From the IMG/VR virus record IMGVR_UViG_3300030450_002371, positions 1 to 32,856 of that record: a stretch of 32,856 nucleotides of DNA, one strand, 5' to 3'. Below the pieces are notes generated by a model. It saw nothing but the letters and a program-made list of their open reading frames with translations, was not told the DNA's origin and did no database searches. The position numbers and the translations under genes are program-made. Of this stretch, positions 1 to 32,856 are shown piece after piece. Position 1 is the first letter of the stretch. The number at the start of each line of letters is the position of its first letter. This stretch comes from a virus.

Positions 1-1
1 T

Positions 2-2446
2 ATAGAAATAAGAACTAAAAAAGATACAAAATTACGATTAGAAGATATAACTAAAAAAGATTTATTAGCTGTTATGCGCGGTGAAAAAGAAAAAGGAGAT
101 ATGATAGAAATATGGAATCAAGCTGGAACATCTACAAGTGAAATAAGAATTGGAGAAATACCATACAATAATTACGTTCCTAATTATTTTCCCTTATCAA
201 TAACTCAGAAATTTTTTGACTTTGTTTCAACAGCTGAAGGAAATAAATATATTATAGATAAAATTATAGAAAGCTCCCCAGAGTTGTTAGCTGAAAAGGA
301 CATCCATGTTAGACGCGCTATAGCTGAAGATATGTTAGTAAATTTAAAAGGATTTAGTAGGGATAATAAAGTAAACACTAAAATACCTGACGGTCAAGTC
401 TTCTCAAGAATTGCAGACTTAGACGCTTGGGTATATTATGATAAAATAAATAAAGAATTGATTAATCCCGATAAAGTTTTTAAAGAGGATGGTACGCCAT
501 TTAAAGTTAATGATTCAATTAAGACTGCTGATGGAAGAACGCTTACAGTTGGTAAAGCTTTACAAGTGTATAGCACAGAGCCTATGGAAATTATTAATAA
601 TTATGTTAGAAAAACTTCAAGGTCTATAGCTTCTTATCAAGCTTTTGGCGGACCTGAAGGATTGGCTAAACCTATTCCAGCTCTAGGTCTTAATATACCT
701 GCCGCTATAGAAAGAATGAAAGCTGACATAATGAAATCAGGAATGAAGGAAGAAACAGCTGTATGGTTTGAAGATTTATCAATGCGCGTTATGAAAGACC
801 AAATATTTGGAAGAGATTACGATTATCCCTTTCTTGGTAAAAAATTAGGTAGAGCTTGGTGGTCTTCAGTAGGTTCTGCAACAAGAGCCAGCGCTATAGT
901 TGGACTATCCTTTCCTTTAAGCGGTGTAAAGAACTTTGCTTTAGGGCAAACGCAACTTGGTGTTTTATCGGGTAGAGAATGGTTGAAATCTTGGTTTCAT
1001 TTAATGACAAGCCCAGAGCAGAGAAAAATAGCTTCATCTTTAACTGAAGCTGCTGGCGTTAGAGGCGCTAATACATACGATTTATTTATTAAACCAACGA
1101 AGCCACTGCATGGTATGTTTACAAAGCCTAAAGGTTTAAGGGATGCTGGAAGAATGGGTTTGGAAGGCGTTAAAGAAGGTTTAATAATGTCTGGAATGAT
1201 GCGACCAACTGAATACTTTAATAGATATATGTCTATTATGATGACTCCGGGTGTAATGAAAGTTCACTTAGACAATCTATTAGGTGTAAAAAACTTTTCT
1301 AACAGAGGATACTCTAAGGCTACTTCTAGAAATATATTAACAGATAGCTTAAGATTTTCAAATAAAGAACTTGATGGAATGTTAGCTAGAAGAAAAGCAG
1401 GTGGAGAAGGATGGACAAATGACCAACTTGTTTGGGCGGCTGATAGAATGCATTCAATGACTCAAGGTGTTGGAGAACATCCATACATACCATACATAAT
1501 GGGACGCGATGGTTTTAAACCTTTAACATTGTTTTATAGAATAGCATATAGAATGACAGACCATATAGCTAAGACTGTGATTAAACCGGTTATGTATCAA
1601 GGTAATATATGGCCTATGATGAAATATGTTGGCTTATCAATGTCATCAGGTAGTCTTATGTACTCTACATACTGGTACGCATTTGGAGAAGAAAGAAAAA
1701 ATAGATTTAAAGACGCTCCAGCTGGTTATTGGGAAAACTTTATACGCGCTGAAGGATTAGGAATACTAAGCAATGCAGCTGACGAACATGGTAATTCAGT
1801 ATCAGATGCGTATACTCCTGTAGTATTTAGAAATTTTCTTGACCTTACAGAGGAAGCCATGAATATAATGCATGGAAAGAAAGGGGCTCGCGAAGGATTA
1901 AACTCTTTAGCTAAAAAAACAATAGCTGCTTACTCAGGATATCAAAGAGTGTATAAAAATTTAACTGAAGATACTACAAAGCGCGTGCTAGACTCAAAAA
2001 GAAGACAGAGTCAATTTTTAGACGCTTACTTTCCCGATTATAAACCTGTTATAGACTCTGGCGATGCTTTAACTAGAAACAGTCCTTACTACGAGAGCCT
2101 TAGAAATGTATTCTGGCTTGACACTCCAAACGCAAAGGATAAAGCTCATGCTTACTGGGTTGCTCTTAATTATTTAACGCATACAATTCAAAGACAGGAT
2201 GTAGCTTTAGCTAAGAATGAAGCTGCTGCTAGGAGTGAAGCAAAAAAACGTATTAAAAATGTTATATCAAAAATTAGACCAATACCAGAGTCTTGGAGGA
2301 AGCGCGGTAAGGGAGAGGCTACAACGAAGTACAGATTGTATAAATCTAAGCTTACGCAAGAACAGATACAGGAAGAAATGGCTCTAGAAAGGTTTTACAA
2401 ACGAAAGAAGCTAGAGTTTTGGAAAGCAGTGTCAGCGTTTAGATAA
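2..2446 (+). CDS. Large virion-type protein, C-terminal part (5' end outside window)
   Basis: The reading frame is open from base 2, with no stop before the first in-window ATG at 74, so this is the 3' part of a longer gene and not a 790-aa protein. The visible part is rich in Lys, Arg, Tyr and Trp with long predicted helices and no signal peptide. It has one moderately hydrophobic stretch (about residues 270-300 counted from the ATG) and a strongly basic, helical C-terminus. The length, late-strand orientation and position after the tail genes on a circularised map suggest an internal or ejected virion protein of the large 'polyvalent' type common in podophages. I see no lysozyme, protease or polymerase motif in the visible part. 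The virion role is inference; a tail or injection protein is the alternative. Confidence 0.6.
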   Translation: MEIRTKKDTKLRLEDITKKDLLAVMRGEKEKGDMIEIWNQAGTSTSEIRIGEIPYNNYVPNYFPLSITQKFFDFVSTAEGNKYIIDKIIESSPELLAEKDIHVRRAIAEDMLVNLKGFSRDNKVNTKIPDGQVFSRIADLDAWVYYDKINKELINPDKVFKEDGTPFKVNDSIKTADGRTLTVGKALQVYSTEPMEIINNYVRKTSRSIASYQAFGGPEGLAKPIPALGLNIPAAIERMKADIMKSGMKEETAVWFEDLSMRVMKDQIFGRDYDYPFLGKKLGRAWWSSVGSATRASAIVGLSFPLSGVKNFALGQTQLGVLSGREWLKSWFHLMTSPEQRKIASSLTEAAGVRGANTYDLFIKPTKPLHGMFTKPKGLRDAGRMGLEGVKEGLIMSGMMRPTEYFNRYMSIMMTPGVMKVHLDNLLGVKNFSNRGYSKATSRNILTDSLRFSNKELDGMLARRKAGGEGWTNDQLVWAADRMHSMTQGVGEHPYIPYIMGRDGFKPLTLFYRIAYRMTDHIAKTVIKPVMYQGNIWPMMKYVGLSMSSGSLMYSTYWYAFGEERKNRFKDAPAGYWENFIRAEGLGILSNAADEHGNSVSDAYTPVVFRNFLDLTEEAMNIMHGKKGAREGLNSLAKKTIAAYSGYQRVYKNLTEDTTKRVLDSKRRQSQFLDAYFPDYKPVIDSGDALTRNSPYYESLRNVFWLDTPNAKDKAHAYWVALNYLTHTIQRQDVALAKNEAAARSEAKKRIKNVISKIRPIPESWRKRGKGEATTKYRLYKSKLTQEQIQEEMALERFYKRKKLEFWKAVSAFR

Positions 2447-2461
2447 TATATGTGCAAATAA

Positions 2462-2485
2462 GGCGTTTAAAGGGGTCTATACGCC
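2462..2485. terminator. Candidate terminator between convergent genes
   Basis: GGCGTTTA at 2462-2469 pairs with TATACGCC at 2478-2485 (7 of 8 pairs) around an 8-nt loop. A short T run follows on the + strand and a T-rich stretch on the - strand. It lies in the 69-bp gap between the converging + gene (stop at 2446) and the last leftward gene (stop at 2516), where a bidirectional terminator is expected. The U tracts are poor, so confidence is low. Confidence 0.35.
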
Positions 2486-2515
2486 ACTTTTAAGTACACT
2501 AACGACACATCATAC

Positions 2516-2737
2516 CTAACTATCAATACTACGCTTTTTATACAGTATTCTCAGCTCTCTCAATAATATATTAAGTTTAGCTATACTGCAATCCATTAAA
2601 CTTTCATCGCCAACTATTAATGCTTTGGCTTTTAACGTAATATCAACACCTAAGTATGACTGTGCCGTTGCATACTTACCTATTAATTCCCTTCGCTTAG
2701 AAGGGTACTTCGCTACTGTTGTCTTCTTTACTTCCAT
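2516..2737 (-). CDS. Small hypothetical protein (73 aa), last gene of the leftward cluster
   Basis: A short basic, helical protein beginning MEVKKTTVAKYPSKRRE. I do not recognise a family. The frame stays open upstream to another ATG at 2785. I prefer 2737 because it leaves a 41-bp instead of an 89-bp overlap with the preceding gene. Neither start has a strong ribosome binding site: GCGAAAAAG precedes 2737. It is the last gene before the convergent rightward gene, and its translation is probably coupled to that of the upstream 77-aa gene. Confidence 0.5.
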   Translation of the reverse strand: MEVKKTTVAKYPSKRRELIGKYATAQSYLGVDITLKAKALIVGDESLMDCSIAKLNILLRELRILYKKRSIDS

Positions 2738-2930
2738 CTTTTTCGCGAGGTTCGGATACAGATACCGATAGGTAATCGTTACCATTCTTGGAGGTATTAC
2801 TCCAAGCGGCTAAGGCCCATTCTTTACCTTCTACTGTAACAGTACCAGTAAAGTCAGGACGCTTATCCCCTTCCTCTTTGTATTTGTTTGGAAATAAGAC
2901 ACCGCGCATGTCGTTTTCGTAATCGCTCAT
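2697..2930 (-). CDS. Small DUF736-like protein (77 aa)
   Basis: The sequence runs from an N-terminal 'GVLFPNKYKEEGDKRPDFTG' patch to a beta-rich core (GKEWALAAWSNTSKNG, then DYLSVSVSEPREK) and an acidic tail ending in DNSSEVPF. This resembles the small DUF736-like proteins common in phage replication regions. An acidic tail ending in Pro-Phe is also seen in single-stranded DNA-binding proteins, so an ssDNA or protein-interaction role is possible. Its ATG overlaps the methyltransferase stop as ATGA (2927-2930), which implies translational coupling. The family call is by eye. Confidence 0.6.
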   Translation of the reverse strand: MSDYENDMRGVLFPNKYKEEGDKRPDFTGTVTVEGKEWALAAWSNTSKNGNDYLSVSVSEPREKDGSKEDNSSEVPF

Positions 2931-4180
2931 ATGAACATCTCCATTTGTGAGGTTCTCTGTTTAATTAAAGCGTGATACTCTTCGTTGAGTTCAACGCCTG
3001 TGTAAAGTCTTCCTAATCTTTTAGAATATTCAGCGATAGTACCTGAACCCATGAATGGGTCTAATACTATACCGCCTTCTCTAGACCCTGCTATTATACA
3101 ATCTGTTATAAGTTCTGGCGGAAACGTAGCAAAATGAGCTCCTTTATATGCTTTAGTAGATACTGTCCACACAGAGCGCTTGTTTCTTTTACCATAATGT
3201 ACTGGCTCTCCTTTTCCTTCAGCTCTGTTAACGTGCATAGATTGTACGCTTTGACCTTTTTCTTTTAAATTTTTGTGTTCAGAATCTTCTACTGTCCATA
3301 CGGAACGCTTATTACGTTTCTCATACGTCTTGAAGTTTCCTGCTCCTACAGCGGCAGCACCCTGCAGCCCATGTCGCATGGGCTCTCCGTCTAATTTGCG
3401 CTGTTCCCATGAAGTACCTGTATTAGGGGTTACAGTAGGTTCTTTAATAGAATCAGCGTCATAGTAGTATTGCGGGTTCTTAGACAAGAGAAACATATAT
3501 TCATGTGATTTAGTACATCTGTCATTCACGCTCTCAGGCATAGGATTAGGCTTATGCCAAATAATATCCTGTCTTAAATACCATCCATATTTCTGCAAGG
3601 CTAGTGCTGCTCGCCAAGGAATACCAATTAAATCTTTATTTTTTAATCCAGCTACCTTAGCTGGTCTAAGAGAGCCAATAGAACCTGTGTCCACTTGCCT
3701 TTTTACGCTTTGTATTTCACTTACGCCTCCAGACTTGCCTGTAGAACCTGCATATGAATCGCCTAGATTAAGCCATAGAGTGCCATCATCTTTAAGTATG
3801 CGATGTACTTCACCAAATACATTAACTAATTGTTCTATGTAATCACTGACTTCTTCTTCAAGTCCAATCTGACTGTCTACTCTCTTTGCACCGCATCGTT
3901 TACACTCTGATTTATATATAGCATCGCCAACACCTAACATTTCATCAAAATTCTTATGTCCTGTTATACATTTATCAGATTTCTTTGTATCTCTGCGATG
4001 AGAGCAGTTTTCATCTCCACCTACCCAAGTAGATGTACCATAGTCACGCAAACCCCAGTAAGGAGGCGAGGTTATACAAGTGTCAACGCATTTATCAGGA
4101 AATTCTTTTAAAACTTCCCTAGAGTCGCCAAGAAAAACCTTATTGGTTATTTCTTTAACTGTTTTTTGTTGGTCTATCAC
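2927..4180 (-). CDS. Site-specific DNA methyltransferase (TSPPY type, N4-cytosine or N6-adenine)
   Basis: Transfers a methyl group from S-adenosylmethionine to an exocyclic amino group in DNA, probably to protect phage DNA from restriction. Motif IV TSPPY is at residues 37-41 and the SAM-binding DPFMGSGT at 374-381, so the motif order is that of beta-class amino-methyltransferases; SPPY is commoner in N4-cytosine enzymes. Cysteines C59, C71, C93 and C96 resemble the zinc-knuckle insert of phage relatives. The family motif PNPMPESVNDRCTKSHE is at 211-227. The decapeptide KRNKRSVWTV occurs twice (288-297 and 331-340), an unusual duplication. The start is GTG at 4180, with GAGAG five bases upstream lying inside the neighbouring gene. 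No restriction enzyme is next to it. Confidence 0.88.
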   Translation of the reverse strand: MIDQQKTVKEITNKVFLGDSREVLKEFPDKCVDTCITSPPYWGLRDYGTSTWVGGDENCSHRRDTKKSDKCITGHKNFDEMLGVGDAIYKSECKRCGAKRVDSQIGLEEEVSDYIEQLVNVFGEVHRILKDDGTLWLNLGDSYAGSTGKSGGVSEIQSVKRQVDTGSIGSLRPAKVAGLKNKDLIGIPWRAALALQKYGWYLRQDIIWHKPNPMPESVNDRCTKSHEYMFLLSKNPQYYYDADSIKEPTVTPNTGTSWEQRKLDGEPMRHGLQGAAAVGAGNFKTYEKRNKRSVWTVEDSEHKNLKEKGQSVQSMHVNRAEGKGEPVHYGKRNKRSVWTVSTKAYKGAHFATFPPELITDCIIAGSREGGIVLDPFMGSGTIAEYSKRLGRLYTGVELNEEYHALIKQRTSQMEMFI

Positions 4181-4214
4181 TCATACTCTCAGGCATTGGA
4201 TTAGGTCTATCATG
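4155..4214 (-). repeat. Methyltransferase gene relic (partial copy of 3500-3556)
   Basis: On the - strand, CCTAATCCAATGCCTGAGAG here matches CCTAATCCTATGCCTGAGAG inside the methyltransferase gene with one mismatch in 20, and similarity continues on both sides with synonymous and conservative changes. It encodes the family motif PNPMPES-(x)2-DR-x-TK out of its normal context, in frame with the upstream unknown gene. Confidence 0.7.
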
Positions 4215-4553
4215 AACGCTGAAACTTTTTTCTTCAACGGTGTTCTCTTGCTCTTTTTTGTCGCTATCAAAATTCAATTTTTCTAATTGCAAATTTTTAC
4301 TAGAGCCATTTTTTGGCGTTTCATTAAGATGATATTTGTTTAATATAGCATCTGAAACCTCTCTAGCGTCCATACAGTCTACTAAAAAGTTTGTTAAGTA
4401 TGCTCCACCTTGATAAGGAAAAGGATATATTTTATCCTCGTTCTTACATAGTTGTACGCATATCTCAGCTAGTTCTTTAAAAGTAAGCTGATGACCATTT
4501 ACTCTTACAATTAAATCGCCTTCTGCTTTATTTCCTTTTGAATATTCAATCAT
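4155..4553 (-). CDS. Hypothetical protein (132 aa) with a methyltransferase-derived C-terminal tail
   Basis: The start at 4553 is chosen because GGAAGGTGA lies just upstream; a longer frame opens at 4580 without such a site. Residues 1 to about 80 form a compact domain I do not recognise (GDLIVRVNGHQLTFKELAEI, then a Cys-containing helix). They are followed by a charged low-complexity linker. The last 19 residues, HDRPNPMPESMSDRPTKNS, match residues 209-227 of the adjacent methyltransferase, so the tail appears to be a leftover of another methyltransferase copy. The gene overlaps the methyltransferase by 26 bp and supplies its ribosome binding site. Confidence 0.65.
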   Translation of the reverse strand: MIEYSKGNKAEGDLIVRVNGHQLTFKELAEICVQLCKNEDKIYPFPYQGGAYLTNFLVDCMDAREVSDAILNKYHLNETPKNGSSKNLQLEKLNFDSDKKEQENTVEEKSFSVHDRPNPMPESMSDRPTKNS

Positions 4554-4743
4554 TTTTTTCACCTTCCGGTACTTTTTCAAATCTATAGTACCCTTTTGTT
4601 ACATATAAGCGAAGTTTCGCAAGTCTTCTAGCAGCAGCTCCATCTTTTTGTATCTTGCCTTTCTTTAACAGTCGCTCATATAATACTATTGCTTCAATAA
4701 TAGATATTTTATCTACTGTTTTATGTATGTCGTGTAATCTCAT
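4546..4743 (-). CDS. Small hypothetical protein (65 aa)
   Basis: A basic, mostly helical protein (MRLHDIHKTVDKISIIEAIV at the start, then GAAARRLAKLRLYVTKGYYR). I do not recognise a family. The helix-turn-helix-like spacing of short helices with a basic second half would fit a nucleic-acid binder, but this is weak inference. AAGGAAAGGC lies just upstream of the ATG. It overlaps the next gene by 8 bp, and that gene's ribosome binding site lies in its 3' end. It is the first gene after a 146-bp structured gap. Confidence 0.6.
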   Translation of the reverse strand: MRLHDIHKTVDKISIIEAIVLYERLLKKGKIQKDGAAARRLAKLRLYVTKGYYRFEKVPEGEKND

Positions 4744-4759
4744 ATTGCCTTTCCTTGTT

Positions 4760-4865
4760 ATATGGGGCCACTATTTCCCGGGAGCGGAGAAAAGGATTTA
4801 AACTCCGCAGCGACCCCATATTTTGCCAACCAAACGAACAGCCTAACTTACTGCTCTTGCTCCCG
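4760..4865 (-). ncRNA. Structured intergenic RNA, possible pseudoknot or leader element
   Basis: The 146-bp gap 4744-4889 holds no gene but several strong pairings. ATATGGGG (4760-4767) pairs with CCCCATAT (4814-4821), GCGGAG (4784-4789) pairs with CTCCGC (4803-4808), and CGGGAGC (4779-4785) can pair with GCTCCCG (4859-4865). The last pairing crosses the first stem, so the set can form a pseudoknot, and it shares two bases with the second stem. On the - strand the element sits in the leader of the 65-aa gene. It has a 7-8 bp acceptor-like closing stem but cannot be folded as a tRNA. Function unknown; leader, processing site or small RNA are all possible. Confidence 0.45.
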
Positions 4866-4889
4866 TATAAACAGTGCCACATACCGGTT

Positions 4890-5222
4890 TCACTGTTCAA
4901 ATTGTTTATCTAATAATGATATTAATAATAAATAGTGCTCTAAAGGAATAGAAATGTATGGATTCATTCTATCTGCTCTAAACACTACGCCAATTTCTTT
5001 TTTCTCAGGTAGAACCCACCTAGGTACAATCTTCCTGCGCTTACAACCATAATACTTACCATTTATTTCAACATCACCCTTTTCGTGTTGAGCTCCGCCC
5101 CTGTCCCTGTTGTGAGCTTCTAGGTTGAAGCTTTTTGCCATCTTTACTGCTTGTCTTTGGAGTTCCGCTCCTCTTTGTCTGTTGCGCTTCCCCCTCTTTT
5201 GATGCTCTTTTGATTTGCTCAT
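4890..5222 (-). CDS. PD-(D/E)XK resolvase-like nuclease (110 aa), atypical active site
   Basis: The N-terminus is very basic. The core RGAELQRQ (E20), GDV (D50) and YGCKRRK (K61) follows the layout of small phage Holliday-junction-resolvase-like PD-(D/E)XK nucleases, which cut branched recombination or replication intermediates. In that family the last motif is normally (D/E)-x-K; here position 59 is Gly (G-C-K), so a catalytic acidic residue appears to be missing or shifted. The first 49 codons overlap the 3' end of the upstream gene in another frame (149 bp). It is the last gene before the structured gap. Family assignment is moderate; activity is uncertain. Confidence 0.6.
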   Translation of the reverse strand: MSKSKEHQKRGKRNRQRGAELQRQAVKMAKSFNLEAHNRDRGGAQHEKGDVEINGKYYGCKRRKIVPRWVLPEKKEIGVVFRADRMNPYISIPLEHYLLLISLLDKQFEQ

Positions 5223-5403
5223 CTATTTTACTGCTCATCCTTTCTGTAAATGGTTCTAAATCATTTTTATATTCAAGATATTGCTCAAACATATTCATTG
5301 TAGCGTTTAAGTTTGGGTTTACAACTTTTTGTATATAAACCTCTAACATGGCTATACGCTTTTCAAGTTCTTTTATTGTTGGTTTTTTATTGGCATACTT
5401 CAC
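5074..5403 (-). CDS. Hypothetical coiled-coil protein (109 aa)
   Basis: GTG start at 5403 with a strong AGAGGAG site 7 bases upstream. Residues 1-70 are a heptad-like helical segment (KELEKRIAMLEVYIQKVV). The C-terminal 40 residues become a Ser/Lys/Gln-rich low-complexity tail exactly where the gene overlaps the nuclease gene in another frame. The tail may therefore be unconstrained and shaped by the nuclease frame. It probably oligomerises; function unknown. It overlaps the upstream 73-aa gene by 17 bp. Confidence 0.6.
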   Translation of the reverse strand: MKYANKKPTIKELEKRIAMLEVYIQKVVNPNLNATMNMFEQYLEYKNDLEPFTERMSSKIDEQIKRASKEGEAQQTKRSGTPKTSSKDGKKLQPRSSQQGQGRSSTRKG

Positions 5404-5608
5404 AAGATGCTCCTCTCGCTTCTTTTTCTGTCATAAGACTTTCTTCTTTTTTACTTTCAGTTTTCCCATGTTCAGCCATTTCTATAGCTTCTTTAAGTTT
5501 TAAAATTATTACAGAAGATTTGCCGTAATACTTCTTAACCATGCGCTTATAATCCTTTAAGCACTCTAAAATAAAATCAGCCTCTTCTTTGTTATACCTT
5601 ACTACCAT
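5387..5608 (-). CDS. Small hypothetical protein (73 aa)
   Basis: A helical, highly charged protein (MVVRYNKEEADFILECLKDY, then a second helix IILKLKEAIEMAEHG). It has two cysteines close to the end (ASCEVCQ). I do not recognise a family. It overlaps the helicase 3' end by 17 bp and the downstream coiled-coil gene by 17 bp, and its last codons carry that gene's Shine-Dalgarno site. It is clearly part of the same transcript as the helicase. Confidence 0.6.
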   Translation of the reverse strand: MVVRYNKEEADFILECLKDYKRMVKKYYGKSSVIILKLKEAIEMAEHGKTESKKEESLMTEKEARGASCEVCQ

Positions 5609-6932
5609 TTTCTTTTCTCCTCTTAAGAATTTGATACATATCTTTTAATGCGGTGTCTGTATCGTTAAATATACTACACCTATCTCCTTGCACCCCCAAC
5701 CTAACAGAACCAGTCCTGCCATAGCGATTCTTACCTAATATAACTTCAAGCTCATTTTCTCCGCCATCGCTATCGTGAAAATTATATCTATAATCATAAT
5801 ACATAAATAGTACGCTTTCTGCATCTTGTTCAATAGAGCCTGAATCCCGTAAGTCTCGTAATATAGGGCGCTTATTGGCTCTTGATTCGCATTCTCTATT
5901 TAACTGAGATACTAACAATGCACACATATTATGTGTTTTAGCTGCTCTTTTGTACTGTTTCATAATTGCATCAACACGAAGCCTATTATCATCAACGCCA
6001 AATACATCTATTAAACCAATATAATCATCAACAACAACATCGGGTTTATGTTTTCTTATTTCACGCATAGCTTGGTCTATGTCAAATATATTATCAAACA
6101 TCATTAAGTTTTGGAACTTATCTTTTATTCTGCCTTTAGCTAATTCTAAATCTTTTTCTTCTGAACTGCTCATAGATTCTGAGCGCAATGTTCCATAGCT
6201 AATAAAATCAGATTCCATCACTATAAGTTTTTTCATCATCTCAACATTAGACATTTCTCTATTGAATACAATTACTTTCTGTTTTGTGTATATTAAATTT
6301 CTGACTATGTTAAGCATCATTGTAGATTTAAAGTGCCCGGGTCTGCCCGCTATAACTGTAATCTCCCCACGCGTCATTCCACCAGTGAGTTTGTCAAGAT
6401 TTCCATAGTTATATGGTATTAATGTATTATGCGCTTTTATACTTTCAATAGTGTTATCAACTAAAGTGCTTAAATCAAATTTTTCTCTAGTCTTTAAATT
6501 TAATATATCTTCTATTTCGTTGTTTAGTTTCTGTAACACCTCATAAGCTTTTTCGCCTCCAATGCCCATGAGGTTTTTAATCTCTTGAGATTTTCTAACA
6601 ACTTTGCGTATAAGCCATTTTTCATATAGTATCTTTGCGTAACCTTCCGCTGTTGCAGTGGTAGGCACATCTTCTAATAAACCTGTTAAATAAAAACCTG
6701 TAACTTTATCGTCATTAGGCTTAAACTTTGATAATATAGTAACTATATCAATGATTCCTTCACCGTTTCTGCGCATGGAAGTCATAGCTTCCCATACTTG
6801 GCGATTTACATCACTATAAAAGACATCAGGTTCAGGTATAAAACCACCAACCTTGTCTATTACATCATTATCAACTAATATTTGTCCTAATAACGCTTTT
6901 TCTGTTTCAGGCGAATGTATTGCTAATTGCAT
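5592..6932 (-). CDS. dnaB: Replicative DNA helicase, DnaB family
   Basis: Hexameric 5'-3' replicative helicase that unwinds the fork using ATP. The N-terminal domain (residues 1-110, with PETEKALLGQILVDNDVID) is followed by a linker and a RecA-like domain. Walker A is GRPGHFKST at 196-204, with Phe where Gly is usual before Lys. Walker B is VVVDD at 299-303, SQLNR is at 342-346, LRDSGSIEQDAE at 361-372, and KNRYGRTG near residue 400 contains the arginine-finger region. At 446 aa it is full length. An AAGGG site precedes the ATG. No primase or loader is recognisable nearby, so the host primase may be used. Confidence 0.93.
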   Translation of the reverse strand: MQLAIHSPETEKALLGQILVDNDVIDKVGGFIPEPDVFYSDVNRQVWEAMTSMRRNGEGIIDIVTILSKFKPNDDKVTGFYLTGLLEDVPTTATAEGYAKILYEKWLIRKVVRKSQEIKNLMGIGGEKAYEVLQKLNNEIEDILNLKTREKFDLSTLVDNTIESIKAHNTLIPYNYGNLDKLTGGMTRGEITVIAGRPGHFKSTMMLNIVRNLIYTKQKVIVFNREMSNVEMMKKLIVMESDFISYGTLRSESMSSSEEKDLELAKGRIKDKFQNLMMFDNIFDIDQAMREIRKHKPDVVVDDYIGLIDVFGVDDNRLRVDAIMKQYKRAAKTHNMCALLVSQLNRECESRANKRPILRDLRDSGSIEQDAESVLFMYYDYRYNFHDSDGGENELEVILGKNRYGRTGSVRLGVQGDRCSIFNDTDTALKDMYQILKRRKENGSKV

Positions 6933-6933
6933 A

Positions 6934-7203
6934 TTAATCCCTTATAATTGTCCATTCGTGTGAGTATTTCATAAAACCTAACCTTTGGCGTTTGTATTTA
7001 AACCTATATCCTATAGATTTTAATACAGATATTTGAGAGGCGATGGATGTTTCTCCATATAGAAGCATCGCATCGGCCTCTGTTATTGTTTCTTGAGTCT
7101 TAAAGTGACTCGCTATTGGGTATGCGGAAGGGAAGTCTTTCCATCTAAAACCCTCGTAAGGGTCGCCACAATAGCCTTTGTTCTTCCTGTTTTTGACATC
7201 CAT
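6934..7203 (-). CDS. Winged helix-turn-helix protein (89 aa)
   Basis: Residues 38-86 read as a short winged helix domain: ITEADAMLLYGETSIASQI-(x)3-LKSIGYRFK, then a beta wing ending in HEWTII. This is the pattern of the small phage HTH_39-like domain (an N-terminal helix, a TSIASQI-type helix, then a wing). The first 30 residues overlap the SSB-like gene by 91 bp and are Gly/Tyr/Lys rich. The ATG has GAGGA upstream. It lies 1 bp before the helicase start, so it could act in replication initiation or as a transcription regulator; I cannot tell which. Confidence 0.65.
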   Translation of the reverse strand: MDVKNRKNKGYCGDPYEGFRWKDFPSAYPIASHFKTQETITEADAMLLYGETSIASQISVLKSIGYRFKYKRQRLGFMKYSHEWTIIRD

Positions 7204-7613
7204 GATTCCTCGTGTACATTTATCATTACTTCTTTATTGATTATCATCTCATCAAGTAGCGGGGGTAATTCATAAACAACCTTACCTTGCTCTTTGACCT
7301 TTGTTAATTCAATCCCAAGTTTATCGAGGAATTTCTTGTAGAAAACATTTCGATGAGGTTCGCATTCCTTATATCGAAACAAACCGTTATCACGAACATA
7401 CATTCCGCCAAACTCTGGGTGTTCCTCATCTATCTGATAGCGAGGCCAGTAGATATCGCATTCTGCACCACTTTTTACTTTAGTTGAAAGCTTACTGCGT
7501 AAGCCAACAATTTTAGCATTGTATGTTCCGGGTCGTATTTGTTCTACAACTTCTTCTTCATAGTACGCCTTCTTTGGCGTAGCTTTACCGAGGATTTCGT
7601 CTATTTTACTCAC
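7113..7613 (-). CDS. Putative single-stranded DNA-binding protein (166 aa)
   Basis: A beta-rich protein with alternating strands (IRPGTYNAKIVGLRSKLSTK, then a Trp/Tyr-containing core, and INKEVMINVHEESWMSKTGR near the end) like the OB-fold, SSB-type proteins of phage recombination cassettes. GTG start at 7613, overlapping the Rad52-like gene by 8 bp with no separate ribosome site, so translation is probably coupled. Position between an annealing protein and the helicase supports an ssDNA-binding role. No acidic C-terminal tail is present. The fold is inferred by eye. Confidence 0.6.
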   Translation of the reverse strand: MSKIDEILGKATPKKAYYEEEVVEQIRPGTYNAKIVGLRSKLSTKVKSGAECDIYWPRYQIDEEHPEFGGMYVRDNGLFRYKECEPHRNVFYKKFLDKLGIELTKVKEQGKVVYELPPLLDEMIINKEVMINVHEESWMSKTGRTKAIVATLTRVLDGKTSLPHTQ

Positions 7614-8235
7614 TTACGTCAGTATCAAGAGTCTTTTTTATTTGTTGTATGCGTTCTATCGCAACTTCCCAATTACTGCTAGTAATCTTGTCATCTTTTA
7701 AAGCAGTTAATACTCTTGCTTTTTCATTACTTGGAAGCGTCTCTGCTTCAGCTTGTACTTTTTCACGCCATTTTGGGTCTACCTTTTTTGCTGAACCATC
7801 TGAACTATGGCTAAACTCTTTTTTAAGTGAACTAACATATTTATTGTCATCAAATAAACCCATAAATACATCAGCGTTAAAACCAAGTTTAGATAATCCT
7901 TTAGTCATAGCATCAGTTGCGACCTTTTTTGCAAAGTCATCATCAACTCTACTGTTTGCATGATATTTAATAGAAGAATGAATTGGAACTTCTCCAATAT
8001 CCTTACCATATTTATACCATAGCGTTCCTTGATACAGAACAAGACCTGTATCTTCATAGCGCTGAAAAGATTCTTCCTTTACTCCCCAACCAATACCGAA
8101 AGGGCCAAACGCTTCTGTTGCTTTATGCACTTGGTACTGAGCACCAATAGCAGTAAAACCGCCACGTTGATTAACCCTTTTAGTAAACTTTGGGTCTGTC
8201 TTTTCTACGCTATCCCATAGTTTAGTGTTACTCAT
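7606..8235 (-). CDS. Rad52/ERF/Sak-like single-strand annealing protein
   Basis: Recombination mediator that anneals complementary single strands and forms rings. The annealing core is residues 1-130. It contains RGGFTAIGAQYQVHKATEAF, then FGPFGIGWGV, then the signature DDDFAKKVATDAMTKGLSKLG and FNADVFMGLFDDNKYV. These are typical of the phage Rad52/ERF-like superfamily. Residues 145-209 form a Lys/Glu-rich helical tail that may bind SSB or other partners. AAGGAG precedes the ATG. It is co-transcribed with an SSB-like protein and a Cas4-like nuclease, giving an exonuclease-annealase pair as in other phages. Confidence 0.85.
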   Translation of the reverse strand: MSNTKLWDSVEKTDPKFTKRVNQRGGFTAIGAQYQVHKATEAFGPFGIGWGVKEESFQRYEDTGLVLYQGTLWYKYGKDIGEVPIHSSIKYHANSRVDDDFAKKVATDAMTKGLSKLGFNADVFMGLFDDNKYVSSLKKEFSHSSDGSAKKVDPKWREKVQAEAETLPSNEKARVLTALKDDKITSSNWEVAIERIQQIKKTLDTDVSE

Positions 8236-8447
8236 TTTTTCTCCTTTTTACGTTCCTTATATGGAAAATAGGCTGCACTTGAAGAGGGTGCTTCACGAAA
8301 CTCTTCTTTAGCTTCATCTTTAAGCCTTTTTTCAGAATCTTTACTACGCTTACCTTTACCCATTAAAGATTTAACAACATTCTTTAAATCCCTAATTTCA
8401 AGTTCTAGTTTCATCAAGCGCTTTTCTACGTCTATTGCTCTTCCCAT
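8232..8447 (-). CDS. Small coiled-coil protein (71 aa)
   Basis: Residues 6-30 form a heptad-patterned helix (VEKRLMKLELEIRDLKNVVK). A Lys/Arg/Glu-rich segment and a basic tail (KERKKEKK) follow. A strong AAGGAG site lies upstream. It overlaps the Rad52-like gene by 4 bp at its stop and the upstream 93-aa gene by 50 bp at its start. It probably oligomerises or acts as an adaptor; no family recognised. Confidence 0.6.
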   Translation of the reverse strand: MGRAIDVEKRLMKLELEIRDLKNVVKSLMGKGKRSKDSEKRLKDEAKEEFREAPSSSAAYFPYKERKKEKK

Positions 8448-8679
8448 ACTTAACTCCTTTCACAGTTTTAGTAATTATGCCTCTGTTATTGCGACCAGTG
8501 TACATATCTTCATGAAACCAATCTTTCCAGTCTTTACCGAAGTAATGCAGTAGGTCTAATATTCGTGCATTGTTCTTACCTTTATAATATAATCTTTTAT
8601 GCGTTCCTTTGTCGAAACCAAACATTCTATTAGCCCATCTTTGCGAACTAACTATTTTGTCTGTATTAATTTTTTTCAT
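8398..8679 (-). CDS. Hypothetical basic protein (93 aa)
   Basis: The start at 8679 is chosen over an in-frame ATG at 8712 because GGAAGGTAAGT immediately precedes it. The protein is rich in Trp, Lys and Arg (SSQRWANRMFGFDKGTHKRL, then DLLHYFGKDWKDWFHEDMYT). That composition suits nucleic-acid binding, but I recognise no family. The C-terminal 16 residues lie in the overlap with the coiled-coil gene. Confidence 0.55.
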   Translation of the reverse strand: MKKINTDKIVSSQRWANRMFGFDKGTHKRLYYKGKNNARILDLLHYFGKDWKDWFHEDMYTGRNNRGIITKTVKGVKYGKSNRRRKALDETRT

Positions 8680-8782
8680 ACTTACCTTCCCAATTTTTTG
8701 GCGATAACGCATTCACCAAACCAATCATCCATAAGATTGACGCTAATCCAATCATTACCCATCCTATATCTATCATAATCAT
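8666..8782 (-). CDS. Tiny single-pass membrane protein (38 aa)
   Basis: A 38-codon frame beginning MIMIDIGWVMIGLASILW with one hydrophobic segment spanning about residues 5-25, then a charged tail (SPKNWEGKYEKN). Its ATG overlaps the nuclease stop as ATGA (8779-8782), and its 3' end contains the Shine-Dalgarno site and start of the next gene. The two tight junctions and the clean membrane segment argue for a real gene. Function unknown; too small for a classical holin. Confidence 0.5.
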   Translation of the reverse strand: MIMIDIGWVMIGLASILWMIGLVNALSPKNWEGKYEKN

Positions 8783-9495
8783 TTCTTTTTTATACCGCCA
8801 CATATATCAAAGTAATCACAGTATTTAGCGTTGCACTCCCATTCGTATACAGGGCTTGTTCCCAGCCCGAGGGCTGGAGGTTCAGGTTGTTCCTGAGTTA
8901 CTTCTACTGTTGCAGTCCAATAGTCATGCGCTCTTTCCATCATAGACATAGGTACGTCTACTTCGCGCATATCTGAATTGTCTTTGTTGTAATATAAAAG
9001 TTTCATACCATTTAACTTCCCGTACTCTTGCTCATACCATATACCATATGTAGCAAGTTGTAAAGAATAGTTTTCTGGTACGTCTGGATGAAATTTCCTA
9101 CCGAATAAAGTACGCCACTTCCAAGAGTTGCAAGTCTTTATATCAATTAGTATATCATCTGATACTATCGCTAAGTCTATAAAGCCTCTGACGTTGTATT
9201 CTTCTATAAATAATTCTTTTTCTATAAATATAGGCAAGGCATTACTATCAGCATACCAACGCATAGCATCTTGTATGTCTGTATGTATTAAGTCGCCTAT
9301 TCTAAATATACGAAGTGTTTTATCTTCTACTTCTTTTCCCTGCACTTGTTGGACAGAGCCGTAGTAGTGCTTCCGCATACACAGCCCTGCCCGCGAAGAG
9401 TGAAAGAAAGATTCCATCCCTTTATAGCGAGATGCATTCTTCTTATCGCGTAGACTACGAAGATATTGTTGATATATCTCTTTTACGTCTGACAT
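8779..9495 (-). CDS. Cas4/RecB-like PD-(D/E)XK nuclease with Fe-S cysteines
   Basis: Exonuclease-type protein expected to resect DNA ends for the annealing protein. The RecB-family motifs are in order: GDLIH (67-71), a conserved Asp in GFID (D107), LIDIKT with D118-x-K120, and QLATY (146-150). C39 plus C221, C226 and C232 give the four-cysteine set that holds a 4Fe-4S cluster in Cas4 and AddB-type nucleases. Its length (238 aa) is close to Cas4 proteins. No CRISPR array or other cas gene is present, so it is a phage recombination nuclease and not part of a CRISPR system. The upstream gene overlaps its start by 41 bp. Confidence 0.85.
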   Translation of the reverse strand: MSDVKEIYQQYLRSLRDKKNASRYKGMESFFHSSRAGLCMRKHYYGSVQQVQGKEVEDKTLRIFRIGDLIHTDIQDAMRWYADSNALPIFIEKELFIEEYNVRGFIDLAIVSDDILIDIKTCNSWKWRTLFGRKFHPDVPENYSLQLATYGIWYEQEYGKLNGMKLLYYNKDNSDMREVDVPMSMMERAHDYWTATVEVTQEQPEPPALGLGTSPVYEWECNAKYCDYFDICGGIKKK

Positions 9496-9676
9496 CTTTT
9501 TTATCGTCTACATAGACTGAACTGTTATTTTCAACGTAGTCGCATATCAATTCCTCTAATTGGTCTTGAATATGCACTTCATTCAAAAAACATATCAGTT
9601 TAAAGTGTGCCCATACTTTATCAGTACATCTGAAAGAACGGCTACGCGGTATATCTCTTGAACTTTTCCTTTTCAT
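9455..9676 (-). CDS. Ribbon-helix-helix-like DNA-binding protein (73 aa)
   Basis: A basic N-terminal arm (KRKSSRDIPRSR) is followed by a short strand RSFRCTD and two helices (KVWAHFKLICFLNEVHIQD, then QLEELICDYVENN). This is the size and layout of CopG/Arc-type ribbon-helix-helix regulators. It is followed by a charged tail that lies in the overlap with the nuclease gene. It is well placed to regulate the early cluster or the AT-rich gap behind it. The assignment rests on pattern only; AAAGGA lies about 10 bases before the ATG. Confidence 0.5.
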   Translation of the reverse strand: MKRKSSRDIPRSRSFRCTDKVWAHFKLICFLNEVHIQDQLEELICDYVENNSSVYVDDKKDVRRKRDISTISS

Positions 9677-9767
9677 AGTTGATTTATCCTTTGTGAGTTA
9701 CGAAGTTATAAACCATGATATTAGCTTCCAAATGTTTTTTAAAAAACAAAAAAACATCACAAACTAA

Positions 9768-9905
9768 CTACCATCGCTTTTTCCATTTTTTGTTTCCAAG
9801 CCATTCGCTTACTACTATGTAGATTACAAATGATGAAACAGTAAACATTAAAAGCGCTAATGAAAATATGAAAAAGTTAGCTATGAGATTAGCTATTGTT
9901 ATCAT
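9768..9905 (-). CDS. Tiny membrane protein (45 aa)
   Basis: A 45-codon frame, MITIANLIANFFIFSLALLM at its start, with a continuous hydrophobic segment over about residues 3-32 and a basic end (NKKWKKRW), so one membrane span with the C-terminus probably in the cytoplasm. A good ribosome site (AGAGG) lies upstream. It sits alone in a 476-bp stretch between the ribbon-helix-helix-like gene and the ParB-like gene. Possible host-envelope or superinfection role, unproven. Confidence 0.55.
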   Translation of the reverse strand: MITIANLIANFFIFSLALLMFTVSSFVIYIVVSEWLGNKKWKKRW

Positions 9906-10152
9906 TTTACTTTTCCTCTCTTTTTCTTTTATTACTTTTCTTTTTCTTTAATAAGTATTTATAGTATTATATATTATATATATATAGTAAAGCGTAGTAT
10001 ATATATAATTTATATACTACGCATATTACTATACATTACTCTACTATTATTTATTATATATAATAGTAAAAGCAAGGGTCATCCTTAATCAGTAGTTGTT
10101 TTCCACGAGGCGTTGAATATTCTCTTTAGTTTCCTCTTGTTTTCCAACTGAC
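9906..10152. other. AT-rich gap with two perfect palindromes
   Basis: No gene in these 247 bases. A pyrimidine-rich tract (about 9905-9955) is followed by almost pure A/T sequence. GCGTAGTATATA (9992-10003) and TATATACTACGC (10011-10022) form a perfect 12-bp stem with a 7-base loop. TACTATTAT (10042-10050) and ATAATAGTA (10060-10068) form a 9-bp stem. Related words recur in the divergent control region at 17297-17392. It could be a replication origin, a regulator-binding region or a promoter/terminator zone; the sequence does not decide. Confidence 0.5.
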
Positions 10153-10962
10153 TTAATAGAAGCGAACTTTCTTTGCATCAGATAACTGATAGTTGTATAT
10201 TCCTTCTAGTAAACGGATGTAATCAGTAACAGTTGTTAGCTTTTTGATAGTGTGCTTTTTCTGTTCTAACTTTGTCAACATACGCTTATGGTCGTATTCC
10301 TCATGTTCAAAAACACGCTTAAAGGCATTTGCAAAACGATTGTATGTTGCAAACTTTACATATTTTTGTACATCTAGCAGTGCATCTGCTATTTTCTCAG
10401 CGTAAAGAAGGTCTACAATTTGCAAATCTCCTGTACGCAGAGTTTTCATTGATTGATTACCAAACAATAAGAGTCCAGTAGAAGGCGACAGACTATAACC
10501 TCTGTCCTTACTAATAAACTCCTCAAATGTTCGATATTCGACATAACCCATATCAGCGTACATATGGATAAAATTGCTAGGTTGCCATTTCTTTTGACTT
10601 TCGTTGATTCTCGCAACAGTGTCAAGATTGACTTTACCTATAACAATATTGTACCATATATGTACATCTGCTCTTTTAGCGGCGAAAAAACGATGTTGCC
10701 CATCAAGTATACGCATTTGCTCATCAACCATAATAGGACAATACTTTAAAAAGTTTTCTCCGTTTTTGATTTTCTCAGCAAGCGTATTGATATGGCTATC
10801 GCTTATATCGCGATTTCCTGATATTAGACTAAACTTAGCGTACTGCTTAGTGCCAAAAGTCATGTGAGTTTCCAGAGTTTTATCTGAAAACTCGCTTTTG
10901 CCATTAGTGGCGAGCATATTAAGCAATCTATCATCATCAGGAGTAAGTGTATTTTTTTTCAT
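10153..10962 (-). CDS. ParB/sulfiredoxin-fold protein (269 aa)
   Basis: The ParB-like domain covers about residues 40-120. NRDISDSHINTLAEKIKNGE is followed by PIMVD-(x)5-ILDGQHRFFAAK, where GQHR is the signature of the nucleotide-binding site. Residues 150-269 are helical and basic. In phages such single-domain proteins act as CTP/ATP-dependent DNA binders, nucleases or transcription factors; a partition role is unlikely without a ParA, and none is seen. AAGGAG precedes the ATG. Its leader carries a 7-bp hairpin and a tRNA-like element. It flanks the AT-palindrome gap, to which it might bind (inference). Confidence 0.75.
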   Translation of the reverse strand: MKKNTLTPDDDRLLNMLATNGKSEFSDKTLETHMTFGTKQYAKFSLISGNRDISDSHINTLAEKIKNGENFLKYCPIMVDEQMRILDGQHRFFAAKRADVHIWYNIVIGKVNLDTVARINESQKKWQPSNFIHMYADMGYVEYRTFEEFISKDRGYSLSPSTGLLLFGNQSMKTLRTGDLQIVDLLYAEKIADALLDVQKYVKFATYNRFANAFKRVFEHEEYDHKRMLTKLEQKKHTIKKLTTVTDYIRLLEGIYNYQLSDAKKVRFY

Positions 10963-10983
10963 ATAATACTCCTTTTTTGTTAA

Positions 10984-11003
10984 GAGTCGCTTTGTTGCGA
11001 CTC
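10984..11003 (-). promoter_or_regulatory. Leader hairpin upstream of the ParB-like gene
   Basis: GAGTCGC and GCGACTC form a perfect 7-bp stem around a 6-base loop. On the - strand it ends about 15 bases before the AAGGAG of the ParB-like gene. There is no U tract, so it is more likely an mRNA-processing or stability hairpin than a terminator. Confidence 0.5.
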
Positions 11004-11005
11004 AG

Positions 11006-11086
11006 TGGATATGCAGGTTTCGAACCTATTGTAGGGCGCTAGCTTTATTACGGCATCTACCTACAAGTTATCACATAACCATATCC
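11006..11086 (-). ncRNA. tRNA-like element (degenerate tRNA or tRNA-derived sequence)
   Basis: The - strand begins GGATATG (11080-11086) and ends CATATCC (11007-11013) plus A, giving a perfect 7-bp acceptor-like stem. Next to the 3' side is AGG-TTCGAAA-CCT, a T-arm-like loop with the conserved TTCGA. GTTAT/ATAAC and TTGTAGG/CCTACAA form two further hairpins. The segment TTGTAGGTAGATGC recalls a D-loop. However, base 8 is not T, the T stem has only about 4 pairs, and no standard 5-bp anticodon stem with a 7-base loop can be drawn. I therefore read it as a decayed or tRNA-mimicking element, and name no amino acid. Confidence 0.4.
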
Positions 11087-11092
11087 ATGTTA

Positions 11093-11992
11093 CTATGCTT
11101 CAGCGATAAATTCACCCGGTTTAGGCATTAAACCTCTATAGTTATCTTCATCGCCATCTTTATGTGCACGCCATCTCTTGAAATCTTCAAGCATAACAGC
11201 ACGCGTTTCTGGTTCTTCCATTATCTTATCAAGTATTTCAATAAAATCGTCTGACGATTTAATATTCATACTATCAACCAATTCCTTCATCTTTTCGCTA
11301 GCTTCGAATCCTTCATCGCTATACTGTTCAACATCTAAAGGAATAAGAGTTGATATATTAGTTCCATCTTCTGTTGTAGCGTCATAACCGCAATCAGTAA
11401 GAAGTTTTGCTAAACCTTTACAGTGTAGCTCTTCAACGCTTTTAAACATTTCAGCGGTTGCTTCCTTAACAGTTTTCGTAGGAATTAATTTTTGCATTTC
11501 TTTCAGCTTAGTAGCATCTTCATCTGCAAAACAATAGCTAATAGTAACAGAACCTAAACCCTTATCGCCTTTTTTATCAATGATTTTCTCTTTTCTCTTT
11601 TTACTGAGTAAATGAAAAACCAAAGAAGGTGGCGGAAGTTGATATTCTTTATCAGCTTCACCAAACCTTGTAGCGACTATTTTAGTTTGTTGTTTATCCC
11701 AATTATCAACTAACATTTCATGAAAATGTAACTGAGTTATAGCAGTAGCCATAGAAACTGGCGTAACATCAAAAAAATCAGTAAATTCACTGAATTTTTC
11801 CATATTAGCTTTAAGTTTCTTAAAGAATCCTTGAGGCGATTTACTTTTACTCATTGAATCTTGACATTTACTTATCAAAATTTTGAATAACGCCCTAGAT
11901 TTCTTTTTTTCTACTAAACTATCGACTTGCACATTTATAGCGGCTCTATTCTGCCCTGTTAAGCTGATAAAGTAGTCTTGTTGTTTAGACAT
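11093..11992 (-). CDS. Hypothetical protein (299 aa), companion of the AAA+/VWA genes
   Basis: An acidic, mostly helical soluble protein. It has an N-terminal third with Lys-rich helices (SKCQDSMSKSKSPQGFFKKL), a central PPPSLVFHLLSKKRKEKI, and a C-terminal acidic region (EQYSDEGFEASEKMKELVDS, then EEPETRAVMLEDFKRWR). No signal peptide, membrane span or catalytic motif is visible, and I do not recognise a family. AAAGGAGCG precedes the ATG. It follows the VWA gene by 21 bp in the same direction, so it is a candidate third component or substrate of that machine. Confidence 0.7.
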   Translation of the reverse strand: MSKQQDYFISLTGQNRAAINVQVDSLVEKKKSRALFKILISKCQDSMSKSKSPQGFFKKLKANMEKFSEFTDFFDVTPVSMATAITQLHFHEMLVDNWDKQQTKIVATRFGEADKEYQLPPPSLVFHLLSKKRKEKIIDKKGDKGLGSVTISYCFADEDATKLKEMQKLIPTKTVKEATAEMFKSVEELHCKGLAKLLTDCGYDATTEDGTNISTLIPLDVEQYSDEGFEASEKMKELVDSMNIKSSDDFIEILDKIMEEPETRAVMLEDFKRWRAHKDGDEDNYRGLMPKPGEFIAEA

Positions 11993-12013
11993 ATTACGCT
12001 CCTTTTTTTGTTA

Positions 12014-13174
12014 TTATTTAAGTTTTTTGATTACCTCCACAAGTTTATCCGGTGTTTTTACATTATAATATACAGTATTACCGAAATCTTTAAGTTTTTT
12101 ATCCATATCGCGCATACTATATCTTCTTTCATCAACCTCATGGCGACACATAAAAATTATATTATTTGTATTTAAATTCTTTTCTAAAATAGGAAGACAA
12201 TCTGTATCGCTAAATAATAATACAGTTCTATTTTTTAAATATTTCCAATCATATGCTCGGTTTTCTATATCATCAGAGTTCCAAATAGGCACAAAATCTT
12301 TTGTACGCTTACAATATTTGTGTACAATCCTGCCATTAGGTGCATCATATATCTCTATATCGTCATATTTTGCTGCTAATTGAGCTATAAGACCATAAAA
12401 ACTAGCAACGCTCTTACAAGATGGAGATGTATCTAACATAAGTATGATACGCTCTTTAATTCTATCTTTTTTACATTTATTTATAGACTGTCTTGTAACT
12501 ACGCGTTCTGCTAATAGGTGTTCATCCCAAAATTCATCGCCCTGTATGTCTGCACCTGTGTTATCTTCAGCTAGTTTAGCTATTAAATTAGCAAATTCAG
12601 TACCATAACGCCTATTTCTTGACTTAAAGTATGTAATACCTAGCGACTCCGCACTATGTTCGTTATGTTTGAATGTTTGATTGCCACTTTGTTTGTTTTC
12701 TTTATTGTCTGATTCTTCATCGCTATAAATACTCATACCAAGCTGACTCTCAAAATCATATAGATTTTCTATGCGTTGATTCATTGCATCTATCTGTTGT
12801 TGTATTCGCTCTTGTTCATCTGTATCTTTGTTTCTTTTTTCTTTATACGCATCATTTAATCTTTTACTTAAATTTGTTTCCGCATTATATATTTCTACTC
12901 CATCGTATTTTTGCGTCTTTCCTTTTTTATAAACAAGTTTATTGTTTACATATAATTCTTTACCGGCATCATATATTTTATTTGATTTACTATTTAATTT
13001 AGAGTTAGGTACTCTTTTAATTTTAAAATTCTTTTTTTGTATATCTTCATCACTAAGGCGAGAGGTCTGACTTACGCCAGACCCCTCTTCACTACCGACA
13101 ACCACTCTAGGAGCGCGTTTGTCATTGTTTTCATTTTTCCACTGGCGCCAGTCTCTATTAATCTTTAGACTCAT
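12014..13174 (-). CDS. VWA-domain protein (MIDAS), partner of the AAA+ ATPase
   Basis: Residues 1-160 are low-complexity and highly charged, with a coiled-coil segment (about 115-145). A VWA-like domain fills about 240-386. It starts RIILMLDTSPSCKS, so the metal-ion-dependent adhesion site DxSxS is D248, S250 and S252, and continues with a second acidic loop FSDTDC (321-326). In CobT, NorD and MoxR-linked VWA proteins such domains use a bound metal to hold targets remodelled by a neighbouring AAA+ ATPase. The gene overlaps the ATPase gene by 17 bp and has AAAGGA upstream, supporting co-production. The target is unknown. Confidence 0.75.
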   Translation of the reverse strand: MSLKINRDWRQWKNENNDKRAPRVVVGSEEGSGVSQTSRLSDEDIQKKNFKIKRVPNSKLNSKSNKIYDAGKELYVNNKLVYKKGKTQKYDGVEIYNAETNLSKRLNDAYKEKRNKDTDEQERIQQQIDAMNQRIENLYDFESQLGMSIYSDEESDNKENKQSGNQTFKHNEHSAESLGITYFKSRNRRYGTEFANLIAKLAEDNTGADIQGDEFWDEHLLAERVVTRQSINKCKKDRIKERIILMLDTSPSCKSVASFYGLIAQLAAKYDDIEIYDAPNGRIVHKYCKRTKDFVPIWNSDDIENRAYDWKYLKNRTVLLFSDTDCLPILEKNLNTNNIIFMCRHEVDERRYSMRDMDKKLKDFGNTVYYNVKTPDKLVEVIKKLK

Positions 13175-15254
13175 AAGTATCCTTTAATGTATCTATTAAC
13201 GCTGTTGTCGATTTTATTCTGTTTGATAGTTGTACGTTACTTGAGGCAGTATCACTGTTCCAAAAGTTACGCCATACTATCATATGGTCAGACACAAACA
13301 AACAATGTACATCATTTTTGCATAAAGCATCGAGGTTATCACTAGATACCTTCCAACCGCTTGATTGCATATGTTTCATAGCTTCTTTTGTATCTGCTTT
13401 AAAACACCTATATAATGGTATGTAGTCAGCTAGTAATAAAGCAAACTTAAATACATGAATATCAGGTGTCGCATCTATTTGAACATAAACAGTATCATTG
13501 CCATCATAATCATTATTAGTGCCAAGACTTGTTAGTCTTACTTGTATGCCATTCGCTTTTATTACCTTTACATCCGGAATAGTTTGATATTGAAACTTAG
13601 CTTTCCTAGTGTATAAATCATCTATTCTAGCAGATATATCAACATCGCTGTATTTTTGTGGAGGTGAAGGCTTTAGCATCTGACAATAACTGTTTGTGCG
13701 CTTTAGATTCTTGAGCATTAGATTGCCTATGCTATCTTGAGGTCTTGTTCCCTTTAGATAACAAGGTACTATATCGCTAATATTCAAAAGTGGATGAGTA
13801 TGGATAGATTTATGTCTATTTGTATCCGGTAATTGCAGTAAGTTATGCTTACTATTCATTTGCATAGAAACATACAAACGCTCAATATGCTTAACATTTA
13901 CAATTACTTCTGTTTCGCCATCTTTCCATCGTACATCTACTTTATCTTTTTCAACCTTCTTTTGTCCACGCTCAACATAAGTTTCACGAGCAATTATTTC
14001 CTCAGCGGAATATTTGTTCTTTGTGTACTTACCACGAACTAATCTACGCATTTCATCAAGTGATATATCATCGGTAGTGAATACCATCTCACCATTTGCT
14101 TTTGTACCATTAAATCGAGTCATAAATTCGTGTGCGTGTTCTAAAGGAACAGGTTTTTTAGCAATAATGCAATCATTACGAACTTCCGCCCAATCAATAA
14201 ACTGTGGTTCTGTTGGCATCTCGCTGACACTATCAGTTAATACTGAATAAGCAGCATCATCACGTTCAAAAACGCCATATAAGTCTTCATCATTAGAAAT
14301 ACCTTGTACAGTATCAAAATCACTGTCAAAGTTTCTTAAATCAGACATTTTAGGCATTTCTACGCCATTAGAACTCTTCTTATCTTCACCAAATGCTTTA
14401 ATATATGCTTCCGGTGTTAATACAGTTTTCTGTTCTTGCTTATAATGTTCCCATTCATTTTTCTCAGCTTCGCTAAGTAATGTATGGTTCTCTTCTGTTT
14501 TTGTTATGTACTGATAAACTAGCGTATCCCAATCAGCACCTTTACCAAGAAATGAAATAGCATCTAATAATTGACGCAGTTCTTGTATAGTTGCAGGTTT
14601 GGGCATATCCGCCATCAGACATTTCTGATACAGACTTATAGCATTTGGGCGAAACGGACTATTCTTATGTGTTTTCTTCAGCGCCTTATTAACTAATGTT
14701 GGTGTTAATGGCATTAGGTCTATTTTAGGAAACCTACGCAGTAACGCTTCAGAGAAATCACGTTCATCGTTCGCAGTAAAGAATATCATCATATTATCTA
14801 AATTAGCCTTAACGTCATCTCCGTTAGGCACTGATAAGCGACCATATTGCAGAAAGTCTAGAAAGAAACCATCTGCGCTTGGTTTTGTCTTATCCCATTC
14901 ATCTAATACAACAACAACCTTCTCGCTTTGAGATGCTTTTGACGCTTCGAATATTTTACCATATTCTATTTTGACACCCGAAGTAGTATCTTCGCTAGGC
15001 CAAATACGCATCAATAGGTCATCTTCGCGAGTACCTGCTGAACATTGATGGAAGAATAGCTTACGCTCAAGAATCTCAGACAATACCTGTGGAAGTAGAC
15101 TCTTTCCAGTCCCTGCCGGACCGTAAAGAAACGCACCACCAACAGGCTTTGATTGAATTGCAGACGCTATATTTGAAGCAAAAGAGGTATTACAAATGTA
15201 ATCCTTTTCGTTCAATGCGGTATGCAACCCTAAGACTGAGATATTATCTTGCAT
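13158..15254 (-). CDS. MoxR/CobS-like AAA+ ATPase with a long C-terminal extension
   Basis: A ring-forming ATPase expected to remodel protein complexes. Walker A is GPAGTGKS at 45-52, Walker B VVVVLDEWD at 113-121, sensor 1 FFTAND at 158-163, and the arginine-finger pair LLRRF is at about 171-175. After the AAA+ module (residues 1 to about 290) comes a 400-residue region with no motif I recognise, much larger than in bacterial MoxR (about 330 aa in all). The start at 15254 is chosen because AAAAGGAAAAGCG lies just upstream; a longer TTG-initiated frame to 15293 has no site. Its pair is the VWA gene directly downstream. Confidence 0.82.
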   Translation of the reverse strand: MQDNISVLGLHTALNEKDYICNTSFASNIASAIQSKPVGGAFLYGPAGTGKSLLPQVLSEILERKLFFHQCSAGTREDDLLMRIWPSEDTTSGVKIEYGKIFEASKASQSEKVVVVLDEWDKTKPSADGFFLDFLQYGRLSVPNGDDVKANLDNMMIFFTANDERDFSEALLRRFPKIDLMPLTPTLVNKALKKTHKNSPFRPNAISLYQKCLMADMPKPATIQELRQLLDAISFLGKGADWDTLVYQYITKTEENHTLLSEAEKNEWEHYKQEQKTVLTPEAYIKAFGEDKKSSNGVEMPKMSDLRNFDSDFDTVQGISNDEDLYGVFERDDAAYSVLTDSVSEMPTEPQFIDWAEVRNDCIIAKKPVPLEHAHEFMTRFNGTKANGEMVFTTDDISLDEMRRLVRGKYTKNKYSAEEIIARETYVERGQKKVEKDKVDVRWKDGETEVIVNVKHIERLYVSMQMNSKHNLLQLPDTNRHKSIHTHPLLNISDIVPCYLKGTRPQDSIGNLMLKNLKRTNSYCQMLKPSPPQKYSDVDISARIDDLYTRKAKFQYQTIPDVKVIKANGIQVRLTSLGTNNDYDGNDTVYVQIDATPDIHVFKFALLLADYIPLYRCFKADTKEAMKHMQSSGWKVSSDNLDALCKNDVHCLFVSDHMIVWRNFWNSDTASSNVQLSNRIKSTTALIDTLKDTYESKD

Positions 15255-15287
15255 CGCTTTTCCTTTTATGTTATTTGTTATCACATA

Positions 15288-15303
15288 CGACAATTACTTG
15301 TCG
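15288..15303 (-). promoter_or_regulatory. Small hairpin in the leader of the AAA+ gene
   Basis: CGACAA and TTGTCG make a perfect 6-bp stem with the loop TTAC (GTAA on the - strand). It lies about 34 bases upstream of the ATPase start in a 105-bp gap (15255-15359) that otherwise holds only a weak TAGGG/CCCTA pairing at 15325-15346. It resembles the hairpins before other leftward genes. Confidence 0.4.
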
Positions 15304-15359
15304 CTGTGCTTCCTTTTGTGTTAATAGGGAAGGCTACGCTCCCCTAAGTCTTTAAATCT

Positions 15360-15557
15360 TTATCTTAAGCGTAAAAACTCAAGTACTCTGTAAATTAAAA
15401 ATTCTCGCCTATACTTTAACATGGCACTTACAACTGCGTGGATTCTCTTCTTCGCTTCTATATGAGTACGACCAAGCCAATATTCACGCTCTATTGCTCT
15501 TATCGACTTGATAGTTTCAGCAGCATTATAAATGGATAATTTATCTTGTTCTTCCAT
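15360..15557 (-). CDS. Small hypothetical protein (65 aa)
   Basis: A compact all-helical, Arg/Glu-rich protein (MEEQDKLSIYNAAETIKSIR, then EREYWLGRTHIEAKKRIHAV). It ends in a basic-hydrophobic helix. No family recognised. GAGGTAAGCG precedes the ATG and lies in the 3' end of the 94-aa gene, 3 bp away, so the two are coupled. The 105-bp gap after it separates it from the ATPase gene. Confidence 0.6.
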   Translation of the reverse strand: MEEQDKLSIYNAAETIKSIRAIEREYWLGRTHIEAKKRIHAVVSAMLKYRREFLIYRVLEFLRLR

Positions 15558-15560
15558 CGC

Positions 15561-15845
15561 TTACCTCAATTTAGTTTCGAAGTCTGTTGTTAGTAGCGTA
15601 TATCTATTTGTACGCTCATCATATGTAAATCCACTTACCTTAATACTACGCTTATTTAGTTCTTTTATAGCAATAGCTTTTAAATCGCTTAGTTTATAGT
15701 CCCAAGATACAGTAACTCTTTGTTTGTGTCTAGTGTCAAACAACACTACTCTTGAAGCTAAGCGGCTAGTAGGTGATAAATAATAAGCCTGAATACCACG
15801 AAAATGGAACATACGCTTACCATTTACTTCATAGTTTGGTTTCAT
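15561..15845 (-). CDS. Small hypothetical protein (94 aa)
   Basis: A beta-rich protein (GKRMFHFRGIQAYYLSPTSR, then ASRVVLFDTRHKQRVTVSW). It has a central Arg-rich strand pair and a C-terminal Thr/Tyr-rich part. No family recognised. The start at 15845 is preceded by AAAGGAAAAAGCG, the same ribosome-site style as the ATPase gene; an in-frame ATG six codons upstream lacks one. A long inverted repeat (15860-15938) lies immediately upstream in its leader. Confidence 0.6.
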   Translation of the reverse strand: MKPNYEVNGKRMFHFRGIQAYYLSPTSRLASRVVLFDTRHKQRVTVSWDYKLSDLKAIAIKELNKRSIKVSGFTYDERTNRYTLLTTDFETKLR

Positions 15846-15859
15846 CGCTTTTTCCTTTC

Positions 15860-15938
15860 GCAATAGTAGATGAATAGCGGAGTTGTGAGTGGGAGGATGT
15901 TTGTTTTGTTTTACCGCTACTCATCTGTTATCTATTGC
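15860..15938 (-). promoter_or_regulatory. Long inverted repeat in the leader of the 94-aa gene
   Basis: Three blocks pair in order: GCAATAG (15860-15866) with CTATTGC (15932-15938), AGATGA (15868-15873) with TCATCT (15921-15926), and TAGCGG (15875-15880) with CCGCTA (15914-15919). They enclose a 33-base loop. On the transcript the loop contains CCUCC, complementary to a Shine-Dalgarno core, and the stem ends just before the ribosome site of the 94-aa gene. It overlaps the last codons of the 161-aa gene. This looks like an mRNA regulatory or processing structure. Confidence 0.55.
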
Positions 15939-16406
15939 CTTGTTTAGTTCATAGACAAATGTATCAGCGCTCATACGTTTGTTATCGTATTGGCTCATCA
16001 AATAACGCACTTTACTTTTCTTTATACTTCTAAAATGCGCACTATTGTCTTCTGTGTAAATATTAAAATCTTTATCAACTTTATATCGCATACCATCAGC
16101 TTCAAATGTTATTAGCTTGTCCGGAATATATTTATTATACGCAGGCAATCCTTTGTACTTATCTTCTGGAGGTACGCTTTTCTCTGGTTTATATATAATA
16201 ACTTCTCTTACTACGCAATCTCTTATATGCACTTTTAAATTAAATTGACTGTAATACTTTGCTAAGTGATTGACTACCATATCTCTCGCTGTTGGATAGT
16301 GTGTCGCTTTTGTAGTATGGTGTACTACTTTACTTTTACCACTAGTATAATCTTTAGCGATAATTACAGTAGAGTGTAGGTTAATATGTATAGACAGTTG
16401 ATTCAA
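15921..16406 (-). CDS. Hypothetical protein (about 161 aa), start uncertain
   Basis: A beta/alpha protein rich in His, Tyr and Lys (NLHSTVIIAKDYTSGKSKVV, then HYPTARDMVVNHLAKYYSQF). It has a central segment KYIPDKLITFEADGMRYKV and a C-terminal helix. No family recognised. No ATG or GTG exists in the open part upstream (stop at 16449-16451), so the only near-N-terminal start is TTG at 16406, which lacks a ribosome site. It may be inefficiently translated or coupled. It is the first gene after the terminator of the 142-aa gene. Confidence 0.55.
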   Translation of the reverse strand: MNQLSIHINLHSTVIIAKDYTSGKSKVVHHTTKATHYPTARDMVVNHLAKYYSQFNLKVHIRDCVVREVIIYKPEKSVPPEDKYKGLPAYNKYIPDKLITFEADGMRYKVDKDFNIYTEDNSAHFRSIKKSKVRYLMSQYDNKRMSADTFVYELNKAIDNR

Positions 16407-16461
16407 TAGAGTGTTCCGAGGGTTTAATGTGTGTAAGTATGTGTATCTTTAAATAAAGCAT

Positions 16462-16494
16462 AAAAAAAGCCTATCCAAAGATATGAATAGGCTT
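16462..16494 (-). terminator. Rho-independent terminator of the 142-aa gene
   Basis: On the - strand AAGCCTAT pairs with ATAGGCTT (16487-16494 with 16467-16474), a perfect 8-bp stem with a 12-base loop, followed directly by seven Ts (16462-16468). It lies 24 bp after the stop of the 142-aa gene. It is the clearest terminator in the window. Genes further left must depend on read-through or on a promoter I did not identify in 16407-16461. Confidence 0.88.
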
Positions 16495-16518
16495 GATTTA
16501 TTACAAACAATATTACAA

Positions 16519-16947
16519 TTATTTGTTTTGCTTGGTAGTATCCTTCTTAGGGGTTGTTTTATTTTGAGCCTTTTCAGTAGCTTTATATATTTCATTGAAC
16601 TTAGCCTCACTGATTCCAGCCTTATTAGCTTCTACAACCCTAAACAATGGCTGAACCTGTATTAGTTGGTTGTTACCATCTATTACAAAGCCTTTTTTAC
16701 CTGTAGTTGTTACATTAGGCAATTTCTTGATTGCAGTTGTGAACTCAGCTTTCAAAGTTTCTATTGTTTTATTATCTACTACCTTGCCAGTTCTAGCTTT
16801 AGGAAATGAATTGCCCTTAGCTTCTTGCATTGTTACCCAATCTTCATAGCCTTTAGTATTAAATACTTCATTGCCATCTACTATATCAGTAAACAATGAA
16901 TCTTTAATCTCAGCAACTTGAGCATTAGTGTATTTTATTATAGCCAT
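16519..16947 (-). CDS. Hypothetical early protein (142 aa), single-gene unit
   Basis: A soluble alpha/beta protein. It starts MAIIKYTNAQVAEIKDSLF and has a central FPKARTGKVVDNKTIETLKA, a strand-rich KKGFVIDGNNQLIQVQPLFR and a Lys/Thr-rich disordered tail (about residues 122-142). No family recognised. It has its own near-consensus promoter (16989-17018), an AAAGGATAT ribosome site and a strong terminator 24 bp after its stop. This suggests a short, abundant transcript made early. A host-takeover, DNA-binding or anti-defence role is possible but unproven. Confidence 0.7.
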   Translation of the reverse strand: MAIIKYTNAQVAEIKDSLFTDIVDGNEVFNTKGYEDWVTMQEAKGNSFPKARTGKVVDNKTIETLKAEFTTAIKKLPNVTTTGKKGFVIDGNNQLIQVQPLFRVVEANKAGISEAKFNEIYKATEKAQNKTTPKKDTTKQNK

Positions 16948-16988
16948 ATTATATCCTTTAGTTAGTTAGTTGTTTAATTGACAGTAGT

Positions 16989-17018
16989 AATATAGTGTAG
17001 TGGATTGATTAGTGTCAA
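16989..17018 (-). promoter_or_regulatory. Sigma70-like promoter of the leftward early genes
   Basis: On the - strand TTGACA (17013-17018) is a perfect -35 box and TATATT (16989-16994) a good -10 box, 18 bases apart. The predicted transcript starts about 35 bases before the 142-aa gene. A host-type sigma70 RNA polymerase would therefore start early transcription. Confidence 0.75.
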
Positions 17019-17447
17019 GATTTAAATCAAACAATAAAACAAGTAAACAATTATAATTTATTAGTGTCTTGCTTTGCTTTCGTTGTATTAATTACAAGTA
17101 ATTTTAACCCATTGACGTATAATATATATTATGTATAATTAATTTTCAACTAAATTCCCTACAACTCGAAAAACCAAAGACCGGGGTCGGGGGCACATAA
17201 AAGACCCACACCCAAAGTAACCCTATTTTTGTAGTTTACCTTAAAACAGCGCTATAAAACCTCAAAATATTTGTGAAAAATTTTTTTCAAGTTTTGTATA
17301 GTATATATAGTATAGTAATAGTAATAGAAATAACTATTATATGCGTATAGTATATATTATATATATAAGTGCTATATATTATATATATATTACAAAGCCT
17401 AAAAATTGCTAATTTGACATTTCAATTATTAATGCTTAACTTCCGCT
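17019..17447. other. Divergent control region: GC-rich island and AT palindromes
   Basis: No gene in this 429-bp stretch between the leftward and rightward units. It holds the + promoter candidate, a small GC-rich island (GACCGGGGTCGGGGGCAC at 17179-17196) that stands out in an AT-rich background, and a pairing tGAAAAA/TTTTTC near 17274-17288. It also holds A/T palindromes at 17297-17392, including TAATAGT (17316-17322) with ACTATTA (17333-17339) and GCGTATAGTATATA from 17343. Origin, packaging site and regulator-binding region are all possible readings. Confidence 0.5.
17112..17139 (+). promoter_or_regulatory. Candidate sigma70-like promoter for the rightward genes
   Basis: TTGACG (17112-17117) and TATAAT (17134-17139) are 16 bases apart on the + strand. 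It would give a leader of about 300 bases before the first late gene at 17448, so either the leader is long and functional or a closer promoter is used. TTGACA at 17414-17419 is a second, weaker candidate because its -10 box is poor. Confidence 0.5.
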
Positions 17448-17660
17448 GTGCTAGACTCAGAAAAGAATAAAAAATTGGCACAAGCTAAGAAACATTGCTG
17501 TAACTGGGTTAATAAAATATGTATAGGAGCTATGATGAAACACGAAAATGGAGTACTATACCAAATAGTAGACAAAAAGTATGCAAATAAGCCTTGTAAA
17601 GCTTATGACTGTGATTACTTTGAAAACGTAGTAGTACCTATAGTACAAAATGAACATTAA
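17448..17660 (+). CDS. Small cysteine-rich protein (70 aa), first rightward gene
   Basis: The spacing HCCNW, then C25, then CKAYDCDYFENVVVPI resembles small Cys-rich, probably metal-binding proteins found in the packaging region of phages. In these relatives a run ending in YFE-x-VVLP is typical (from memory, by eye). GTG start at 17448; upstream stop at 17430-17432 leaves no ATG, and no ribosome site precedes it. A downstream ATG with AGGAG exists (codons 29 and 30) but would remove the first cysteines. It overlaps the next gene by 11 bp. Confidence 0.55.
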   Translation: MLDSEKNKKLAQAKKHCCNWVNKICIGAMMKHENGVLYQIVDKKYANKPCKAYDCDYFENVVVPIVQNEH

Positions 17661-17904
17661 AACATTTGACAGCGAAGCCTTTGCAGTTGATGCAGAGTCT
17701 CATTTTTACCTTTGGTGCTGTGATTGCAACTTAAGACACTTAGTTGTAGTAGAAGCTATGGGTAAGGGGGCTGAGGCTTTTAAAGATAAGGGCGGCAAGA
17801 TAGCAATTGGTATGCTACGAGATGATATAGCTACTGATATGTCGCGTAAAGAGAATAACATAGTATTATATAGTAGGAAACATGGCAAAAATAAAGAAAA
17901 GTAA
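17650..17904 (+). CDS. Small CxxC-type protein (84 aa)
   Basis: Starts MNIKTFDSEAFAVDAESHFY and contains LWCCDCNLRHLVVVE, a compact Cys/His patch recurring in small phage proteins beside terminase genes, followed by a helical Lys-rich tail. The patch is probably metal binding or structural. The gene overlaps both neighbours (11 and 23 bp), so the three rightward genes 17448-18703 form one translationally linked block. Function unknown. Confidence 0.6.
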   Translation: MNIKTFDSEAFAVDAESHFYLWCCDCNLRHLVVVEAMGKGAEAFKDKGGKIAIGMLRDDIATDMSRKENNIVLYSRKHGKNKEK

Positions 17905-18703
17905 GCGTAGAGCACTTATTATACCAGATGTGCATTTTCCATTGCAGGATGATGCTGCTGTAAATTGTGTAATAAAGGCTATACCAATAATAAAACCTAA
18001 TATATTCATATGCTTAGGTGATTTAGGCGAATGGAAGAGCGTTTCACCTTTTAAGTACAAAAGGCGTAAGCGCCCACCATTAGAATATGTTATAGAAGAT
18101 TTGGAACAAGAACAAGTAAAGGTCAATGCTGGTCTTGATTTGTTTGATAGCGCATTAAAAAAGGTTAAATGCAAAGAAAAGCACATGATTGAAGGAAATC
18201 ATGATAATTGGTTAAATATGTTTGTAGAAGAATATCCATATTTGGATAAATACAAGTATAAGAACATTATGAGGCTTGCTGAAAGGGGATATAAGTACTA
18301 TCCATATGGTAAGCTTATGCGTATAGGTAAACTATACTTCTATCATGGAGGTCATTACTCTACAATTAGCCATACTAGACAACATACCATGAATTTAGGT
18401 AAGAATATAGTATATGGACATACTCACGATGTTCAGCGTGCTGGTGTTACCCATGTAGATGGTGCTCATCATGCCTTTTCAATGGGTTGTTTAAAAGATA
18501 TGTCTAGTGAAACAAATATGTGGTTAAACAATAGGCAGGTTAACTGGGCCCATGCCTTTGGAGTAGCAGATTGGTTTTCAAATGGAGATTTTCGTTTAGA
18601 AGTTGTCGATATAGTAAATGGTAAAACATTTCTATGGGGCAAAGAGATAAACGGTAACAAAGCCGCGCCCGGAGGAAAAAATGCTAATAAAGCTAAGAAA
18701 TAA
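17882..18703 (+). CDS. Calcineurin-like metallophosphoesterase (273 aa)
   Basis: A two-metal phosphoesterase. The motifs are in the family order: DVH (D16, H18), GDLGEW (D47), GNHDN (N106, H107, D108), YHGGH (H155, H158) and GHTH (179-182). The signature is complete, so the enzyme is likely active; the substrate (nucleotide, RNA or DNA end, or protein phosphate) cannot be read from the sequence. Phage homologues often lie near packaging or DNA metabolism genes. TAGGA lies just upstream of the ATG. The C-terminal 20 residues are Lys/Asn/Gly rich and look disordered. Confidence 0.88.
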   Translation: MAKIKKSKRRALIIPDVHFPLQDDAAVNCVIKAIPIIKPNIFICLGDLGEWKSVSPFKYKRRKRPPLEYVIEDLEQEQVKVNAGLDLFDSALKKVKCKEKHMIEGNHDNWLNMFVEEYPYLDKYKYKNIMRLAERGYKYYPYGKLMRIGKLYFYHGGHYSTISHTRQHTMNLGKNIVYGHTHDVQRAGVTHVDGAHHAFSMGCLKDMSSETNMWLNNRQVNWAHAFGVADWFSNGDFRLEVVDIVNGKTFLWGKEINGNKAAPGGKNANKAKK

Positions 18704-18721
18704 TAAGTAATAAGGTCGGTA

Positions 18722-19465
18722 GTGGCGCGGTATAAGATTGTAAAGGGTGTTAAGCAACCTGTCTTTGAAGATGAAGACGAATTTAGGGAATTATACCCTA
18801 ATGAGCATATCTATGATAATTGGCGTGATGCGCCTACAGAATCATGGACTATGACAGATGATAAGCAGGTTTGTAGAATAATAAAGCGTTTACCAATGAA
18901 AGGTGGAGGCGAATTGGTTACTACTATACTTGGAACTAGGCATACTGAGCGTAAACACTTAATGGCTGGGTTGCCTCCTAAAAACATATATAGCTTATCT
19001 AGATACGAAAGTAGTAATGTGCATAGAGCTAATAAGTCAAATATATCGCGAAGAGAGCGCTTGTTTGCTAAATATGTCGCAAAGGGTATGAATCCTACAA
19101 AAGCATATTTAAAGGTATATCCTACAAATAGAGAGGATTATGCTAATAATCAGGCAACAGCCTTGCTTAAAACAGAAAGGGTTAGTAAATTGGTTAGTGA
19201 AGAAATAAAACAGTCTATGCTGAAAGTCGGTATAGATGAAGACTATCTGCTTGAGAAAGCAAAAGTAATAGTTGATAAAGATGAAGCTAGGGATTCAGAT
19301 AAACTTAGAGCATTGGAGATGTTAATGAAGATAGCTGGTATGTTTCCAAAAGAAAAGAAAACAGAATCTCTTGCTGTATTTGAAGGCTTTAGTAAGGAGA
19401 AACTGGCTCAGTTTGGCGGAGCTAGTGTTAAATTAATATCTCATGGAGAAAAAGACCCTGCTTAA
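18722..19465 (+). CDS. Terminase small subunit-like protein
   Basis: Residues about 108-165 form a helix-turn-helix region typical of Terminase_2-type small subunits: SRRERLFAKYVAKGMNPTKA, a YPTNREDYANNQAT loop, then LLKTERVSKLVSEEIKQ. A helical oligomerisation part follows (about 170-215). The small subunit recognises phage DNA and hands it to the large subunit for packaging. The N-terminal 100 residues, rich in acidic residues and with an RIIKRLPMKGGG patch, are an extension not seen in the shortest family members. GTG start with AAGGTCGGT upstream. Its place just before the large subunit supports the call. Confidence 0.72.
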   Translation: MARYKIVKGVKQPVFEDEDEFRELYPNEHIYDNWRDAPTESWTMTDDKQVCRIIKRLPMKGGGELVTTILGTRHTERKHLMAGLPPKNIYSLSRYESSNVHRANKSNISRRERLFAKYVAKGMNPTKAYLKVYPTNREDYANNQATALLKTERVSKLVSEEIKQSMLKVGIDEDYLLEKAKVIVDKDEARDSDKLRALEMLMKIAGMFPKEKKTESLAVFEGFSKEKLAQFGGASVKLISHGEKDPA

Positions 19466-19697
19466 AGATGGATTTAGCAATATATCTATAGAGAATATGC
19501 CTGTAGTCATTACTCATAGTGAAACTTGCTATGTTTGTGAAAGAAGTATTACGAATGATGATAAAATGATTATATTTGAAGATAATGGTAAACCTAAGAG
19601 TTATTATTGCATATTCTGTCATTCTGTATTTGGTGATGATGATATATTGATATTTGCAAATAGCAGTAAAATTAATAATATAGTGGGGTTATCATGA
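19443..19697 (+). CDS. Small zinc-binding protein (84 aa)
   Basis: Two Cys pairs, CYVC (about residues 29-32) and CIFC (about 56-59), are separated by about 23 residues including a beta-rich segment. This is the spacing of a rubredoxin-like or zinc-ribbon fold. The rest is acidic with a hydrophobic C-terminus. The start overlaps the terminase small-subunit 3' end by 23 bp and the stop overlaps the next ATG as ATGA. Probably a packaging accessory or a regulator; unproven. Confidence 0.6.
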   Translation: MEKKTLLKDGFSNISIENMPVVITHSETCYVCERSITNDDKMIIFEDNGKPKSYYCIFCHSVFGDDDILIFANSSKINNIVGLS

Positions 19698-19855
19698 ATA
19701 CAGATAATTTTTTTGATACTTGGTTAGATATTGATATAGTAGAAAAAAAGGAAAATAAAACAAAAAAGGAAAAAAGAAATGAAAAAAGTAATGATAATGA
19801 TAATATATCTAGTGCCAGCAGTTCATCCAGTTGTGTCAGTACCAATTTGTTATAG
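19694..19855 (+). CDS. Tiny acidic/lysine-rich protein (53 aa)
   Basis: A 53-codon frame beginning MNTDNFFDTWLDIDIVEKKE, then a Lys/Glu/Asn-rich middle and a Ser-rich end. Its ATG overlaps the preceding stop as ATGA, suggesting coupled translation. Low complexity makes coding status uncertain. Another frame (19779-19901) reads through its second half. Confidence 0.4.
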   Translation: MNTDNFFDTWLDIDIVEKKENKTKKEKRNEKSNDNDNISSASSSSSCVSTNLL

Positions 19856-19901
19856 CTTATATAGATTTGTAAATTGGATAAAATCAATAATTTTAACATA
19901 A
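19779..19901 (+). CDS. Tiny hydrophobic protein (40 aa) nested before terL
   Basis: Begins MKKVMIMIIYLVPAVHPVVS with two Lys followed by a hydrophobic stretch to about residue 28, resembling a signal-anchor or small membrane peptide, and ends RFVNWIKSIILT. AAAAAGGAAAAAAG lies upstream. It overlaps the 53-aa frame by 77 bp and the terminase start by 28 bp. It may equally be a chance frame in A-rich DNA. Confidence 0.3.
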   Translation: MKKVMIMIIYLVPAVHPVVSVPICYSLYRFVNWIKSIILT

Positions 19902-21472
19902 ACCCTTCTCCTTCAGAAATGAGGGAAGCTGATGAAATATTAGCTAATTCATTTAAAGACTTATTATATTTCGGTAGAGCCTTTCTACCTAAAGACTTTT
20001 TAAATAAAAGTACATCACCAAAATTTCATAAAAATATAGCAAAGAAATTAATAAGCACTAAACCCGGCGCTAGAATATGTAATATACTTCCTAGGGGTTT
20101 TGGTAAGTCTATATTGTCAAAATCTGCTATATTGCACAAAATGCTATTTAGCCCTAAAGAAGAACAACAGTTTATAGCTTGGATTGCTGAAGAACAGGGA
20201 CAGGCTATTGACCATTTAAAGTATGTTAAGACACATTTGGAAGTAAATAAGTTTATTCGTTATTATTTTGGAGATATGGCTGGAGATACTTATGGTAATA
20301 GATGGACTGAAAAAGATATTGTAACTGCTAAAGGGGATAGGATGATAGCAAAAGGCACTTCACAGCGCTTGCGTGGTCGTTCTGAGTTAGATGTACGTTA
20401 TACTGGTATTATACTTGATGACTTTGAATCTGAATTAAATACCAAAACACCTGAACGTAGAGCTGAGATTAAGAAATGGGTAGTATCTACTATATATCCT
20501 GCATTAGAAGAATCTGCTGGTAGAGAAGGTTGGATATGGTTATGTGGGACTATTGTACACTTTGATAGTTTTTTGCAAATGATATATGATGGCAATAATG
20601 AGGCTAAAGAGAATAATAGAACATATCCTTGGGATGTTACTTTTTATAGAGCTATTGAAAATGAAAAGCCTATATGGCCAGAACAGTTTTCAAAAGAAAA
20701 GCTTGCCGCTAAGAAAAGAGAATTTATAGAAGCTGGTTTAGTTAATAAATTTGCTCAAGAGTATATGAATGATGCTCGTGATGTTTCTACGGCATCATTT
20801 AAGATAGATAGAATACAATATCATTCTCATGAATTTAAATCTATTGATAGAATGGCTTATTTAGCAACTACAGACGAAATGATACCTGTTAATGTTTACA
20901 TAGGTGTTGATATAGCAGCAACAGCTACAAATACATCAGATTTTCAAGTAATAATGGTTATAGCAATAGATAAAGAAAAAAATCGTTATGTATTAGAATA
21001 TTATCGTGAGCGTATACCTACATTTGATTTACCACAAATAATTATAGATATGGCTAATAAGTATTCTCCCGTACGCAGAGCTACAATAGAAACAGTAGCT
21101 GCACAGGAAATGGTAAGAGATATGGTAACTAGGATTGCTCATAGTGATAAAAGACTTATTCCGGGTATATTTAAGGGCGTTAAGCCTCCGGGTGGTATTA
21201 AAAAAGAAGATAGACTAGAAACAACGCTTGGCCCTATAGTTAATTCTAAAAAGTTATTTATAAGACGTAGTATGACAGAATTGGTTGATGAATTCTTTGA
21301 ACATCCTTTTCCTAGACACGATGATTTAATGGATGGACTCTATTATGCTGATTATTATGCTAAAGCGCCTTCTAGCGCTAGAATGAAGAAAAGTGAGTAT
21401 AAAAGCATTAATAAAAAAAGAGCGAAGAGGGGAAAAGTATACAATTGGATGACCGGACTAAGAAATACTTGA
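19874..21472 (+). CDS. terL: Terminase large subunit (packaging ATPase and nuclease)
   Basis: Motor that pumps DNA into the prohead and cuts it. The ATPase half has a Walker A-like PRGFGKS at 73-79 (Phe where the usual Gly stands), Walker B GIILDDFE at 178-185 and a coupling motif LCGTIVH at about 223-229. The RNase-H-like nuclease half has IGVDIAAT (D346), an acidic residue in RRATIETVA (E406) and RHDDLMDGL (D483/D484), giving the expected acidic triad. At 532 aa it is of normal length. The frame has only a TTG near its start (19874) without a ribosome site; the ATG at 19919 is an alternative. Confidence 0.93.
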   Translation: MDKINNFNINPSPSEMREADEILANSFKDLLYFGRAFLPKDFLNKSTSPKFHKNIAKKLISTKPGARICNILPRGFGKSILSKSAILHKMLFSPKEEQQFIAWIAEEQGQAIDHLKYVKTHLEVNKFIRYYFGDMAGDTYGNRWTEKDIVTAKGDRMIAKGTSQRLRGRSELDVRYTGIILDDFESELNTKTPERRAEIKKWVVSTIYPALEESAGREGWIWLCGTIVHFDSFLQMIYDGNNEAKENNRTYPWDVTFYRAIENEKPIWPEQFSKEKLAAKKREFIEAGLVNKFAQEYMNDARDVSTASFKIDRIQYHSHEFKSIDRMAYLATTDEMIPVNVYIGVDIAATATNTSDFQVIMVIAIDKEKNRYVLEYYRERIPTFDLPQIIIDMANKYSPVRRATIETVAAQEMVRDMVTRIAHSDKRLIPGIFKGVKPPGGIKKEDRLETTLGPIVNSKKLFIRRSMTELVDEFFEHPFPRHDDLMDGLYYADYYAKAPSSARMKKSEYKSINKKRAKRGKVYNWMTGLRNT

Positions 21473-21506
21473 CACTTAAAAAAAATATTATTAACTTTGG
21501 CGCCGT

Positions 21507-23531
21507 ATGCCTAACATAAAATTAGACCCTAGAGCTCAAGAGAATCAAGAATTATGGCAACGCTGGAGAGATGCGCGCTCATCTTGGGATACAGAAGCCC
21601 GTTCAGATATTGATTTCTATTCAGGAAATCATTATACTACAGACGAAACGGATGACCTCTCTGCTGTTAATCAAGCTGCAGTACCAATGGATAGAATTGG
21701 GCCAGCAGTTGAAAAGCTTAAAGCTATAATAACAGCTAGTCCTCCAGCTTTTACAGTTATTCCAAGAGAAGATTCAGATGCTAAATTATCTAAAATATGG
21801 CGTCTTATACTAGGTTACTGCTGGGAAATGTCTAGCGGTGATGTGCATATGAAACAGGCAATACATGATTATGCTGTAACTGGATTAGGATATTTATATG
21901 CGTATGTTGATAATGAATCTGATTTCGGTAGGGGCGATGTCAAGTTCACAAGTGTAAACCCGTTTCGTGTTTATGTCCCACCATCATCTAGGGACAGGTT
22001 TTTCGATGATGCTGATAGCATCATATTGTCTACTATATTGACTGAAGAACAAGTGCTTCGCCTCTATCCGGAATTAGGGCCTCAATTAGACCCTGAAACT
22101 GGAGAGATGGTAGATGGTCTTATAAAAGATATAAGTACTCATTCAGATGAAGATTATCCTTCTCCTCAAAATAAAAATAGTATTTATACTGTATATCCCG
22201 ATGCTTCAAAAGATTTAGATTATGGGGGAAGTGAATATTATCAAGTATTAGAAAGATTTTTTAAAACTAAAGTACCATTTTATAGAATAGCAGATATGCG
22301 TACTCAGGAAGAGCAAGTTTTAAGTGAACCTGAATTTCAACAGTTTCTAGCTGAGAACCCTGATGTATTTGAAAGTGGATTGATGCAATACGAAGAAGTC
22401 TTGCAAACTAGAGTTGCAGTTATAGCTACTGTAGGGCAAATAGTATTATATGAATCTATATTAAATATAGATATATATCCTATTGTTCCACTGCCAAATG
22501 TATATACAGGAACTCCATATCCTAGGTCTGATATTGCTAGAGCAAGGCCAATGCAAAGATTGCTTAATAAATTATGGTCTTTAGCTATATCTCATGCTCA
22601 AGCATCAGCAGGTCTTAAATTATTAGTACCATTAGGAAGCGTAGAAAATATAGGTGATTTAGAAAGAGATTGGGCTAATCCTAATGCTGTAATAGAAGTA
22701 GACAGTTCTCAAGGAGAACCTCATTACCCATCTCCTACTCCATTAGCTTCTGAATTTTATCGTTTAATTCAAAGCGCTGAACATTATATAGATTTTACTT
22801 TTGGTTTACCAGAATTAATGCATGGATTTGCAGAACAAGCTCCTGATACTGTAAGGGGTACAGAAAAAATGGTTTCATTGGGAGCTGAAAGGCCTAAGTC
22901 TAAATTAAGAGATATAGAATTTGGTATTACAAGATTAGGTAAGGTTATGTATGGACTTGGTAAAAGTCATTATTCATATCAAAAAATGTTTAAACTTGCA
23001 CAACCTAATAATGATTTGACAGAAGTAACAGTTAATTTATATGATGATGTTAGCGGAACATTAATAGATATAGCAAAAGATAAATATAATGTTAATCAAC
23101 ATGATGTATCTATAGCTCCCGGTTCAACATTGCCTACAAGCAAATGGGCTGAATATAATGTATACTTAGAAGCATATCAATTAGGGCTTGTAGATAAAGA
23201 GGAAGTTTTGAAAAAGAATCCAGAAATATTTGACAAAGAAGGAATATTACAAAGAACTGGAGATATACAACAATTACAAGGCATGGTCGAACAATTACAA
23301 GGCCAAGTCAAAAATTTGCAGGGTGACTTGCAGACCGCTCAGAGAGAGTCGGTGGCAGATAGAAAGAGGGTTGAAGTTGAAAAATTTAAATCCAAACTTA
23401 CTAATGTCGAAACAGATGCTAAAGCAACTAACAAAGTGCAAGCTGAAAGGCTTGCAGGTGCAGTGAAGCTCGCAGCTGAGAAATCCAAAAATATGATGGG
23501 TTCTGCTCAAGAAGCTGGCGAGACATTGTAG
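21507..23531 (+). CDS. Portal protein (674 aa)
   Basis: Ring at the head vertex through which DNA enters and leaves. Supporting features are the position directly after the large terminase, the size, an N-terminal helical RWRDARSSWDTEARSDIDFY region, a central domain with PFRVYVPPSSRDRF and IDIYPIVPLPNVYTGTPYPR, and a crown-like helical segment. The last 80 residues (about 585-665) are a strong coiled coil (QLQGMVEQLQGQVKNLQGDL and following), longer than in many portals. The family match is by gene order and architecture. Confidence 0.88.
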   Translation: MPNIKLDPRAQENQELWQRWRDARSSWDTEARSDIDFYSGNHYTTDETDDLSAVNQAAVPMDRIGPAVEKLKAIITASPPAFTVIPREDSDAKLSKIWRLILGYCWEMSSGDVHMKQAIHDYAVTGLGYLYAYVDNESDFGRGDVKFTSVNPFRVYVPPSSRDRFFDDADSIILSTILTEEQVLRLYPELGPQLDPETGEMVDGLIKDISTHSDEDYPSPQNKNSIYTVYPDASKDLDYGGSEYYQVLERFFKTKVPFYRIADMRTQEEQVLSEPEFQQFLAENPDVFESGLMQYEEVLQTRVAVIATVGQIVLYESILNIDIYPIVPLPNVYTGTPYPRSDIARARPMQRLLNKLWSLAISHAQASAGLKLLVPLGSVENIGDLERDWANPNAVIEVDSSQGEPHYPSPTPLASEFYRLIQSAEHYIDFTFGLPELMHGFAEQAPDTVRGTEKMVSLGAERPKSKLRDIEFGITRLGKVMYGLGKSHYSYQKMFKLAQPNNDLTEVTVNLYDDVSGTLIDIAKDKYNVNQHDVSIAPGSTLPTSKWAEYNVYLEAYQLGLVDKEEVLKKNPEIFDKEGILQRTGDIQQLQGMVEQLQGQVKNLQGDLQTAQRESVADRKRVEVEKFKSKLTNVETDAKATNKVQAERLAGAVKLAAEKSKNMMGSAQEAGETL

Positions 23532-23544
23532 AAAGGAAAATAAC

Positions 23545-24336
23545 ATGGAACAAGCTGAAGCAATACAACCTACCGAAGAACAAGTCATAGACGATGTTTT
23601 AGGTAGTAGTGACGGTATGACTGATACTTTTTTTGAGGATGATACCACACAACAAGAAGATGTTTTGGGATTTAATGAAGTCCCAGAAAGTAATGCTCAA
23701 GATTTGACTTCGCAACAGAATACAGATTGGGAATCAGAAGCTCGTAAGTTTCAAGGGCTTTATGATAAAGCTCAATCTGAAAATGACAAATATAAAAATG
23801 TCATGACTTCTTTAGCGGAGAAGCAACTTCAAGAGCAGGGTTATGGTGATGGTGTCAATCAGAATAGTAGTTCAGAACCTTCGCTGTCCGAGGATGAGTT
23901 TAATCCTTGGGACGCATACTACAAGCCGGATTCAGCTTCATATAAGTACAGAACAGCTCAAGAACAGCGTTCTGTAAGTGAAGCGGTAAATAATCAACTT
24001 GGTCAAATGAATGAGCAAATTATGATTAATAATACGGTTAGCGAATTGAAGAACAAATACAGATTGAATGAAAATGAAGTCAATCAGTTTATGGAATTTG
24101 CTACAAGACCAACGGAACAGTTATCTCTTGACACTTTAGTCAAGGTATGGCGTGGTTCTACTGGAAATGTAAAAAGACCAGAAGTTCGCAATTCGGTAGA
24201 AGCTGCGAAAGCAGCTAAACAAGCACCACGCAGTCCGGGCGCTTTACAAGGAGCTCCCCCAGTAGTCAAAGATGAATTTGATGAAATGTGGGATGGAGTA
24301 AAGAAAGCCGGAGGCATGGGAAGCAGATTACCTTAA
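23545..24336 (+). CDS. Acidic scaffold-like protein (263 aa)
   Basis: Strongly acidic N-terminus (TEEQVIDDVLGSSDGMTDTF, then EDDTTQQEDVLGF), a coiled-coil centre (ARKFQGLYDKAQSENDKYKN) and a helical C-terminus with KDEFDEMWDGVKKAGGMGSR. Such proteins guide capsid assembly inside the prohead and are then removed. It lies between portal and major capsid genes, where scaffolds are found. GAAAGGAAAATAA precedes the ATG; the identical site precedes the capsid gene. Confidence 0.7.
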   Translation: MEQAEAIQPTEEQVIDDVLGSSDGMTDTFFEDDTTQQEDVLGFNEVPESNAQDLTSQQNTDWESEARKFQGLYDKAQSENDKYKNVMTSLAEKQLQEQGYGDGVNQNSSSEPSLSEDEFNPWDAYYKPDSASYKYRTAQEQRSVSEAVNNQLGQMNEQIMINNTVSELKNKYRLNENEVNQFMEFATRPTEQLSLDTLVKVWRGSTGNVKRPEVRNSVEAAKAAKQAPRSPGALQGAPPVVKDEFDEMWDGVKKAGGMGSRLP

Positions 24337-24359
24337 TAAAATGAAGAAAGGAAAATAAA

Positions 24360-25742
24360 ATGGCTACAAGTGCAGCTGGCTATATTCGAGGCCAGATATC
24401 AAGCGCTGATATGGCGACAACTGCCGGTAATAGTCATGCTTCGGCTCATGGGGCAACCCCAGATAGCAGACGATTGTATGACTTTAGCGATAGGGTCGCT
24501 GAATTAGCCCCAGAAGAATCTCCTTTTTTTGTATACCTGAGTAAAATAGCAAAAGTACCTACTTCTGACCCAGTATTCAGGTTCCTAGAAAATCGTAGTA
24601 AAATTGACTGGACAAATCGTTCATTGTATGCTGATAGCGCTTTAGGCTCTTTAGCAGCTGGCGTATCTGGTGTGGTTAATTTTGATGACGGTTCTGGAGC
24701 CAATGTTGACTGGTTAGTTCCGGGTATGGTTGTTGCTGTTGAGGTGGTTGATGGAAAATCTCAAGCGGTAGTTCGCTTAGATTCAGTTTCTGTTAACTCA
24801 ACTGAAACAGTGTGTGACGTTACTTGTATGAGCGTTGGTAACTCCTCTGAGAGTGGTTACAATGCAATTGCAGATGGCGATAAAGCACAGGTTATTGGTA
24901 CTGCGTTTGCTGAAGGTTCGGGTTCGCCAGATGTCTGGTCTAAATCATTAGAAGACGATTATGGCTATACTCAAATCTTTAAGACAGCAGCAGAAATGAC
25001 CAATACGTCAATAGCTACTAATTATAGAGGGTATGCAAACGAATGGCAGAGAATCTGGAATCTCAAATTAAGAGAACATAAAGTTGATATAGAAAGAGCA
25101 ATGTTATTTGGACAACGCGGTCGTTCAAGCGGTATCCAAACTACAGAAGGTCTAGCAGGACATATCATCGTAAACCGTCAAGCACAGTCACCCGGGTCTA
25201 TTTCATATAGCTCTGGAGCTCCGTATTTTGCGGCAGCAGCAGCTGCTTCGGTAACGTATGATACGTTTTTGGGAGACTTTGAAATATTATTCGACCCCGC
25301 TCGCGGTGGAAGTAATAATAAACTAGCTCTCGCTGGATTACCTGTTATCTCTTATCTAAACAAAGTTGGAAACAATAGTTTTATTGATGTTTCCTTGGAC
25401 GCTGGTAACGCAGCTCATAATACTTATAATTTCCAAGCCTCACAACGTGAAGGTTCATTTGGACATAGCATTATGCAGTTGAGTACCGTTCATGGAGACT
25501 TATCTATTGTTCGTGAGCCATTGTTCCGTAATATGTCAGCAGGATTTATGCTGTTGGCTGATATGGGTCAATTAGCTTATAGACCTTTGGTGGGTAACGG
25601 ATTAAATCGTGATACTCATGTAATTACTAACGTACAGCAAGCAGATGAAGACCTTCGGAAAGATATGATTCTTACTGAAGCAGGTCTGGAAGTAACAATT
25701 CCAGAAGCTCATATGTTGTATTCATTTACTGACTTGAATTAG
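24360..25742 (+). CDS. Major capsid protein, SU10-like HK97-fold type
   Basis: 460 aa, beginning MATSAAGYIRGQISSADMAT. It has an N-terminal RRLYDFSDRVAELAPEESPF segment, a PVFRFLENRSKIDWTN helix-strand region, a long spine-helix part around ERAMLFGQRGRSSGIQT, and an A-domain-like C-terminus. These are typical of the SU10-like major capsid proteins, although no structure can be checked here. It is the first strongly translated-looking late gene: it follows GAAAGGAAAATAA and is flanked by scaffold-like and decoration-like genes. Confidence 0.85.
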   Translation: MATSAAGYIRGQISSADMATTAGNSHASAHGATPDSRRLYDFSDRVAELAPEESPFFVYLSKIAKVPTSDPVFRFLENRSKIDWTNRSLYADSALGSLAAGVSGVVNFDDGSGANVDWLVPGMVVAVEVVDGKSQAVVRLDSVSVNSTETVCDVTCMSVGNSSESGYNAIADGDKAQVIGTAFAEGSGSPDVWSKSLEDDYGYTQIFKTAAEMTNTSIATNYRGYANEWQRIWNLKLREHKVDIERAMLFGQRGRSSGIQTTEGLAGHIIVNRQAQSPGSISYSSGAPYFAAAAAASVTYDTFLGDFEILFDPARGGSNNKLALAGLPVISYLNKVGNNSFIDVSLDAGNAAHNTYNFQASQREGSFGHSIMQLSTVHGDLSIVREPLFRNMSAGFMLLADMGQLAYRPLVGNGLNRDTHVITNVQQADEDLRKDMILTEAGLEVTIPEAHMLYSFTDLN

Positions 25743-25754
25743 GAGGATTGAATA

Positions 25755-26201
25755 ATGCGTAGTGATTATTTAGAACAAAATAGTGGTGTATCTGATTTAA
25801 AGAAAAAAATACGGCACGTCAATGCTGCTTTAACATTAACAGCAGAAGACTCAGGCAGTGTTTTTATGATTAATCAGGCAGCAGCTTATGCTATCACATT
25901 ACCAGAATGTGCTACTGAAGATAATAAATTAATGGGCTGGCAAGCCGAATTTATTCTTGGTACAGTAGCATCTAATGCTGTAACTGTGCAAGTTACCGAT
26001 GATGATGGTGACAATATGCATGGTCATGGTATTGATGGTGAAGATGGAGCAGCTCAAACAGTTTCTGAAGGAACTGGCTTTGATGTTGTCACTTTTATTA
26101 GTGGAGCAACAAAGGGAGATAGATGTTCTATCATTTGTGATGGAGACAGTTATTATGTCTTTAGCTTAGCAGCTGATAAAGCACATATCACATTTAGCTA
26201 A
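25755..26201 (+). CDS. Capsid-associated (decoration-like) protein (148 aa)
   Basis: A short helical N-terminus (SDYLEQNSGVSDLKKKIRHV) is followed by an all-beta domain (TLTAEDSGSVFMINQAAAYA, then AVTVQVTDDDGDNMHG and DRCSIICDGDSYYVFSL). This pattern of a small jelly-roll-like domain beside the capsid gene is common for decoration or head-completion proteins. An AGGAGG ribosome site is present, 12 bp after the capsid stop. Function inferred from position. Confidence 0.6.
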   Translation: MRSDYLEQNSGVSDLKKKIRHVNAALTLTAEDSGSVFMINQAAAYAITLPECATEDNKLMGWQAEFILGTVASNAVTVQVTDDDGDNMHGHGIDGEDGAAQTVSEGTGFDVVTFISGATKGDRCSIICDGDSYYVFSLAADKAHITFS

Positions 26202-26245
26202 TCTTAAATTTGAGAGGTAATAGCTCAATATACAGATTGAATATG

Positions 26246-26271
26246 GTGGGGCGGGATAATTCCCGCCTCAC
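26246..26271 (+). terminator. Strong hairpin after the capsid block
   Basis: GTGGGGCGGGA (26246-26256) pairs with TCCCGCCTCAC (26261-26271) with one G-U wobble and a 4-base loop, in an 89-bp gap. It has no U tract, so it may act as a partial terminator or an mRNA stability/processing hairpin. It would let the capsid messages be more abundant than the downstream ones. Confidence 0.55.
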
Positions 26272-26290
26272 TTAAAAGTAAGGAAAAAAA

Positions 26291-26500
26291 ATGGCAGATT
26301 ATAATTCATCAAATGTAAAGACAAAAACTTTTATTCATAACGCCGCTCAAGGAACTCAAGCAAGTTCTGCTGGAGACCTAGCAAAAGACGTTTATGATTA
26401 TATCATAACTTTAGATAGTACAAATAATGCAGTATTATCAATATCGCATTGTCGTCTAAACGGAGATAGAATTTTAACGCTTGTTGTAGCTGGTTCTTAA
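26291..26500 (+). CDS. Small hypothetical virion-region protein (69 aa)
   Basis: A compact protein (VKTKTFIHNAAQGTQASSAG, then DLAKDVYDYIITLDSTNNAV) with a beta-rich C-terminus. No family recognised. GTAAGGAAAAAAA precedes the ATG. Its TAA overlaps the next ATG as TAATG, giving coupled translation. The neighbourhood suggests a head or connector accessory. Confidence 0.6.
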   Translation: MADYNSSNVKTKTFIHNAAQGTQASSAGDLAKDVYDYIITLDSTNNAVLSISHCRLNGDRILTLVVAGS

Positions 26501-26766
26501 TGAAAAAGTGTGTACATTGTAAAGAACCAAACTCTGAAGGTTGGTTTTATTGCCGCTCATGTGGGAACAAAGCCTCTGAGCCTATGTATACAACTCAAGT
26601 CGTTATTAGAGATAGCGGCTGGGCAACTGCAATACGCAAAGATTTAGTTGATTTTTCTACTATTACAATGGAAGATAGTATAAAATCAGTACAAAATAAT
26701 ATAATGAAAGAAAATTCCAAGAAATGGAATGAGAGAGCAAAAAAAGCTTGGAGACAAGGAGATTAG
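26500..26766 (+). CDS. Zinc-ribbon protein (88 aa)
   Basis: Starts MKKCVHCKEPNSEGWFYCRS, with CVHC (residues 4-7) and CRSC (18-21), a classical short zinc ribbon, followed by a helical charged tail (SVQNNIMKENSKKWNERAKK). Zinc ribbons of this kind recur in small phage proteins near connector genes and may bind DNA or protein. The TAATG overlap with the previous gene implies co-translation. Function unknown. Confidence 0.65.
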   Translation: MKKCVHCKEPNSEGWFYCRSCGNKASEPMYTTQVVIRDSGWATAIRKDLVDFSTITMEDSIKSVQNNIMKENSKKWNERAKKAWRQGD

Positions 26767-26767
26767 T

Positions 26768-26875
26768 ATGCCAAGAGGTAAAGGGACTTATGGAAGTAAA
26801 GTTGGAAGACCTTCCAAAAAAAGAAAAGGTTATAAAAAAGGCGGAGCTGTAAAGCGTGGAAAAAAACGGAAGTAG
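26768..26875 (+). CDS. Tiny basic protein (35 aa)
   Basis: 35 codons, MPRGKGTYGSKVGRPSKKRK at the start and a Lys/Arg/Gly-rich remainder, about half basic residues. This kind of short basic protein is often seen in marine-type phage head regions; DNA binding or DNA neutralisation is plausible. It follows the zinc-ribbon gene directly and overlaps the next gene by 20 bp. It is below usual gene-finder limits. Confidence 0.6.
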   Translation: MPRGKGTYGSKVGRPSKKRKGYKKGGAVKRGKKRK

Positions 26876-27047
26876 CGGTTGGCCTAATATAGATTCAGTC
26901 GATGTAACTGATTTTGATTTTGGAGAAGATTATTTTAATCCAAAATTTATTGTAGCTATTGAAGCATTAGAAGAAATAGCTTCAGCAGGGGAACAAGCTA
27001 ATCCTGCATCTCTTGTTAAAATAGCCAAAAAAGCATTAAGGGGTTAA
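26856..27047 (+). CDS. Small acidic hypothetical protein (63 aa)
   Basis: Acidic N-terminus (NGSSGWPNIDSVDVTDFDFG) and a helical C-terminus (VAIEALEEIASAGEQANPAS, then a Lys-rich end). No family recognised. GTG start at 26856 lies inside the 3' end of the tiny basic gene in another frame, so the basic/acidic pair is coupled. AAGGGG for the next gene lies in its end. Possibly a small connector or head-completion component. Confidence 0.55.
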   Translation: MEKNGSSGWPNIDSVDVTDFDFGEDYFNPKFIVAIEALEEIASAGEQANPASLVKIAKKALRG

Positions 27048-27048
27048 T

Positions 27049-27495
27049 ATGGCAACATTAAAAGTTAAAATACAAGAGGATATAATTCTTGGCAATCAAG
27101 ATTATGGCTCTAAAAGAATATTAGAAATAAGTAGTATAGATGAAATTAATAAAAGAATTCTTACTTGTCCAGCTAGTCAAACTACAACTATTGCAGTTTT
27201 TAATTCTAATGCATACGGAGCAGCTGGAGCTATTGATATTGAAGATTCAAAATATATTAGAGTTACAAATTTAGATGGTTCTAATTCAATTGAATTAGCT
27301 ATCGTTGGAGCAGCTACTCTTTATCAAGTAAAATTAGGAGCTGGTGAAAGTCATGTTCTTGGAAGCGCAGATGACTTAATGTTGTCAGAAGCAGATACAA
27401 GTCCAAGTTTTGGGACTATGGCTGATTTAGGAAGTATACAGGTAAATCCCGGTGGTAACGCAGTAAGCGTTGAATTATTTATAGCGAGTGCATAA
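27049..27495 (+). CDS. Structural protein (148 aa), probably head/neck
   Basis: All-beta protein (TLKVKIQEDIILGNQDYGSK, then IEDSKYIRVTNLDGSNSIEL and GSADDLMLSEADTSPSFGTM) with no signal peptide. The pattern fits a small virion protein. AGGGG is upstream; TAATG links it to the large coiled-coil gene. No family recognised. Confidence 0.6.
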   Translation: MATLKVKIQEDIILGNQDYGSKRILEISSIDEINKRILTCPASQTTTIAVFNSNAYGAAGAIDIEDSKYIRVTNLDGSNSIELAIVGAATLYQVKLGAGESHVLGSADDLMLSEADTSPSFGTMADLGSIQVNPGGNAVSVELFIASA

Positions 27496-30400
27496 TGGCT
27501 ACTTTTGAAGCACAAGTAGAAGGTTTAACAAGTCTTTCAATAGATGGAAGTAGCTCTCCTACACAAACTGAATTAACTCAGTTTCTTACAGATGGAGCTA
27601 AAGAAATAATAAATGTATTACCAGAGAATCTTTTAAACCTGTGCGCATCTTCTGTTAGTTTTACTTCTGGTAGTGCTAGTACTTTAAATACTGGAAAAAT
27701 ATCAAATGTAATGAGAAGCGATGGTGATATTACTCAACCTTGTCGTGATGTTCCAGCTATGTTTAAAGGTAGATATTCAGACCCTGATGATATGAATTAT
27801 GCTACAGTTACAGACCCTATTTATTATATTGAAAATAACTCATTAGATGTATTACCTGCTGGAGGTTCAGTAACATATTCTGAAGTTCAATATCCATCAG
27901 TAGCTTATGGAGATTCTGCTATAGCAGTATTTCCTGATGAAGCTGAGTATTTAGTACCAATATATGCTTCTATAAAATCATTACAAAATGTTTTAGGTAG
28001 TAAATCATCTAATGCTGATATTACTACTGCTCTTACTGCTATTAATACTGAAATGGATGAAACTCAGGCAGTTTGCGATAAAATAGACGCTGATTTAGTT
28101 TTAGCAAAAGCAGAGGTTGTATTAGCTAAAGCCGAAGCGGCTGAACTTGCTACACAAACTGATAATGGTGGTGATTTTGAAACTGCTTGCGATGCAATGG
28201 CAACAGAGTTAGCTAAGGTTGATAATATTATCATAGAAGCAAGCACTGAGTTTGATAAAGTAGATAATGTAATTGTTGAGGGTAGTGTAGAATTTGATAA
28301 ATCTAGCGCGCTGTTAGACTTAGGTGAAACAGACTCAGAGGGGGCTGTTAACACAGCGGCTGGTAAGATAATAACAGAAATGGACGAAACGCAAGCTGTA
28401 TGTGATAAGATAGATGCTGATTTAGTTCTTGCTAAAGCTGAGATTGTTTTAGCTAAAGCAGAGGCTGCAGAACTTGCAACTCAGACTGATAATAGTAGTG
28501 ATGTTGCAACGGCTCTTACAGCTATAAATACAGAATTAGATAAAGTTGATGAAGTTATATTGTTAGCTCATGAAGAATTTGATGAAGTAGCGGCTGAAGT
28601 AACCTCTACAGCTACATCTCCTATAACAGCAGCTAGAGGTGTTGTTCCAAGTGCTTTGTCAATAAATGATTTAACTGTTAGCGTATCAGCTCCTTCTGCT
28701 CCTACTTTAGCTACAATTGAATATCCTGAAGCTAGTAATGCTGACGCTAGTGTTACCGCTGTTTCAACTGCATCTGCATCTGCTCCAAGCATTATTGATG
28801 TTAGTAGCAATGCACCAACTTATACAAAACCAAGTTTAACGTCTAGAGTTGCATTTAAAGCTTTTTATGCAGATACATCAAATGCTAATCCTTTTGGTGA
28901 TTCTGACCCGGGAGTATTTTCTTTAAGTACACCACCAGCTTTAGGTACTGCAAGCTTTAGTACGCCTGCAATAGCTACTGTAGCGGTTGCAAGTTTTGGT
29001 ACAGCTCCAGCTTTTACTTCTCCTAAAGTAGGGGGAGCAACAGAAGAATTAACTGCTTCTATAACAGATGGAACAATAGGAACTGATGCAGATTTTCAAG
29101 ATTTTAGTGATTGGTGGGAAGTATTGGGACATTTAATAGAAGATGAAGAAGATACAGAGTTAGCTGGATTACAAATTAATAAAATTAATTCATATATAGC
29201 AGCATATCAACAAGCCATGCAAAATCAATTACATATATTTAATGATGCAAATGTAGAGTATCAAGCAGCTATTCAAGAAAAAATTAAAGAAGCGGACCTT
29301 GCATATCAAGAATCTCAACAAGAAGCTCAATTATTGTTGCAAAAAGAATATCAAGAATATCAATCTAAAGTATCTGAATACCAAGCTGAGGTAAATACAG
29401 ATGTTCAGGTTTATTCTCAAAAACTTGAAAGATATAAAACTGAGCTTAGTACAGTTTATCAAGCTTGGGCAAAAACAGAAACTGACAGTTTTCAACAGTA
29501 TCAACTTGATATACAGAATGAATTAAATGAATTCAATAAAGATAATGCTAGATATCAAATGGAATTTAAAGAAGCCGCTGATAAAACTCAAATGGATTTA
29601 CAAGTAGCTGTTGCAAATGCAAATAATTTAGCTCAGGAATATAGACAGGAAGCTCAACAATCGACTGAGATGGATAAATTTAATAAGGCTCAAGACCAAG
29701 CATTAGCATTAACTAATGCAGCTAAAGAAATGGAAGATATAGTACTTAATAATAAATCTTTAATGGAAAAGTTTACAGGAGAATTAAATAAGTATACTGC
29801 TCAAGTAAACGATGAGGTTCAGGAATATCAAGCTAATTTACAGCAAAAAGTACAAGAATTTGATTCTAGTATTAAACTTCAAGGTACTTATTTTAAAGAA
29901 GCTGAAGCTAGGGTAAATGCAGGTGATGCATTTTTAAAACAAGCTCAGGCAACTATAGCCCAAGCTCAAGGTTATGCTGCTGAGGTTTCTGCTAGAGCTA
30001 GTTTTAGCGGAGCTAAATCGCAGGCTATACAAGGTTATATTAGTACAGCTCAAAGTTATGTAGCTTCTGCTCAGGGATTTGGTAATGAAGTTCAAGCTAA
30101 GATTGCTATAGCAAATGGATATATTGCTGAAATAACTATTAGGTTACAACAAGCAGAATCAAAAAGACAAGAATCTCAATCTAGGATAGCGGCAGGAGGA
30201 GCTTATTTACAAGAGGCTCAAGCAATAATAGCTCAAGGTAGTGCTTATATAGCAGAGGCTCAAGCTTATGTTTCACAGGCTCAAGGATATGCGGCAGAAG
30301 TGAATGCTAGAGCAGGTTTTAGTTCTGCTAAGTCTCAAGCAATTCAAGGATATGTAAATACGGCTCAAAGTTATGTGGCTACAGCTCAAGGATTTGCAAA

Positions 30401-30575
30401 TGAAATTCAGGCTAAAATTGGTATAGCTCAAGGATATAGTAACGAAGTTCAAGCAAGATTAGCTGTAGATACTTCTCATTATGGATGGATAGAAAAACAA
30501 CAAGCTAAATTACAAGCTGATTATGATAAAGGATTACAATTACTCATTGGTCAAGGAGCTCAGAATGTCAGTTAG
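27495..30575 (+). CDS. Very long coiled-coil structural protein with internal repeats (1026 aa)
   Basis: N-terminal part (1-150) resembles a connector or adaptor: MATFEAQVEGLTSLSIDGSS, then TQFLTDGAKEIINVLPE. A duplicated Ala-rich helical unit follows (about 186-225 and 295-334). Next comes a Ser/Thr/Pro/Ala-rich linker (about 380-530), then a long Gln/Glu/Tyr coiled coil (about 565-800). A second duplicated unit lies at 826-885 and 931-990. The long helical shaft with repeats suits a tail rod, internal core or neck-whisker protein. The TAATG start couples it to the previous gene. The role is inference. Confidence 0.6.
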   Translation: MATFEAQVEGLTSLSIDGSSSPTQTELTQFLTDGAKEIINVLPENLLNLCASSVSFTSGSASTLNTGKISNVMRSDGDITQPCRDVPAMFKGRYSDPDDMNYATVTDPIYYIENNSLDVLPAGGSVTYSEVQYPSVAYGDSAIAVFPDEAEYLVPIYASIKSLQNVLGSKSSNADITTALTAINTEMDETQAVCDKIDADLVLAKAEVVLAKAEAAELATQTDNGGDFETACDAMATELAKVDNIIIEASTEFDKVDNVIVEGSVEFDKSSALLDLGETDSEGAVNTAAGKIITEMDETQAVCDKIDADLVLAKAEIVLAKAEAAELATQTDNSSDVATALTAINTELDKVDEVILLAHEEFDEVAAEVTSTATSPITAARGVVPSALSINDLTVSVSAPSAPTLATIEYPEASNADASVTAVSTASASAPSIIDVSSNAPTYTKPSLTSRVAFKAFYADTSNANPFGDSDPGVFSLSTPPALGTASFSTPAIATVAVASFGTAPAFTSPKVGGATEELTASITDGTIGTDADFQDFSDWWEVLGHLIEDEEDTELAGLQINKINSYIAAYQQAMQNQLHIFNDANVEYQAAIQEKIKEADLAYQESQQEAQLLLQKEYQEYQSKVSEYQAEVNTDVQVYSQKLERYKTELSTVYQAWAKTETDSFQQYQLDIQNELNEFNKDNARYQMEFKEAADKTQMDLQVAVANANNLAQEYRQEAQQSTEMDKFNKAQDQALALTNAAKEMEDIVLNNKSLMEKFTGELNKYTAQVNDEVQEYQANLQQKVQEFDSSIKLQGTYFKEAEARVNAGDAFLKQAQATIAQAQGYAAEVSARASFSGAKSQAIQGYISTAQSYVASAQGFGNEVQAKIAIANGYIAEITIRLQQAESKRQESQSRIAAGGAYLQEAQAIIAQGSAYIAEAQAYVSQAQGYAAEVNARAGFSSAKSQAIQGYVNTAQSYVATAQGFANEIQAKIGIAQGYSNEVQARLAVDTSHYGWIEKQQAKLQADYDKGLQLLIGQGAQNVS
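28047..28490 (+). repeat. Tandem repeat pair A inside the coiled-coil gene
   Basis: Two copies of about 39 codons start at 28047 and 28374, 327 bp (109 codons) apart. Both encode EMDETQAVCDKIDADLVLAK, then KAEAAELATQTDN. The DNA differs at many third positions, so the duplication is old and kept at protein level. Confidence 0.8.
29961..30470 (+). repeat. Tandem repeat pair B inside the coiled-coil gene
   Basis: Two copies of about 57 codons start at 29970 and 30285, 315 bp (105 codons) apart. Both read GYAAEV-x-ARA-x-FS, then AKSQAIQGY, then TAQSYVA-x-AQGF and QAKI. Synonymous differences show purifying selection on the repeated helix unit. Confidence 0.8.
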
Positions 30576-30921
30576 AACAATAACAGTAAAAGAAATTATT
30601 AGTAGAGTGCGTCAAGTATTTCCTGATGCGCCTGAAAAATATATCATGTCTTTAGTTAATGATGCTCTTGTAGAACTAGGTATGTATAATAGTAAAGTAT
30701 CTACAGCAAAACTAAGTACAACTGCTAATCAAATGTATTATAGTTTAAAAGATGCAGCTAAAGACAGTTCAAATAATATTTTAGAAGTTAACAAAGTATT
30801 TAAGGTTTATTTTATGGATGATAATGGTGATTATATGCAAATACCAAGACTTGTAGATACAAATGTTATACTTACGGATGCAACAAGTGAATCAAATCTT
30901 AACACACCGGATTCAAACTAA
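30565..30921 (+). CDS. Connector-like protein (118 aa)
   Basis: The start at 30565 (MSVRTITVKEIISRVRQVFP) is chosen because AAGGAG lies eight bases upstream, inside the previous gene; an ATG at 30523 gives a longer frame without a site. The protein has an N-terminal helix pair (EKYIMSLVNDALVELGMYNS) and a beta-rich C-terminus. Small proteins with this helical start commonly sit at the head-tail joint, but I do not recognise the family with certainty. The TAATG overlap couples it to the next gene. Confidence 0.55.
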   Translation: MSVRTITVKEIISRVRQVFPDAPEKYIMSLVNDALVELGMYNSKVSTAKLSTTANQMYYSLKDAAKDSSNNILEVNKVFKVYFMDDNGDYMQIPRLVDTNVILTDATSESNLNTPDSN

Positions 30922-31352
30922 TGGCAAGTAATATACAATACCCAGAAAATTCATGCGTGTGGTTTATAGAAGGAGATAATTTTGTTCTGTTAACTAATGT
31001 TAATAGTTCAGGAAATCTAAATACCACAGAAAGAAAAAATTGGAAGGCAATACAGGAATCTGTTACAGATGGTATCTTAATTAAGTACTATTCTGAACCA
31101 GAGGCTGTGTCTTCAATAAATGATGTACCAGATATAGATAATTCATTACACTTAGCTCTGGTAGATTATGTAAAGAAATGCTTATACATGGACAAAGCAG
31201 GTACAGCTTTAGACCCAAATCAGTCAATGGTTAGTTCTAATGCATCTATGGTGCATAGACAAAAGTGGGATGAAGCAGTTAAGCGCTTTGGTATGAAGAA
31301 GCGAGATAAAGTAGGTGGTGCACGAATGATGAATGTACCAGATTTTAGATAA
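30921..31352 (+). CDS. Head-tail connector-like protein (143 aa)
   Basis: Two parts are visible: an N-terminal beta-rich half (WFIEGDNFVLLTNVNSSGN) and a C-terminal helical half DIDNSLHLALVDYVKKCLYM, then HRQKWDEAVKRFGMKK. The 'LHLALVDYVK-LYMD' type helix is common in phage connector or tail-completion proteins. It follows the 118-aa gene by TAATG. Assignment moderate. Confidence 0.6.
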   Translation: MASNIQYPENSCVWFIEGDNFVLLTNVNSSGNLNTTERKNWKAIQESVTDGILIKYYSEPEAVSSINDVPDIDNSLHLALVDYVKKCLYMDKAGTALDPNQSMVSSNASMVHRQKWDEAVKRFGMKKRDKVGGARMMNVPDFR

Positions 31353-31410
31353 CTGTTTGGATAAGGGACTTCTCACCTCGCAAGCCAAACCAAATTAAAG
31401 AGAAGAGAAT

Positions 31411-31749
31411 ATGGCAAATACACAAAGATTCAGAACACATGAATCATTAAATATATCAACAGCATCAAACTTTGAGATTCAAGGTGCTTGGGCTGTTGCT
31501 GGTACTGAGGTATATAAAGACGTTAGCACATATCATAATATTCTGGTTCAGCCAGATGAGGATATATACTACGGTTTTTCTACTTCTTCATCAGCTATAT
31601 TAGGAACAGCCGCCAATAATTTATATTTAAAAGGTGGCGATACAATTTATGAATTAACTGTACCATATGGTTTGGGCAGTGATACAATTTATTTACACGC
31701 TCTCAGGAAAACATCATCTAGTGCTTCTGTCAGGCTTGTATACACATAG
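31411..31749 (+). CDS. Beta-rich virion protein (112 aa)
   Basis: An all-beta, Ser/Thr/Tyr-rich protein (NTQRFRTHESLNISTASNFE, then PDEDIYYGFSTSSSAILGT) without signal or membrane span. It has the look of a small tail or fibre-associated protein. A 58-bp gap with a GTTTGG/CCAAAC pairing (31355-31390) precedes it, then GAGAAGAG before the ATG. It lies 9 bp before the fibre gene. Confidence 0.55.
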   Translation: MANTQRFRTHESLNISTASNFEIQGAWAVAGTEVYKDVSTYHNILVQPDEDIYYGFSTSSSAILGTAANNLYLKGGDTIYELTVPYGLGSDTIYLHALRKTSSSASVRLVYT

Positions 31750-31758
31750 GAGGTTACA

Positions 31759-32856
31759 ATGGCTTTAGGTAATTTAATTACCACTACAGCCGCCAGTATA
31801 TCTTCTGGTGGTACAATAAATGGGAATCTAACAATAGAAGGTGATTTAACCGTCAATGGGGATGGTTCAGGAAATTACGATGAAATAGTTAATGGTAATA
31901 TGACCATTAGCTCTACCAATAAGTTGGTATTAGGTGGAGATGGTAGTGATACATATTTACAAGAATCAGGTGCAGATGTATTAGATATATATGTTGGTGG
32001 TGCCAACATGATTAAACTTACTGAATCAACAACTGATACAATGACAGTTACAGGAGCTTTAACAATCGGTTCTGATGGTTCAGGACATGATGTAACATTT
32101 TATAGTGATACAGCTGGAGATTCATTTGTTTGGGATTCATCCGCAGAAAAATTAACAATCACAGGAACAGACGGACAAACAGCTTTAGATATAGCTGATG
32201 GTAATTTAGTCGTTGCAGATAATATAGATTTAGAAGGTGATATTGATGTAAATGGTACTGCCAATCTTGATAATACTGATATTGACGGAACATTAACTGT
32301 TGCTGGTGGAATATCAACATTTTCAAGAGCTGATTCAAGTCCTTCTGGAACAGACCCTCATGGAATTTTCAATGATGCTGTTTTCGGTTCAACTGATACT
32401 GCCAATACAGGTATTACAATTTTTGGTTCTGGTCAAACATCTTTAGCTTTTGGAGATGCTGGTGATTCTGATATAGGTCAAATAAGATATCAACACGCTT
32501 CTGATAAATTAGAGTTTTTGTCTAATGCAGATGTAAGAATGGTTATTGACTCTTCTGGTAATGTAGGCATAGGCACAACAAGTCCAGATGAACAACTCGA
32601 AATTTCTAAAGAAGGTACGAGTGATAATGCTGTAGCGATGATAAAAGGCGGAGAAGGTTCAGGTGCTTTATTGCATATGTGGGCTGATGAAGGTGATGAT
32701 AATGCAGATAAATGGTATTTAAATGCTAATGAAGGTGGACATTTTTCTATTGCAACTTATTCAACAGGTTCATGGGTAACGCATTTGAAACTTGACTCCA
32801 ACTCTCGCATCAGCCTATCCAATAATGATAGTGGTACATCAAATACAGTATTTGGA
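31759..32856 (+). CDS. Tail fibre protein, N-terminal part (3' end outside window)
   Basis: Open frame of 366 codons to the right edge with no stop, preceded by AGGAGG. Begins MALGNLITTTAASISSGGTI and continues with repeating short beta segments (NGNLTIEGDLTVNGDGSGN, and GTDGQTALDIADGNL) typical of beta-helical or trimeric fibre shafts. The motif SSGNVGIGTTSPDEQLEIS near codons 266-284 is a recognisable signature of phage fibres and similar adhesins. The receptor-binding tip and any C-terminal chaperone are beyond the edge. Confidence 0.78.
   Translation, partial: MALGNLITTTAASISSGGTINGNLTIEGDLTVNGDGSGNYDEIVNGNMTISSTNKLVLGGDGSDTYLQESGADVLDIYVGGANMIKLTESTTDTMTVTGALTIGSDGSGHDVTFYSDTAGDSFVWDSSAEKLTITGTDGQTALDIADGNLVVADNIDLEGDIDVNGTANLDNTDIDGTLTVAGGISTFSRADSSPSGTDPHGIFNDAVFGSTDTANTGITIFGSGQTSLAFGDAGDSDIGQIRYQHASDKLEFLSNADVRMVIDSSGNVGIGTTSPDEQLEISKEGTSDNAVAMIKGGEGSGALLHMWADEGDDNADKWYLNANEGGHFSIATYSTGSWVTHLKLDSNSRISLSNNDSGTSNTVFG

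Follow-up and report, generated by a model that had tools for sequence, protein, structure and literature searches.

The window analysed here, 32,856 nucleotides of a 33,969-base IMG/VR virus record, carries three adjacent genes for a MoxR-type AAA+ ATPase, a VWA-like partner and a third protein that, judged from conserved gene order, belong to the core genome of an uncultured marine phage family. We propose, with a probability of roughly 0.45, that this trio forms a core, probably early-expressed remodelling machine, most likely directed at a replication complex, in which the third protein serves as a tail-bearing adaptor or client.

The trio lies in the left, mostly leftward half of the window together with genes for a DNA methylase, a DnaB helicase, an exonuclease, a Cas4-like nuclease and a ParB-like protein, whereas the right half carries the structural genes in rightward orientation (terminase small and large subunits, portal, major head protein) [Table 1]. 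Where contigs extend that far, the three genes are found close to where the leftward block begins, just past the divergent promoter-like region, and we infer that they are expressed early. The coordinates, overlap, intergenic gap and third-gene length given in an earlier note on this DNA all proved correct on re-reading. An alternative in-frame TTG is located 39 bp upstream of the ATG of the ATPase gene. A search of the whole window for Rfam RNAs and tRNAs returned none.

Table 1. Position of the trio and of neighbouring features in the window, with the parts of the ATPase and of its partner in residues.
Feature	Position	Strand	Remarks
Terminator-like 12-pair stem with T tail	9992-10022	(-)	Downstream of ParB-like gene
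ParB-like protein gene	10153-10962	(-)	Next in conserved block; phrog_12305, 2e-24
Third gene	11093-11992	(-)	299 aa
Gap between VWA and third genes	11993-12013		21 bp
VWA gene	12014-13174	(-)	386 aa; RxWRxW peptide at N-terminus, then linker modelled with low confidence; VWA domain at ~182-386, putative MIDAS
Overlap of AAA+ and VWA genes	13158-13174		17 bp
AAA+ gene (MoxR/NorQ-type)	13158-15254	(-)	ATG start, 698 aa; module ~1-265, predicted disordered linker ~270-325, predicted folded C-terminal region ~326-698
Divergent intergenic region	16948-17447		Both blocks start here, in opposite directions
Best promoter-like site, leftward	17018-16989	(-)	11/12 matches; total count of such sites in window at or below chance expectation
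Best promoter-like site, rightward	17112-17139	(+)	11/12 matches; same limit

The ATPase is, on the basis of its predicted structure, a MoxR-type motor with a folded extension of about 370 residues. It matches Pfam AAA_5 (E 4e-17), and Walker A, Walker B, the sensor 1 asparagine and the arginine finger are all present in the family, with G45/G48/G50/K51, D118/E119, N162, R165, R173/R174 and E225 invariant among 23 homologues, in agreement with the complete Walker motifs and sensor 1 noted earlier. In the AF2 model (mean pLDDT 76), the first ~265 residues form a MoxR-like module, in which predicted hairpins at 82-86/94-98 and 139-141/147-149 occupy the sites of the MoxR helix-2 insert and pre-sensor 1 hairpin; the roughly 400 additional residues to which the earlier note drew attention are indeed there, those at ~270-325 predicted to be disordered and those at ~326-698 to fold as an alpha/beta region. 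Foldseek searches of the PDB ranked NorQ chains first (E 1e-11, TM relative to the target ~0.7) and CbbQ next, over the first ~260 residues, and a viral fold library likewise matched the AAA module alone, over about that length. The C-terminal region of ~370 residues had no fold or sequence match in the PDB or the viral fold library. PADLOC returned generic AAA matches only, and an NCBIfam match to the MadB ATPase, for which we found no paper, scored 41.6 bits (cut-off 475) and was set aside as generic AAA.

The nearness of this fold to NorQ, together with a weak match to phrog_249, might suggest that the phage proteins act in metal chelation or metalloprotein maturation, either as a CobS/CobT-like or as a strict NorQ/NorD-like auxiliary metabolic pair. 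This we regard as highly improbable: the annotated genes of the window include no CobN, NorB/C or Rubisco-like target, the likeness is confined to the AAA module, and the third gene is phage-specific. The comparison with CobS/CobT made in the earlier note is not a close one, and a cobaltochelatase identity was rejected, the phrog_249 match (E 3e-7) covering residues 28-126 only.

The second gene product is, as far as its alignment allows, a VWA-like protein with a variant MIDAS, and we claim no more for it. D248, S250 and S252 of the DxSxS motif are invariant among 21 homologues, so that the test named in advance, loss of MIDAS residues in close relatives, came out in favour of the earlier interpretation; also invariant are the distal D323 and D325, which follow a predicted strand in the AF2 model; no threonine is invariant at the central MIDAS position, where P279-N280 is invariant instead. 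The DxSxS motif described in the earlier note is upheld. Cysteines C234 and C253 are also invariant. No significant match to this protein was found in Pfam, PHROGs, NCBIfam or PADLOC, the VWA_CoxE profile reaching sub-threshold values in some family members (0.003-0.016). The VWA part is modelled with a pLDDT of mostly 80-90, and a fold search with this model gave weak matches (NorD E 0.01, with CD38 ranked higher). At the N-terminus, a tryptophan-arginine peptide is found in 20 of the 21 phage proteins, usually as [VIL]xRxWR with an aromatic residue after it, and a linker of variable sequence comes next; bacterial VWA homologues carry a close peptide, [VIL]xRxW(R), exemplified by PRIERPWRK, PKVERIWRP and TVERRWRP. 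By analogy with NorQD, whose VWA protein contacts the ring through a pore finger and its own C-terminus (PMC13036017), the hairpin at residues 285-296 is a candidate pore finger.

The third protein was unrecognised in the earlier note and stays so: Pfam, PHROGs, NCBIfam and PADLOC gave no significant match to it. Third genes encode 165-310 residues directly downstream of the VWA gene and form subfamilies that phmmer joins only in part. Profile comparison joins subfamily A to B and D (E about 1e-4), the subfamily of the window to that of loci L042/L111 (E 5e-4, against 0.06-0.6 for reversed-sequence controls), and the two resulting groups to each other (E 0.004); these E-values are pairwise, and a single superfamily is therefore likely rather than proven. 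Otherwise divergent, the third proteins share an ending of approximately [AG][EDKQ][AS] (AEA, GEA, YEA, AES, AKS, GQS, GES), that of the window being GEFIAEA. All third genes of the main family carry the [EDKQ][AS] ending, whereas among the remaining ORFs of these loci (minimum length 100 residues) 7 of 255 do (8 of 256 before removal of L046, which is itself a third gene). This rule was spotted post hoc; it is obeyed by the three independent third genes obtained later (L109, L111 and L112), a small confirming set (n=3). An unrelated short ORF of L048/L015 ends in ADA. L035 and L056 are not members of the main family and lack a comparable third gene.

Relatives were gathered from IMG/VR with a degenerate DNA pattern for DEWDKTxP, which picked up AAA homologues at more than 40 loci; a second scan (ATIQExRQ) added one further relative only. 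Adjacency had been fixed beforehand as the test of the unit. A VWA homologue directly follows the AAA gene in all 24 phage loci that reach beyond it, in four further contigs and in 6 of 8 bacterial loci, so that the pairing is not due to chance, and the third gene holds the same position in about 20 loci, the AAA-VWA-third order being preserved in about 25 related marine phage contigs. The conserved arrangement reads g161-AAA-VWA-third-ParB-Cas4-exo-g166-DnaB-g110-methylase, with the ParB-like gene in some loci only, and MPE, TerS, TerL and portal genes lie divergently upstream of the trio in loci with enough sequence. This order is shared by family members whose TerL, portal and MPE proteins show only 54-78% identity to those of the window, and it is because the order is constant wherever sequence reaches that we assign the trio to the core genome. 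In a tree of the AAA module, one group (99/97) unites 22 phage sequences, and the clade of the window stands beside L042/L055, long branches elsewhere leaving the deeper joins unsure. A tblastn search of the 50,697 phage records of INPHARED with AAA (from the window, L035 and L048), VWA and third protein returned no match, as did a protein-derived scan using the VWA alone, and when the PDB was searched by sequence with each of the three proteins and with the C-terminal part of the AAA protein, nothing convincing emerged beyond Walker A.

Sequence divergence is unevenly distributed over these genomes. When the window is compared with L004, a close relative, identity is 91-100% for the DnaB, Cas4-like, ParB-like, terminase, portal and head proteins (the ParB-like protein shows 91% identity with close relatives) and most other sizeable genes at least 84%, versus 62% for the VWA and 52% for the third protein, values that larger genes equal only in the tail-fibre region (52-68%). 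A three-way comparison of close relatives gave 62-64% for VWA and 50-67% for the third protein. Recombination is not needed as the sole cause, all three pairs being divergent at these genes. For the ATPase, identity among close relatives is 94-97% over the module and 59-86% over the segments behind it. Since the module is thus held constant and identity is lower in VWA, third protein and the C-terminal segments of the ATPase, the comparison indicates a conserved core and fast change in those parts that would read the target.

Rapid divergence of this kind would also fit contact with host defences or with tail proteins. In one rival explanation, the machine takes over the host or counters its defences by dismantling RNA polymerase, the nucleoid, a defence assembly or some such complex of the host, with the third protein and the VWA linker as variable target readers. 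That VWA and third protein evolve fastest outside the tail-fibre region, and that the trio sits near the start of its block, lend this explanation some weight; the trio is however a core feature with a fixed place throughout the family, whereas counter-defence genes are patchy, and it has no specific PADLOC or Pfam link, so that we hold the explanation to be rather unlikely. Another rival is a chaperone of virion or tail assembly, a role reported for ATV p618/p892 and proposed for the MoxR-vWA pairs of jumbo phages (PMC7824862, PMC7911831), and tail-fibre-region genes do diverge about as fast as VWA and third gene. Yet in every long-enough locus the trio belongs to the leftward replication block rather than to the rightward structural block, and an assembly role accordingly appears quite unlikely.

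The remodelling of a replication complex, our preferred reading, is favoured by the position of the operon, by the presence of DnaB without a DnaC/IstB-type loader and by the lack of family A and C polymerases. Five module-bearing records of 47-51 kb contain neither such a loader nor a family A or C DNA polymerase; polymerase absence is claimed for these two families alone, the DNA_pol_B_2 search having run without a positive control. Many DnaB-carrying phages have no recognisable loader, which makes the loader argument weak. The AAA+ protein would form a MoxR-type ring into which the VWA protein docks as NorD does into NorQ, the RxWRxW peptide possibly providing a second contact. The third protein may act as an adaptor or client peculiar to the phage, with either the VWA/MIDAS or the AAA ring gripping its conserved C-terminal tail. 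Hydrolysis of ATP would then twist or pull apart the target complex, which, from the position and neighbours of the trio, is most likely one engaged in replication, through helicase loading or takeover of the host replisome. A more specific version, in which a fast-evolving adaptor, recognised through its C-terminal tail, directs the machine to load or exchange the phage DnaB helicase or to capture the host polymerase, we consider unlikely as it stands. Of the roles suggested in the earlier note, remodelling of a host or replication complex is thus the more likely, and that of an accessory defence gene the less so, because the trio is a core part of a replication operon; the PADLOC matches are also generic.

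The pairs NorQ/NorD and CbbQ/CbbO, which remodel their client through the VWA partner, share with the phage proteins the fold of the AAA+ module (TM ~0.7), an adjacent DxSxS-bearing partner and a linker-rich VWA (PMC13036017). The phage ATPase adds its C-terminal region of ~370 residues, and the phage side further differs in its RxWRxW N-terminal peptide and third gene, in having no Nor or Rubisco target and in a VWA sequence missed by Pfam. With NorQ and CbbQ as nearest folds and the gene order kept in relatives, the description of the unit as a MoxR-type ATPase, VWA partner and linked third gene is sound. Adjacent MoxR-vWA genes are likewise encoded by ATV (p618/p892), group 2.2 jumbo phages and haloviruses, Hardycor1/HVTV-1 among them (PMC7824862, PMC7911831); the jumbo-phage vWA bears a metallopeptidase, unlike the present one, and the third gene and replication-operon setting are new here. 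The VMAP ternary conflict systems of bacteria also combine MoxR, vWA and a conserved third component in strict order, but that order is VMAP-MoxR-vWA, with effectors fused to vWA, and their PsWRx-aromatic motif sits on the MoxR N-terminus (PMC7159879); the phage third protein has no Pfam match above cut-off. Phage N4 gp24/gp25 are likewise adjacent ATPase-like and DTSGS-bearing proteins; as close relatives they were rejected, hhalign giving 0.5 and 5.4 per cent probability and aligning only the Walker A and DxSxS stretches. To speak of an undescribed machine, as the earlier note did, was therefore an overstatement: the MoxR-VWA kind is already known, viruses included, and what is new, as far as these searches show, is the family together with the C-terminal extension of its ATPase, its conserved terminal peptides and its third component.

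A scan of genome contigs located AAA homologues in Salinibacter altiplanensis, other Bacteroidota MAGs, an Aquificales MAG, a 'Deltaproteobacteria' MAG and others. In the bacterial loci that were read, the genes after VWA are unlike the phage third genes. The AAA-VWA copies of Salinibacter and of one Bacteroidetes MAG look chromosomal because their flanks are metabolic (FAD oxidoreductases, a short-chain dehydrogenase, adenylosuccinate lyase, an ammonium transporter). MoxR-VWA pairs are widespread and clients are known for few of them. The trio offers a compact phage system in which to ask how a VWA partner selects its client and whether MoxR-VWA machines act on replication, and the uncharacterised AAA-VWA pair of Salinibacter and other Bacteroidota would gain a lead from it. 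We know of no MoxR-VWA system with a replisome target; such a target, if true, would to our knowledge be the first.

Two cysteines of the VWA protein that follows the AAA+ ATPase, C234 and C253, are invariant across all VWA homologues; one lies immediately C-terminal to the MIDAS motif, and they may serve to form a disulphide or to bind metal. The Cas4-like nuclease is found family-wide, with 94% identity in close relatives, and the hairpin beside the ParB-like gene likely marks a transcript end. Between the window and its close relative L004, genes of the tail-fibre region diverge sharply (52-68%) and the adjoining tail genes are 97-100% identical.

Features and their coordinates
Feature	Position	Strand	Detail
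Cas4-like/PD-DEXK nuclease	8782-9495		phrog_1706, 5e-23
Hairpin, 12-pair, with T tail	9992-10022	minus	just 3' of ParB-like gene
VWA gene	12014-13174	minus
Second hairpin	16467-16494
Divergent tail-fibre-region genes	27049-30572, 31759-32856

The more distant phage L061 (G002, 79.6 kb) encodes a short ATPase of 460 aa in which the C-terminal region is largely missing; the next genes are VWA and, after it, one resembling a methylase. Uncharacterised chromosomal ATPase-VWA pairs occur in Salinibacter, Bacteroidota and other bacteria (L062, L063, L065, L066, L067, L068). The ATPase of one virus record (L035/L060; G001, 109 kb) clusters with Salinibacter/Bacteroidota chromosomal copies (support 100/100), a placement suggestive of host-virus exchange.
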